This document shows positions 1-64,000 of a DNA stretch of 64,000 bases, piece after piece. The notes under the pieces are model-generated. The model did no database searches. It saw nothing but the letters and a program-made list of their open reading frames with translations, and was not told where the DNA came from. Source of the DNA: Candidatus Poribacteria bacterium (GTDB lineage: Bacteria; Poribacteria; WGA-4E; WGA-3G); contig PYJD01000008.1 in assembly GCA_003635315.1 (NCBI GenBank), positions 146,781-210,780 of the forward strand, given 5' to 3'. The position numbers were made by a program, and so were the translations under genes. Numbering within the stretch: the first letter of the stretch is position 1; the number at the start of each line of letters is the position of its first letter.

Positions 1-422
1 TGCTCTTGAACTAATGATCTTTCAGGATTTGTATCTTTAAAAAAGGCTATAACATTAATTTCTTGATCAAGATTCTTGAGAATTTGCTTTGATTGTGCAG
101 AGATTGAATAATGTCTAAACTTTGTAATATCAATACTTTTGTCTATATTTTGAGAAACTATGATATTTATAAACAAAGCTATTCCAATTATACCTATTAG
201 ACTTACTGCAACATTAAGTCCGTAGCGAAATTGCCTGCTTGTAAATAGATTCTTTAATTCAATCGAACGGAATCTAATGAATATACCAAATGTGATGAGT
301 GAGATCAGCAGAAATATACCAAATGGCAACCAGGTATTTAAAAATAAACATGCAATTGTAACAAAGCTACAGATTAAGGCAATGAATCCAAAAAACGGAC
401 TTAATAATTCTTTCCCTTTCAT
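1..422 (-). CDS. GldG-like ABC transporter auxiliary protein, N-terminal part (gene continues past left edge)
   Basis: Open minus frame from ATG at 420-422 (MKGKELLSPFFGFIALICSFVTIACLFLNTWLPFGIFLLISL...), TM-rich; directly downstream of an ABC-2 permease. Confidence 0.6.
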   Translation of the reverse strand, partial: MKGKELLSPFFGFIALICSFVTIACLFLNTWLPFGIFLLISLITFGIFIRFRSIELKNLFTSRQFRYGLNVAVSLIGIIGIALFINIIVSQNIDKSIDITKFRHYSISAQSKQILKNLDQEINVIAFFKDTNPERSLVQE

Positions 423-423
423 T

Positions 424-1149
424 CTATCTCCACTTAGAGGATTCAATTGACTTCACTGTAGCAAATAGACACACACAGGTGAAACTAAGATAGTATACGA
501 CATCCTTTAAAACAATAATTCCGCGGGAAAATTCAGTGTAATGTACATGAAATGACAAATAACTTAAGATTTTGGCAATTGAACCCTCGCTATTTGAAAG
601 GATGCCTACAATCCATAATATGAGAATCACTCCAAAACTTGATAATGCTGCAACTATTTGGTTCCGACTCATAGAGGACATTAATAAACCCAGTGAAATA
701 AAACATGAACTGATAAGAATTAATCCAAGATAACCACTAAAAATTAGTCCTATATCTATGATACCAAAAAAGAGTATGAGAATTGGATAGAGGAGGGTCA
801 AGGTAAGCATAATCAACAGGAGTGTCATACTTGCCAAGTATTTTCCAAGGACAACGTGACTATCGGAGATAGGAGAAGTGAGAAGGAGTTCAATAGTTCC
901 AGATTTTCGTTCTTCGGCAAATAGTTTCATTGTTAAAACAGGCGTAAAAAAGAGGAGAATGAAAGCCATTTGTGAGAATAGTGTCTGCAGTACAATTGAA
1001 CTTAATCCACTTCTTTGACTCGTCAGGATTAAAATCACTGAGAATAGAAATCCAGATAGAGCAGAAAAAACAAAACAGACAAAATATGCAATTGGAGAAA
1101 CAAAGTAGGTGTATAGTTCCTTTGAACATACTGCTAATATCTTCTTCAT
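424..1149 (-). CDS. ABC-2 type transporter permease (GldF-like)
   Basis: 241 aa; TFFSQMAFILLFFTPVLTMKLFAEERKSGTIELLLTSPI-type motif, multiple TM segments. Confidence 0.85.
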   Translation of the reverse strand: MKKILAVCSKELYTYFVSPIAYFVCFVFSALSGFLFSVILILTSQRSGLSSIVLQTLFSQMAFILLFFTPVLTMKLFAEERKSGTIELLLTSPISDSHVVLGKYLASMTLLLIMLTLTLLYPILILFFGIIDIGLIFSGYLGLILISSCFISLGLLMSSMSRNQIVAALSSFGVILILWIVGILSNSEGSIAKILSYLSFHVHYTEFSRGIIVLKDVVYYLSFTCVCLFATVKSIESSKWR

Positions 1150-1156
1150 ATCTGTT

Positions 1157-1885
1157 TTATGGTGATTTGGTAAACCGCTTTCGCACCTTACCTATAAAGA
1201 AGGGACCAAGAGAATCGATATATTTGGTTGTCTGTTCAGTTTTTCTCATATCTTGTATTAGTCGAGACAATGGGTATAATTCAGAACCAACCAATCCTAT
1301 TACAAACTCGTTATCGTGAGTATCTAATCCAAAACATGCTAATCTTATGTCTTTAGCATATCCACCGGTTGCATAACTACGACCTAACATGGCATGTTCC
1401 CCTAATATACGTCCTCTTTCTCGTGGATCCAATAGATAAAACTCAGGTTTTCTTCTGAGTGGATACCATATTGCCCATGTGAAATCAGGATTGAGAGCAT
1501 TAGACATAGGTTTATTGATTAACCATTCCTCTAAATCAGGTTCTCTACCACTTGAATATGTTCTACCTAACATTGTCATCTCTGATCGGTAAGACAATTT
1601 ATCTGACAGATGAATTAAATTTGCAGATTCAGTTATTAGGTCAGATGGACTTTCTGCGATCAATAGAATTCCAATTCCGGTAGGATTATTCAGATCATCA
1701 TATAGAACAGAATTCAAAGAACTGTTGTTTAGGTTTTCGTTGATTGTGTCAATGTCTTTATCAAATACATGTAATTGGATATATAATCGACGATCACTAT
1801 ATTGTGGTTCACCATCTATAGGTGTACCTATTTCACGGATATCAAGTGTTTCTGATTGAGGTATTCTATTATTCTCTTTTTTCAT
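1157..1885 (-). CDS. Chlorite dismutase / coproheme decarboxylase (HemQ-like) family protein
   Basis: EHAMLGRSYATGGYAKDIRLACFGLDTHDNEFVIGLVGSELYPLSRLIQDMRKTEQTTKYIDSLGPFFIGKV resembles the family's C-terminal half. Confidence 0.7.
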   Translation of the reverse strand: MKKENNRIPQSETLDIREIGTPIDGEPQYSDRRLYIQLHVFDKDIDTINENLNNSSLNSVLYDDLNNPTGIGILLIAESPSDLITESANLIHLSDKLSYRSEMTMLGRTYSSGREPDLEEWLINKPMSNALNPDFTWAIWYPLRRKPEFYLLDPRERGRILGEHAMLGRSYATGGYAKDIRLACFGLDTHDNEFVIGLVGSELYPLSRLIQDMRKTEQTTKYIDSLGPFFIGKVRKRFTKSP

Positions 1886-1906
1886 AAATGGTATAGACTT
1901 TACATA

Positions 1907-3487
1907 TCATCGTTTTGTATTATATGAATCACGTATCCATTCTTCAAGTATGGCATCAGGATCTTCAATGACATCTTTTGGGAAGGTAAACGAAGTTTGA
2001 CCGGTATTTTGTTTGATTAAATTTAATCCGTGCTGATAACTTTCTAAAATAGAATCACAGATATTCTGCACAGATTTATCCTCTGTAATTGCTTTATCAC
2101 TAATAAGGTTGGTTGCTTCTTCATTAAAAACGATATTCAGACTATGTTTCGCATGAAAGGAGTATTCATATCTACGAACCTGTTCACATAAGACATTTCT
2201 CTTATTGTAATTTGAATCTTGAATAATATAATGTAGTTCTTTGTCAGGATCTTCTATGACATCTATTGTGACAACGAATTCCTTTACATTGGTGGATGGT
2301 AATTCAAACTTATAATTGCGAAGGGATCGTTCACAGACTGTCATAAGAGCCCGCGCTCCAGTTTTCTGTTCAATAGCATTTTCAGCGATTCTGCGTAACC
2401 CTCCATCAGAAAAGTAAACTGCAATACCATAAGCCTTGAAAGCATTTTCATATTGTCGAATGATAGAACCTTCAGAATGTTTTAAGATATAATAGAGATC
2501 ATCAACTTCCAGTTCATTACAAATGACGTGAACAGGTAATCTACCAATGAATTCAGGTTCAAAACCGAAATCAATAAAATCCTTTGGTGTCACATGTTCC
2601 AAATATTGTGCTACTTCTTCTTTTTGTTGTGCTACATCAGCGTTAAACCCAATTCTATTGTGATGCATTCGTTGTTTTATAATTTTCTCTAAGCCAGTAA
2701 ATGCCCCACTTATGATAAATAAAATATGTCGTGTATTTATGACTTCTTTATCAACTTTTCCCTGTTTTTGAAACTGCATTGCAGCACGCATCTGTGAAGC
2801 AACATCATTTCCTGCTCGTAGGTCAACTTCAGTTTCTTCCATTAATTTTAATAATCCTATTTGTACCCCACGACCACTAACATCTCGCCCTATAATATTT
2901 GGTGGTGTTGCTATTTTATCCGCTTCATCAAGATATATGATTCCATATTGTGCTAATTCAAGATTGTCATCTGCTTGTGATACCAGTTCACGGATAAGGT
3001 CATCAACATTTGCCCCGACATATCCTGTTTCACTAAACCTTGTAGCATCCGCCTTTACAAATGGCACTCCAATTAACTTTGCAATATGTCGAATAAGGTA
3101 AGTCTTACCAACACCTGTGGGACCCAACATGACAATATTCTGCTTTGAATAATCAGTATCAGCTATCTCTGGATTTTCATGGCATTCTCGAACGTGGTTA
3201 TAGTGATCACAAACTGCAATTGCAAGAGCTTTTTTTGCAGCATCTTGTTTGATGATATACCGATCCAGATATTTCTTAATTTCTTTAGGTTTCAGATCAA
3301 ATTTAAGGTCAAAAGTCTTTTTAGGTTCAGGATCTGCATCATCAGTAGCTTCCTGATGTGGCTGTCCACTTCGAAAATCAACACCGACACCAATCCTATC
3401 ACCATACTTCTTTTTAAGATTTTCTTGAAATTCTTGAATTTCTCTTTGTAAATCTTCTTCAGTGGGAATCTTCTTATTAGTAATCAT
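1907..3487 (-). CDS. ClpX-like AAA+ ATPase without N-terminal zinc-binding domain, with duplicated C-terminal lid-like region
   Basis: Walker A GPTGVGKT, Walker B IIYLDEADKI, GYVG pore loop, RIGF (ClpP-loop-like) motif; no N-terminal Cys4 motif. Confidence 0.85.
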   Translation of the reverse strand: MITNKKIPTEEDLQREIQEFQENLKKKYGDRIGVGVDFRSGQPHQEATDDADPEPKKTFDLKFDLKPKEIKKYLDRYIIKQDAAKKALAIAVCDHYNHVRECHENPEIADTDYSKQNIVMLGPTGVGKTYLIRHIAKLIGVPFVKADATRFSETGYVGANVDDLIRELVSQADDNLELAQYGIIYLDEADKIATPPNIIGRDVSGRGVQIGLLKLMEETEVDLRAGNDVASQMRAAMQFQKQGKVDKEVINTRHILFIISGAFTGLEKIIKQRMHHNRIGFNADVAQQKEEVAQYLEHVTPKDFIDFGFEPEFIGRLPVHVICNELEVDDLYYILKHSEGSIIRQYENAFKAYGIAVYFSDGGLRRIAENAIEQKTGARALMTVCERSLRNYKFELPSTNVKEFVVTIDVIEDPDKELHYIIQDSNYNKRNVLCEQVRRYEYSFHAKHSLNIVFNEEATNLISDKAITEDKSVQNICDSILESYQHGLNLIKQNTGQTSFTFPKDVIEDPDAILEEWIRDSYNTKR

Positions 3488-3533
3488 AATAAAAAATATA
3501 TAAAACTTATAGTTCTTTCACTTGTTAGTTTTG

Positions 3534-5129
3534 TTAACTTAAGACATTTGCGTAGAAGAAAGGTGGCATAGTTAAAGCAACGACATCATCATCACCAGAT
3601 ATTTCTCGTGCCATTGCAAGAGCATCATCCAAGTTTTTTGCCCAATCAACCCCCAATCTTTTTGCAACCCCCGGATCTTTAGGTCCTACTAAGATCACTT
3701 TAGAAAGATATTTTAAGGGATATGTTGCCCAATACCAAACTGTAAATGGATGAAATCCATGATGTGCAAATTTATTTCTATAGCAATCAATTAGGAACTC
3801 ATCTTTTGCATATTTTTCCTGATATTTCTGTTGCATTTCAAATGGTTCGGTAGTGTCTGAAAGTACTTCATCATAGAACATCTTATATGCGACATGATAC
3901 TCATCGTGGAAAATCTCAAAGGTGGGATTCATTATAATGACAACACCATTTTCTTTTATAATCGGTTTATTATAGAACCAATTAAATACGTAACCCAAAA
4001 TATCACTGACAACCAGAACAGGATTAATTCGTGCATCCACAGCATAAGGACTCATATCTGGAAGACCAAAAACTAAAGTACTATACTGTCGAGGAATATC
4101 AATTGATAACTGTTCCTTCATCATATCTAAAGTTTTTTCATGAACAGAATCAATATCTCCTGCATTTATACCAATTGGTTCATAGTCCGTGCGAACACTC
4201 TTTAATATCTTATATCTGATAGATTCTGGGAGGAGAGATAGTGTTGGGGGAGTAAACGATTTTATTACCTTTTCTAAGATGTTGCAATCTTTATTTGGTT
4301 TGCCAACATACTTCAGATGGAAAGGATATAATGCGCCATTCATTGCTGCTTCAAGGACAAGAATAGGTGTTTCTTTCTGAATTAGTCGACTCATCCTTTC
4401 AATGCATGCATGCATATGTGAACCATCAGGCTGCATTACATGTGGACTCTCTGCTGTCATATGTGGAGAATGGTGTGGTGCAATTGAATTATATGTTCCA
4501 AGTCCAACAGCAACAGATTTATGTCCTCCATTCAACGGAATCTGAATCATATCTACATATATTACTAAATCAGAATCAAGAACAACTTTATCCGTCTCAA
4601 CAATTTCATCATTTTCTGTTTTTCCAACTTCAACAATTTGTGTTGAATCTTCTGCATCGAAGTTTCTCAGTTGATTTGGATAGAACTCATTCATAATGTT
4701 TTTACCTAACATATAAGTGAGTTCAGCTTCTTTCATTTTCCGATGTAAAGCCACAGCACACATCAATTGAATATTCTTTTTATCTACTCCATAGCTATAT
4801 AACATTTGAAGAAGTGTTTCAATCATGATCTGACGTAGGTCAGGTTTCTTTGTAGCAGGGAAAGGTTGACAATTATCATCAAATAGAATTAATACCTTTG
4901 AGTTTCCATCAACCAGATCTCTTAAAGGAGACATATTTAATGGGTTTTCAAATGCCTTTTGTGTATATTCTCGAATGGCTTCGCGTTTAATCCCAGGTAA
5001 GGGAGGCTTTGCATAGAATATATCAGAGTTATTAGGTATTCTTGCATTAATGAGATGGTTGCCGAAGTATGTAAAATATTTCATTAATAGTATTATTGTG
5101 TATGTGTAATAGAGTATTAAAGTAATCAT
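3534..5129 (-). CDS. Lactate racemase (LarA)-like / DUF2088-domain protein; start may be ATG near 5081
   Basis: REAIREYTQKAFENPLNMSPLRDLVDGNSKVLILFDDNCQPFPATKKPDLRQIMIETLLQML. Confidence 0.65.
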   Translation of the reverse strand: MITLILYYTYTIILLMKYFTYFGNHLINARIPNNSDIFYAKPPLPGIKREAIREYTQKAFENPLNMSPLRDLVDGNSKVLILFDDNCQPFPATKKPDLRQIMIETLLQMLYSYGVDKKNIQLMCAVALHRKMKEAELTYMLGKNIMNEFYPNQLRNFDAEDSTQIVEVGKTENDEIVETDKVVLDSDLVIYVDMIQIPLNGGHKSVAVGLGTYNSIAPHHSPHMTAESPHVMQPDGSHMHACIERMSRLIQKETPILVLEAAMNGALYPFHLKYVGKPNKDCNILEKVIKSFTPPTLSLLPESIRYKILKSVRTDYEPIGINAGDIDSVHEKTLDMMKEQLSIDIPRQYSTLVFGLPDMSPYAVDARINPVLVVSDILGYVFNWFYNKPIIKENGVVIIMNPTFEIFHDEYHVAYKMFYDEVLSDTTEPFEMQQKYQEKYAKDEFLIDCYRNKFAHHGFHPFTVWYWATYPLKYLSKVILVGPKDPGVAKRLGVDWAKNLDDALAMAREISGDDDVVALTMPPFFYANVLS

Positions 5130-5330
5130 TGTATTATATCATATCAGTGAGTATTATTCAATTGTGTGATTTTGTAGTTTTGTAGTCCTTCTTTAGACTA
5201 AGAAATTACGATCCTTATTTCTAAGGGTTTTCATTTTTTCTGAACATTCCAAGCTACAGGTGATGTTACCAAAAAGAGACAAATTCATTTAGAAATGGTG
5301 GTTGAAATAATAGCCAAAATTAAACTTTTA

Positions 5331-5666
5331 ATCCTAATATACAGACGACTAATAAGGTGCAAAAACAGACCTTTAATCCTAATTTCCCAGATGATAAATC
5401 GTGATAATGTTGAATTTTTCAATTCGTCGAAAAAGTGAAAAAAGTTACACTTTTTCCTACATTTTGTAGGATTGAAATTGGTGTAAATTACCCCTCTAAC
5501 CACTGTCATAGACTGACTTTACTCGACTTTGAATTAACATTTTAAGAATTTGCAAAAAGTGTGATTTTGTGTTTTTGTTGTCCCTTTTAAATTTGGCAAT
5601 TCTAAGCTACATTATACTTCCAAAAATGGGTGATTTTTGACATAAAGAATTTTTTGTATTTAGGAT
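5331..5666. repeat. Non-coding dispersed element, copy 1 (hairpin-containing)
   Basis: Homologous to 57285-57623: paired TTTAATCCTAAT direct repeats, AAAAAAGTTACACTTTTT, variable hairpin, GGTGTAAATTACCCCTCTAACC core, and a terminal T(A/T)TTAGGATCGTTT. Confidence 0.85.
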
Positions 5667-6163
5667 CGTTTATACAGTGTGTCATGATTAATTCTCTAAT
5701 TATTTACTTCCCATAATAGTTATGATTCTTACATAGGATTTACACATATCATCTTATTATCTTAATTCAATTTTTTGCTTTGTAGTATATGTATGTTAAC
5801 CATATTTTCCGCTTCCCAGTAGTTATACTTGGGTAACGTTGTCAATTATGAGTATGTTGATAAAGTGCCAATATTCTGTAGTACTTGGTAATGTTAGATG
5901 TTAGATATGGATATATTCTTCATTATTTTTATTTTATTTAGTAATATTATCGGGTAGGGGAGGGTTTTGTGGTGAGTTGTTTGAATTTTGGATTTTACGG
6001 AATTATAGTCTGAATCACAGATATTATGGATTCCACGGAATTCGCAGAGAAGAGGCGTAGGTATCAGGTAAATTGTATTGTGTATGGATGGCTTCTTGGT
6101 GAGGTGGTTGTTGGAATATAATTCTATAGGTTTTATTTTTATTAGGTATTCCAGTTATTTTAT

Positions 6164-7384
6164 TTATCTTACATCGAAGACAGTTTTGATTGAATTAGTT
6201 TTACCAGTATTAAGGGATGTTTGTATAGCTTGTTTGTAATTTCTGAGTGAGAATGGTGTACCTACTATAGGGAGTAGCTGTTCCCCATGGTTTTGTAGTA
6301 GTCTTAGACCGAGATCGAATGTATGAATTGTTTCACCATTATAGGTTTCAATACCGTAAGTGTATGCACCTTTAACATTTAATTGTTTATACCATATAGA
6401 TACCCAATCGATGTTTTTTGGTATCCCCGGCATTCCAAGTAGAATTACATCACCACCAGAACGTGTGTATCGGAGTGCATCGTCAATTGTTGAACTTGAT
6501 GCAATACAGTCAAATGTGATATCCACTCCTCCGATTAATACTTGCTGTCCAAGTTCTGGTTGATAGGATTCAGCATTGGTTAATTCGCAGAAAGCTGAAT
6601 ATCTATTTCGATTTGGTGGTATTACAACGTCTGCCCCGAAATCTTGAGCTATTTTTTGTTGATGTGGATATTTTGCAGCAATAATAATCCGGTTTTTGTA
6701 TCCCAGCATTCTGAGTGCGGAGACTGTTAGTAATCCAATCGTCCCTCCACCAATTACACAGATATCCTCTTTATTATTAAATTCTACCTGAAGTACACCG
6801 TGTAAACTACATGCGAAAGGTTCAAGTATTACAGCTAATTCGTCGGTGATATTATCAGGAACCCTCCGTATCTGTTCTTTATGTGCGAGGACATATTCAC
6901 TCCATCCACCCCCTGTATCACGGCAATATCCAGTTTGAACACCTTCAGATATACTTCCTCTTGTTATATTCTCACAATTTGAAAAGCGTAAGTTTTGACA
7001 TTGGGGACAAGGGGGATTAATTTCCCTAACTTTACATGAAAGGGCAGGTTCGATGACAACCCTATCACCGATTGAAAAACCGTGTACCTCATCTCCAATA
7101 TCGGTAATTTCGCCTACGATTTCATGCCCAAGAATAAAGGGTGTTGATGTAAAAGGGGAAAAATAAGTACTGCCTTTGGCGGTAATAGTGGCTAAATCTG
7201 AACCACAAATGCCACTGAGTCGAGTTTTAACTTTCACCCACTGTTGTGTCGGAATTTGTGGTTCAGGAATATCAATAAGTTCTATACTTGACAGTGGTGA
7301 TGTATATAGACTACCCCACTTCTTACCAATGTAACGCATTGTTAGATAGCGTGGGATGCTCTTATTGTATTGTATAGCTAACAC
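6164..7384 (-). CDS. Zinc-dependent alcohol/threonine dehydrogenase-like (MDR) oxidoreductase
   Basis: GHEIVGEITDIGDEVHGFSIGDRVVIEP, CxxC-rich zinc site, GGGTIGLL Rossmann motif. Confidence 0.85.
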   Translation of the reverse strand: MLAIQYNKSIPRYLTMRYIGKKWGSLYTSPLSSIELIDIPEPQIPTQQWVKVKTRLSGICGSDLATITAKGSTYFSPFTSTPFILGHEIVGEITDIGDEVHGFSIGDRVVIEPALSCKVREINPPCPQCQNLRFSNCENITRGSISEGVQTGYCRDTGGGWSEYVLAHKEQIRRVPDNITDELAVILEPFACSLHGVLQVEFNNKEDICVIGGGTIGLLTVSALRMLGYKNRIIIAAKYPHQQKIAQDFGADVVIPPNRNRYSAFCELTNAESYQPELGQQVLIGGVDITFDCIASSSTIDDALRYTRSGGDVILLGMPGIPKNIDWVSIWYKQLNVKGAYTYGIETYNGETIHTFDLGLRLLQNHGEQLLPIVGTPFSLRNYKQAIQTSLNTGKTNSIKTVFDVR

Positions 7385-7392
7385 AAGCTTGT

Positions 7393-8586
7393 TTAATTAA
7401 CTTCAGTTTGGTAAAATTCCATAAGGATTTCAGCGACCTCGGGTCTTGCAATTTCAGGAGGAAGATGGTCTCCGGCAGCCAGAATCTCTCTTTGTCTTGT
7501 ACCTGATATTGTGAAGTAATCATCATCTCCATGTGGACAATCTCGCATCATAACAATCTCATTGCACTTATTACACCAAACAGTCCAATCCCCACGGAAG
7601 ATTTCAATTTCTAATGCGTCATTCGGTATATCATCAAAGACAATTTGCGCATCAAATGGACCGTAATACTGTCCTGCTCCAGCATGATCTCGACCGACAA
7701 TGAAATGAGAAGCACCACAATTTTGTCTGAAAACAGCATGGAGTAAGGCTTCGCGTGGACCAGCATATAGCATGTCAAATCCATATCCTGTTATAGAAAC
7801 AGTATTGTCTGGGAAGTAATGTTTTACCATTGCCCGAATTGATTCGTCTCTAACATTCGCAGGTATATCTCCAGGTTTGAGTTTTCCCAGAAGCATGTGT
7901 ATCAATACTCCATCAGCCCCAACTTCTTTTTGTGCGATTTTGCAGAGTTCTTCATGTGCGCGATGCATTGGGTTTCTTGTTTGAAAGGCAACAACAGTTT
8001 CCCAACCACGTGAATCAATATCTTGTCGAATTTCAACAGCAGTGCGAAACGTCTCCGGGAAATCATTTGGAAAGTATGAGTAATTAAGTACTTCAATCGT
8101 ACCTGATAAGATATGATTTCCAACACTTGAAAATGCAGGTACACCCGGATGTTCAGGATCTGTAGTACCAAAGGTTTTATTAATTAACAGATTTTTTTGA
8201 ACATCGGTTAGTTCCTCAATTGCAGATACATCCATAATAGCCAAAGGTGGATTACCTTCAACATTCGGATCAAGTAATACAATTCGATCTGTGTTTTTTA
8301 TATCATCTGTTAACTGTTCAGATTTAATTAAATTCAAAATAGGGACAGGCCAAAATAATCCGTTTAGCAATTTCATATCAGAAGCAACACTAATTGCCTC
8401 AGCGATATTCATATATCCCTTCAGTGGAGTGAAATACCCCGATGCGAGCATAACGGCTGATGCAGCAGCACCAGAATTGAGGACAACAGACGGTAAATCA
8501 TTTGCCTGCTTTTCCAATTCAGATCTTCGTGCATCATCCGTTACGTAAAGTGGTGTTAGGGTATCAGCTCCATGTGGTTTTATCAT
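7393..8586 (-). CDS. sat: Sulfate adenylyltransferase (ATP sulfurylase)
   Basis: FQTRNPMHRAHEELCK, GRDHAGAGQYYGPFDAQ, ISGTRQREILAAG motifs. Confidence 0.95.
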   Translation of the reverse strand: MIKPHGADTLTPLYVTDDARRSELEKQANDLPSVVLNSGAAASAVMLASGYFTPLKGYMNIAEAISVASDMKLLNGLFWPVPILNLIKSEQLTDDIKNTDRIVLLDPNVEGNPPLAIMDVSAIEELTDVQKNLLINKTFGTTDPEHPGVPAFSSVGNHILSGTIEVLNYSYFPNDFPETFRTAVEIRQDIDSRGWETVVAFQTRNPMHRAHEELCKIAQKEVGADGVLIHMLLGKLKPGDIPANVRDESIRAMVKHYFPDNTVSITGYGFDMLYAGPREALLHAVFRQNCGASHFIVGRDHAGAGQYYGPFDAQIVFDDIPNDALEIEIFRGDWTVWCNKCNEIVMMRDCPHGDDDYFTISGTRQREILAAGDHLPPEIARPEVAEILMEFYQTEVN

Positions 8587-8610
8587 TATACACTCCTCTA
8601 TAAACTCAAT

Positions 8611-8783
8611 TTATACCAATTCTAAATAAATAGTTCTCTTAAATTCATATGTACTTCAAAATTCGGTGCGGTTCCAAACCGCACCTACCGTGTTTGGTGG
8701 AGTCGTTGCGGTTCCAAACCGCACCTACCAGGTTTGGTGGATGATGTCTATATGTCAGAATATTTCTTAGAAATGGTATTATA
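8611..8783. mobile_element. MITE-like element A (TIR family 1)
   Basis: TTATACCAATTCTAAATAAATA ... TATTTCTTAGAAATGGTATTATAA imperfect terminal inverted repeats; two internal ~40-bp units containing GCGGTTCCAAACCGC. Confidence 0.75.
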
Positions 8784-8804
8784 AAATACACAAAAGTAGT
8801 TTTT

Positions 8805-8918
8805 ATACCATTTCAATTAATTTTTGTACCATTACCAATTGTTTGAAATGAAACTGAATGGAGCACAAACTGGAAAGTTTATACTACAAGAGAGACATTA
8901 TATATCAGAAATGGTATT
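8805..8918. mobile_element. MITE-like element B (TIR family 1)
   Basis: TATACCATTTCAA...CAGAAATGGTATTA with internal GCACAAACTGGAAAGTTTATACTAC, related to copies at 33.7 and 63.4 kb. Confidence 0.65.
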
Positions 8919-8920
8919 AC

Positions 8921-11029
8921 TTATTCATCAATCTTCTCAATTATACATCCGCTCCATACCCAATGATTGTGTCTGGTAGATTTCTTAATCCTAATTTTGG
9001 ATGTATTTATAACAAGGACGATAGATCCATCCGTAACTTCAACATTTATCTTCTTGTCAATTCTTTGGTTGCCAATAGGAATAATAAACTTCGATAAAAA
9101 AGGCTTTTCATTTACAAACATATTAATTTCATGCTCTGCCCCAGCTTCTTCCTGAAAAACAATAGTTATCTGATATGTGCCATTTGGTAAGTCCACTCTA
9201 AAGGCAGCATCTTCTATACCAAATATGCCATCCTTTGTCAGTGGTGGATTCTTGGCGTTTGCTACAGATGCTTGGCGTGGGTGGATTCTCCAATTGGTTG
9301 TATTCAATGGATCTCTTGGGTTCCATTCAGTATCCCATCCATATTTACCCGTTTGATACATGGTTTTTGGGCCGACAATATGATAACCTTGTTCCACTTC
9401 ACCATTGTCAGGTTGCATGTCAAAACGAATAACCATATTTCCGTTTTCAGATTTACTCCATAAGTCCAGGTCAGGTTGGTCAGCAGTTTTTCTCTTGAAT
9501 AGTTTTAGATGTTTAGTCTGATGTATAATATCATAATCGGGTTTAAGATTATTAAAAGGTTCAGTTTCAGGATAATACCATGCAACAACATAATCTGCTC
9601 GAACATAATTGAGGCCAACGCTATCTTTATTATTACGATTAACAGGAAAATAATCGTAATTTGCTTCATAGTTTGCCAGATGTACGACATCATCTGCATA
9701 GACTCCATAGAATGCTTTTATGTGTGAAAATGGAGTGACATATTCAACTCTACCCAATGCTTCAGATTTATGTCCATCAGCACTCATCACATTAAAAGTT
9801 GTATGGGGTTCAATTAAATGGGTACCAGATACAAGTTCAGCCATTTCAGGTGAAATACGTGCATGATCATAGGCTGTCCTACCAAAATGAACCAACGCAA
9901 ATAAGATTAAACAAGCTGAGATACCGTATCTAAAATATTTATGCATATCAAATACTAACCATGGTGCCAACATTAATAAAATGTATAGATGTATTCTATC
10001 GTTAATCCAACCCCCAGGACCGTAACCCCAAGGTGCTTTTATAAACATATAGGTATAAATGAGTGCAATGAGTAAAAATACATCGGTAGATTTCATTTGT
10101 TGACGTCTGTAGAAACGATAATATATTGTAATGAGAACAGATATACCTAAAACTGCAAGTAGGAAATAATTTACAGGTATGTGCCAATTTGTAAAATATA
10201 CTATTGATTTTACACCAATGAAGTATTCCCATATCCACTGCATACCTCTATGTCCACCCTCCTGATGTTGTTTCAGACTTTTTAGATAGTATTGCATTAA
10301 TACAAAGTAGATAGGGATCATATAGAGTAAGAACTGAAAAAACGGTTTTATTGTTAAGAAGAATTGTGTTAATACATCTTTAAACTGTCTATTCTTAATT
10401 CTCCATGTTTCAACAAGAGATTCTGAACCCCAAATGCATGCTGCAGCCACTGAGATACCTAATACAACGAGTCCATACGATACTATATGGGATAGATAAG
10501 TAAGTAGAAGCAGTATATATAATATACATAGTTGCTTAACCTGCATGATATCTTTGTATTTCCACCAATAGCCAAAACTTAGAAAGAAGAATGAAATACT
10601 GAGTGTAAAATTATAAAAACCCATATATAGTAGGTAGTTATATGCAAATGGGAAACCGAGCCATACATAAAGATAATTCTCACTTCTCCCACTATGGACA
10701 GCATTAAGAAAATAGTAAAATGCTATCGGTATCAATCCGATTGCAAATGTTAGGAAGACTTTCTCAGCGTAGAGTGGAGGGAAAACATATAGGAGAGCTA
10801 AAAGTAAAATATGAGATAACCAATTTGGGAAGATGGTGATATTCAGTTTCCATAGATCGCGGATTTTATAGTTTGCAGGATCTGAATATTCTTTAAGTAC
10901 TAATGCGTTATAGACATGACTTGGACCGTCTTGAGATGGAAAATAAACGAAAATCCATAAAGGTAAAATGTGTAAAATCAGTAATACAACAAAAATGTGT
11001 TTCCAAGTAATTTTCTTGAGATAATCCAT
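8921..11029 (-). CDS. Polytopic membrane protein, hypothetical (glycosyltransferase-C-like N-terminal half, soluble C-terminal domain)
   Basis: 702 aa ORF with many TM segments followed by ~180 aa beta-rich region. Confidence 0.7.
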   Translation of the reverse strand: MDYLKKITWKHIFVVLLILHILPLWIFVYFPSQDGPSHVYNALVLKEYSDPANYKIRDLWKLNITIFPNWLSHILLLALLYVFPPLYAEKVFLTFAIGLIPIAFYYFLNAVHSGRSENYLYVWLGFPFAYNYLLYMGFYNFTLSISFFFLSFGYWWKYKDIMQVKQLCILYILLLLTYLSHIVSYGLVVLGISVAAACIWGSESLVETWRIKNRQFKDVLTQFFLTIKPFFQFLLYMIPIYFVLMQYYLKSLKQHQEGGHRGMQWIWEYFIGVKSIVYFTNWHIPVNYFLLAVLGISVLITIYYRFYRRQQMKSTDVFLLIALIYTYMFIKAPWGYGPGGWINDRIHLYILLMLAPWLVFDMHKYFRYGISACLILFALVHFGRTAYDHARISPEMAELVSGTHLIEPHTTFNVMSADGHKSEALGRVEYVTPFSHIKAFYGVYADDVVHLANYEANYDYFPVNRNNKDSVGLNYVRADYVVAWYYPETEPFNNLKPDYDIIHQTKHLKLFKRKTADQPDLDLWSKSENGNMVIRFDMQPDNGEVEQGYHIVGPKTMYQTGKYGWDTEWNPRDPLNTTNWRIHPRQASVANAKNPPLTKDGIFGIEDAAFRVDLPNGTYQITIVFQEEAGAEHEINMFVNEKPFLSKFIIPIGNQRIDKKINVEVTDGSIVLVINTSKIRIKKSTRHNHWVWSGCIIEKIDE

Positions 11030-11053
11030 TATTCCTGTCTGAATATCAGTCTC

Positions 11054-11722
11054 CTAAGATTGTTTGTTTTCTTTATAATATAGACAGTAATCGGTTAATG
11101 GACATTGATCACATAAAGGTTTACGTGCATTACAGATTTGTCTACCAAAGTAGATCAGGTTCATATGGAAAGGATAGGATTTACCTTCAGGTATAATGAG
11201 AGGTAATTCATAATGTGCTTTTTCGGCAGAGCAATTTTGTTGAATTAGACCGAGTCGTTTTGCAATACGGTGTATATGTGTATCAACAGGAAATACATCC
11301 CTTCCACAAGCGAATGATAGTGTTACAGATGCAGTTTTTATCCCAATACCCTTATGTTGACACAGTAAATCCATTGCATCTTCAGTATCCATTTTATGGA
11401 TAAATTCCAAACTCAACTCACCATATTCTTGATTTAACCATGTTAGAAAGTTCTTTATTGTCTCAGCTTTCTGCTTACCTAAACCAACGATTCTAATTTG
11501 TTCTTCAATAGACTTTACACTTGCTTTTAGAACTTGTTCCCAAGTTGGGTATTTTTTTCTAAGTTGTATATAACCTTTATCTCGATTTACATCAGTAGTA
11601 TTTTGTGACAAGATGGTCGATATAAGGCATTCAAGGACATCCTTAGTTCCACCTCGTTTTGGAATCCCCATGAATTGTTCGAGTGTATTAGAAATGATAT
11701 TTGCTTTATGACTTAAATCCAA
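11054..11722 (-). CDS. Endonuclease III-like HhH-GPD DNA glycosylase
   Basis: LLCQHKGIGIKTASVTLSFACGRDVFPVDTHIHRIAKRLGL; C-terminal CxxxxxxCxxCxxxxxC FeS cluster. Confidence 0.9.
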   Translation of the reverse strand: MDLSHKANIISNTLEQFMGIPKRGGTKDVLECLISTILSQNTTDVNRDKGYIQLRKKYPTWEQVLKASVKSIEEQIRIVGLGKQKAETIKNFLTWLNQEYGELSLEFIHKMDTEDAMDLLCQHKGIGIKTASVTLSFACGRDVFPVDTHIHRIAKRLGLIQQNCSAEKAHYELPLIIPEGKSYPFHMNLIYFGRQICNARKPLCDQCPLTDYCLYYKENKQS

Positions 11723-11790
11723 GATTTCGTCCGGAAATTAGTTTTAGATATTATATCATATTGAGGGAAAATATCAATGTATATTGTCAT

Positions 11791-13749
11791 CTAAAACAGG
11801 AATCTATACATCGGTTTATCAAGGAAAACAGCTAAGAGACTCCAGAATGAACCGATTAAAAATTCACCGAGAACTATTCCAAGAAAGAATGGAATCGCTT
11901 TTCGATGTAAACGGATACCACCATATTTTAATACTAACCATTTGAGTAACCATCCGATAAAAATGGAACCGATCATGGGATTTATAGCCCAACTCCCAGA
12001 GATTGCATATCCGACAGGATGTAGATTCCACCAAATAAATCGCATACGCATGGCAGCGAGAACAAGTGTAACAAGGAATCCAAATGATGCAAACGCAATA
12101 GCAGGAATATCTGGTGGTGCAGCATAGGTTAACCACGACTCTAATCTACCAAAAGATTCTCTTCCAAAACCAGCACCACCCCCTTCAGTATAATACATTG
12201 AAAGAAATACCCAGAACGAACCTAATGCTCCCAATCCGGATGCTAAGATCATTAGGAGTGCAAATTTCTTAATTGGTATTTTCGCACCTTCTGCTAATTT
12301 GAAACCTTCAAGTTGATGTGGCATTGCATGTGATCTATGTGCGCGGTTTAGAAAGTATAAATATGCGAATCCAGTAAGATTGATTGGACCTAATCTACGG
12401 ATACCTACCAGTCGTGGAAGCATCTCATCAGGACCAATAAAATGTAAATCGTGTACGGGTGATCCGAGTTCTGCTCTGAGTCGTGTAATTGCGATTGCTA
12501 TTGCAAACCAAATAATGAAATAAACGACAATTACCCAGAGACTCATACCCATCTTAAGACAGAATCCGATGATAAAGGTAATTCCACAGATAAATGATAT
12601 GAGTATAAGCCTGTAGGAAACTGGTTCTTTTCTATTATTTGTTCTACCATTTTGTAATAGACTATTCCTTGAGAAGATTGATTGACTAATACTGAGTAAG
12701 TATCTTCTACTCATCCAAATTGCCAGGAGACATAATCCTAAGTATGCCCCATGTGATTGTTCTGCTTCATAAGGGAAACGAGGCAAAGCACGCCAACCTG
12801 CAATTGTACCTAATAACCGTTCTGCACGCCAAATTAGCCAGAATGCCCAACACGAGAAGGAGAGATCGAGCGGAATAAAAAAGGACAATCCAACTCCAAA
12901 AGGGAAAACACCGATTGGACTCCATCCTATTCCACTCCAAGGTTTTTCAGTGAAAATCCGTCTAAGATCGTATAATTTTCCTCCAAGACTTGGAACTGCC
13001 GGAAATAAATAATTTAGACCATTTATAATATCAATGGTTACTCCAATTCCAAGTCCTAACCACATCCAATATGATTTGAAAAACCTTACTTTTGGTGCAG
13101 TCATTTGGAATGGTAATTGGATAATGGGATAACTTAGCCGTTCAGATTCTACCCACTGTTTTCTAAAGATTAGACTCATACACAACATGACAAGATGGAC
13201 TGCCAGTATAAATAGTGTCCACCATAGGATCTTAGGTAACCATGGTATTAAATTCTGTGAATCATAAATACTTGAAAAACCGTAGTAATATCCTTCAAGT
13301 GCACGTTTATTACTGACAACCAACCAAGATGGAATATGTAGATGGAAGAGGTTTATCCAATCGTTTTCAGGAGTTGCGAACCAATGTGCATGTCCAATTA
13401 ATGGCATTAATACCAAGAATCTATCTACTCCTGCAAGACCAGCACCGATGGAGATGCATGTATATATCACTAATAGTTCAGCACGGTTTAAAGCTAAAAT
13501 TTTATTGAGTCTACTCAACAATAAACCGATTCCAAATAGGACCAGAATAGTAAAAATGGCATTATAGAATAAAGAAACTTGGGTAGGACTGCCACCCCCT
13601 CGTAGAATTGATGCAGAAACCCACCAGCAATTTAGTGGTACTAAGATACATATTAGTAGGATGGAAAAAAAGCGGATTTTTTGATATGTAGGTGGGATTT
13701 GTTCAGAATCATACATACTAACTGTATATTGTATACCACAATTAGACAA
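11791..13749 (-). CDS. DUF6785-like polytopic membrane protein
   Basis: 652 aa, many TM helices, LRAELGSPVHDLHFIGPDEMLPRLVG-type motif. Confidence 0.6.
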   Translation of the reverse strand: MSNCGIQYTVSMYDSEQIPPTYQKIRFFSILLICILVPLNCWWVSASILRGGGSPTQVSLFYNAIFTILVLFGIGLLLSRLNKILALNRAELLVIYTCISIGAGLAGVDRFLVLMPLIGHAHWFATPENDWINLFHLHIPSWLVVSNKRALEGYYYGFSSIYDSQNLIPWLPKILWWTLFILAVHLVMLCMSLIFRKQWVESERLSYPIIQLPFQMTAPKVRFFKSYWMWLGLGIGVTIDIINGLNYLFPAVPSLGGKLYDLRRIFTEKPWSGIGWSPIGVFPFGVGLSFFIPLDLSFSCWAFWLIWRAERLLGTIAGWRALPRFPYEAEQSHGAYLGLCLLAIWMSRRYLLSISQSIFSRNSLLQNGRTNNRKEPVSYRLILISFICGITFIIGFCLKMGMSLWVIVVYFIIWFAIAIAITRLRAELGSPVHDLHFIGPDEMLPRLVGIRRLGPINLTGFAYLYFLNRAHRSHAMPHQLEGFKLAEGAKIPIKKFALLMILASGLGALGSFWVFLSMYYTEGGGAGFGRESFGRLESWLTYAAPPDIPAIAFASFGFLVTLVLAAMRMRFIWWNLHPVGYAISGSWAINPMIGSIFIGWLLKWLVLKYGGIRLHRKAIPFFLGIVLGEFLIGSFWSLLAVFLDKPMYRFLF

Positions 13750-13802
13750 TCATCAAATGTATTTTGGATTGTTGTAATATATTGTGTATGTTATAATCAT
13801 AA

Positions 13803-15467
13803 ATGGATTCAGTGAAGTCTGTTATCATTATCTATGATATGAAAATTAGTCGTAAAAAGCTCATCTTAATTATACTTCTCACCTTACTTGGAATTATCCT
13901 TTTGCTATCCGTAATTTATCAAAAAACTGCCCTTTGGAAACCTGAACAAAGCCTAATTACTCTTCTACCCAAATCCCCTTTATGTTATTTAACACTTAAG
14001 GAGTTGGAAGGTCTTGTAAAGACTTTTAATGAGAGTGAATTTGGAGAACAATCGCGTAAAATGCCGCTCATTTCATATATTAGAAATCAACTTTGGTGGA
14101 GACAATTGGTGTATCAGAAGTTAGTATGGGAAGCTGAAATGGGTGGAAAGCTTGATATGGATGGGGTTAATGGACATTTTGGAACAGAAGCGATAATGGC
14201 ATTGTATCAACGTGAAGGAGAACTGTCGTTTCTTCTCATTACAGAAGTTGGGGGACCAGAAAAGCTTGGGATCGAAGCCATTACTGCTACAGATGCTATT
14301 AATCCCAAGTATGAACGGATTCAGAGAGAATACAAGGGTCTAACTATTAATACTATTACTGGATACCCGCGTGATTTTAGTTATACTTTCATTGGAAAAA
14401 TAGGTGTTTTAAGTCTTAGTCCAATTCTTGTTGCGGAAGTGATTGACAATTTTACTCAGCAAGCGAATGGATTTCTTGAATCACATCCCTTTAATGAAAA
14501 GATAATAAAAAGTTATGATCAAGAGTCTAACACCGCTTATCTGGATATTTCTGGTATGTCATTATTAGTAGGAGGATCGAAGGATTATTCATTTCCTATT
14601 GTAGAGCAAATCCTACCTATGATAAAGGATTATGATTATTGTACAATAGGAAATCACTACTCGGATGGTATGATTTATTCTCAATTACGTCTTGGTGAAC
14701 CTGATACATTAGCTATTAGAGAATCTAAATCACTACCAGCATCATTACCTAAACAGACTGCAATTAGAGTATTTAATCCACAGCAGGATTTGACAATGTT
14801 GTGGAATACAGTTAGAGATGGATTGAAGATTAATTCTGAATCTGATCTACCTAATTTTACAGATCTTCTGAAGGGTGAAATGACAATTGGGATGATAGCC
14901 CATACCGAGGGTGAAGATACTAAATTCCCTTCAGTAGTAATATCGGTGCCTATCTTAGACAGATCCGTTTTTGATAAAAGGATTACAAGCTTAGATAAAA
15001 CTAATCTCATGATAAGTGGGAAGGCTTTAGAATTTCTTGAACCGGAAGAATACAGTGGGATTACGATTCAACCGGTAAAATTACGGTTACATTTCCTATT
15101 ATCATTGGTTGGGGGATATGCCGTAATCAATGACGAATTTGTATTTTCTACTACTCTAAATGGCATGAGAGAAGTTATTGACACACGAATTGGCAATAAA
15201 CCAGAACTCTCGGAATTGAGACTTCCATTAAATGATGATGTAATTTACGGATATATTCAACCCGAACTGCTAATTCCTGAAGTAAGGCGTTTACTACCGC
15301 TTATTTCGTTGCTTATGTCACTTTCAGGACAAAAGATAGATTTGAGATTAATTCAACAATTAAGGGACAATTTATTTCCGTTAGAATATCTTGGTCCGAT
15401 TACTGTTGCAGTGAATAAGGATGAAAAAGGGATTGAAGCAAATATAGAGATAGACTTAGAGAAGTGA
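13803..15467 (+). CDS. Hypothetical DUF3352-like anchored protein; start may be ATG at 13839
   Basis: N-terminal TM (KKLILIILLTLLGIILLLSVIY) followed by SLITLLPKSPLCYLTLKELEGLVKTFNESEFG. Confidence 0.6.
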   Translation: MDSVKSVIIIYDMKISRKKLILIILLTLLGIILLLSVIYQKTALWKPEQSLITLLPKSPLCYLTLKELEGLVKTFNESEFGEQSRKMPLISYIRNQLWWRQLVYQKLVWEAEMGGKLDMDGVNGHFGTEAIMALYQREGELSFLLITEVGGPEKLGIEAITATDAINPKYERIQREYKGLTINTITGYPRDFSYTFIGKIGVLSLSPILVAEVIDNFTQQANGFLESHPFNEKIIKSYDQESNTAYLDISGMSLLVGGSKDYSFPIVEQILPMIKDYDYCTIGNHYSDGMIYSQLRLGEPDTLAIRESKSLPASLPKQTAIRVFNPQQDLTMLWNTVRDGLKINSESDLPNFTDLLKGEMTIGMIAHTEGEDTKFPSVVISVPILDRSVFDKRITSLDKTNLMISGKALEFLEPEEYSGITIQPVKLRLHFLLSLVGGYAVINDEFVFSTTLNGMREVIDTRIGNKPELSELRLPLNDDVIYGYIQPELLIPEVRRLLPLISLLMSLSGQKIDLRLIQQLRDNLFPLEYLGPITVAVNKDEKGIEANIEIDLEK

Positions 15468-15556
15468 GAATGAGCTTGTTTTTGACAAGTGTAGGGAAAT
15501 AAAGGAATAGCTATTACATAATAAAATTTATAGATTATAGATCGGATAACATTAAG

Positions 15557-16609
15557 ATGAAATCAAAGATTGGTATTGGTATAGTAAGTTTTGCTCATGG
15601 ACATGCTAATGCATATTGTAATCAGATGGTATCTTTTGATGATGTGAACCTCATTGGTTGTTGGGATGATAATGAGGAACGTGGTAGGCGTGCTGCTGAA
15701 CAATATAATATGAAATATTCCCCACATCTTGAAGATATAGTATGTAATTCGGAAATAGATGCAGTGATTGTTACCTGTGAGACAAACAGACATGCTGAGA
15801 TGGTTGTGGCGGCAGCGAAAGAAGGAAAAGATATATTATGCCAGAAACCTATGGCACTCACACTTGAGGATTGTGATGTAATTGGAGATATTGTAAGAAA
15901 GACGGGTGTGAAATTCATGATGGCTCATCAGATGCGACGTGATCCAGCGAATATTGCTATGAAAGAATTGATTGACAGTGGGGTCTTGGGAAAGATTGGG
16001 ATGCTTCGAAGACGTCATTGCATTAATGTCCTTTTTAATGAAGCATTTGTTACAGGACCAAGTAAATGGCATATTGATCCAGAGAAGAATATGGGTATGT
16101 TTATGGATGATGCATCTCATGCGACCGATTTTATTTATTGGATGCTTGGGAAACCATTGAGTGTGATGGCTGAAATTGATAATGTACTTACAGATGTAGC
16201 ACCTGATGATACAGGTGTTGCGATTTATCGATTTGAAGATGGTGCAATGGCTGTCCTCCTAAATACGTCTGTAACTTTAGCGGGTGAGAATACAACAGAG
16301 ATTTATGGAGATAATGGGGTTGCAATCCAGAATTATGGGGATGCTCCATCTTGCAATTTACCAAGACCTGATAATGCTGTAGCCTTGAAACTCTATACTA
16401 AGGATGAACCATCATGGAAAGATCTGGGAATAGAAATTCCTGATGGACACGGGGTTAGAATTGGTGGAGTTCCACGACCATTCATTGATTGTTTAAAGAG
16501 TGATTCTATCCCTGATGTGTCTGTTGAGGAAGGAAGGGTTTCAGTGGAAATGGTGTTAGGTGCGTATCAATCTGCTCAGGAAGGGAAACGGGTAACTTTC
16601 CCATTATAA
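15557..16609 (+). CDS. Gfo/Idh/MocA family oxidoreductase
   Basis: AVIVTCETNRHAEMVVAAAKEGKDILCQKPMALTLEDC. Confidence 0.9.
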   Translation: MKSKIGIGIVSFAHGHANAYCNQMVSFDDVNLIGCWDDNEERGRRAAEQYNMKYSPHLEDIVCNSEIDAVIVTCETNRHAEMVVAAAKEGKDILCQKPMALTLEDCDVIGDIVRKTGVKFMMAHQMRRDPANIAMKELIDSGVLGKIGMLRRRHCINVLFNEAFVTGPSKWHIDPEKNMGMFMDDASHATDFIYWMLGKPLSVMAEIDNVLTDVAPDDTGVAIYRFEDGAMAVLLNTSVTLAGENTTEIYGDNGVAIQNYGDAPSCNLPRPDNAVALKLYTKDEPSWKDLGIEIPDGHGVRIGGVPRPFIDCLKSDSIPDVSVEEGRVSVEMVLGAYQSAQEGKRVTFPL

Positions 16610-16615
16610 TTGATT

Positions 16616-16754
16616 TTATAGTAAATTTTTGAATTAATGTAACATTTTGAGATGTAGGAGGGAACTCCGATTCCCGACTATCACTGCGTAAAATCGCGAT
16701 TCGGAAATCGCTCCTACAGGGATTTTGTGTTATTATTTTTAATGTTTACTATAA
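16616..16754. mobile_element. MITE-like element, TIR family 2, copy 1 (139 bp)
   Basis: TTATAGTAAA...TTTACTATAA ends; internal GATGTAGGAGGGAACTCCGATTCCC / ATCGCGATTCGGAAATCGCTCCTAC imperfect palindrome. Confidence 0.85.
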
Positions 16755-16756
16755 TT

Positions 16757-17491
16757 CTAAGGACTCACCCGTCTCATTATACTGAGAATCTGTCCGGTTG
16801 GACCACTATCGGTGGGTTGTGTAGCTAAGAATAGAGCAGATGCGACAACCTGTTCGGGTTCTTTCCATGGGTCACTCTGACCTCTAAATGTATCCGTACT
16901 TTCCCATGCGGGTTTTGATAGTTGTGTTTTCACAGGACCAGGTATGAGTACATTAGCAATGATCCCATCCTGCCAAACCTCTTCAGCTATGGATTGTGTT
17001 AATCCATGTAATGCAGCTTTCGAAGCACTATATATACTCAGATTCGCATGTCCCACTTGTCCTAATCCTGAACCTATATTGATAATGTTTCCACTATTCT
17101 GTTTTTGCATTATAGGCAATACATACCGACAGCAATGCACTACTGCCATAACATTCACCTGCCATACCTGATGCCATTCTTCATCAGTTGAATCTAAGAA
17201 CAATCCTCTTGGATTAATACCTGCATTATTAACCAATATATCTATACGGTTATATTCTTCAATTGTTCTATTCACAAGAGCTTCAACCGCTGTTTGATCG
17301 GTAACATCTGCGGGTATAGCAAGGACATTCCCGCCATTATCGGTAATCTCATTTGCTACATCATCCAATTGGTCAGTAGTTCTTGAAGTGATTACAACAT
17401 TTGCACCTTCGGCAGCGAATGCAATTGAAAGAGCTTTACCAATCCCTCGTCCACCACCAGTTACTATTACAGTTTTATCTTTTAGTTGCAT
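16757..17491 (-). CDS. Short-chain dehydrogenase/reductase
   Basis: TGGGRGIGKA, NNAG, YSASKAAL motifs. Confidence 0.9.
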   Translation of the reverse strand: MQLKDKTVIVTGGGRGIGKALSIAFAAEGANVVITSRTTDQLDDVANEITDNGGNVLAIPADVTDQTAVEALVNRTIEEYNRIDILVNNAGINPRGLFLDSTDEEWHQVWQVNVMAVVHCCRYVLPIMQKQNSGNIINIGSGLGQVGHANLSIYSASKAALHGLTQSIAEEVWQDGIIANVLIPGPVKTQLSKPAWESTDTFRGQSDPWKEPEQVVASALFLATQPTDSGPTGQILSIMRRVSP

Positions 17492-17542
17492 TACCTAATC
17501 CTTCGTTTGCCATATCAATGTTCAGTCTTATTCTATATGTAG

Positions 17543-18367
17543 CTATTGGGAACTGGTTTTATTCCAAAAAGAAATTAGACGGGTTAATTGTGAACGTCCT
17601 ATCTTTAATTTTCTTTTAACATCATTTGCTAATGTAGTAAGTAGGTCAGTTCCGCTTTTTTCTGCAGTTTCAACTTCCTTTTTCAACTGATACGTCTTCC
17701 CAGCTTTAATGCGATTAATCTCAGATTTCAGTTCACTGGTAACACTGTTAAGGTTACGGATTTCACTATGTAATTTTTTTCTTTTATCTGAAAGTGTCTG
17801 TTCAATTGATAAGTCAACTTCTGTATATCCTATACTCAATCGTTCAAGAGTTAGTAAATCCTGTTCTTGATATGCCCGGTTAATTAGTGGCATAATCTGC
17901 TCAGTGATATTTTCCTGTTCTGGTTTTTCTACTTTGTCAGGATGAAATCTTTTTGCAAGTTTCCTATATAGTGTTTGCAGCCTCTTTGCATCTTGATTGG
18001 GTAAATCGTCAAGTTTTGGATTTTCGTCACCATCTTTCTGTCTATCAATAGACTCTAATCGTATTCTATTCTCATTGAAACATGCTGCAACGCGTTTCTC
18101 AATTTCCTCTTCACTTATATCTTCTCTTCGCAATTTTAATCTTAGTCGATATTCTTGTGTTTCAAGTTCAATCTTATCAAGTTCAAGATAAAAGTTCCCG
18201 ACCTGTGTATTATATCGGTGTTGAAATAGATCAACTTCTTCTTTCATTTGTTCCATAGTAATAGTAAGTTGTTCTATATTAGCTTGTTTTTCTTTGATAG
18301 ATTGAAGTAGGCGTAGTATCTCCTTATCATCTTGATCCGTAATATTAACTAAGGTAGTAGGTGTCAT
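17543..18367 (-). CDS. J-domain (DnaJ-like) protein with flanking coiled coils
   Basis: [45 protein letters not shown] (HPD motif). Confidence 0.75.
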
Positions 18368-18744
18368 GGCTTACGATATGTAATACGTCCACGTGATAGG
18401 TCATAAGGAGATAGTTCAACAGTAACCTTATCACCGGGTTCAATTTTGATAAAATGTTTACGCATTCTACCTGAGATATGTGCAAGGATCTGGTGCTTAT
18501 TTTCTAATTCAACCTTGAACATTGCATTTGGTAGCGGTTCAACAACAACACCTTCAACTTCGATTTTATCATTCTTAGATTGTGAAGGTTCAGGTGTTTC
18601 TTCTACATTCTCAGTAACCTCTGGTTCTTCAACCAGCTGTTTCTTTTGTTGTTTACGATTCGGTCTTTTCCTTGCAGGTGGACGACTAAATTTCCTTTTT
18701 CTATTCCCAGAAGGTTTGCGGTTCAAAATATGAAATCCTCTCAT
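18364..18744 (-). CDS. infA: Translation initiation factor IF-1 with basic N-terminal extension
   Basis: [64 protein letters not shown]. Confidence 0.9.
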
Positions 18745-18798
18745 TTAAATAGATTAATTAAGTTAGAATATGACGCAATTACTGTAATTTAACAGATA

Positions 18799-19587
18799 TT
18801 ATTCATCATAACTAAAAGATTTACCAGCTTCAAGAACAAGTTCACGAAAGAAGTCTATTGAAGATTTTAGTTGTTCTTCAGTTTCTTGGCTTTCTGAACT
18901 TGTTGAAACAAAGTCGATAGGCATAGAATTCCCTTCAGTGTTTCGAAGAGATACATATGCCTTTAGGTATACATCAGGATAGCGTTCCATTACTTTTTGC
19001 ATTAGAGGTGAAACTTCAGCCTCAAACATACTTACATATACGCGTGCAGTACTAATTTCATCACGGTATCGATCTATAATTAAAGGTTGAATGTATGCAT
19101 CAAATATAGCCTTCATTTCCCGTGGTGGACCTGGCATCATCATAATTGTGGACATTTTATACTCAACACTAATACATGGCGCCCATCCAGCAGGATTTTG
19201 ATATACTTGAGCAGTTTCAGGAATTGTTGCCATTTTGGTAAGAGCCTCATTAAGAATGTCGTCCTCAGGCATCTCACGTCGTTTTTTGTACTCAGCCACT
19301 GTTTCATTACTTACAATTGGTTTTGTTCCAATGAGAGATGCAATGACGGCAACAGTCATATCATCAGGAGTTGGACCAAGTCCCCCAGTAGTTAGAATAA
19401 GTGCCGTTTCCCGTTGAATTGCTGAACTTATGGCTTCAGTCATCTCATCAAAATCATCCCGTAGCATTGTTACCCGTCGTAACTCACCACCATTTTGAAG
19501 GATTTGCTGAGCAATCCAATGTGCATTTGTATCCTGAATTTGTCCTAATACTAATTCAGTACCCACAGAGAATAATTCAATAGCCAC
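18799..19587 (-). CDS. CinA-like molybdopterin-binding (MoCF) domain protein
   Basis: IELFSVGTELVLGQIQDTNAHWIAQQI...LTTGGLGPTPDDMT. Confidence 0.85.
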   Translation of the reverse strand: MAIELFSVGTELVLGQIQDTNAHWIAQQILQNGGELRRVTMLRDDFDEMTEAISSAIQRETALILTTGGLGPTPDDMTVAVIASLIGTKPIVSNETVAEYKKRREMPEDDILNEALTKMATIPETAQVYQNPAGWAPCISVEYKMSTIMMMPGPPREMKAIFDAYIQPLIIDRYRDEISTARVYVSMFEAEVSPLMQKVMERYPDVYLKAYVSLRNTEGNSMPIDFVSTSSESQETEEQLKSSIDFFRELVLEAGKSFSYDE

Positions 19588-19600
19588 TAATATCTCCTAC

Positions 19601-20638
19601 TTACAAGATCTGATTGAGAAATTGAAAAGCTTTTACACCATAGAAACTATGTCCTGCCTCAAAGACTTCTATATCCAATTTGTCCTCTGCATTGAAAATT
19701 TTGAAGATTTCTTTTGCGCGTATATATGAGGAACGTGTAGCATCTATTGGGAAGATCGTGTCTTCAGTACCAGATTCAACAAACAGAGCTCTTGGTGCGA
19801 TTAATCCTGCAATATCGTACATCTCGGCATATTTTAGCACATTTGGAATATAATTGTCTATACAATGGCTAATGCTAAGTATACTATCCTTGAAAGTATT
19901 AAAATAGCCACTAACTACAGCAACCTTAACCCTTTGGTCAATTGCTGCGGTGTAGAATGATGTAGTACCCCCACCGGATATACCCATTATACCTAATCGG
20001 TCCATATCTACATCAGGTCGAGTTGATAAATAATCATAAGACCGAATTGCATCGTATACACGCCAACCCACCATAGTCTGTCCCAGTAAAAATGCTGCCC
20101 CAGAGCTTGGTTGACAGGACGAACTCCCACCACCCCTTTCACGTGCTACAGAATCTCTTCTATGTCCAAAACCAAATTGCTCAATAGCCAATACAGAATA
20201 TCCATTTGCAACACACTGAAGGGCGAAGTCGTTTTGGTAACCTCCATATTCATCCCGCATCGTTCCATCTTCATCAATTCCAACGATATCGTCCACACCA
20301 CGACCATGACCTGCTAAACATAAAATTGTTGGATTTTGCGTGTCAATTTTGTCTTTTGGTGCTAAAAAATAACCAAAAACCTTCATATTAGATCTACTAA
20401 AAAATATGACAGTCTCGCGAGTGTATTCTTGGAACTCATTGAATTCTATTATTTCTGATTGTAAGTCACACACAGAAGATCGGAACCCACCAATCAATTC
20501 AATAAGTTTTACCCGTAATTTGGCTTGCCATAATTCGGCTTCATATAAATTCGTAGAAGTGAATTCGAATTGTTGCGGCGTTTCATCATATAACTGATGT
20601 GAGAATTCAAGTGTATCAAGGAATTTATCAGTATTCAT
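19601..20638 (-). CDS. Alpha/beta hydrolase (acetyl-xylan-esterase/dienelactone hydrolase-like)
   Basis: LCLAGHGRG, GISGGGTTSFYTAAID nucleophile elbow, EAGHSFYG. Confidence 0.85.
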   Translation of the reverse strand: MNTDKFLDTLEFSHQLYDETPQQFEFTSTNLYEAELWQAKLRVKLIELIGGFRSSVCDLQSEIIEFNEFQEYTRETVIFFSRSNMKVFGYFLAPKDKIDTQNPTILCLAGHGRGVDDIVGIDEDGTMRDEYGGYQNDFALQCVANGYSVLAIEQFGFGHRRDSVARERGGGSSSCQPSSGAAFLLGQTMVGWRVYDAIRSYDYLSTRPDVDMDRLGIMGISGGGTTSFYTAAIDQRVKVAVVSGYFNTFKDSILSISHCIDNYIPNVLKYAEMYDIAGLIAPRALFVESGTEDTIFPIDATRSSYIRAKEIFKIFNAEDKLDIEVFEAGHSFYGVKAFQFLNQIL

Positions 20639-20662
20639 GTGTTCATGTAAGTATTCTTTTTG

Positions 20663-21922
20663 TTACTGATTCAATAAATTCAGAATCAAACCAGTAGCCA
20701 TTTTTGGATAAAAATATGTAGATTTCTGCGGCATAATTGATCCTGCCATAGCTACATCTAAAACTTGTTCAACTGGTGTAGGATTCATTAATATCGCCAC
20801 GCGTCCTGAGCTTTCATTGACATGGTTAATTGCATCTTCAGTATATGCAGTATAACTAATGTGTTCAGCGAGATTCTCGATTTTAAAAAGTCCATTAATA
20901 ATAGTATCCTGAACGATGGATACATCTAATCTCTCAGTATTGTCAGTTGGTATCAATAATTTATATTTCTTATCAGATGTATATAATCCAAAAACAGAAG
21001 ATTTACCTTTTAATTCCTCTAATTTCACCATTAGAGAAGATAAATTATCCATCTGATGAACATCGAAATCTTCATATATATATTTCATAGCATTCTCAAT
21101 CTGTACAGCACTAAGATTAGATAGTAATCGGTGAATTGCTAAGACTGCTAAACCAGATGATTCCATACGAACCAAATTCATCATCATGTAATCGTATCCA
21201 TTAAAATCTGTTCCCAATCCTTTCTGTTCCATCTCTTGCCGGAAGGTAAGGGCAGTTTCATAACGATGATGTCCATCAGCAATCAATAAAGGTTTTGTCT
21301 TAAACAAAGATTTTATTTTTTCATTGGATTGTAAATGTTTTAACGTCCATATTCTATGTGTACTCCCAAATACTTCAGGACAATCGACATCAGGCATATT
21401 CTCTTGTGTAAACAGATGCATAATTTCTTCAATCTCACCATCTGAATCTTGGTATAAAAGAAATATTGGACTTAGATTGGCATGACATGTCCGCATTAGA
21501 TTGAGTCTATCAATTTTTGGACCTGCATGTGTTTTTTCATGAGGAAAAATGACTCTATTTTCAAATGGTTCAAGTTTTACATTAGCAATTAATGCGCGTC
21601 GAGAGTAATCTCTTCCATCTGGAGCATGAAACGATTGATCATAGATGTAATATGTTGGTTCACTATCACGAACGAGGATACTGTCATCAATCCATTGATT
21701 CAATAATTGGGCTGCCCGGGTATATTGATTGTCCTTGTCGTTATCATTTTTATTGGGTTGGCTAAGTATTAGACGGATAATATTGGCGGGGTGTCGTTGT
21801 TCTAATTCTCTTTGTTCATCTGGTTTGATGACATCATAAGGTGGGGCGATAACATCTACTATATTTCCAACTTTCTTAGGATTATATCGTAGACCACGAA
21901 AGGGTATAACTGTCGTATCCAT
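20663..21922 (-). CDS. DUF1015 family protein
   Basis: PFRGLRYNPKKVGNIVDVIAPPYDVI, LIADGHHRYETAL. Confidence 0.85.
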   Translation of the reverse strand: MDTTVIPFRGLRYNPKKVGNIVDVIAPPYDVIKPDEQRELEQRHPANIIRLILSQPNKNDNDKDNQYTRAAQLLNQWIDDSILVRDSEPTYYIYDQSFHAPDGRDYSRRALIANVKLEPFENRVIFPHEKTHAGPKIDRLNLMRTCHANLSPIFLLYQDSDGEIEEIMHLFTQENMPDVDCPEVFGSTHRIWTLKHLQSNEKIKSLFKTKPLLIADGHHRYETALTFRQEMEQKGLGTDFNGYDYMMMNLVRMESSGLAVLAIHRLLSNLSAVQIENAMKYIYEDFDVHQMDNLSSLMVKLEELKGKSSVFGLYTSDKKYKLLIPTDNTERLDVSIVQDTIINGLFKIENLAEHISYTAYTEDAINHVNESSGRVAILMNPTPVEQVLDVAMAGSIMPQKSTYFYPKMATGLILNLLNQ

Positions 21923-21989
21923 ATAACTCCTGGTTTTTATAATCCAATGATTAAAATCAATATTTTCTCAATTGAATGGGTAGATGCTA

Positions 21990-22919
21990 TTAATCCCATA
22001 AACTTGTACTAAAGTATCGTTCACCGAGATCATTAAAAACTGTTACTATTGTACCATTTTGTATATCTTTTGCTACTTGATATACACCGTATAGGTATCC
22101 ACCGGATGATTGTCCTACGAACCATCCTTGTTGTGCGAGTTTTAGACACATATCAAGAGCATTTTCAATTTTTGTAGGAATCTTGATGTCAATTACAGAT
22201 TGGTCAAGTATTTCAGGAACAATATCATCAGGATGGTCAAGTGATTTTAAGCCCTCTATACCTGGAAAGAGTTCTGTTGCTATAGAAACCACTTGAATAT
22301 TAGAATTATATTCCTTAAGTCTTCGTCCGATACCAGTAATTGTACCACCTGTTCCAACACCTGCGACAAAGTGAGTAAGTTTTCCGTCAGTTTGTTCTAA
22401 GATTTCAACACCTGTCGTTTCATAATGAGCTAACCAGTTATTCTCATTCTCATATTGTGATTTAAAGAAGTATTTTTCAGGATTTTTTTCGTATCTACGA
22501 TCAACCTCACGTAATGCTTCATCATACCCAAGAATTGCATCAGTGTATACAATTTTTGCGCCGTGTGAGTGTATCCGTTTTTTTCTTTCTTCACTTGCAT
22601 TATCTGGAATTACCAGCTCAACTTGATAACCCAATGATGCCCCAATCATAGCATAAGCAATACCAGCATTGCCAGAACTGGAATCCAGTATAATTTTTTC
22701 TTTAGTTAGTTCCCCTGATGCGATTGCTTCAGTTAACATTCGTAAAACAGGTCTGTCTTTAATTGAACCTCCAGGATTATAGGTTTCAACTTTAGCGTAT
22801 ATATCAACATTTGGGAATTCGTTTTTGAATAGGTTAATTTTAACGAGGGGGGTTTTTCCGATTAATTGTAGTAATGGATAATCTGCAAGATTAACTGTTG
22901 AAACAGTTTGTTTGCTCAT
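21990..22919 (-). CDS. Cysteine synthase-like PLP-dependent enzyme
   Basis: AKVETYNPGGSIKDRPVLRML, DSSSGNAGIAYAMIGA, GVGTGGTITGIGRRLKE. Confidence 0.9.
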   Translation of the reverse strand: MSKQTVSTVNLADYPLLQLIGKTPLVKINLFKNEFPNVDIYAKVETYNPGGSIKDRPVLRMLTEAIASGELTKEKIILDSSSGNAGIAYAMIGASLGYQVELVIPDNASEERKKRIHSHGAKIVYTDAILGYDEALREVDRRYEKNPEKYFFKSQYENENNWLAHYETTGVEILEQTDGKLTHFVAGVGTGGTITGIGRRLKEYNSNIQVVSIATELFPGIEGLKSLDHPDDIVPEILDQSVIDIKIPTKIENALDMCLKLAQQGWFVGQSSGGYLYGVYQVAKDIQNGTIVTVFNDLGERYFSTSLWD

Positions 22920-22962
22920 GAAGTGATAAATACCCTACCTTTTCTGAAAACGAATTGGGGTT

Positions 22963-23571
22963 TTAATTGTCCATTCGTTCAAATAATATTCTTTTCAAAT
23001 AGTCTATTGCTGCTTGTCCTGTTAATTCTTCATTGAGTATTGGGTAAACTTCAAATTCTGCTATTCTAATCGTGGGTTTTAGTCCATGTAGAGTTGGCAA
23101 CCAATCCCTAAATGTATCAAAAAAGGCTCTTTGTGCAGCTCTTCCATTTACATACTGAAAATCAGTGGTTGTTCGTCGAAATCTTTCCGGTCCTTTTGCG
23201 AGTGCTTCAGAATAAAATTTCTGACAATACTCTATATATTTGTTGGTATTATATCCAACACTTATGTCTTGAGGATAATAATTGAATGACTCTTCTCTAT
23301 ATTTAGTAAAGTGTTGTAATTCGTCGAATTCAACAATGAACTTGTAGGGATCGGGGAAATATGCATCTGGTGTCAGTAGACCGTCTGCCTTTGCAGTAGT
23401 TCCTTCCCAGTTTCCATTAAAATGGTTATACAAATTGATTATTTTATCGTAGTGTTCTCCAAAATGTTCTTTTTTTGGTTTATTACATAACCAATTAAAC
23501 TGTGCTCTTTTTTCTGCTTTTGTTTCTAACGCCTGTTCAAGAAGAGCGATGATTCCAATTTCTAACCGCAT
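22963..23571 (-). CDS. Hypothetical protein, possible PD-(D/E)xK nuclease-like fold
   Basis: ADGLLTPDAYFPDPYKFIVEFDELQHFTKYRE. Confidence 0.4.
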   Translation of the reverse strand: MRLEIGIIALLEQALETKAEKRAQFNWLCNKPKKEHFGEHYDKIINLYNHFNGNWEGTTAKADGLLTPDAYFPDPYKFIVEFDELQHFTKYREESFNYYPQDISVGYNTNKYIEYCQKFYSEALAKGPERFRRTTTDFQYVNGRAAQRAFFDTFRDWLPTLHGLKPTIRIAEFEVYPILNEELTGQAAIDYLKRILFERMDN

Positions 23572-23591
23572 ATATGAAAGATAGAACTAAA

Positions 23592-24398
23592 TTACACAGG
23601 ATCTGATTCAATATCCTTCAATGAATTTTCTGGTAAAGGTTCAATCAAACTTGCTAAGTAATCTCTGTCCCGTTGCAGATCTTCCATTTTGTTATCGCCG
23701 GGAATGAATTCAACGTGTATAAATCCATCGTATCCTGCCGAATTGAGCGTTTCGATAATCCTGCTGTAATCTACGACACCTTCAGCGATTCTACACGGTT
23801 TTCCATTCTCATCGAAATTCTGTGCATGTATATTGACAACATGTTCAGCCAGTTTTTGAGCAGCATCGTGGGGTTCATCTGCATCAATGCGAGACAATGG
23901 TTGATAATAGGTCTTAAGAGCGGGATTGTTTGTTTTTTCAATTACATCTAATATACTCTCAACAGAATCAGTGAGATGGTTATTATGCATTTCTAACCCT
24001 AATTTAATCCCTCTAAAATCAGCCCATTGAGATAGACTGACTAAACGGAAGAGTATTAGCCGTTTATCAACGGGTGAGATAGATTTTGATGGACCACCAC
24101 CAGACCATATTCTTATCAGATCGGTTCCGAGATCTTGTGCTATAACAAATGCTTCTTCAAAATACTTTTGATGTAGGTCCATTAGGGGATCTACATAAGA
24201 ACCGTAAGCAGAAATTGTTATGCCTTTTTGTAGTGCTAAACTATGTATCTTTTTAACATAGGATTTTTCATATTCGACGGGTATATGGGGTGGTTTTCCC
24301 CATACCTCTAATCCATCGAAACCGTATTCGGCAGCAATATCAATTACTTCTTCCAAAGGCTTTTCTTGAAAGGCAATGGAGCATAGACCTAATTTCAT
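23592..24398 (-). CDS. Sugar phosphate isomerase/epimerase (TIM barrel); internal ATG start preferred
   Basis: MKLGLCSIAFQEKPLEEVIDIAAEYGFDGLEVWG; supplied ORF has a 41-aa upstream extension lacking family similarity. Confidence 0.8.
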   Translation of the reverse strand: MKLGLCSIAFQEKPLEEVIDIAAEYGFDGLEVWGKPPHIPVEYEKSYVKKIHSLALQKGITISAYGSYVDPLMDLHQKYFEEAFVIAQDLGTDLIRIWSGGGPSKSISPVDKRLILFRLVSLSQWADFRGIKLGLEMHNNHLTDSVESILDVIEKTNNPALKTYYQPLSRIDADEPHDAAQKLAEHVVNIHAQNFDENGKPCRIAEGVVDYSRIIETLNSAGYDGFIHVEFIPGDNKMEDLQRDRDYLASLIEPLPENSLKDIESDPV

Positions 24399-24786
24399 AG
24401 CAGTTACCCCACATATATACTTCAATATTAGATAGGATACCACAATTATTAGCATATTGCAAACAAAGTTGGTGATGAAGATGGGTAATTTTTCTAATTT
24501 TGTACATTGATAATTTAACACTTGTTTTATTCAAACGTCTGATATTTGCGTAAAATCAATGGTCTGGATATCTCAGATTCATTTGTATATTGTTAATGTA
24601 TTATGTGAATTTGTGAAGATGCATAATAGGTTTATGTTGGTTCTCATCTTATACTGTTCGGGGTTAGTCTGAATTGCGGATTACACGGATTACGAGGATA
24701 AGAGGGGTTGGTGTTGGGTGAGTGGTTTGGAAAGTGATGGTTTCTTGGGTGTCTAAATGCGATTTTGCGATTTTCGGACAATTACA

Positions 24787-25062
24787 CTAAGCAACCCCCT
24801 TCTCATTACTCAATTCTCTAAGGATTTTGACATATTGATTTTCTAAAGCAGCACCACTCTCTTTACGTAGACTCTCCCAATCCAAACCTGCAGGAATTTT
24901 AGATGATGTGTTTGTAGGTAGTTTTCCCTGTTCGTCCGCGAGTTTCAGAAAGAGCAGATACGTGAGTTGTTCCACGAAATCTCCGTAACTTACTCCATCA
25001 TCTCGAAGGGCATTACAGAAATTCCATAGTTTTTGAACAATTGTTGTGGAATCATTTGACAT
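24787..25062 (-). pseudogene. Type I restriction-modification HsdM N-terminal fragment
   Basis: IVQKLWNFCNALRDDGVSYGDFVEQLTYLLFLKLADEQ is HsdM_N-like; stop after 91 aa, methyltransferase domain absent. Confidence 0.8.
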
Positions 25063-25083
25063 GACTATTTCTCAAACATGAAA

Positions 25084-25479
25084 TCAGGTGTTTTCTGGTA
25101 GAACAACTAATTTGCTGACACTGGCAAGTTTTCTGGCTATACTTTGCCGCGCCCTATTATCTGCAGGAAAGGGTGTAATATTGGCATGTCTGGGAGGTGG
25201 TTCGTCAAGAATGACCTTAAGGTTACAAGCAGTTACATCCCTCACAAATAGTTCGGCACGTGCCTTTATCGGTATTCCGCCTCGTTGGACATGATCAAAT
25301 CCAATCTTCCATACTTCGCTGTCTGAAAGTTCTGTCGGTAATGATATTTGGAACACAGACAGATTTTCACTATTTTTAGGTGGAATAATTGCTCTATATC
25401 TTACCTCCCCCTTGACCTGAGAAAACTGATTGCTAAAACGAATAAAACGGGTGAGTTTTTCACCCGATGAGATATTCAT
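25084..25479 (-). CDS. Hypothetical protein (131 aa)
   Basis: Intact ORF adjacent to HsdM fragment. Confidence 0.5.
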   Translation of the reverse strand: MNISSGEKLTRFIRFSNQFSQVKGEVRYRAIIPPKNSENLSVFQISLPTELSDSEVWKIGFDHVQRGGIPIKARAELFVRDVTACNLKVILDEPPPRHANITPFPADNRARQSIARKLASVSKLVVLPENT

Positions 25480-25751
25480 ATAAAATCCTTATTTAAACGA
25501 CTTGTGCCAGTAAACCAATTATTTTTAAAGTTATCACATATATTAGGTTTACCATAGAAACATATCGTCGTTACCAAATCAACACCAAATGCGAGTTTGG
25601 CATTTGTCGGGACTAAAGAGGGTGTTATAGACGTTTTTCTATAAACATATCGTCGCTACGGTACTGAAAAAAGTTTAAAACAAAAAAAGATATCCAATTC
25701 TACCTGCTAATGTGAATTATTATCTAACAATTAGTCATTTAGCATAACTCG

Positions 25752-26168
25752 TTATTTAAGGATGTTTAATAATGTCGTAAGAAAACTCGATAACATTGGC
25801 GTATCCGATAATTCACAAATTCCCTCAACTTGACGGTTTTCTTCAAAGAACGCTCCGAATATAACGAGATTATCTCCATATATTCCTATGGTTGCGATTC
25901 CTTTCTTCGGCCTCCATTCCAAGCCAAGACTCCCATCCTCTGTCCACCCGAAATCTGGCATAGGTACATTGTTATCAAAAAGTATATCTAATAAGTAATA
26001 AGTATCATCATAAGCAGAATCAGGGACAGGGTCAATTTCGTTATCCAAGGCATAAGCTTCCTCAGCTTCTTGTCGGATTTCGTCTAATTCGCTTTGCATC
26101 TGTTTACGAAACAGCACTTTATTTGTGGGGGGTAGAAGGATATCGTGTTCCTTTTGTCCAGTTTCCAT
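25752..26168 (-). CDS. Hypothetical protein (138 aa)
   Basis: Intact ORF; PDFGWTEDGSLGLEWRPKKGIATIGIYGDNLVIFGAFFEENRQVEGICELSDT. Confidence 0.55.
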   Translation of the reverse strand: METGQKEHDILLPPTNKVLFRKQMQSELDEIRQEAEEAYALDNEIDPVPDSAYDDTYYLLDILFDNNVPMPDFGWTEDGSLGLEWRPKKGIATIGIYGDNLVIFGAFFEENRQVEGICELSDTPMLSSFLTTLLNILK

Positions 26169-26200
26169 ATTATGTCACCTACAAGTGTGCTTTAAGTTTG

Positions 26201-26441
26201 TTATTCATCCTCATCTCCCGACAATTCTGCTAAAAGTGCGTGTCTGATATAATCATCGTGATGTTCACTGATGTCAGTAACATCAGATTACAACGTTCCT
26301 ACTAATGCGATGAGCGGATCCGGGTGCTCTACAGAAGGTCCTTTAACGACATGTATCTTAGGACGAACAGTATTCTTGAGGTGTTTCTTTATTTCAGCAA
26401 TATCAATATCCAACGTTCCTGCAAGTGCAAGCAGCGGATCG
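26201..26441 (-). pseudogene. Degraded antitoxin-like gene with duplicated DPL(L/I)AL(A/V)GTL motif
   Basis: Minus frame reads DPLLALAGTLDIDIAEIKKHLKNTVRPKIHVVKGPSVEHPDPLIALVGTL*SDVTDISEHHDDYIRHALLAELSGDEDE*, in-frame TAA at 26288-26290; no upstream start in frame. Confidence 0.55.
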
Positions 26442-26678
26442 GTTTCCGTGTTTTTTCATCTCTATCTGTGCAGTCTGTAATTTTTGGGTTTCATGTAAAA
26501 TATTTCTTAAGAGAATAAAAAATACTTGTAGTGAATGGATTATATAGATATTTTACATTTATATATTACCATATTTCTACATGAAAAACAAAAAGAAGCT
26601 TCAATTTTGGCAAGTTGTTGAACGTTGTAGAGATCAGTAAATTTCCTGCCATCATCGGGAGTTGTGTAATTTTGATCC

Positions 26679-26897
26679 TCACACAACACCACCGATGAAG
26701 AGGAGATAGTCTGCTCTCTGATTAAATCTTAATGGATATTCGCGGATAGCAACACCAAGGGAAGCATCTGTATCATGTTCTGCATAATTCTGAATCTGCC
26801 AACCAGACGTTTCCAACATGCTATCTATGGTTTGACGTGCTTTGGCTTCAGGTGTCATTAGATTATATTTAATGGACGGGTATAGAGACCCGTCCAA
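26679..26897 (-). pseudogene. Type I restriction HsdR N-terminal fragment
   Basis: TPEAKARQTIDSMLETSGWQIQNYAEHDTDASLGVAIREYPLRFNQRADYLLFIGGVV; stop after the ADYLLF motif. Confidence 0.75.
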
Positions 26898-26912
26898 CGA
26901 TATTAGAATAAT

Positions 26913-27668
26913 CTATACATTACAGATATCATAAGCGTGTTGCATCGCATCAAACGCATCACCTTTAGGACTGAACTCATGTCCAACGTACAGATCATAT
27001 CCAGTTTCAACTATGGCACGCATGACTGCTGGATAATAGATTTCTTGTTCATTATCAAGATCACGTCGACCGGGATTACCGGCTGTATGATAATGTCCGA
27101 TGTATTCGCCAAAATCGGTAATATTGCGAATTAAATCACCTTCCATAATTTGCATATGGTAAATGTCATATAATAGTAAAGCTCGTGGTGAACCAACACC
27201 TTTACAAACTTCTACACCCCAATCCGTCTTATCACACTGATAATCTGGGTGGTTCACTTTACTATTCAATAGCTCAATATTGAGGTTAATACCTTTTTCT
27301 TCAGCTGCTTTGGTAACACGTGATAATCCAGCAATAGTGTTATCTCGACCCTCTTCGTCCGATCTCCCTTCACGGTTGCCTGAGAAACAGATTAGACCGG
27401 GTATATCATTTTCTGCTGCAATATCAATATTCTTTAGGAGTTCATCTTCAATACGATCATGGTTGTCAGGATCGTTTAGCCCTGATGGTAGGGATGAATG
27501 ACCTACGATTATACCGACACGCATACCATGGTCTTGGACAGCAGACCACAATTCCTGAGGTAACATTTCTACGGATTTATAGCCGATGTCAGCAGCTTTT
27601 TTAATTACATCTAACGGTTCTTTGTCTCGACGGAAACCACCAAAACAGATGGATTGATTAATTGGCAT
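26913..27668 (-). CDS. Hydroxypyruvate isomerase-like TIM-barrel isomerase
   Basis: NLNIELLNSKVNHPDYQCDKTDWGVEVCKGVGSPRALLLYDIYHMQIMEGDLI. Confidence 0.85.
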   Translation of the reverse strand: MPINQSICFGGFRRDKEPLDVIKKAADIGYKSVEMLPQELWSAVQDHGMRVGIIVGHSSLPSGLNDPDNHDRIEDELLKNIDIAAENDIPGLICFSGNREGRSDEEGRDNTIAGLSRVTKAAEEKGINLNIELLNSKVNHPDYQCDKTDWGVEVCKGVGSPRALLLYDIYHMQIMEGDLIRNITDFGEYIGHYHTAGNPGRRDLDNEQEIYYPAVMRAIVETGYDLYVGHEFSPKGDAFDAMQHAYDICNV

Positions 27669-27783
27669 AATGTTTTACTCTCTTTCTCATTAAAAATACA
27701 AAATAACCCCTTAATCGGATAGAACACTAATACTAATAGAATTAGATTCTTCCAAAGGGAGAAATTCTTTCTATAACTGTTTC

Positions 27784-28749
27784 TTATAAATCAACTGCTT
27801 TTCCAGTTTCAAAGGATGTACTGGCAGCGAGCATAATTCTAAGTGTCTGTAATGCATCACTATAGGGTGAAAGAATCTCTGAATCATCACCGGATTTAAC
27901 AGCATCAATAAACACTCGATCACGATCTTTTCCACCTTCACCGGATAAGGGTTCGGTTTCACCCTTTATGTTAACGTTATTGGGTCCACCGACAGTAACG
28001 ACCAAGCCCCGAGTAAAGACCTCCAAATGAACCCGTCCGAAACCTTCTAAAGCACATGCGGAAACGATGTTTGCTACGGCACCGTTTTCAAATTCGATAT
28101 TGACCATACTAATATCATCAACATCATAATTCTCGATATGTGTCATACTCCCGCTGTTTGCTACACCGTGGACAGTTTTTCCATCGCTTCCAACGAGAAA
28201 CCGTGCCAGATCGAAGATATGGGTAGTCTGTTCAACGTGTTGTCCACCTGATTCAGCGCGGACTCTCCACCAAGGAGTTCCCGGCATTCCACCCATCCAA
28301 TAACCGAGTGCACCGAGAATTTGTGGTTGTTCTTCGAGCATCTTTTTTGCATTCTGTGCATTACCACCATAACGCCAATGATATCCAACACTTGTAATCA
28401 CACCACTCTGTTCCACATGGTCATTAATAATGACCGCAGGTTCAAGTTCGGAATGGATTGGTTTTTCAATGAACATGGCAATACCTTGTTCACAAGCAAT
28501 CCGTTCTTGTTCTCCATGTGCGAATGGTGGCGTACAAATATAAACTGCATTTAAATCTTCTTTATCGTACATTTCACGGTAATCAGAGTATGCATTACCA
28601 CCATATTCTTCAGCTCGTGCTTTTGCCCTATCTTCGGATATATCACACATGGCACAGAATTCGACATCCTCAAAGTTGTCTTTCAGGTTACGCATATGTG
28701 CACCTGCCATACCACCTGTACCGATAAATCCGAGTTTAACTTTGTCCAT
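27784..28749 (-). CDS. Gfo/Idh/MocA family oxidoreductase
   Basis: KLGFIGTGGMAGAHMRNLK, AVYICTPPFAHGEQERIACEQGIAMFIEKPI. Confidence 0.9.
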   Translation of the reverse strand: MDKVKLGFIGTGGMAGAHMRNLKDNFEDVEFCAMCDISEDRAKARAEEYGGNAYSDYREMYDKEDLNAVYICTPPFAHGEQERIACEQGIAMFIEKPIHSELEPAVIINDHVEQSGVITSVGYHWRYGGNAQNAKKMLEEQPQILGALGYWMGGMPGTPWWRVRAESGGQHVEQTTHIFDLARFLVGSDGKTVHGVANSGSMTHIENYDVDDISMVNIEFENGAVANIVSACALEGFGRVHLEVFTRGLVVTVGGPNNVNIKGETEPLSGEGGKDRDRVFIDAVKSGDDSEILSPYSDALQTLRIMLAASTSFETGKAVDL

Positions 28750-28900
28750 ATTATCTCCTTAAGATTAGGTCGTAACTATATATACATAGGTTTTTAATAG
28801 TCTATCAAAAGACAACATTTATTGCAAGTCCTACGAAATTTTGATATAATTTAATGGATGAATAAACGGTTTCAGATAATGTGTTATGAGGAGAAAAATT

Positions 28901-29692
28901 ATGGGATTTAAATTTGGATATAGTACTTTACGATGGCAAGAACCGGATTTTGAGGAACTATTAAAACAGCTTAAAGATGCAGGATGGGATGGTTGGGAGA
29001 TGCGTCAATCATTGGAATGGGTGGGTTCACCGAAGGATATACGAAAAACCTGTGACAATGTTGATTTACCTATTGCGGCAGTTACCGCCCGCGGGTTGCC
29101 TATAGATAAGAATGAGAATCAGATGGAGTTAAATAAGCGACGAATTGACTTTGCCGCTGAGGTAGAAGCAGATTGCTTTATGTTTATGGGGGCTGGTAAA
29201 CCGAAAGATAGACCTGTTGATAACACAGACTTGGCTCAGCTTGCAGATGTATCAGAGGATTGGGCAGAATACGCATCTCAATACGGTTTAGATGTTTGCT
29301 ATCATATACATACGAATACGACCGTTGATTCTATTGAAGATTGGGCAAAGTATATGAGTCTTCTAAGAAAGTGTAAATTATGTATTGATGTATCCCATTC
29401 TGCATTATGGGGATATGATCCAATTGAATCTATACGTAGATACCAAGATGTCCTTGTTTATATGCATCTTCAAGATTATTCCGGTTATTCAGGAGGGAAT
29501 GGTGATTCATACGAAGTAGACTGGGTGGATGTTGGTGAAGGTGATGCAATGGATTTTCCAGGAATTATGAATGCCTTGGAAGAAATAGGATATGATCGTT
29601 GGATTACAGCATGTCCAGGAATGGTAGAAGATCGGAGTGATGAAGAACGTATGAGTGTAAATCGGGAATATCTACGTGAAATTGGATATTAA
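28901..29692 (+). CDS. Sugar phosphate isomerase/epimerase (TIM barrel)
   Basis: MGFKFGYSTLRWQEPDFEELLKQLKDAGWDGWEMRQ; GAGGAG upstream of ATG 28901. Confidence 0.85.
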   Translation: MGFKFGYSTLRWQEPDFEELLKQLKDAGWDGWEMRQSLEWVGSPKDIRKTCDNVDLPIAAVTARGLPIDKNENQMELNKRRIDFAAEVEADCFMFMGAGKPKDRPVDNTDLAQLADVSEDWAEYASQYGLDVCYHIHTNTTVDSIEDWAKYMSLLRKCKLCIDVSHSALWGYDPIESIRRYQDVLVYMHLQDYSGYSGGNGDSYEVDWVDVGEGDAMDFPGIMNALEEIGYDRWITACPGMVEDRSDEERMSVNREYLREIGY

Positions 29693-29740
29693 TTATCTTA
29701 TATAATTTGATCCACTTGTCAGGAAGTAAAGGAAATAAAT

Positions 29741-31558
29741 ATGAATGAGTCCGCGGAGAATATCCGCTCTATTCTTGCAACTGATTGTGGTAGCACAACT
29801 ACTAAGGCAATTCTCATAGAAAAGAGAGATGATGAATACCATCTTATAGTCCGTGGAGAAGCCCCCACAACTGTTGAAGCACCTGTTGAAGATGTTACAG
29901 CTGGGGTGATTAATGCTATAACAGAGGTAGAAGAACTTGCAGGACGTAAACTCCTTGATAATGGTGTTATCTTAAAGCCGCAGACAGGTGATGACGGTGT
30001 AGATATCTATATATCAACCAGTAGTGCAGGTGGTGGTCTACAGATGATGGTTGCAGGTGTTGTGCGTAATCTTACTGGAGAAAGTGCAGAACGTGCAGCT
30101 TTGGGGGCTGGTGCAATTGTTATGGATGTCATTGCATCAAATGACAAACGATTACCACATGAAAAGATTGAGAGAATACGTCATCTCCGTCCAGATATGT
30201 TACTTTTATCTGGTGGAATAGATGGTGGAACGACATCTCATGTAGTAGAATTAGCAGAGATCATTGCTGCTGCGCGTCCACAACCCCGATTGGGAATTGC
30301 TTATGAGTTACCATTAATCTATGCTGGAAATATCGATGCACAAGAACTAATTAGGGAACGTTTAGATGATGTCATGTCTTTGGAGATTGTAGATAACTTA
30401 CGACCGGTCTTAGAACGTGAAGAACTCATGCCTACCCGTTACAAGATTCAGGAACAGTTTCTTGAACATGTAATGGCACATGCACCGGGATATAAGAAAC
30501 TAATTGAGTGGACAGATGCTCCAATAATGCCAACGCCTGGTGCAGTAGGAGAAATAATTCAAACAGTATCGTCTCAGCAGAACATCCAAGTGATCGGTGT
30601 TGACATCGGTGGTGCAACGACGGATGTATTTTCAGTATTTAAGAATAAAGATTCAGAACCCATTTTTAATAGAACTGTCAGTGCTAACCTGGGCATGAGT
30701 TATAGTGTATCGAATGTCCTTGCTGAAGCAGGTATAGAGAACATCCTCCGTTGGGTACCATTTGAGATTCAATTAGGGGATCTAAGAAATCGAGTAAAGA
30801 ATAAGATGATCCGTCCCACAACGATTCCACAGACATTGCAGGAATTAGTATTGGAACAGGCAATCGCTCGAGAGGCATTAAGATTAGCCTTTGAACAACA
30901 TAAACAGTTAGCAGTTGAATTGCGGGGAGTTCAACAACAGCGAACTATTGCTGAAGCATTTGACCAAGCAGAAAGTGGACAAACGCTTGTAAATATGTTG
31001 TCATTAGATATGATAGTGGGCAGTGGAGGTGTACTCTCACATGCCCCACGTCGACAGCAATCTATGTTAATGATGATAGATGCCTTTCAACCTGAAGGTA
31101 TAACCCACCTTGCTGTTGATAGTATTTTTATGATGCCTCAACTGGGTGTCTTGGCACAGGTAAATGCAGAAGCTGCAACACAGGTATTTGAGAGAGACTG
31201 TCTAATTCATCTTGGTACATGTATATCACCTGTAGGCGTATCTAAGGATGGTGATCCTTGTCTCACAATCGAGATTGTATATGAAGGAAGGGATAACATT
31301 GTTGAGGAAATTCCATATGGTGAACTCAGAATGTATCCCTTGGGTATAGGGGAAACGGTAACGGTAAAACTACAACCCTCACGAAAATTTGATCTTGGGA
31401 CGGGTCATGGGAATTCTGTTGAAAGAAAAGTATCTGGAGGTGTAGTAGGTATCGTAATAGATACCCGAGGAAGACCTTTGGAGATTCCAACAGATTCTGA
31501 TCATAGAGTAGAACAGTTGGCAAAATGGCAAAATGCTTTGGATTCATATCCGGTGTAA
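29741..31558 (+). CDS. Glutamate mutase MutL/GlmL-family protein
   Basis: ILATDCGSTTTKAILIEKR, VIGVDIGGATTDVFSVF, GSGGVLSHAPRRQQSMLMMIDAFQPEGIT. Confidence 0.85.
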   Translation: MNESAENIRSILATDCGSTTTKAILIEKRDDEYHLIVRGEAPTTVEAPVEDVTAGVINAITEVEELAGRKLLDNGVILKPQTGDDGVDIYISTSSAGGGLQMMVAGVVRNLTGESAERAALGAGAIVMDVIASNDKRLPHEKIERIRHLRPDMLLLSGGIDGGTTSHVVELAEIIAAARPQPRLGIAYELPLIYAGNIDAQELIRERLDDVMSLEIVDNLRPVLEREELMPTRYKIQEQFLEHVMAHAPGYKKLIEWTDAPIMPTPGAVGEIIQTVSSQQNIQVIGVDIGGATTDVFSVFKNKDSEPIFNRTVSANLGMSYSVSNVLAEAGIENILRWVPFEIQLGDLRNRVKNKMIRPTTIPQTLQELVLEQAIAREALRLAFEQHKQLAVELRGVQQQRTIAEAFDQAESGQTLVNMLSLDMIVGSGGVLSHAPRRQQSMLMMIDAFQPEGITHLAVDSIFMMPQLGVLAQVNAEAATQVFERDCLIHLGTCISPVGVSKDGDPCLTIEIVYEGRDNIVEEIPYGELRMYPLGIGETVTVKLQPSRKFDLGTGHGNSVERKVSGGVVGIVIDTRGRPLEIPTDSDHRVEQLAKWQNALDSYPV

Positions 31559-31666
31559 TCGATATAGACTATAGTAATAGACAAAACTGTAATGCTGTAA
31601 TGAAACATAGACGTGCGTCAAACTATATTGGCTGATTGACATTTATTAGTAGAACGATCGTATTTG

Positions 31667-31770
31667 ATTTCTATTAAAAAATATTTTCATTACCGGTGGT
31701 TAGGTATGAAACGGGAAATCACTTAATTGTAGTTAATGCTACAAAAAAGAGACATTCTCTTTTAGAAATT
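31667..31770. mobile_element. Degenerate MITE-like element F (TIR family 1-related)
   Basis: TTTCATTACCGGTGGTTAGGTATGAAAC...GCTACAAAAAAGAGACATTCTCTTTTAGAAAT parallels 33730-33846. Confidence 0.5.
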
Positions 31771-31776
31771 TTTTTA

Positions 31777-32262
31777 TTACTCCAGAGAATCAAACCATAA
31801 TATAAAACCAGTACACACTCCAAACCCAGTTAACGAACCGATTGCGGTCCATTTCAGACGCTGAATACGAACTGACTTTCTATATGTTTTTGAATAGTGC
31901 CATACATATTCAGGTGATTTTCCAAGCAATCGGTAAGGTGGGACGGTAGGTTTTTGGACCAGAATCAACAATGGTGAAATTATATCAATAAGAGCACTAC
32001 ATCCAATTGCATATGATAAATTTACATCTGTTGGGTAGTATTCTAAGCCTCCGCTACTCCCCTCAGCATTAACTAACCCGGTATAACAGCCCGTGCAAAA
32101 ACCTATGCCACTGATACTAAAACCAGTAATTAACCACAAGCCTATATCGACATCTGTTTTTGCATCTATTGCTGCTTGTTTTTGTATAACGGTGAGTTCT
32201 GCATAAGTAGAGTTGATGATGAAAGTTGATAATATCAGGACAATAAGTATATACTTTTTCAA
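31777..32262 (-). CDS. Hypothetical membrane protein with signal peptide
   Basis: MKKYILIVLILSTFIINSTYA signal, 2-3 further TM segments. Confidence 0.6.
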   Translation of the reverse strand: MKKYILIVLILSTFIINSTYAELTVIQKQAAIDAKTDVDIGLWLITGFSISGIGFCTGCYTGLVNAEGSSGGLEYYPTDVNLSYAIGCSALIDIISPLLILVQKPTVPPYRLLGKSPEYVWHYSKTYRKSVRIQRLKWTAIGSLTGFGVCTGFILWFDSLE

Positions 32263-32818
32263 TAATTATCTCCTCTGTACTTCGTATGTTGTAACTATAT
32301 AATACTAAATAAACCGATTGAATACAATTAATTTCAACGAATATATAAAATTTACAGAGACACTTAGATGAATATGGAGCGGATATATATCTACCCCAGA
32401 ACTACCAACCCGTAAACGACGTATAGATACTCCAGATCGTCAAACTTATCTGCGTGAATATTACACCCGTCATCGCTAATGAGCTTATATTGATATCTAA
32501 CCTGAAATCCGTTTGCTTAAAGACATTACAGAAATATCTACATAAGTTCCATTTTTATTAAGAAATAGAATAATACCATTCATAATATAAACATGTATTG
32601 TTTCTTTTGAATAGTGTAAATAAATAAGACTAAATATCACAGTCAAGTTTATTTAAGACTTGACATATTTTTGTATATAATATAGCATTCTTATATATAT
32701 AATTTTACATCCTCTGATTCAGTATAATCTTAGCATTCAGAGGAGTTGTTAGTAGTGTTATAAGAACCAATCAAGAAAGTTTATTGAATTCTAACAAAAT
32801 TGGAGGAAATATTTCATT

Positions 32819-33652
32819 ATGAAAAAAGTATATTTACACATACTCATAACAATTATCTCATTCGGTATAATTATGAGTATTTCTCATCCTGTATACGGCA
32901 TCGGTAAAGTAAATATGGATGGTGGTCCACTTAAAGAGGCAGATTTATTAACAAATCCCCCAGTAGGTCAATTAAATGAGGATCATTCAGGCGTGGATAC
33001 TTGGATTACCAAATGGTATGGTCCTGATAAGAATTATGCTAATAGTGGAGGCTTTGGGAATTCTGCTCCAAAAGATTTGATTGATCTGAGTTCAGGAGGC
33101 AAAATCAATCAGGTGGAACTCTCAACAATTGAAGGTTTAATGGAGACTAAGAAAACTGACCTTGACTGGGGAGAAAATAACGGTGGTGCTGCAGGATGGG
33201 AAGTCTTTGAAATTGATCCTGCTAATGCACACAATATGCAAAAAGAGGGTGGACCCGTTGACAATTTTGATTCATATTGGATTTGTGTTATTGAAGCAAA
33301 AAAAGACATGAAAGCCGTCATGTCCCCTGCACATGATGATTATGCGCAGATCTGGATTAATGGAGAGAAATGGTATAATAATTCCACATGGACTGGTGCA
33401 GCCCAACAAGTGGATTATAATATTGAAGTTCAATTGCAAAAAGGAGCTAATGTCATCTTATTCCGTTGTGGTGAGGGTGGAGGACATGCATACGCAAATC
33501 TTCACTTTGATGATGCCACACATAATGCTGTCAAGTATTATCCAAACAATGCAGATGACCAAGCCAGTTTCTTCAAGGAAGTAGCTGGTGCATTGCCTGT
33601 TGAGCCAGAGGATAAGTTGACGACAATTTGGGCAGATATTAAACGTAATTAG
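32819..33652 (+). CDS. Secreted hypothetical protein with PA14/carbohydrate-binding-like beta-sandwich
   Basis: Signal peptide; SPAHDDYAQIWINGEKWYNN...VQLQKGANVILFRCGEGGG; SD GGAGG upstream. Confidence 0.65.
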   Translation: MKKVYLHILITIISFGIIMSISHPVYGIGKVNMDGGPLKEADLLTNPPVGQLNEDHSGVDTWITKWYGPDKNYANSGGFGNSAPKDLIDLSSGGKINQVELSTIEGLMETKKTDLDWGENNGGAAGWEVFEIDPANAHNMQKEGGPVDNFDSYWICVIEAKKDMKAVMSPAHDDYAQIWINGEKWYNNSTWTGAAQQVDYNIEVQLQKGANVILFRCGEGGGHAYANLHFDDATHNAVKYYPNNADDQASFFKEVAGALPVEPEDKLTTIWADIKRN

Positions 33653-33670
33653 AATTATCTATTTATCAAA

Positions 33671-33696
33671 GGCGTGTTTAATAGCACGCCTTTTTT
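33671..33696 (+). terminator. Rho-independent terminator
   Basis: GGCGTG TTTAATAG CACGCC TTTTTT directly after CDS 32819-33652. Confidence 0.9.
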
Positions 33697-33729
33697 GTTT
33701 TAATTGTTTCATCGACTCTGATGATAAGC

Positions 33730-33846
33730 TATACCATTTCTATTTATGATTATCTCATTCCCGGTTGTTAGGATTGAAGCAAGGTAGACACCAACTGAAA
33801 GTTTGTGCTACAAAATAGAGAGTTATTCAATTAGAAATGGTATTAT
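33730..33846. mobile_element. MITE-like element C (TIR family 1)
   Basis: TATACCATTTCTATTTATGATTATCTCATTCCCGG...CACCAACTGAAAGTTTGTGCTACAAAATAGAGAG...TTAGAAATGGTATTA. Confidence 0.8.
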
Positions 33847-33851
33847 ATTGA

Positions 33852-34421
33852 TCAATCAACAATCTCATCCTCATTGAATGTTGTCCATGAATTAAATACA
33901 GGAAAAGGTGGTGGTAGTACTTTATTCTCATCATTGATTCTGAATTCGATCCTGTTATCATCATATAAGTTCCTGATAGAAATAGAAACACCGGTTGTAA
34001 TTATACAATCATCACATTTTTCAGGTAGATTCTGATGAGTTTCAGGATTTATGAATGACAATTCGTAATATGTTTCATTCTTATACACAAACACTTCATC
34101 GGCAAGAATTTCCCATTCATTAATGGCATTTCCACCTTCAGCATATTGTGCCCATAGATTTATTTTTCTATTCTGATGATTAGAAAAATCAATAATTACA
34201 GCCTGTCTTTTATATGCATCTTTTGAAGGAACAAATTGTCTGAAAGACCTATTTTGTAATTGTGATAATACATCGTTTCTTTCATCACCTAATACAAGGG
34301 TTAATGGGCTTTTACATGCATTTAATAGCAGAAGAAATAAGATTGTTATATGGAAAGTGATTATACTGATTCTATACTTTTCCACTGTTTTTTTAATTTT
34401 GTATAACGTCTTATTTATCAT
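33852..34421 (-). CDS. Hypothetical lipoprotein
   Basis: FHITILFLLLLNACKSP lipobox-like N-terminus. Confidence 0.6.
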   Translation of the reverse strand: MINKTLYKIKKTVEKYRISIITFHITILFLLLLNACKSPLTLVLGDERNDVLSQLQNRSFRQFVPSKDAYKRQAVIIDFSNHQNRKINLWAQYAEGGNAINEWEILADEVFVYKNETYYELSFINPETHQNLPEKCDDCIITTGVSISIRNLYDDNRIEFRINDENKVLPPPFPVFNSWTTFNEDEIVD

Positions 34422-34628
34422 TTTTCACACTCATAATCTATCTATACTTGTGATGATTTTAACACTATATCCAATAGAATTTCAAATAGAAATAACAGAT
34501 TTAGTTAGAGTTTCAAACTTTACAATAAACCTCCATATTGAGAATTACTGACATCTATAGAATGTCCTTGTATCATGTTTGTGTCTCTGTTAAAATACGA
34601 ACTACTTTTATAAAATAATGAGGTATAC

Positions 34629-35657
34629 ATGCAGGAAGTCATTGTTAAGTCAGATAGATTGCATGATTTCACTCGATCCTTGTGTGAAAGTGCAGGGTTA
34701 TCAAGTGTAAATGCGGAGTTAATGGCAGAACTGTTGGTCCAGACCGACCTTCGGGGTGTTCATTCACACGGGACGCGTGCTTTACCGGGATATCTGAACC
34801 AAGTATTAAATGGATCACTCAACCCCGAACCAAATATACGGATAATTTCTGAATCTACAAGTTCTGCTGTGATTGATGGGGATAATTGTATTGGACATAT
34901 CGCGAGCACATATGCGATGGAAACTGCAATATTAAAAGCCAAATCCACAGGTGTTGCTGCAGTTGGCGTGAATAATGCTGGACATTTTGGTGCTGCTGCT
35001 TGCTATTCAATTATGGCTACCTTAAATGGTATGATCGGTTTTTCTACGACGAATACAGGAAATCCTACACTTGTTCCACCCGGGGGTGCTGAAGCAGTTA
35101 CTGCGAACAATGCAATGAGTTATGCATTGCCAACTGGTGACAGTCATCCAATTGTATTGGATATGGCATGTGGTGTTTCTTCATGGGGTAAAGTTGGGAC
35201 AATGCGGATGTATGGAAAGGAAGTGCCAGAAGGATGGTTGCTTGATGATACAGGTAATCCAAGCAATGATCCAAATCAAGGTCCTTGGATGCTTCCTGCT
35301 GGTGAAGCAAGGGGATACGGATTGGCACTTATCATGGGTATTTTAGCTGGTCCTTTAGTAGGTGGAATGATGTCTTGTGTCAAGACAGGATCATCATCCG
35401 AACACTTCTTTATCGCTATCAATATTGAAAACTTCACTGATTTTGACGCTTATGTGAACCAGATCAAGCAAGGTATCAGTCATATTCATAATACAAAAAC
35501 GCAGGATGATGTAGCACAAGTATATTTACCAGGAGAAATTGAGTGGAATAATTACGATGCATGGATAGAATCAGGTATACCGATTCATGTTGATCATCTG
35601 CGTAATCTTGAATCAATTGCAGAGAAATTAGATATCAGTATATGTTGGGAGTGGTAA
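34629..35657 (+). CDS. Ldh family (malate/L-lactate/ureidoglycolate dehydrogenase-like) oxidoreductase
   Basis: TDLRGVHSHGTRALPGYL, AAVGVNNAGHFGAAACYS, GYGLALIMGILAGPLVGG. Confidence 0.9.
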   Translation: MQEVIVKSDRLHDFTRSLCESAGLSSVNAELMAELLVQTDLRGVHSHGTRALPGYLNQVLNGSLNPEPNIRIISESTSSAVIDGDNCIGHIASTYAMETAILKAKSTGVAAVGVNNAGHFGAAACYSIMATLNGMIGFSTTNTGNPTLVPPGGAEAVTANNAMSYALPTGDSHPIVLDMACGVSSWGKVGTMRMYGKEVPEGWLLDDTGNPSNDPNQGPWMLPAGEARGYGLALIMGILAGPLVGGMMSCVKTGSSSEHFFIAINIENFTDFDAYVNQIKQGISHIHNTKTQDDVAQVYLPGEIEWNNYDAWIESGIPIHVDHLRNLESIAEKLDISICWEW

Positions 35658-35658
35658 T

Positions 35659-37158
35659 ATGTCAGAAATTATTGAGAATGAACATGTTGACGGTGGGGAG
35701 CTACCTGATTGGGAGGTTGCAGAATTACCAGAACCACCACGTTACCAATTTGGTAGAGCATTTGCAGCTATTTTGGGACCGGGGATAATTGCACTTGGTG
35801 CTTCAATCGGCAGTGGTGAATGGTTATTGGGACCTGCGATTACCGCGCAATATGGTGGAACTTTATTATGGATAGCAACAATTGCAATTATTTTACAAGC
35901 ATTCCTAAATACTGAGTCAATTCGATATACTCTCTATACTGGAGAACCGATGTTAAGTGGGTATATGCGATGTAAACCTGGTCCTCGTTTCTGGGCAATC
36001 TCATATTCGAGTGTAGATTTTTTAAGTAGTTGGCCAGGTTGGGCAATGACAGCTGCAACGGCACTCGGGGCAATATATTTAGGTCACTTACCTGAAGAAA
36101 CTGAAACTGGAACAGTTAGAATTTTTGCATTCATAGTCTTTTTCTCTTGCTTGGCGATCGTCATGGTGGGTGGTAAGATCTACAATTCCTTGGCAGTGGT
36201 ACAACTCATTATGGTGGTTCTGATTATTGGTTACCTTGTTTTGGTTGACATTACACTTGTCTCACCCCGGGTTTGGTGGACAGTAATAAAGGGATTTTTT
36301 AGTTTTGGTGCTATTCCAGAGGCACAGGATGGTACTACATTTAATTGGTTACTATTAGGTGCATTTGCAGCTTACGCTGGTAGTGGTGGTTTAGGTAATA
36401 TTACTATTTCCAATTATGTACGAGATAAAGGTTGGGGAATGGGGAAACTTGTTGGTGCTATCCCATCAATTATCGGTGGTCAAAATGTAACCCTCTCCCA
36501 TATTGGAAAAGTATTCCGCATTACACCTGAGAATATCGAAAAGTTTCGTGAATGGTGGAAATATGTTCGTTTTGAACAATACTTTATCTGGATGATAGGA
36601 TGTTTTATTGGATTAGCACTCCCTGCAATGTTAACACTTGAATATGTGCCATTAGGTGAGGAGATGGAGCAATGGAAAGCAGCAGGTTTTCAAGCTGATG
36701 GCTTAGCTGAGGTAGGTGGTAGATTGATGTGGTATCTAACACTGTTATGTGGGTTCTGGGTACTGTTTTCTACTCAACTTGGTGCGGTTGATAGTGTTCC
36801 ACGTAGATATACGGACATAATTTGGACCGGTTTTAAAAGTGCAAGAAAGATGGGGGAACATAATGCAAAATGGATCTATTATCCGATATTGATTGTGTAT
36901 ATCTTATACGGTGTAATTGCAATGTATTTTGCAAAACCATTATTTATGATTCTGTTCTCAGCAACAATTGGGGGTTATCTACTTGTGATTACATCAGTAC
37001 ATACATTATATGTTAACAGAAAATTTCTACCAAAAGAGATTCAAGCACCGTTATGGAAACAGCTTGGTCTTCTATTATGTGCTGTCTTTTATTCCATCTT
37101 TGGAAGTATAACAATTTACAAAGAGTTTATTGTTAAATACATTCTTGTATTATTTTAA
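35659..37158 (+). CDS. Nramp-family divalent metal transporter-like membrane protein
   Basis: GPGIIALGASIGSGEWLLGPAITAQYGGTLLWIA with about 11 TM segments. Confidence 0.75.
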   Translation: MSEIIENEHVDGGELPDWEVAELPEPPRYQFGRAFAAILGPGIIALGASIGSGEWLLGPAITAQYGGTLLWIATIAIILQAFLNTESIRYTLYTGEPMLSGYMRCKPGPRFWAISYSSVDFLSSWPGWAMTAATALGAIYLGHLPEETETGTVRIFAFIVFFSCLAIVMVGGKIYNSLAVVQLIMVVLIIGYLVLVDITLVSPRVWWTVIKGFFSFGAIPEAQDGTTFNWLLLGAFAAYAGSGGLGNITISNYVRDKGWGMGKLVGAIPSIIGGQNVTLSHIGKVFRITPENIEKFREWWKYVRFEQYFIWMIGCFIGLALPAMLTLEYVPLGEEMEQWKAAGFQADGLAEVGGRLMWYLTLLCGFWVLFSTQLGAVDSVPRRYTDIIWTGFKSARKMGEHNAKWIYYPILIVYILYGVIAMYFAKPLFMILFSATIGGYLLVITSVHTLYVNRKFLPKEIQAPLWKQLGLLLCAVFYSIFGSITIYKEFIVKYILVLF

Positions 37159-37371
37159 ATGAGGTATATCACGTAGTCATAGTTAATTCATACCGGTATA
37201 ATTTCATCATTATACTTTGGGTTTTATAGGTTAGAATATTCCGTTTGTATAGGAATTTAATTCACATTATTTTTTGTTCCAACCATAAAATATCCAGCTA
37301 TTTTTGTATTGACACTATTTTCCTATCAGGTGTATGATATGAAGACATTGTAAACATTGGAGGACATAAGA

Positions 37372-38835
37372 TTGTCAGCAGATATCGGACTTATTGGATT
37401 AGCAGTTATGGGAGAAAACCTTGCTCTCAATATCGAAAGTAAAGGTTTTGAAGTTGCGGTCTTTAATAGAACAGTTTCTCGTGTTGATGCATTCCTTTCT
37501 GGCTCCGCAAAAGGCAAAAACATTACTGGTGCACATTCCATTCCAGAATTCATTTCCCAATTAAAATCACCCAAAAAGATTATATTAATGGTAAAAGCGG
37601 GAGAACCTGTTGATGCATTCATTGAGTTGTTAGTTCCTCATCTATCAAAAGGCGACCTAATTATTGATGGTGGAAATTCAAACTTTAATGATACTGTTCG
37701 ACGTCATGAGGAATTAAGTGAACAAGATATACTATATATTGGAACGGGTATATCAGGCGGTGAAGAGGGTGCATTAAAAGGTCCAGCCATGATGCCTGGA
37801 GGCTCTCGTGAAGCTTATGCACTTGTAGAACCAATCTTCACAAAGATTGCTGCTCAGGTTGAAGATACACCTTGTTCTTCATATATTGGACCGGATGGAG
37901 CAGGACATTATGTTAAGATGGTACATAATGGCATTGAATATGGTGATATGCAACTGATATGCGAAGCCTACTCTTTGATGAAAGAGGTATTAGGTCTTAA
38001 TGCTGAAGAGATGCATGAAGTCTTTAACAAATGGAATCAAGGAGAACTTAATTCTTATCTTATAGAGATTACCGCAGACATATTTACACAACTTGATGCT
38101 GCAGGATACCCCTTTGTAGATGTTGTACTTGATCAAGCCGGACAAAAAGGCACAGGTAAATGGACAAGTATTTCAGCTTTAGATCTTGGAATTTCAGCAC
38201 CAACTATAGCGGAAGCTGTGTTTGCGAGATGTATATCTGCTATCAAAAGTGAACGAGTGGATGCTGCGGAAGTGATTAAGGGACCAGTAGGTAAATTTGA
38301 TGGTGATCGTGAAGCAACACTTCAAGCGATACATGATGCATTATATGCTGCGAAGATTTGTTCCTATGCACAAGGTTTTGCCCTTATGCGAGAGGCAAGT
38401 ACAGAATATGATTGGAATCTTGATCTTGGAAATATAGCTTTAGGATGGCGAGGAGGATGTATTATCCGTGCTAAATTCCTTCATCGGATCGCGGAGGCAT
38501 ATGACCGTAATCCGGATCTACCGAACCTTTTACTTGACTCCTATTTCCGTGGTGTAATTGAAACTGCACAACCCCACTGGAGAAATGTTATCAGTACTGC
38601 GACACAATTAGGTGTTCCAGTACCAGCATTTAGTTCTGCATTGGCATATTTTGATAGTTACAGAAGCAAGAGATTATCTGCGAACCTAATTCAAGCAATG
38701 CGAGACTATTTTGGGGCACATACATATCATAAGTTGGATAAGGATGGCAATATCATTATAGGAGATGATGGAGAACCGAAGGTGTTCCATACAGAATGGA
38801 TGTTGGAGGATCGTCCAGAAGTTACCATTGAATGA
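37372..38835 (+). CDS. gnd: 6-phosphogluconate dehydrogenase (decarboxylating)
   Basis: ADIGLIGLAVMGENLALNIESKGF, GTGISGGEEGALKGPAMMPGG; GGAGG SD at 37358-37362 favours TTG start at 37372. Confidence 0.95.
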   Translation: MSADIGLIGLAVMGENLALNIESKGFEVAVFNRTVSRVDAFLSGSAKGKNITGAHSIPEFISQLKSPKKIILMVKAGEPVDAFIELLVPHLSKGDLIIDGGNSNFNDTVRRHEELSEQDILYIGTGISGGEEGALKGPAMMPGGSREAYALVEPIFTKIAAQVEDTPCSSYIGPDGAGHYVKMVHNGIEYGDMQLICEAYSLMKEVLGLNAEEMHEVFNKWNQGELNSYLIEITADIFTQLDAAGYPFVDVVLDQAGQKGTGKWTSISALDLGISAPTIAEAVFARCISAIKSERVDAAEVIKGPVGKFDGDREATLQAIHDALYAAKICSYAQGFALMREASTEYDWNLDLGNIALGWRGGCIIRAKFLHRIAEAYDRNPDLPNLLLDSYFRGVIETAQPHWRNVISTATQLGVPVPAFSSALAYFDSYRSKRLSANLIQAMRDYFGAHTYHKLDKDGNIIIGDDGEPKVFHTEWMLEDRPEVTIE

Positions 38836-38910
38836 TCGTAAATACTTAATGCCGTTTTTTACATACTAACAATTGCTTTCGATCTCAAAGAATTGATTCA
38901 AGGAGAGGAT

Positions 38911-39804
38911 ATGGCAAATAGTCCACAACAACCCCTTCATGATTTTGAACCACAGCACGAGTTTTTTGTTGGCATCGACTCAGACGGTTGTGTCTTCAAT
39001 AGCATGGAGGTAAAACACAATGATTGTTTCAGTGTAAATGTAGTAAAACACTTCGGTTTAGCTTCAATCTCTCGTCAGGTGCACCAGGCGTGGGATTTTG
39101 TTAATTTATATTCCACAATGAGAGGGACAAACCGATTCAAGGCTATCCTACTTGTCTTTGATTATTTGCGTAATATGGCATTGGTTCAGAAAATGGGGAT
39201 TGATGTTCCAGAATTACGTTTCCTCCGTGAATGGACAGAAGTGGAGACTAAACTTGGAAATCCTGCGCTTCAGACAGCAATTGATAGTGCATCTGGAGAA
39301 AAACATGGTGAATTAAGTAAAGTGATGGAGTGGAGTCTTGGCGTAAATGAAAGTGTAGGGGAAATTGTTTATAATCTACCTCCTTTTCCAGGTGTTAGAG
39401 AAGCCTTACAACGTCTTCATGGAGAGGCAGATGTTATAGTAGTTTCTGCCACCCCAGATGAGGCACTCCAAAGAGAATGGATTGAGCATGATATTGACCA
39501 GTATGTAGCACTGATCGCCGGACAAGAGATGGGAACAAAGACAGAACATCTTACTATCACTACTAAAGGAAAGTATGATGAAAATCGTGTATTGATGATT
39601 GGTGATTCACCAGGTGATTTAAAAGCAGCACAAAGTGTTGATGCAATGTTTTTTCCAGTCAATCCTGGATCTGAAGATACATCATGGGCACATTTTCTGG
39701 ATGAAGGAATAGATAGATTTTTTAGTGGACAATATGTTGGTAGATATGAGGAAGATTTGCTAACCCAATTTCAAGAATTACTTCCGGACACCCCTCCGTG
39801 GTAA
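38911..39804 (+). CDS. HAD-superfamily hydrolase
   Basis: FVGIDSDGCVFNS, VIVVSATPDEAL, VLMIGDSPGDLKAA. Confidence 0.8.
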   Translation: MANSPQQPLHDFEPQHEFFVGIDSDGCVFNSMEVKHNDCFSVNVVKHFGLASISRQVHQAWDFVNLYSTMRGTNRFKAILLVFDYLRNMALVQKMGIDVPELRFLREWTEVETKLGNPALQTAIDSASGEKHGELSKVMEWSLGVNESVGEIVYNLPPFPGVREALQRLHGEADVIVVSATPDEALQREWIEHDIDQYVALIAGQEMGTKTEHLTITTKGKYDENRVLMIGDSPGDLKAAQSVDAMFFPVNPGSEDTSWAHFLDEGIDRFFSGQYVGRYEEDLLTQFQELLPDTPPW

Positions 39805-39840
39805 AATGACATCGACGATTCCATTTTGAAAGGAAAATAT

Positions 39841-40788
39841 ATGAAGATATTATTACAACATAGAGTTGAAGGTGAACAACTTAAACGATTAGAAGATATC
39901 ATTGGTAATGAACACACCTACGTCTTGTCAGGTTCACACGAGGAAATTGCTGAGGAAGGTAAAGACACAGATATTTTCTTCGGTTTTTGTAGTGAAGAGA
40001 TTTTTCCACTATTTCCAAATATAAAATGGATACAAGCTTCGAGTGCAGGTATGGATAGACATATGTATCCTGCTATACGCGAAAGTGATGTAATTCTTAC
40101 AAATGCTGCGGGTTTGTATGCTACGCATGTTGCCGACCAAGCTTTTGCGCTTCTACTGGGGTTAGCACGTGGTATTCACCAAACGGTACGTAATCAAGAC
40201 CAACACAAATGGGGTGGTTTAGGAACACCTATGATTGAGATTGATGGATTTAAGATGGGTATTGTTGGTTTAGGTGGGATTGGCATGGAAATGGTGAAAC
40301 GTGCAAAGGGATTTGATATGCATGTTATTGCAGTAGATGCTTACCGAACAGAAAAACCAGATAATGTTGATGAGCTGATGCCAATGGATAAACTCAAAGA
40401 CCTGATGAGTCAAGTAGATGTAGTCATGATTGCATGTCCATTGACAGAGGAGACACGTGGATTGATAAATGCAGATAATCTATCTGTCATGCAACCATCA
40501 TCTTATTTCATTAACGTTGCCCGTGGTCCAATTGTAAAAGAAGATGACTTAATTCAAATACTGAGAGAGAACAAAATAGCTGGTGCGGGGTTAGATGTCA
40601 CAGAAGTTGAACCATTAGACTCAGACAGTCCGTTATGGGATTTTCCAAATGTAATTATTTCACCTCATTCTGCGGGTGGTTCTCAACATAGAATGAACCG
40701 TATCACCTCATTTTTCTTGGATAATTTAGAACGATATCTGAATGGGGAAGAGTTGAAGAATATCGTCAATAAAGAACTTGGATTCTAA
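39841..40788 (+). CDS. D-isomer-specific 2-hydroxyacid dehydrogenase
   Basis: MGIVGLGGIGMEMVKRAKGF, INVARGPIVKEDDLIQIL, SPHSAGG. Confidence 0.9.
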   Translation: MKILLQHRVEGEQLKRLEDIIGNEHTYVLSGSHEEIAEEGKDTDIFFGFCSEEIFPLFPNIKWIQASSAGMDRHMYPAIRESDVILTNAAGLYATHVADQAFALLLGLARGIHQTVRNQDQHKWGGLGTPMIEIDGFKMGIVGLGGIGMEMVKRAKGFDMHVIAVDAYRTEKPDNVDELMPMDKLKDLMSQVDVVMIACPLTEETRGLINADNLSVMQPSSYFINVARGPIVKEDDLIQILRENKIAGAGLDVTEVEPLDSDSPLWDFPNVIISPHSAGGSQHRMNRITSFFLDNLERYLNGEELKNIVNKELGF

Positions 40789-40904
40789 ACACTTTATTCG
40801 CGTTGGTACAAGAAGAACTGATAGTATTATATGGGTGAAACAGTTCTATTCTATGGATAATAGTATTTAATTATGGTTTGACCTGTGATGAATAAGCAGT
40901 TCAA

Positions 40905-43046
40905 TTATAATTCGATAGTTGGATTTTTATTATCATTACGTTCAATCCGTACTGCACAATATTTCAATTCTGGTTGCTTTGAAATAGGATCGAACATTGA
41001 ATTCGTTACATAGTTTACATTGGTCTCATTATGGAATAGATCTCCCCAATGAAATGGCATAAAGAGTAATCCACGACGTATTGTATCTGTGACTCGTGCT
41101 TCAGTGTAGCATTTGCCTCGTCTACTAATAAGGTAAATCCAATCTTTATCATTCACACCGATTTCCAATGCATCATCAGGATGTATTTCAACAAATGGAC
41201 TGGGATCCATTTTATTTAATTGGTCTACTTTTCCAGTACGAGTTCGTGTATGCCATTGACTTGCCACGCGTCCGGTTGTCAAGCCAAATGGAAATTCCTC
41301 ATTAATGTTTTCATCGGGTGGTTTGTAAACAGGTGTCATAAACTGTGCCTTACCTGATGTAGTTAAGAATTTTCTTCTTGTATACCTACGTGGCGTACCA
41401 GGGTGTTGTGTATTAGGACAAGGCCATCTCAAAGATGTTTTTTCTAATCGTTCATTCGTCATCCCCATTTGATCACAAGGTGTACCGCCAGTTAAATGCC
41501 TGTATTCGTCCCATATATCCTTGTGAGTTCGATAATCAAATTCACGTTTGAATCCCATAACCTTTGCTACCTGAGTGAAGATCCACCAATCAGGCTTAGC
41601 AATCCCAGGTGGTTCTATCATTTTATCACTTCGAACAACAAGACGTTCACTGTTTGTCATGGTGCCATGCTTTTCTCCCCATTGTGCAGCAGGTAGTAAT
41701 ACATCTGCATATTTAGTTGTTTCAGTAGGGTGATAACAATCCTGCACAATGACCAATTCTGCACGAGATAAACCTTCCTGTGCAATCTTTGTATCAGGCA
41801 TACTTACAGCCGGATTCGTGCATGCTATCCACAATGCTTTTAGATTTCCTTGCGCTGCTGCTTCAAACATAGGGACTGCAGTCAAACCCGGATTTTCATC
41901 AATACTATTCGGAGGTATTCTCCATGCTCCCTCAAGATATGCGCGATGCATCTCATTTGACACAGAACGGTACCCAGGAAGTTGATGGGAGAGATATCCT
42001 ACTTCTCTACCTCCCATTGCATTCGCCTGTCCTGTAAGAGAAAATGGACCTGCACCCTCTTTTCCAATTTCCCCTAATTGGAGATGAAGATTTATCAAAG
42101 CTGCATTCTTATCAACACCACTGGTACTTTGATTCGTTCCTTGACAATAAAAACTGAGAAGTCTATTCGGTTTTGAAAGATACTCAATAATTTCGTCTAT
42201 TCTTCCTGGATGTATATCACAGATTGATAGTAATGAATCTTCGTTTAGACTATCTAAATGGTTGCTATATGCAGAGTAATTCTCAGTATTCCTCTGAATG
42301 AAACGTTTATCAAAGCGTCCAAGTGATAACAACCGTTTGGCAATGAGTTGCAAAAATGCCACATCACTACCAGCCGCAAGAGGAACATGTATATCAGAAA
42401 ACTCTGCAGTTTTTGTTCTACGCGGATCAACGCAAATTATACGTACATTTGGATCTAAGGATCGTCGTTTTCGTATCATTTGAAAAAGCACTGGATGATT
42501 GACCATCATGTTTGCCCCAATGATAAGAAATACATCGGCATGATTAATATCATCATAACATGTAGGTGGTCCGTCGGAACCAAAAGCCTGAATGTAAGCA
42601 GCAACGGCAGATGACATACAGAGTCTACTGTTTGTATCCACATTGTTTGTTCGAAGAAATCCTTTGAATAGTTTGTTATAGACATAAGATGCTTCAGTGT
42701 CCATTTGTCCTGAACCGTAAAGTGCTATTGCATCCTTCCCATAATCAAACTGAATTTCCTGTAGCCGATTTGCTGTGAATGTAATAGCATCCTCCCATGT
42801 TACTTTTCTTAGAGTTTCGTTTTTATTTTTACGAATCATGGGATATACTAATCTTCCATCCTGGTTTCGATATATCTCCTTTAGAAGTGCCCCCTTTGGA
42901 CAGAGCATTCCAAAATTTGGTGCTTCATTGTCATCAGTAGATATTTTTATGATTTTATTCTTCTCAACAGTTGGTCGGATAATACATCCAACCCCACAAT
43001 AAGGACAAACAGCTTTTCCAGATGTTGTTTCCATAGTTTTCACCAT
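40905..43046 (-). CDS. nasA: Assimilatory nitrate reductase catalytic subunit (molybdopterin oxidoreductase)
   Basis: CPYCGVGC...MLCPKGALL FeS motif; clustered with NarK/NirA; MGGREVGYLSHQLPGYR. Confidence 0.9.
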   Translation of the reverse strand: MVKTMETTSGKAVCPYCGVGCIIRPTVEKNKIIKISTDDNEAPNFGMLCPKGALLKEIYRNQDGRLVYPMIRKNKNETLRKVTWEDAITFTANRLQEIQFDYGKDAIALYGSGQMDTEASYVYNKLFKGFLRTNNVDTNSRLCMSSAVAAYIQAFGSDGPPTCYDDINHADVFLIIGANMMVNHPVLFQMIRKRRSLDPNVRIICVDPRRTKTAEFSDIHVPLAAGSDVAFLQLIAKRLLSLGRFDKRFIQRNTENYSAYSNHLDSLNEDSLLSICDIHPGRIDEIIEYLSKPNRLLSFYCQGTNQSTSGVDKNAALINLHLQLGEIGKEGAGPFSLTGQANAMGGREVGYLSHQLPGYRSVSNEMHRAYLEGAWRIPPNSIDENPGLTAVPMFEAAAQGNLKALWIACTNPAVSMPDTKIAQEGLSRAELVIVQDCYHPTETTKYADVLLPAAQWGEKHGTMTNSERLVVRSDKMIEPPGIAKPDWWIFTQVAKVMGFKREFDYRTHKDIWDEYRHLTGGTPCDQMGMTNERLEKTSLRWPCPNTQHPGTPRRYTRRKFLTTSGKAQFMTPVYKPPDENINEEFPFGLTTGRVASQWHTRTRTGKVDQLNKMDPSPFVEIHPDDALEIGVNDKDWIYLISRRGKCYTEARVTDTIRRGLLFMPFHWGDLFHNETNVNYVTNSMFDPISKQPELKYCAVRIERNDNKNPTIEL

Positions 43047-43110
43047 ATTCTTTATACTTCACAATTATATAATCTGAGTTTTTGATATGGATTGGTGTGA
43101 TTTGTTATAG

Positions 43111-44469
43111 TTAAGATGATAAATTTCCTGTATCCTCTTTTAATCGTCTTTCAATTAATGCTGCCTCAAACGCTTCTCTTTCTGCTGTTTGTGTTGCAGG
43201 TGAGAAACGAATTAATAGAGTAGCAAATGAAGCGACTATAACCATAACACTAAGAAATAGTAAAGCATGGGATGTGGATATGTGTTCAGATCTAAATAAA
43301 AAACCTGCTGCCACCGCCCCTGCATTACCACCAGCACCAACAATTCCTGCCACTGTACCTAATGCTTTTTTATTAATAAAAGGAACAATTCCGAATGTAG
43401 CACCTTCTGCCATTTGTACAAATAAACTGAATACGATCATTGTTCCAACTGCATAGATTAATACTTGCATCTGTGAAAACACCATGAGCATAATACCTTC
43501 CCCTAATAGTACAATGAATAGAAATATTACTCGTCCACGGAGTCCATAGTTCTTCGCAGAATAATCAGAAAAGAATCCACCAACAGAACGAGCAAAGATG
43601 TTCATCGTTCCAAATAAACCGGCAATTAACCCTGCCGATCCCAATGACAATTGAAAATGATCTCTATAATATAATGCAGCAATATTGTTGATAGTAAGTT
43701 CCACGCCAAAACATGCAGCATAAATGACAAAAAGAGCCCAAACACGGTAGTCTTTGATGACTTGAGTATAGTTCATTAAACTAACGGATTTGATCTGGAG
43801 TTTATCTTTATCAGTTGGAAAATTAGAATAATTACCAGCAGGGGTATCATTGGTAATATAATAGTAAGCGATTCCTGTAAGAAATAATGCAAAACCTGGA
43901 ACTATCATTGCCAATCGCCAGCCCATAAATTTATCCACCCCCATTAGAAGGAATGCAGTGAATATTAATGGCATTACCATTTGGGTTACACCACCTCCCA
44001 TGTTTCCCCAACCAGCAGTAGTTGCATTCGCTGTACCTATACAATTTGGGGCAAACATCAATGAAGTATGATGTTGTGTAATTACAAATGAAGCACCGAT
44101 TGCACCTATTGCAAGTCTAAAAATGAGAAAGGTTGTGTAACTGTTTGCTAAACCTATTCCCATAACTGGTAAAGATCCGACAATTAGTAACCAAGTATAC
44201 ACCTTACGTGGTCCTATTCTGTCACATAACGGACCAATTAACATTCTTACTATAACAGTAATAGCAACCGATGCAATTATCGTATTACCAATTTGTACTT
44301 GAGTGAGTATGAGATCCTCGCGAACAATTGCCATAAGAGGTGCAATTCCAAACCATCCAAAAAATGCTAAGAAAAATGCAAACCAAGTCATATGAAATGT
44401 ACGCATTGGAATCGATTTGAGACTAAAGAGTTTGATTTCAGTTGCTTTATTATTATTCACAAAATTCAT
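43111..44469 (-). CDS. narK: Nitrate/nitrite MFS transporter
   Basis: GPLCDRIGPRKVYTWLL, GWGNMGGGVTQMVMPLIF. Confidence 0.9.
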   Translation of the reverse strand: MNFVNNNKATEIKLFSLKSIPMRTFHMTWFAFFLAFFGWFGIAPLMAIVREDLILTQVQIGNTIIASVAITVIVRMLIGPLCDRIGPRKVYTWLLIVGSLPVMGIGLANSYTTFLIFRLAIGAIGASFVITQHHTSLMFAPNCIGTANATTAGWGNMGGGVTQMVMPLIFTAFLLMGVDKFMGWRLAMIVPGFALFLTGIAYYYITNDTPAGNYSNFPTDKDKLQIKSVSLMNYTQVIKDYRVWALFVIYAACFGVELTINNIAALYYRDHFQLSLGSAGLIAGLFGTMNIFARSVGGFFSDYSAKNYGLRGRVIFLFIVLLGEGIMLMVFSQMQVLIYAVGTMIVFSLFVQMAEGATFGIVPFINKKALGTVAGIVGAGGNAGAVAAGFLFRSEHISTSHALLFLSVMVIVASFATLLIRFSPATQTAEREAFEAALIERRLKEDTGNLSS

Positions 44470-44551
44470 TCCTTATAATCAATATTAGTGTGTTGATGAA
44501 AGTGTCTATAGAGTTAATCCTTATATAAAAATATACAGATAAACTGAATTA

Positions 44552-46105
44552 TCATCTCCGGGATAGATAAGGGACCAGACCTTCTAATACATGAGGCAAA
44601 TCGTCACATGGAACATTTTCTAATATTCTGGGAGGTATTTTTGGGTTAGTTCCAGAATCCCCTTTTAAAAACACATCCACGGCATCGGTTATCACACCAT
44701 TGATTTTAGTTTTCTTACCGAGTAAACCAATATCAGATGCCATATGGTTTCCACATCCATTAGGACAACCAGACCAATGTATAGACAATGGTTGGACATT
44801 ATCCAATTTTGACTCTAAGTGTCTGATTGCCTCCATTGCACGTTCTTTTGTTTCAATGAGAGAGAAATGACAGTAATCCATTCCAGTACAACTCACCATT
44901 CCACGAGAGATCTCAGTTGGGTCATATCTCAATTCTTGAAGTAAAGGTTCAGAAGTTAAATTACCGATTTTTTCATCTGGTACATTTGGAATAACAAAAT
45001 TCTGACCTTGTGTTAATCTGATATCACCTGAACCATATTCATCTGCAATACGGGCAACATCAAGAAGGTTGGATGTTGTTATTCTCCCTACAGGTACAAC
45101 AATTCCTACATAGTTGAGTCCTTTCTGTTTCTGTGCATAGATACCAGAATGATCAGTCTTGTTCTTTCCTCTCATATCTTTCCCTGCCTGATGTAACACT
45201 TTTCCATAACGTATCTCTAATTCTTGTCTAAATTTATCTATACCCCAATCCAATAACAGAAAAGCAAAACGGGATTTATTCCTGACACTTCGTGATCCGT
45301 GATCGCGAAAGATCTTAGTAATTTCGGCACATAGGTGTGGTGCGTTTTCTGGTAAAACAAAAGCATTAAGATCTTTAGCAGGAGTGAATCCTCCAGAACC
45401 CATCTTTCCTCCAACGAATACATTGAAGCCTTTATGTTCTACTCCGTCAATTTCATTCACTGCAGGGATTAGGGCAATGTCCTGAGATGCGGCATGTGTA
45501 CAATTATCCAAACATCCAGTGATACCTACATTGAATTTTCGGGGTAAATCCGTAAAATCTTTATTCCCAACTATAATATCCGTATATTTCTGTGCAATAT
45601 TTGATGCGTCAAACAGTTCATTTGGTGTTAATCCAGAAACAGGACATCCTGTTACTCCACGAATATTATCAAAACCAGTTTGTAGTGAATTTAACCCAAC
45701 ATCTTCAAGTTCATCCCAGATGGTCTGTACATTCTCAATAGTAAATCCGCGAAGTTGAACCTGTTGACGAGTGGTCAAATCTACATATCCTGGACCGTAT
45801 AACTCACTGATTCTTGCAATAGTACGAAATTGCTCAGAATTACTCCTACCACTGGTCATTCGTAACCGCATCATAAAAGCACCTGGAGTTTGTTTTCGAA
45901 AAAACACACCTACATACTTAAGCCTATCTCGTTCATCGGTTGGTATGGATTCCCATCCATTTTGAATAAAGTGAGGAATATCATCAACCACATCAAGACC
46001 ATTTTTCTTTCGTTTGAGTAATTCTGCTGGATGGATTTTTACTCTTGCCTTATTACTTCCATTCTTATTACTCATTTTCGGTTTTTTCTTATTATTTTGA
46101 CTCAT
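44552..46105 (-). CDS. nirA: Ferredoxin-nitrite reductase
   Basis: FMMRLRMTSGRSNSEQFRTIARISELYGPGYVDLTTRQQVQLRG, SGCPNGCGNHMASDIGLLGKK. Confidence 0.95.
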   Translation of the reverse strand: MSQNNKKKPKMSNKNGSNKARVKIHPAELLKRKKNGLDVVDDIPHFIQNGWESIPTDERDRLKYVGVFFRKQTPGAFMMRLRMTSGRSNSEQFRTIARISELYGPGYVDLTTRQQVQLRGFTIENVQTIWDELEDVGLNSLQTGFDNIRGVTGCPVSGLTPNELFDASNIAQKYTDIIVGNKDFTDLPRKFNVGITGCLDNCTHAASQDIALIPAVNEIDGVEHKGFNVFVGGKMGSGGFTPAKDLNAFVLPENAPHLCAEITKIFRDHGSRSVRNKSRFAFLLLDWGIDKFRQELEIRYGKVLHQAGKDMRGKNKTDHSGIYAQKQKGLNYVGIVVPVGRITTSNLLDVARIADEYGSGDIRLTQGQNFVIPNVPDEKIGNLTSEPLLQELRYDPTEISRGMVSCTGMDYCHFSLIETKERAMEAIRHLESKLDNVQPLSIHWSGCPNGCGNHMASDIGLLGKKTKINGVITDAVDVFLKGDSGTNPKIPPRILENVPCDDLPHVLEGLVPYLSRR

Positions 46106-46162
46106 ATATATCTCCTATATGATTGGGTAGTTACCTAATTCCAATATTGCTTGAACTTAAAT

Positions 46163-46209
46163 AAAAAAGGCATCCATAGATTAACAAAGTAGTTTATCTT
46201 ATGGACACC
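46163..46209 (-). terminator. Intrinsic terminator/attenuator in nirA leader
   Basis: Minus strand GGTGTCCATAAGATAAACTACTTTGTTAATCTATGGATGCC TTTTTT. Confidence 0.85.
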
Positions 46210-46237
46210 TATGTCCGATGACAGCCAACCTTGGCTG
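46203..46237 (-). promoter_or_regulatory. Two-hairpin ANTAR-type RNA antitermination motif
   Basis: Minus strand CAGCC-AAGGTT-GGCTG TCATC GGAC-ATAGGT-GTCC; both hexaloops have A1 and G4; second hairpin overlaps the terminator's 5' arm. Confidence 0.8.
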
Positions 46238-46335
46238 AAAATATAATTAAAATTGTTTGATATTACTCATTCAACGTTGAATGAATTATCTCAATGGTAG
46301 TTTATTGTATCATTTTATATTTATTGCTTAAATTT

Positions 46336-46932
46336 CTATTTTCTAAACACCTCAGCGATAGATATTATCTCTTTTGCAATGTCTGCAAGTCGTTTTCTTT
46401 GATCCATAGCCATTTTACGCATTACTTTGTATGCTTCTGCTTCAGACGTTCCTCTCTGTTGTGCAACAATTTCTTTAGCACGTTCAATGGTTTTTCTTTC
46501 TTCAAGTGTTGTTTTAGTTTTTTCGAGTTCTTGTAATAGGATCTGATATTCTGAAAACCGTGCAACAGCAGCTTTAATAATTGTAACCATACGTTCTTTA
46601 CTGAGACTACCTACAGCATAAGCTGAAACCCCGGCACGGGTAACATTTTGAATCGTTTCAGAACGTTCATCCTTAGCAAACATTACAATAGGTCGAGGGC
46701 AATTTTTGCTTATATTATCTACCATTGCTATTGTTTTTTCATCTGGTGTTTCAACACCTATAAGTATAATATCAGGGTTTTCTCTCAATATAAAATCTTG
46801 TAGATTGGCTTCAATATCGACAATTGCAATTACAGGATAACGTTGGGGATTCAACAGTTGATTAATCTGTTGAATTCTCTCTGTATCGTTATCAACAATT
46901 AAAACGCTCTGCCTATTAGCGACCGTTTCCAT
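46336..46932 (-). CDS. NasT-like ANTAR-domain response regulator
   Basis: Receiver-like N-terminus plus C-terminal ERKTIERAKEIVAQQRGTSEAEAYKVMRKMAMDQRKRLADIAKEI ANTAR domain. Confidence 0.9.
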   Translation of the reverse strand: METVANRQSVLIVDNDTERIQQINQLLNPQRYPVIAIVDIEANLQDFILRENPDIILIGVETPDEKTIAMVDNISKNCPRPIVMFAKDERSETIQNVTRAGVSAYAVGSLSKERMVTIIKAAVARFSEYQILLQELEKTKTTLEERKTIERAKEIVAQQRGTSEAEAYKVMRKMAMDQRKRLADIAKEIISIAEVFRK

Positions 46933-47171
46933 TCTTATGAGTCAACCTTTTTTAAACCAATTTTAGACAACATTAGAACTTATTACTGGATTACATGGAT
47001 TATATTAGCAATTTTAATGCCAAGTAATTTTAAGACAGATAATTATAGATACAACTTAGGTTTATTTATGATTGTTATGAATTATAATAAAATTAATTGC
47101 CTATTTTTTAGGCAGAATCAACTTATTTTTTTAGCAATTTAATAAAAGTGTGAATGAAGTATAAAAATAAA

Positions 47172-47207
47172 AAAACCTACCCATCGATTAACGACAAAGT
47201 AGGTTTT
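47172..47207 (-). terminator. Hairpin terminator downstream of SDR gene
   Basis: Minus strand AAAACCTAC-TTTGTCGTTAATCGATGG-GTAGGTTTTTTTATTTTT. Confidence 0.75.
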
Positions 47208-47235
47208 AAGCTTTTATGATATATACCTTATAATT

Positions 47236-47949
47236 TCATGCTCTACCATATACAGGTATAGCTGCCCCATTAATAATTGCTGCGGCATCAGAAACCAAAA
47301 AGGAAATTACATTCGCTACATCATCTGTTTTTACCCATCTTGAATAGTCTTCATCTGGCATTGCTTCTCGATTCATAGGTGTATCCATTATACTTGGCAT
47401 AATACAATTTACATTGATGCCTGAATCCATGACTTCCGCGGATAATGATTCTGTCAAAGTTTTGACCCCACCTTTAGATACACAATAAGCACTCATACCA
47501 GCTTCACCTTTTAATCCTGCTCTTGCAGAGACATTTACGATTTTACCTGAACCACGTTCTGTCATATGTGGTATAACTGCCTTACAACATAGAAAAACAG
47601 ACTTTAGGTTCAAGTTCATCATGAAGTCCCACCTATCTTCTTCAAGTTCTGTTGTTGGAATACCTCCAACAAAACCACCAACAATATTAATCAATATATC
47701 TAATTGCTCGTATTTTGATAGAAAAGTATTAAGTGTCTTTTGTATATCATCTTGTTCAGTAACATTGGCATATAAGAATGTGATTTTTTCAGATAGCTCT
47801 GGATAATACTCATTAAATCGATCTACTTCTGAATCAAATAGATACGTAACAGCGACATTATCTCCTTGTGTCAGAAATGACTTGGTTACAGAACTACCTA
47901 ATATACCTGTTCCACCTGTAATGAGTACATTTCGATTTTTATTTACCAT
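47236..47949 (-). CDS. Short-chain dehydrogenase/reductase
   Basis: LITGGTGILGSSVTKSF, YCVSKGGVKTLTESL. Confidence 0.9.
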   Translation of the reverse strand: MVNKNRNVLITGGTGILGSSVTKSFLTQGDNVAVTYLFDSEVDRFNEYYPELSEKITFLYANVTEQDDIQKTLNTFLSKYEQLDILINIVGGFVGGIPTTELEEDRWDFMMNLNLKSVFLCCKAVIPHMTERGSGKIVNVSARAGLKGEAGMSAYCVSKGGVKTLTESLSAEVMDSGINVNCIMPSIMDTPMNREAMPDEDYSRWVKTDDVANVISFLVSDAAAIINGAAIPVYGRA

Positions 47950-47987
47950 TTTTTCTCCATTTTATTATTAAAAAATCATTAAAGGTC

Positions 47988-48995
47988 CTATACATCAACT
48001 GGTGCCACACCGATACCAGGACAATTTGGCAGTATTAATTTTCCATTCTGAAGTGTTACACCTTTGTATGGATCATTCTTTATTAATAGATTACCATCTA
48101 AGTCAGCATAATCAACCAATGGTGTTAAATGTGCTGCTGCGGTAATACCAATGGATGACTCAATCATACACCCTATCATGACAAGTAGTCCATGAACACG
48201 TGCAACATGTATCATCCTTATGGCTTCAAGCAATCCTCCACATTTTACAAGTTTGATGTTGATCCCATCAACAGCATCTGCAATTTTGGGTATATCTTCA
48301 GCACGTTTGACACTTTCATCAGCGATTATAGGCAACTTAGAATTATCTCGTATATATTTTAAACCGTCAATATCCTCTGCAGTTGTTGGTTGTTCAACTA
48401 ATTCGACACCAAAATCAGATAATTTTTTAATTTTTTCAACTGCTTCTTGTGGACTCCAAGCAGTATTTACATCCACATAGATTGGTTTATTTGTTATTCT
48501 TCTAATATTTGTCAGTATGTCAAAGTCATCTTGATTACCAAGCTTAACCTTCAAAATTGGATATTCTTCTGCAGCGTATACTTTTTCTACCATTATGTTT
48601 GGTTCATCAAGTCCAATAGTGTATGATGTATTAGGAGTTTTTTTTGGATTTAATCCCCATAACTTATATAGCGGAGCACCCATTTTTTTTCCAAATCTAT
48701 CATGAAGTGCCATATCTATGACAGATTTTGCTGCATAATTATCTGGTAAATCTTGTTCAATTTTTGACATTACATCCTGAATAGCATCTAAATCTACATC
48801 AAGAGATCCAGATAACTCATTGATTACCTTTTCAACAGTTTGAACGGTTTCACCATAAAACTTTGCTGGAGACGTTTCACCGATGCCACCATCAATCTCA
48901 ACTGTAATTACCTCCCTATATGAATCTGTTGTACGTCGTGCAATTTTAAAAGGATGGAGTAATTGTAGTTTTTTAATTTTGGTGGATATTTTCAT
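47988..48995 (-). CDS. Enolase-superfamily dipeptide (L-Ala-D/L-Glu-type) epimerase
   Basis: LKVKLGNQDDFDILTNIR, YVDVNTAW, IADESV, NIKLVKCGG. Confidence 0.85.
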   Translation of the reverse strand: MKISTKIKKLQLLHPFKIARRTTDSYREVITVEIDGGIGETSPAKFYGETVQTVEKVINELSGSLDVDLDAIQDVMSKIEQDLPDNYAAKSVIDMALHDRFGKKMGAPLYKLWGLNPKKTPNTSYTIGLDEPNIMVEKVYAAEEYPILKVKLGNQDDFDILTNIRRITNKPIYVDVNTAWSPQEAVEKIKKLSDFGVELVEQPTTAEDIDGLKYIRDNSKLPIIADESVKRAEDIPKIADAVDGINIKLVKCGGLLEAIRMIHVARVHGLLVMIGCMIESSIGITAAAHLTPLVDYADLDGNLLIKNDPYKGVTLQNGKLILPNCPGIGVAPVDV

Positions 48996-51133
48996 TTTAC
49001 TTGTCCTAAAGAATCCAAAAAGTAGGACATAAACCGATCCATTTTTTCTTCATCTATTTCATCTGCATTTGAAAGATGCTTCCACAATCCCTTAAAAATT
49101 ACCATACTCTCACTCAAATGAGTTGAGTCGAGATATTTTAATGTTCCTATTTCAATTGTCATAGCCATTTTGTTTGTCTGTTGTATTACTGGGGTATCTC
49201 TATCTTGAATAGTATCTATTGATGTTTTAAAAAGATCTTGATTAAATTGTTCTAATATTTTCTTTTGAAACATCTCTGTTGTTCGGTTTCCTCGATTATG
49301 GGCAGCAGCAACTGTTGGTTCACCATTCTCTAATGGCTTATGACTAATTTGTAGATAAAATCCTTCATCCTTAATATCATTAATAAAGTTAATTCTATCT
49401 ATAGTATTTAGATTGGTGGTATCTAAATGTATCGGATAGACTCTTGAACCAGCAAATTCTAATAATTTTTGTAATCTAACAATTAATTTGTGGGTTTTTG
49501 GTTCATTTGAATATGAATCAAGGACAATTGCGGTGTTATCAAATAAACCATCTGCAATTGCATATAGATTTGCATTGTGTATTACGGATTGATTTGGTTG
49601 TAAAACTAATTCGTGTGAATATGGATAATATCCTGGTTTTGAAATCCCAATTATTGTTCTGTCTGATTGATCAATTGTAATATCTTTATCTATAAAATAA
49701 TGACCATTTCTATCAGTAATTGTTGTTAATTCTGTAGATATATCAACTTTGGCATTCGGTATTGGATTTCCGTCATCACCATTTCTTACTTGTCCTACTA
49801 TTCTATTTTCATCTATATTTTTAAAGTTAATTCTAATAGACTCTTTGGTTTTCCCATATACAACATCCACAATTGCTGTGCCTTTTTCTGTAGGTGATTG
49901 CAAATAAAAGATAGATTCTCCATTCACTGAGTTGTCTTCTGATTCGAATAACGTACCATGTGTGGTAGTAGCATGTATTACTTCATCATCTGCAATGTTA
50001 AAACCATCAACATCGGTTGCCTTGACAGTAATTCCGACATAACTTTTTCCATCGTAGGGCAAATGATCTGTCCATGCGTTTAGCATCATTTTTTCTGCTG
50101 GTGGGGCAACTTTGAACTGTTGGGGTTTAGGTAAACTGTGGTTGCCATAATAATTGACAAGGTTTGTCAGTATTAAATGGATTCCATTCGATAACTTATC
50201 ATTGATTTTAACAGTAATTACATCCGATTCGGGATCGTAGATATATGGAAATGTCTCATTATTTATATAAATTTGGATTGAATTGGTATAAATCTGTTGA
50301 CGTTTTAGCATCCATGCGCCACGTTCATGTATTCCATCTTTCACACTAATTTTTATGGTTGGCGTCTTGGATTTAATTACAGAATTATGTTCTGGTGTAA
50401 TAAGTATACCTTTGGGGAATCCAGCCTCAGCATATCTGGCAAGACCTAAAAAATATCCGTATGCCTCCTTTTTTAGGTATTCATCATTCTTTAATCTTTC
50501 CTCTTCCTCAGGGTTGGTATAGAAAGATGCTTCACAAACAACTGCAGTACATTCTGTTAATCGAAGTACGCCGAAACCTGAGGCAACTAAGAGTTTATCC
50601 GAATACAATCCAGTTGATGGTGTTTTTGGTAATTGCAGTGCATCTGAGACCCCCTGTTGTATATATCTTGCAAGATCTAAACTTGATCTTGATTCATCAG
50701 CATCCCCATGATACCAAGTGGATGTATAGTTTGTTTCAGGATTATTTATGCCATTGTGGTGTAATGAAATAAAAAGATCTGCCTTATTCTCATTAGAGAT
50801 TTGACTACGATCAGCAAGACTAATATAAGAATCATCAATACGCGTCATGATAACTTCTACACCAACTTCTTTGAGCAAATCCCTAAGGTGATTTGCAACC
50901 TTAAGATTAATCACAGCTTCACGAAGTCCGGTTGGTCCACGTTTATAGTCTGGGATATGACTTTGTCCACCGTGTCCAGGATCGAGACAGATTTTCAAAC
51001 CCTTTAAATGACGTGCATAAGATGGTATTAGAAAATTCTGGCTTACATTTGATTTGATATTTTTACTTTGGTTGCAATCAGAAAGAGAGAATATGAGTAG
51101 AGGAATTATAAATAGTATAATAAGGCGGGGCAT
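48992..51133 (-). CDS. N-acetylmuramoyl-L-alanine amidase (Amidase_3), putative lipoprotein, with C-terminal degenerate amidase-like domain
   Basis: LKICLDPGHGGQ, DLFISLHHNG, VVCEASFYTN; FSLSDC lipobox-like; CarboxypepD_reg-like middle region. Confidence 0.85.
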   Translation of the reverse strand: MPRLIILFIIPLLIFSLSDCNQSKNIKSNVSQNFLIPSYARHLKGLKICLDPGHGGQSHIPDYKRGPTGLREAVINLKVANHLRDLLKEVGVEVIMTRIDDSYISLADRSQISNENKADLFISLHHNGINNPETNYTSTWYHGDADESRSSLDLARYIQQGVSDALQLPKTPSTGLYSDKLLVASGFGVLRLTECTAVVCEASFYTNPEEEERLKNDEYLKKEAYGYFLGLARYAEAGFPKGILITPEHNSVIKSKTPTIKISVKDGIHERGAWMLKRQQIYTNSIQIYINNETFPYIYDPESDVITVKINDKLSNGIHLILTNLVNYYGNHSLPKPQQFKVAPPAEKMMLNAWTDHLPYDGKSYVGITVKATDVDGFNIADDEVIHATTTHGTLFESEDNSVNGESIFYLQSPTEKGTAIVDVVYGKTKESIRINFKNIDENRIVGQVRNGDDGNPIPNAKVDISTELTTITDRNGHYFIDKDITIDQSDRTIIGISKPGYYPYSHELVLQPNQSVIHNANLYAIADGLFDNTAIVLDSYSNEPKTHKLIVRLQKLLEFAGSRVYPIHLDTTNLNTIDRINFINDIKDEGFYLQISHKPLENGEPTVAAAHNRGNRTTEMFQKKILEQFNQDLFKTSIDTIQDRDTPVIQQTNKMAMTIEIGTLKYLDSTHLSESMVIFKGLWKHLSNADEIDEEKMDRFMSYFLDSLGQVK

Positions 51134-51261
51134 AATATATAAATATTACGAATATGGAATAATCTAAGCGAAGTATAATATAAAGAGAGATTGTACTTAG
51201 AAAATATACTTTATCTCAGGCTGAAAGTCTACTTAAGAATTGAAAATGCTTCTTTGTATCT

Positions 51262-51519
51262 TCATTTTTCTGTGTCATTTGACTCAGATTTAACATCAGT
51301 GGTGTTATTTTCATCTATATCCTGCACAGGGATATATTCAATTGACTTGTGGTCTATTGTTGTATTAGATATCTTGGAGGAATTGCATTTTTGACAACTG
51401 TCCTCAGAATTTTGCTTTTTTTGTATAAGAATATTTTCTAAATCTCTCTTGCTCAGATAACTTATTACACAAAAAAATATTATAATTAATAGTGGAGCGA
51501 TAAGAACTTTCCAAATCAT
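51262..51519 (-). CDS. Small membrane-anchored hypothetical protein
   Basis: 85 aa, N-terminal TM WKVLIAPLLIIIFFCVISYL. Confidence 0.4.
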   Translation of the reverse strand: MIWKVLIAPLLIIIFFCVISYLSKRDLENILIQKKQNSEDSCQKCNSSKISNTTIDHKSIEYIPVQDIDENNTTDVKSESNDTEK

Positions 51520-51552
51520 TGTCTTAAATCCAAATTGATGACATTTTTATAA

Positions 51553-51978
51553 TTATCTTCTTCTGCGAAGCGTTTTTGGTTTACCAAGTATTTCAGATAA
51601 TATAATACCCTGTCGAAATGTTTCAGGTGTAACATCAATTAATGATGTTGTTGGAAATTGTCTTGTTCCGATAGGTGTTCTACCTCTTGATTCTGGAGGA
51701 ATTGGAGGTGGCTCAGTTTCCTTAGGTTCTGGTGAGGTCTCAGGAACAGGTTCAGATTGTTCAACCATAACAGGTACAGATTCCTCTTCTAAAACCATCT
51801 GTTCTTCAGTTGGATCCTCAATATGTATGAACGGAGGAATTCCCATCTCCTCATCTTGTTGAACATCAGCTTCATTGGCTGTCTCAACCGTTTGTTCAGG
51901 CTGTTTTTTTCTTCGGAAAAGACTAAAGATCAGTCCAAGGACAATTACAATTAATGGAATTAATTGATCAAAATCCAT
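51553..51978 (-). CDS. Small membrane-anchored hypothetical protein, Pro/Glu-rich
   Basis: N-terminal TM then acidic linker; adjacent to flotillin cluster. Confidence 0.55.
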   Translation of the reverse strand: MDFDQLIPLIVIVLGLIFSLFRRKKQPEQTVETANEADVQQDEEMGIPPFIHIEDPTEEQMVLEEESVPVMVEQSEPVPETSPEPKETEPPPIPPESRGRTPIGTRQFPTTSLIDVTPETFRQGIILSEILGKPKTLRRRR

Positions 51979-51997
51979 ATGTTACTCCTATCATATT

Positions 51998-53023
51998 CTA
52001 CGTTAAACCGAGTGAATGAGATGACCTTGTGGTATCACCATCATCCGTACCACCAGGTGATGCAATGGATTGTCGCATTTCAGTATCAGCAAGGATATTT
52101 CGTAGTGTATAGTAATCCATCACACTCATCCGTGTTGAGTTAAAAGCGTCTGAGATGGATAAAGGAATTTCAGCTTCAGCTTCGATCAATTTCACAGTCA
52201 TTTCCTCAACAAGAGCTTTATTCTCTTCTTCTTCAGCTTCAGCACGGGCACGTTGTTCCTCTGCTTTTGCGCGTGCAATCTTGAGTTCAGCCTCTGCTTG
52301 ATCGGTCTGTAATTTTGCCCCTACATTCTCACCAACATTTATGTCTGCTATATCAATAGATAAGATTTCAAAAGCTGTTCCTGCTTCAAGACCTTTGTCC
52401 AGAACAGTTTCTGATATACGGACAGGATTTTCGAGAACCTGTTTATGATTAGAAGAAGATCCAATTGTAGTGATGATTCCTTCCCCAACTCTTGCTCTTA
52501 TCGTATCTTCTGTAGCACCCCCAACGAGACGATCAATATTTGCTCTGACAGTTACACGTGCTTTTACAATCAATTGGATTCCATCACGAGCAACAGCAGT
52601 AATTCCTTTGACAGGTTCATCTTGATTTGGAATATCTATTATTTCGGGAGTAACACTCACCTGAACAGCATTTAACACATCTCTACCTGCTAAGTCGATT
52701 GCCGCAGCTTGGGCGAAATCCAGTGCAATTTGTGCCTTATCTGCGGCAATGAGTGCAGAAACTACACTTGCAACCCTACCACCTGCAAGGTAATGTGCTT
52801 CAAGGTCATCAAGTGAAAGACTAAGTCCAGCTTTAGTTGCATTGATTTGTGGTTCTACAATATCTGATGGTGGTACACGGCGTAACCGCATTGCTACAAG
52901 GTCAAAAATACCTACCTTCACTCCAGCTGCAATCGCGGTTATCCATAATCCCAGTGGCACTAACCAAGCAATGACAATGATGAAAACAAGTATACATACT
53001 GCAATAATTGCAGGAACTAACAT
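51998..53023 (-). CDS. floA: Flotillin-like protein FloA
   Basis: [90 protein letters not shown]. Confidence 0.9.
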
Positions 53024-53025
53024 AT

Positions 53026-53946
53026 TTATTCTCCTTGATTTATGGGTGTAATGTCTAAATTACCTTCACGAAAGGCGTCTGCAAGAGCTCTTGGCACAGA
53101 TGCTTCTGCTTCAACCACCTGTGCTCTTTTTTCTTGAACACTTGCGGTCATTTCCTGCTTTCTTGCTACAGCAAGTGCACGTCGTTCTTCAGCTTTTGCT
53201 TGGGCAACAACAAGGTCTGCTTCTGCCTGTTCAGCTTGGAGTTCAGCGCCGATATTCTTGCCAACATTTACATCTGCAATATCAATAGACAAGATTTCAA
53301 ATGCGGTGCCCGCGTCTAACCCTCTATCCAGAACTGTTTTTGATATAATGTCAGGATTCTCAAGCACATCTTCGTAGGTATCGGAAGCCCCAATAGCACT
53401 AATAATACCTTCACCTACACGAGCAATTATGGTTTCTTCACCAGCACCACCAACTAAACGATTGATGAATGTTCTTACAGTAATCCGCACTGTAGTAATT
53501 AGTTCAACTCCATCAAGGGCAAGTGCGGTAATACTGGGTGTTGTAATCACTCTTGGATTAACACTTATTTGGACTGCTTCAAATACATCTCTACCAGCCA
53601 AATCAATGGCAGCAGCTTGTGCAAAATCGAGACTGATGTTTCTTGCTTTATCTGCAGCAATAAGTGCACTGACAACGTTTAGTACGTTTCCACCTGCCAG
53701 ATAATGTGCCTCTAAATCTGGGGTTGATACAGTTAAACCAGCTTTATGACTACTGATTAATGCCCTTACAATAACATTTGGATTTACTCTTCTTAAACGC
53801 ATTCCAATTAATTCAAAAATACGAAGTGGAACACCAGCTGCTACAGCTGCAATCCAAAGCCCAACTGGAACAAACCAGAAGAATATAAATATGACAATAA
53901 GGAATAGTACTGCAAATATAGGCAATACTGGTAAGAATTCTCCCAT
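53026..53946 (-). CDS. floA: Second FloA-like flotillin paralogue
   Basis: [91 protein letters not shown]. Confidence 0.9.
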
Positions 53947-53996
53947 CTCAAACTCCTTTCATAACTCATTTAAATAAAATAGATAGATTTAAATAA

Positions 53997-54479
53997 CTAT
54001 AAACTCCTAACAATCACGCGACTTCCTTCAACATGTATCACTTCAATCTCAGTTTCAGGCTCTACAAACTCTCCCTGTGTTACAATATCAATTCGTTGTC
54101 CGTTGATAAGAGCTACTCCTGCGGGTCTAAGAGGAGTGACAGATTTACCTGATTTTCCAATAAGGTTAGTTAATTCCTCACGGGCAGCATGATATCCTTC
54201 ATCACTTCTTTCTGCAGCATTTAAGATAAAAGTCTTACCAATTGCTGAATCACGGATAAGTGATAAACCGATGATTGAAATAGGTATAACGAAAATAAGT
54301 GATAAACAAGTATATATAGCAGCAGTTGTAAGACCAGCTTTCGACCAGATTAATCCTACACCCACACAAAATATTATAATTCCCGGGATGCCTGCAGCCC
54401 CAAATCCAGGTAATATCAAAATCTCGATGAAGATTAATAAAATTCCAAGTGCAATTAGTATCGTTGGAACCCATAACAT
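53997..54479 (-). CDS. NfeD-family short membrane protein
   Basis: LLIFIEILILPGFGAAGIPGIIIF; C-terminal GKSGKSVTPLRPAGVALINGQRIDIVTQGEFVEPETEIEVIHVEGSRVIV OB-like domain. Confidence 0.85.
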   Translation of the reverse strand: MLWVPTILIALGILLIFIEILILPGFGAAGIPGIIIFCVGVGLIWSKAGLTTAAIYTCLSLIFVIPISIIGLSLIRDSAIGKTFILNAAERSDEGYHAAREELTNLIGKSGKSVTPLRPAGVALINGQRIDIVTQGEFVEPETEIEVIHVEGSRVIVRSL

Positions 54480-54610
54480 AATAATTTTCTCCAGTCTTCA
54501 ATACATAAGTCTTAAGTTATATTTACAGATAAAGTGTTTAATTTGTCAATTGAGTAGACTATCCACATATAATAATGGTAGAAGTTTGTATTGGAATAAA
54601 CAATAGAATG

Positions 54611-56152
54611 TCATTCCTCAAACGGCTCAACTGCTATCTTTGATCCTTCAACCTCACTAACCTTGATTGGTGTATTTTGAGGAATGAAATCTCCAACTGT
54701 CACAACATCTAATCGTTTATTTTCAATTCGAACAGTCCCAGCCGGTCGTAGTGGAGTGAGAGCTATACCTGTTTTCCCGAGAAAACTGTTAAAATCTAAT
54801 GTTCCTGCTGAATGATAACCTTCATCTGTACTCATTACTGTAGATAAAGCAATTTTTTGGAATGGGGATGATTTGGGTAAATATATAGTTGCAACAATTG
54901 CTAAGACTGAAGTCAATATAACCGATATTGACAACCAAAGTAAGGCTAAACCAAGATCATCTGTACTTTGAAAGAATACAAAGAATACACTACCAAACAT
55001 CAAGAATAAACCCAGAATACCGGCTATACCAAAACCAGGAATTACAAATACCTCAACAATTATTAGTGCTAAACCAAGTATAAAGATAAAAGGCAACCAA
55101 GCTTGAGAAATATCATTCAACATATGTCCGCCGAAGAATAGACCAATAAAGAGTATACCAAGTAATCCTGGAACCCCAAATCCGGGTGTGCGTATTTCTA
55201 TTAATAGGCCAATACCCCCTAAAGACAGCAAAAGTGCACTGATGTAAGGACTCGTAATGAAAAATACAGTTCTATCTGCAAGTGTTACAACAAATCTTTC
55301 AACTTGAACATCACGAAGTGATTTGATTGATGTGTATCTATCTCCCTTCCGTCCTTCTTTTCGACTAAGGTAATCATCATTTGTAAGTGCCATTTTGACA
55401 GTATCAATTTTACCACCATAATCTTGTTCATATTCTACGATTTGATATTGTTCCAATAATGCTGATATACTTGTAGCTTGGGTTTCAACGAAACCGTATT
55501 CCAAGGCTTCTCTTGTGGTTAATGTTAGCAATTCACCTTCAGCACAAAGGACTTCCATTTGTGTCCCTGCATCCTGTTCATCAAGAAACTCGTCTGGACG
55601 CATTCTGACGATAACACCGTTATCTAAACGAACGAGGACAAGTCTTTTATCAACCATTGTTTCAGCAATATCGGAATTTCGTCCTTGTCGTTCTGCAGTA
55701 GAGCGTATGGTTGCTCTAATGTATGTAACAGCTTTTTCATTTGCCTCATTTCCCTGACCATCAACAGGTGCTGAATCTCCGATCGTAGCCCCAGGAGTCA
55801 TAACAATTTGATCGCATGCAGAGGCAATCATTGCCCCAGCGGAAATTGCCTGTCTGTTAACAAATGCAATTGTAGGAATTGAAGTAGCTTGTATGGATCT
55901 TATAATTCTGACAGCAGCATCGACTCGTCCACCCGGTGTATCAACATCAAAGATTATAGCATCAGCTTGAACTTGTTCAGCTTTTTGGATTCCTTTTTTA
56001 ATGTATGTACTAACGCCACCACCAATTTCAGAACGAATGTCTATTACATATACTAAACCATCATCTTGAGCAAATGACCCATTCACTATAAAGAATGGGA
56101 TGGTAAAGTATATTATGAAATATAAATTAGAAATATTTATTCTCATCTCCAA
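54611..56152 (-). CDS. NfeD-family membrane-bound ClpP-class serine protease
   Basis: IIFDVDTPGGRVDAAVRI, FVNRQAISAGAMIASACDQIVM, GATIGDSAPV; C-terminal NfeD OB domain. Confidence 0.9.
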   Translation of the reverse strand: MEMRINISNLYFIIYFTIPFFIVNGSFAQDDGLVYVIDIRSEIGGGVSTYIKKGIQKAEQVQADAIIFDVDTPGGRVDAAVRIIRSIQATSIPTIAFVNRQAISAGAMIASACDQIVMTPGATIGDSAPVDGQGNEANEKAVTYIRATIRSTAERQGRNSDIAETMVDKRLVLVRLDNGVIVRMRPDEFLDEQDAGTQMEVLCAEGELLTLTTREALEYGFVETQATSISALLEQYQIVEYEQDYGGKIDTVKMALTNDDYLSRKEGRKGDRYTSIKSLRDVQVERFVVTLADRTVFFITSPYISALLLSLGGIGLLIEIRTPGFGVPGLLGILFIGLFFGGHMLNDISQAWLPFIFILGLALIIVEVFVIPGFGIAGILGLFLMFGSVFFVFFQSTDDLGLALLWLSISVILTSVLAIVATIYLPKSSPFQKIALSTVMSTDEGYHSAGTLDFNSFLGKTGIALTPLRPAGTVRIENKRLDVVTVGDFIPQNTPIKVSEVEGSKIAVEPFEE

Positions 56153-56313
56153 ACTCCATTGATACTGATTAGTTGGTGCTTAATTTACATGTCGTTTTAT
56201 GTTTAGTATACCCTATTGAAGGTTGTAGTGTCAAGAATGTTGAATCGGTGTTGTGAAGGTGTAATAATATATTCAAGAAATGGATGTAAACAATAGGGAT
56301 ATAATTCCAAGTG

Positions 56314-56889
56314 TTAATTTTCTTGTAATTCCTCTGTAATCCAGACATGAAGAATATGATTTAATATCAGATGAACATCTTCAACAGGTCCATATTGATT
56401 ACTGTCAACCACAACATTTACATCACAAATCGTTGCCAATTTACCTCCTCCAAAACCGCTCCATCCTATAGTCTTACATCCTATATCAGCTGCATGTTGC
56501 ATTGCGCGTAATACGTTCTCAGAATTCCCACTGGCACTTATCCCAATAACTACATCACCACTATTCACAAGATTCTTAAGTTGTTCAATAAATACATCCT
56601 CATAGGAAACATCATTAGACCAAGCGGTCATAGTTGCGATATTATCAGTTAAACTGATAACCTTGAATCGTGGTTTACTTGGCATACTTGTCCCTTTTCC
56701 AAGATCACATGCGATATGAGATGCAGTAGAGGCACTACCACCGTTTCCAATTACAAATATTTGTTTGTCGTTATAGTAACCATCCATAATAACATCTATG
56801 GATTTCCTAACATCTTCTATGTTTAGATGGTTTAATACCTCTTGAAGATGGGATATATACTTTTGAATTCTCTCCATATATTCGTTCAC
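56314..56889 (-). CDS. SIS-domain phosphoheptose isomerase-like (GmhA-like)
   Basis: IFVIGNGGSASTASHIACDLGKG, DVVIGISASGNSENVLRAM. Confidence 0.85.
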   Translation of the reverse strand: MNEYMERIQKYISHLQEVLNHLNIEDVRKSIDVIMDGYYNDKQIFVIGNGGSASTASHIACDLGKGTSMPSKPRFKVISLTDNIATMTAWSNDVSYEDVFIEQLKNLVNSGDVVIGISASGNSENVLRAMQHAADIGCKTIGWSGFGGGKLATICDVNVVVDSNQYGPVEDVHLILNHILHVWITEELQEN

Positions 56890-56984
56890 TCCGAATTTAC
56901 TTTTAATAAAATTTATACCATTCTTTAGAAATGATGTATAAGAGTTTTATGTGGAATGCCATTTAATACTTTACAACCTAAAGG

Positions 56985-57219
56985 TTATACCATTTCTAAA
57001 TAATAGTTCTCTTAAATTCACATTTAATACTAAATTCGATGCGGTTCCAAACCACATCTACCGGGTTTGGTGGATGATGTTTATATGTAATACCATTTCC
57101 AAATTAATAGGTGTCATAAATACGCAGATTATATTATATTCGATGCGGTTCCAAACCGCATCTACCGGGTTTGGTGGATGATGTTTATATGTCATAATAT
57201 TTCTTAGAAGTGGTATTAT
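56985..57219. mobile_element. Composite MITE-like element D (TIR family 1)
   Basis: TTATACCATTTCTAAATAATAG...TAATACCATTTCCAAATTAATAG...TATTTCTTAGAAGTGGTATTATG; two GATGCGGTTCCAAACC(A/G)CATCTACCGGGTTTGGTGGATGATGTTTATATGT units. Confidence 0.8.
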
Positions 57220-57284
57220 GTTAAAAAAGAGATATTTTCATTTAGAAATAAGATTAGAATTCATAGCCGTAAATTGAACATTTA

Positions 57285-57623
57285 ATCCTAATATCCAAAC
57301 AACCCTATAAGGTGCAGAAACAGACATTTAATCCTAAATTCCCAGAGCAAAAATCGTGAAAATGATGACTTTTTCCCTGTGTCGAAAAAGTTCCAAAATT
57401 TGAAAAAAGTTACACTTTTTGACACATTGTGTGTCATTTAATTTGGTGTAAATTACCCCTCTAACCGCTGTCATAGCCTGACTTTACTCCACTTTAAATT
57501 GACTTTATAAGAATTTCCCAAAAGTGTGATTTTGTGTTTTTCTTGTTTTTATAGATTTTGACAATTCCAACAAGTATAATAAAGCAGGAATTTTGACATA
57601 AATAGAATCTTGTATATTAGGAT
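57285..57623. repeat. Non-coding dispersed element, copy 2 (hairpin-containing)
   Basis: Homologous to 5331-5666. Confidence 0.85.
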
Positions 57624-57808
57624 CGTTTTTATAGATAGTCATCGTTTATTCTCTATTTTTATATTTCTCTTAAATCTTAAAGATATTGATTTTTTCTGTC
57701 AATAAAGATGTCCAAACTGGATGTTTGCACTAAAAAAGTAGCTTTTGGTAATGTTAGATGTAATATTTAGATATTTTCTTCATTTTATTTTAAATTTTTT
57801 GATTTATT

Positions 57809-58762
57809 TTATACTACTAATGAAATCGCTGCCATATCCCCCAGTTTTTCACCTAATTCTGCAGGTTTAATAGTAACAATTTCTGCTGGTCGGGTCATGG
57901 CAAGATCTTCAACTGTTTTACATATTGGATCAATAAGAAGATCTCCAGCAGCAATTGCGATCGTACCTAATAGAACTATGTCTGGATTAATGATATTTAC
58001 CAGATTTGCTATACCCCAACCCATATAATATGCAGTGACATCAATTAATTTTAGAGCAATTTTATCACCATGTCGTGCAGCCTCAAGTACATGCTCAGAT
58101 TTAATAGAATTTATATCGTCATTTGCTATTGACAAAATTAGACTATCAGGATTGTTTTCAACAGCCTGTTTTGCCCGTCTTGCTATTGCTGGACCGGAAC
58201 ACAATGCTTCAAGACAACCTCGTTTGCCACATCCACATTGTGGACCATTTGGAAGTAAGATCTGATGTCCTACTTCACCAGCGGAATCGTTTGCACCATG
58301 GTAGATCTCACCATTGATCACTATACCTCCGCCAATTCCAGTACTCATTGTCATATAAAGGACAATATTATAACCTTTACCACCCCCAAAACGATACTCA
58401 GCGAGTGCTGATGCATTTGCATCATTTTCAATAACTGTATTGATATGAAATTCGCTTTCAAGTCGATCTTTTAATGGGAATGCATCCCATCCGGGTAGGT
58501 TGGGTGGAGAATAGACAATACCCGTTTGTGTATCTAAAGGACCACCACAACTAACACCGATACCTGAAATGTCTTTTTTATCTAATTCAGCATCTTTAAT
58601 TGTCTGATAGATCATTTCAAATAGGGTTTGGATAGCAAATTCTGGACCTTTATCAGATTGTGTTGGCTTGCGGATTTTATTAAGGATTCTTCCGTTTTTG
58701 TCGGCAACTACAGTTGCCAGTTTTGTACCACCGATGTCTATTCCAACAACATAATCTGACAT
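57809..58762 (-). CDS. ROK-family sugar kinase
   Basis: VVGIDIGGTKLATVV, CGCGKRGCLEALCSGPAI. Confidence 0.9.
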   Translation of the reverse strand: MSDYVVGIDIGGTKLATVVADKNGRILNKIRKPTQSDKGPEFAIQTLFEMIYQTIKDAELDKKDISGIGVSCGGPLDTQTGIVYSPPNLPGWDAFPLKDRLESEFHINTVIENDANASALAEYRFGGGKGYNIVLYMTMSTGIGGGIVINGEIYHGANDSAGEVGHQILLPNGPQCGCGKRGCLEALCSGPAIARRAKQAVENNPDSLILSIANDDINSIKSEHVLEAARHGDKIALKLIDVTAYYMGWGIANLVNIINPDIVLLGTIAIAAGDLLIDPICKTVEDLAMTRPAEIVTIKPAELGEKLGDMAAISLVV

Positions 58763-58787
58763 AGCAATTAAGTATAATGAATACAAT

Positions 58788-60293
58788 TTACAGTTGATCG
58801 TTAATTTCTTTTATTGACGGATATATCTTTTCATAGATGTTAAGTTTTTCGTTATATTGTTTTGCAACTTCAGCACGAGGATAGAATGTCTCACGTGGTT
58901 TTACTAACAGATCTACTGCTTCTTCTATTGATTTGTATTTACCAATTGCGGTACCCGAGAGAATTGCTGTTCCAAGACAAACACCTTCAGATATATCAAG
59001 AGCAATGACCTTTTTCCCGAACATATCTGCTTTGAGTTGTAACCATTTATCTGATTTTGCACCACCACCGATTGCGCGAACTTCATTTATTTCTACACCG
59101 GCATTTTGTAACATTGAAAGATTTTGTTTAATTTCGTAACTGATGCCCTCAAGAATAGATTTGACCAGTTCGGCTTTTGTTGTAGAGAGTGTTAAACCAA
59201 CAATAGCCCCTTTGGATTCTAAGTCAAGATGTGGTGTTCCTGAACCTGTAAAATGAGGTAGTAGCATTGCTGAACTTGGGGTATCTGGAATTTTATCTAA
59301 CAAGATGTCATATACATCACGTCCATCTTTATCTGCTTGTGCTATTTCAAATTGTGCGAAATTATCCCGAAACCAGCGTAGGACTACACCACCACTTGAA
59401 ACAAAGCCTAATGTAACATATAAGTCTTCAACAACATGAGGATAACATGCAAAATTACCATCAATCATCTGATTATTTATAACCGGTTCAGAAAATGCGG
59501 GTGCAATACATTCGACTGTCCCTGTAGCGTCCATTAGTTCACCACTGCGAATTATACCTGCCCCTAATGCCCCACATGGCTGGTCATGACCACCAGCAAC
59601 AACGACTACACCTTGAGGTAGACCGAGTTCTTCAGAAACTTTAGCTCCAATTTCACCAATAATCGAGCCGGATGGTACAGGTTTAGGTAAGAGTTCAGGA
59701 TCAATATCTGCAAGATTAAGCATCTTCTCTGACCAAGTTTTATTTATAATGTCAAAAAACATTGTTCGGGCAGCGAGAGAATAGTCGACAGCCAAATCAA
59801 CACCTAATCTGAAATTGACAAAGTCTTCATATCCAAAGAATTTCCAGACTTCCCCATATAATTCAGGTTGGTTTCTTTGGATCCAGACGATTTTAGCCAA
59901 AGTATGTATATCACTTGGTGGCATACCAGTGATTTGCATTATTTCTAAAGGACTCATGTCCTGGAATAATTCATCACAAATACCAATTGTACGGGAATCA
60001 AAAGTTGTGATTGCATTTGCAAGTACATCACAATTACCCCATACAGGCGTAACAGCTTCACCTTGTGATGCAACTGATATTGCTTCGATAGGATCATGTT
60101 TTGTTTCTGATGCTACCTTGCGTATACCATTTGAGACCTTTTCCCATACGACATTACTATCAAGTTCTGACCATCCGGGTTGTGGATGTATTAGAGGATA
60201 TTCACCGTATGCTTGCGATAAAATCTCTCCATCTTCACGAAATGCAATGACTTTACATCCTGTAGTGCCTACATCAATAGCCAAAAGACTCAT
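58788..60293 (-). CDS. FGGY-family carbohydrate kinase (xylulokinase-like)
   Basis: LLAIDVGTTGCKVIAF, VVAGGHDQPCGALGAGI, IGGGAKSDKWLQLKADMFGKKV. Confidence 0.9.
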   Translation of the reverse strand: MSLLAIDVGTTGCKVIAFREDGEILSQAYGEYPLIHPQPGWSELDSNVVWEKVSNGIRKVASETKHDPIEAISVASQGEAVTPVWGNCDVLANAITTFDSRTIGICDELFQDMSPLEIMQITGMPPSDIHTLAKIVWIQRNQPELYGEVWKFFGYEDFVNFRLGVDLAVDYSLAARTMFFDIINKTWSEKMLNLADIDPELLPKPVPSGSIIGEIGAKVSEELGLPQGVVVVAGGHDQPCGALGAGIIRSGELMDATGTVECIAPAFSEPVINNQMIDGNFACYPHVVEDLYVTLGFVSSGGVVLRWFRDNFAQFEIAQADKDGRDVYDILLDKIPDTPSSAMLLPHFTGSGTPHLDLESKGAIVGLTLSTTKAELVKSILEGISYEIKQNLSMLQNAGVEINEVRAIGGGAKSDKWLQLKADMFGKKVIALDISEGVCLGTAILSGTAIGKYKSIEEAVDLLVKPRETFYPRAEVAKQYNEKLNIYEKIYPSIKEINDQL

Positions 60294-60451
60294 TCTAAAA
60301 CTCCTTAAAATGGGATGTAGACATCATATTACATATTTCGTTTAATTACAAGGAATTGAGAAGACTAATGAAACTATATTTCACTCCGTAACGTGTAATT
60401 GTAGTGAGTAAATCACATATATAATATCATATTTATTATTTGGAGGAATTA

Positions 60452-60877
60452 ATGAATATTAACACATACATATGGTTCAATGAAAGTTGTCTTGAAGCAT
60501 TTGAATATTATAAAACAGTTTTTGGTGGAGAGTTCAAGAGCTTAATGACTTATCGGGATGGACCGGAAGATTTACCCGTAGCTGAAGAGGATCTTGACCG
60601 TATTATGCATGTATCACTACCCATTGGCTCAAGTGTATTGATGGGAAGTGATTCCTGTTCTTCACTCGGACCCCCGCGTGTAATGGGAAATAATTTTTCT
60701 CTATGTTTTGAAGCAGATAATACCGAACATGCAGATGATATATATAGGAAGCTTTCTTCAGGTGGAAAAGTTATATATCCAATGGAAGATGCCTTCTGGG
60801 GTGCATATTATGGAAAATTAACTGATAAATTTGGAATCAATTGGGATATTATATTTAGTTATCACCAGGAACAATAA
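60452..60877 (+). CDS. VOC-superfamily (PhnB-like) protein
   Basis: INTYIWFNESCLEAFEYYKTVFGGEFKSLMTY; GGAGG SD precedes ATG 60452. Confidence 0.85.
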   Translation: MNINTYIWFNESCLEAFEYYKTVFGGEFKSLMTYRDGPEDLPVAEEDLDRIMHVSLPIGSSVLMGSDSCSSLGPPRVMGNNFSLCFEADNTEHADDIYRKLSSGGKVIYPMEDAFWGAYYGKLTDKFGINWDIIFSYHQEQ

Positions 60878-60934
60878 TTTCAATATGATTGCGTCTAATT
60901 TACTGTAAATCATTAAATCGAAGGATTAATTATT

Positions 60935-60974
60935 CAACTCAACCTTCCATAGTGCTGGTTGGGTTGTTTTTTTA
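60935..60974 (+). terminator. Rho-independent terminator
   Basis: CAACTCAACC TTCCATAGTGCT GGTTGGGTTG TTTTTTT. Confidence 0.85.
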
Positions 60975-60994
60975 ATATACTCATTAGACTTTTA

Positions 60995-61133
60995 TTATAG
61001 TAAACTTTTGAATTAATGGTACATTTTGAGATGTAGGAGGGAACTCCGATTCCCAAATATCACTTAGTTAAATCGCGATTCGGAGATCGCTCCTACATGG
61101 ATTTTGTGTTATTATTTTCAATGTTCACTATAA
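60995..61133. mobile_element. MITE-like element, TIR family 2, copy 2 (139 bp)
   Basis: TTATAGTAAAC...GTTCACTATAA; same length and internal palindrome as 16616-16754. Confidence 0.85.
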
Positions 61134-61183
61134 TTTAGTCTTTTACATACAGTAGATAATATGTTAATATAATGTTGGGGTAA

Positions 61184-61975
61184 ATGAAAATGGGAAATAA
61201 TCCAATGCGTTTTAAAAATCAGGTAGTATTTGTTACGGGTGGTGGCGGACCTTTAGGAATTGGACGTGCGGCATGTTTGGCTTTTGCAAGGGAAGGTGCT
61301 AAAATTGTGGTTGCCGGGGGAAGAAGTTCGGATGCAGTAATGAATGAAATAAGTGATACAGGTGGTGATGCCATATCTATTCAATTGGATGTTACTGATA
61401 CGAACCAGGTTCAATCCGCAGTTGAAAAGACAATTAATACCTTTGGTGGGATTGATGTCTTGTTTAATAATGCTGGTATTATCAATCGACAATCCTTATT
61501 AGAACTTACAGCAGAAGGATTTGATCATGTAATGGCAGTAAATGTAAAGGGTTGTTTATTATGTGCTCAGGCAGTAGCAAAGGTGATGATTGCCAATGGA
61601 ACTCGTGGTAGGATTATAAATAATTCATCTATTTTTGCTGAAGAATCCCATGCTGGTGTATTAAGTTATTGTGTAAGTAAAGCAGCAGTTAATCGATTAA
61701 CACGTAGTTTGGCATTAGAACTTCGACCCCATGGTATTACTGTTAACGCAATAGCACCAGGTGGAGGAGCACCAACGGGTATGAATGCTCCGCATAACCT
61801 TCCAGAGGATGATAGTTTGCCCGAGTTAATTCCTGCCCCTACAGATGCTCCACTTGAGCGATCTGCCACAGTATGGGATTATATAGGAGCCGTATTGTTT
61901 CTGGCATCTGAAGATGCGGCTTATATTAGTGGTGAAATTATGACTGTAGATGGTGGGGCGGCTGCCCGAAGATAA
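61184..61975 (+). CDS. Short-chain dehydrogenase/reductase
   Basis: VVFVTGGGGPLGIGRAACLAFAREGA, NNAG, YCVSKAAVNRL. Confidence 0.9.
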   Translation: MKMGNNPMRFKNQVVFVTGGGGPLGIGRAACLAFAREGAKIVVAGGRSSDAVMNEISDTGGDAISIQLDVTDTNQVQSAVEKTINTFGGIDVLFNNAGIINRQSLLELTAEGFDHVMAVNVKGCLLCAQAVAKVMIANGTRGRIINNSSIFAEESHAGVLSYCVSKAAVNRLTRSLALELRPHGITVNAIAPGGGAPTGMNAPHNLPEDDSLPELIPAPTDAPLERSATVWDYIGAVLFLASEDAAYISGEIMTVDGGAAARR

Positions 61976-61997
61976 TTAGGTTAGGAGAGAACCTATT

Positions 61998-62480
61998 TTG
62001 TGGTTGTTAGATTTCTTTAGTAGTTGTTGGCATACTGTTTCTGGATGGTTTATATATCTCTGGAAATACATTTCACCTATTTTACATTTCCTTAATGAGT
62101 ATAAGTTATTATTAGTGATAATATCGGTTTCCAGTATTCTATTAAGTATTATAGGATGTATTGCCCTAATTACATTTCTTCCTTCCGATTATTTCACTGA
62201 ATCAAAACACGGTAAACACATTAACAATCTGTTTTTGAGGATAGTTGTTTCTATTACAAAAAATCTTATAGGTGTGATTCTTGTAATTATGGGTATATTG
62301 TTGTCAGTTCCGGGTATACCAGGTCAAGGGTTGTTAACCATTTTTGCAGGAATTATACTAAGTGATTTTCCGGGTAAAAAGAGATTTGCACGAAAAATCA
62401 TCAAAATAAAAGCAGTGAATTCTTCTGCAAATCAGATCAGAAACACATTTAATCGATCACCACTTATATTGGATGAATGA
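61998..62480 (+). CDS. Hypothetical membrane protein (PGPGW-like motif region)
   Basis: TTG start; LIGVILVIMGILLSVPGIPGQGLLTIFAGIILSDFPGKKRFARKI. Confidence 0.55.
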   Translation: MWLLDFFSSCWHTVSGWFIYLWKYISPILHFLNEYKLLLVIISVSSILLSIIGCIALITFLPSDYFTESKHGKHINNLFLRIVVSITKNLIGVILVIMGILLSVPGIPGQGLLTIFAGIILSDFPGKKRFARKIIKIKAVNSSANQIRNTFNRSPLILDE

Positions 62481-62612
62481 AATTAGTGAACGATGCTTTT
62501 CATAGTGAAGCAGTCATCTCTTTTGATAAATCACAAACCCCTTATACCAATATATTTGAAATCTGTTGTTTCATATTTACATACAACAGATCACCAGTAT
62601 CGAAATAGACAA

Positions 62613-63299
62613 TTATTCAGATGCTCTGTTTAGTATTCCCATTGAAAGTAATACAGCAATTAGAAGTAGGAATCCAACAAGAAGTATGGTAAACAGTTTT
62701 GTAATGAAGTTAAGAATAGCTTGAAAGCTAAAGACATTTGAACCTGATTCTCCGTAACATAAGGCATATCCACCAGTTCCAAACCAAGATCCCAAGGTCA
62801 AATGGTAATTATCGATATTGGCATGATCTAAAAATCCTGTTGGTTTTACATGATCGTGACGTCCAACAAAATAGTGTCGACCAGACTGCCATCTCAAATT
62901 TCCATCTTTAGTAATCCGATATTCGTTACCAAGTAATCCTTTTTCCCTTAATTTACTGACTTCACCTGGTTCCATTCTATCTTCCCTAATACTCATTTTT
63001 AGACCTTTAATAAAATCTTTAATGGACCCACCTTCGCGATAATATGTTTCTATATCGTTCCAATCTGCTAATCTTACATTTTCACCTAATTGTTTCTTAC
63101 ATTCTTCCTTTAGATCCTCCAGTTCTGATAGATTATGTTTAATCACATGGAACTGTTTATAACTGGCTAAAGCTCCAGAAATTGGAACCTGAAGTGATAC
63201 AGACATTCCGTAATCATAAACAAATCTGGCAATAAAAAACGTAAGAATTAATATACCCAAGACAATTATGTATTTTAGTAATGAATTTGATTTTTTCAT
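62613..63299 (-). CDS. Hypothetical membrane protein
   Basis: 228 aa with N- and C-terminal TM segments. Confidence 0.55.
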   Translation of the reverse strand: MKKSNSLLKYIIVLGILILTFFIARFVYDYGMSVSLQVPISGALASYKQFHVIKHNLSELEDLKEECKKQLGENVRLADWNDIETYYREGGSIKDFIKGLKMSIREDRMEPGEVSKLREKGLLGNEYRITKDGNLRWQSGRHYFVGRHDHVKPTGFLDHANIDNYHLTLGSWFGTGGYALCYGESGSNVFSFQAILNFITKLFTILLVGFLLLIAVLLSMGILNRASE

Positions 63300-63370
63300 T
63301 TTTACCTCTATCTGAATTTTAAGGTTATATCTTGTTTCTTTTTGTACAATGATAGCATAAGTTATAGATT

Positions 63371-63479
63371 ATACCAATTCTATTTATGATTATCTCATTA
63401 CTGGCAGTTAGGAATGAAACACCGAAGACACAAACTGAAAGTTTGTGCTACAAAAAAGAGAGTTTAGCAATTACAATAC
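63371..63479. mobile_element. MITE-like element E (TIR family 1), right end degenerate or interrupted
   Basis: TTATACCAATTCTATTTATGATTATCTCATTACTGGCAGTTAGGAATGAAAC...CACAAACTGAAAGTTTGTGCTACAAAAAAGAGAG; homology to 33730-33846 ends at AATTA. Confidence 0.65.
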
Positions 63480-63488
63480 CTTCGCCAA

Positions 63489-64000
63489 TTATCCTGGATT
63501 TAAATCAGGTTGCGTGTAATGAATAGCACCGATTGAACTTAGATGTTGCGTGATCTCATCAATAACAATTGGTTCAGGTTTTTGCGGAAGTATTTTTAAT
63601 GTTTCCTCTAAATATTTCAAGCCTCTATAGTGTGATTTCAGATCTAAAACACTATAGGGTGTATTCTCATCACCAAATCTATTTTTGAGTTTCGCACTGA
63701 CCGATACCATAAACATTGATAGGTTTGCTGCATTATTCACAGGTGTTTTGTTGACATTCATAGAATCTTGTAATCCCCAATATTGTTTCGCATCCCGGAA
63801 GTTGAACTCGATTTGAAAACGAAGGGAATAATAGTCCACCATTTTTTCTGCATCTAATGCTAAATCAGAACTAAACAATAAAATGTAGGATTGCTGATTT
63901 GTTAGCAAGTTTGTCTTGCGGACACAAACGATATTTAGAAGTTCTGTGAACTTTCGGTGCCGTAAGTTCATTTGATACACTTCGGTTCTGATGTCTTGGG
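63489..64000 (-). CDS. IS4-like transposase, C-terminal part (continues past right edge)
   Basis: MVDYYSLRFQIEFNFRDAKQYWGLQDSMN (DDE YREK-like region); frame open to window edge. Confidence 0.8.
   Translation of the reverse strand, partial: QDIRTEVYQMNLRHRKFTELLNIVCVRKTNLLTNQQSYILLFSSDLALDAEKMVDYYSLRFQIEFNFRDAKQYWGLQDSMNVNKTPVNNAANLSMFMVSVSAKLKNRFGDENTPYSVLDLKSHYRGLKYLEETLKILPQKPEPIVIDEITQHLSSIGAIHYTQPDLNPG

Follow-up and report, generated by a model that had tools for sequence, protein, structure and literature searches.

What does a palindrome signify when two copies of the same repeat carry different versions of it, each still symmetric? The question arises from the window, a stretch of 64,000 nucleotides from a Candidatus Poribacteria draft genome, in which a sequence-only reading had described two ~340-nt intergenic copies of a dispersed non-coding element whose central hairpin covaries between them, and had offered a structured non-coding RNA or leader and a hairpin-ended, IS200/IS605-like transposon as candidates.

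The window copies belong to a large population of non-coding elements

Both copies, their motif order and both hairpin sequences were found where that reading had placed them (Table 1), and an identical AAAAAGTTACACTTTTT precedes the palindrome in copy 1 and copy 2. In the 4.33 Mb draft genome that contains the window (G000), the 22-nt core is matched exactly 43 times and nearly 68 times, compared with 0 for the reversed control, and a 501-nt query from copy 1 finds 40 places at E<1e-100, so that the two window copies lie far beyond chance. Rather than one of a pair, the element at 5331-5666 is one of ~69 copies of its family (type I) in the genome. Alignment of 68 unique copies also lengthened it: conservation is mostly >90% over 5327-5706 (~380 nt) and fades to ~5180 and ~5930, with no sharp common ends in local alignments of the copies. 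The view of a dispersed non-coding element, with coding a poor explanation of the minus-strand ORF at 5285-5509, proved right; the copies differ by insertions of 1 nt and of 9-11 nt and by numerous single-nucleotide deletions, the three codon phases are equally variable, and the reading frames are broken in most copies.

Table 1. Positions of the element copies, their parts and the adjoining genes in the window.
Feature	Position	Strand	Remarks
Palindrome, state A, CCTACA-TTT-TGTAGG	5456..5470	.	Copy 1
Palindrome, state B, GACACA-TTG-TGTGTC	57421..57435	.	Copy 2
Copy 1 conserved core, class A palindrome	5327..5706	-	Sense = minus, toward Lar_N gene; 68-copy alignment
Copy 2 conserved core, class B palindrome	57281..57663	-	Toward SIS-domain gene 56314-56889; alignment, Pfam
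AAAAAGTGTAACTTTTT (sense), the GTGTAAC block after the palindrome in every family	5439..5455	-	Copy 1
GTGTAAC block	57404..57420	-	Copy 2
GGTGTAAATTACCCCTCTAACC core	5480..5501	.	Copy 1; 43 exact genome copies
GGTGTAAATTACCCCTCTAACC core	57445..57466	.	Copy 2
Two direct repeats of TTTAATCCTAAT (5327-5338 and 5372-5383)	5327..5383	.	45 nt apart
Conserved sigma-70-like match, TTGACA-N18-TAGGAT	5637..5666	+	Putative; points away from Lar_N gene
Gene-proximal flank	5180..5326	-	Weaker conservation
Distal flank	5707..5930	-	Weaker conservation
Native promoter of Lar_N gene, TTGAAT-N17-TATAAT	5133..5161	-	Common to G011, without element there
Lar_N-domain gene downstream of copy 1	3534..5084	-	Start 5084 set by conservation in relatives
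SIS-domain gene downstream of copy 2	56314..56889	-	Pfam

The central module extends beyond this family. A profile search with the core found 145 places or more in G000, together with 71 in the genus-mate Candidatus Poribacteria SB0202 (G011), the additional places being other families that share only AAT-palindrome-AAAAAGTGTAAC(A)TTTT. By a near-complete pattern census (143 of 145 modules listed in G000), the module has at least 143 copies in G000, spread over several element families (43 of class A and 100 listed as class B, as defined below), and 97 in SB0202. Its presence is lineage-specific: the pattern ACA-N3-TGT-N2-4-AAAARTGTAAC gives 158 matches in G000 (some doubled by alternative registers) and 91 in SB0202 but none in the 16 other members of the genus or in reversed controls, and a pattern scan of named genomes matched SB0202 contigs only. 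Phage, plasmid and viral collections gave no match to the element. The genomes are draft metagenome assemblies, in which genes are simple ORF calls and family membership was assigned by similarity. Two other species (G007 and G013) contain an element (at L144, L149, L152 and L160 in G007 and at L145, L150, L157 and L161 in G013) with GAAAAGTGTAACATTTT behind an A-tract/T-tract (A6/T6) palindrome and with a CCCAGT...GGGTTTACAGG block. It is probably distantly related and would carry a third version of the palindrome.

Several further sequences accompany the elements. The long open frames that are shared upstream of families II and III are candidate genes at most; upstream of family 1 elements (L189-L210), a perfect inverted repeat of 12 bp, AAAAAGTTACGA-TT-TCGTAACTTTTT, recurs along with a long open stretch of putative coding status (..TKIGVTEKSYDFVTF..) that the loci have in common. 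The window itself contains other repeats: a dispersed one of 104 nt in tandem (TCGATGCGGTTCCAAACCGCATCTACCGGGTTTGGTGGATGATG) beside copy 2 at 56993-57200, also found at 8620-8782 (70-84% alike); a 141-nt repeat unrelated to the element at 16616-16756 and 60995-61135 (91% identical); and a 107-nt repeat at 33730-33836 and 63370-63476 (85% identical).

The palindrome occurs in two discrete states

The palindrome is found in state A (CCTACA-N3-TGTAGG) or state B (GACACA-N3-TGTGTC). Among the 68 type I copies 25 are of class A and 43 of class B, the latter including five with TGTGAC in place of TGTGTC and one with GGCACA, and both classes are present in families 0, 1 and 2. The arms are completely associated (1.0) at 5456/5470 and 5458/5468 (positions 1 and 3). 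The arms do switch together, as noted earlier from two copies, but they switch as a two-state block and not through a series of independent compensations. Two ancient subfamilies were considered as the cause of the two states and rejected, as class is scattered over the tree: it requires 19 changes, compared with 20.4 in shuffles, a comparison which, on a weakly supported tree, shows an absence of clustering and is not a count of events. Class is also nearly unlinked to the other variable columns, with 5474 as the single column of note, and a copy's nearest relative belongs to the opposite class at about the expected frequency.

Position 2 of class B is free to vary. The two half-sites read A/A in 77 cases, are mixed in 15 and read T/T in 2, with the arms independent of one another (Fisher p=0.24, n=94), and the deviations correspond to A.A, U.U, A.C or G.A, with just one simple G.U pair. 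Such variation, independent in the two arms and not through G-U, argues for two half-site specificities and against base-pair compensation. The sequence-only reading had proposed a compensated stem and had named arms that mutate without compensation as the observation that would speak against it; class B position 2 provides that observation. A free position of this kind resembles the behavior of degenerate protein half-sites, and the palindrome, which neighboring elements almost always carry in different versions, has more the look of a DNA recognition tag than of an RNA hairpin.

Elements are placed upstream of genes in a fixed orientation

For the type I copies with a callable left neighbor, the gene lying in the sense direction reads the same way as the element in 64 of 67 cases. 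Tandem contexts, counted over all module copies available, show the same preference, with the upstream orientation outnumbering the downstream one by 61:6 in G000 (36:1 for type I alone) and by 14:0 in SB0202. Convergent contexts account for 3 of 103 module copies; the corresponding figure for insertion sequences is given as 18.3% in a published survey (PMC9208149). The downstream genes have no common function (they include a class I tRNA synthetase, LepA, PurD, ThiI, cytochrome bd and sulfatases), few are related to one another, and neither a downstream gene nor a transposase was found to recur across the element loci.

The locus of copy 1 places the element more precisely. Five relatives keep the Lar_N gene beside an ADH gene, with 323-775 nt between them and without the element. 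In SB0202 the Lar_N gene is 85% identical, and the alignment with G000 continues through TTGAAT-N17-TATAAT and ends just upstream of it, where G000 carries the element. As this native promoter lies between the element and the Lar_N gene, copy 1 sits upstream of it, and the elements would, at least at copy 1, be additions upstream of native promoters. Abutting the native −35 box is a degenerate second copy of GGACAACAAAAACACAAAATCACAC (5164-5188; the other is at 5559-5583), hinting at remnants of another element. Promoter-like matches inside the elements are clear only in family 2 (TTGACA-N18-TATAGT, toward the gene) and family 0 (best match TTGACA-N18-TAGGAT, away from the gene), and any promoter activity of their own is putative.

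The absence of the element from the same locus in relatives makes non-autonomous mobility in general plausible. Five genes carry elements in both G000 and SB0202, with the gene-proximal part aligning and the family and position of the element differing, so most of these elements were acquired separately; five common genes among 43 sampled in SB0202 is somewhat above the 1-2 that we estimate by chance. The genes downstream of elements L175 (G000) and L214 (SB0202) encode proteins that are 99% identical over 313 aa, compared with 78-93% for the other genes with elements in both species, which suggests a recent transfer between the two species.

Close neighbors on the same strand almost always carry opposite classes

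In G000, 15 of 16 pairs of same-strand neighbors within 2.5 kb combine an A with a B (shuffles: 6.8 expected, p=5e-5), the sole exception being a B/B pair 1213 nt apart. Class B is rare in SB0202 (14 of 97 modules), yet all six close neighbor pairs there are heterotypic (1.5 expected, p=3e-4, shuffles). The rule persists when classes are shuffled within families (p=1e-4 and 0.03, sequenced subset). Six heterotypic pairs are built alike, a family 2 element of class B being followed by a family 0 element of class A, and may derive from a single composite by copying; with each arrangement type counted once, 7 of 8 are heterotypic in G000, and among these families 0 and 2 combine in both ways, A with B and B with A, respectively.

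The reading that we prefer, and to which we give an even chance of being correct, is that these are dispersed, non-coding, non-autonomous elements positioned in a fixed orientation ahead of native promoters, with the palindrome a putative protein site in two specificities. The palindrome would be bound as double-stranded DNA by a dimeric protein, with half-site CCTACA in A and GNCACA in B, and GTGTAAC would form an invariant third contact. We infer that the specificity is functional from the near-constant pairing of one A with one B where two same-strand elements lie within ~2.5 kb. Like sites in direct repeat might be removed or excluded, either because they recombine with each other or through an immunity specific to their class; or else a promoter or gene might keep a second element only if its input differs. 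No binding protein, transposase or recombinase linked to the elements was found. A palindromic protein site alone would neither need nor explain a fixed orientation; the directional parts of the elements are GTGTAAC, on one side, and the promoter-like matches of families 2 and 0. A wider proposal, which we put forward tentatively as possible and no stronger, is that the genome uses two orthogonal DNA address tags, read by two partner proteins, the tag being exchanged independently of ancestry and like tags being unable to persist as direct-repeat neighbors.

The same observations may be approached from ordinary, function-free MITE-like repeats, with placement resulting from insertion preference and purging and with the palindrome a transposase recognition site, its two classes serving two transposases. 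Such repeats would be dispersed, lineage-specific, mosaic with other repeats and absent at orthologous loci, as the elements are, and the neighbor rule could stem from target immunity within a class or from excision between ends of the same kind. However, the palindrome is internal to ~700 nt of shared sequence in which neither terminal inverted repeats nor sharp ends were seen, the core is far better conserved than the flanks, unlike in neutral decay, and Y1 transposases do not track the element; we consider this explanation unlikely.

RNA pairing and templated repair explain less

A leader or small RNA transcribed from the minus strand, its hairpin kept by compensatory change, would account for arms that covary strongly, beyond slid and shuffled controls, and for the fixed orientation relative to genes. 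RNAalifold predicts only one short stem, extended by TTACAC/GTGTAA as its outer part, but these outer pairs are never compensated: they are invariant in this family and missing in the others, and hence uninformative. Likewise, nothing about pairing follows from the inner ACA/TGT or from the GTGTAAC block, as neither varies. In the first hairpin, AAAAAGT-TAC-ACTTTTT, one pair is an uncompensated T.T in several copies, so it is not evidence for pairing either. Pair counts give 44 double changes, compared with 17.5 in shuffled data, but these arise from the two blocks, and further pair types are few (7 observed, 8.9 shuffled). Together with the freely mismatching position 2 of class B, the native promoter that intervenes between element and gene at copy 1, and Rfam scans at gathering and relaxed thresholds that returned no family, these results render the structured RNA suggested earlier improbable, and they warn that a palindrome whose arms change symmetrically can be mistaken for a covarying RNA stem.

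Templated mutation is known to occur at palindromes, and a process in which one arm templates repair of the other in a hairpin would also keep the arms matched without selection, but this origin of the symmetry is highly improbable, as it predicts many symmetric sequences and perfect repair where there are two classes only, with 15 of 94 class B palindromes asymmetric at position 2, and it leaves the A/B alternation of neighbors unexplained.

Dispersed repeats are usually taken as decaying clutter; here, one short module is common to unrelated element families, and its two interchangeable versions and the neighbor rule make a hidden protein partner and its specificity directly testable.

Comparison with known systems

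The IS200/IS605-like candidate (PATE) is not supported: such elements have hairpins at their ends, whereas here the palindrome is internal and conservation runs well past it on both sides. The co-distribution expected of a Y1 transposase is also lacking (PF01797 occurs in 16 of 18 genus genomes, the module in 2), and it was rejected as a partner. Integron attC sites were set aside by eye, as the elements match the GTTRRRY/RYYYAAC boxes neither in their order nor in their letters. REP/REPIN sequences and their RAYT transposases (GTAG-tagged palindromes, PMC3733652) are likewise high-copy extragenic palindromes, but here the palindrome is flanked by AAT/AAAAAG instead of a GTAG/CGTC foot and is embedded in a long conserved element, and Y1 genes do not track it.

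The alternating pdif sites of dif modules (Acinetobacter, PMC13141974) offer an analogy only, in that types of recombination site mark neighboring modules; here no Xer-like core was recognized and no recombination is shown, and the rule concerns two palindrome classes in direct repeat. Closer are the small mobile repeats and MITEs (Correia, CIR, RUP and ERIC; PMC2229807), which are also short, intergenic, non-autonomous and of high copy number and may carry binding sites. The elements are, as MITEs are, dispersed, non-coding and absent at the same locus in relatives, and differ in that no terminal inverted repeats or sharp ends were found, in a strong orientation bias, and in comprising several families that have a single module in common. 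Short inverted motifs, ATCCTAA/TTAGGAT, do lie at ~5331 and ~5665, with conservation extending past them; no target-site duplications were found.

Putative mobile promoters (Matus-Garcia et al. 2012, as cited in PMC9208149) are described there as similar non-coding sequences before unrelated genes in the same orientation, and the elements likewise place homologous upstream sequence before non-homologous genes in a fixed orientation. Relative to that description, there are ~140+ copies united by one palindrome module, a native promoter separates element and gene at the locus examined, and a promoter of its own is a sequence match in some families. The elements are best read as comparable to mobile promoters or regulatory MITEs.
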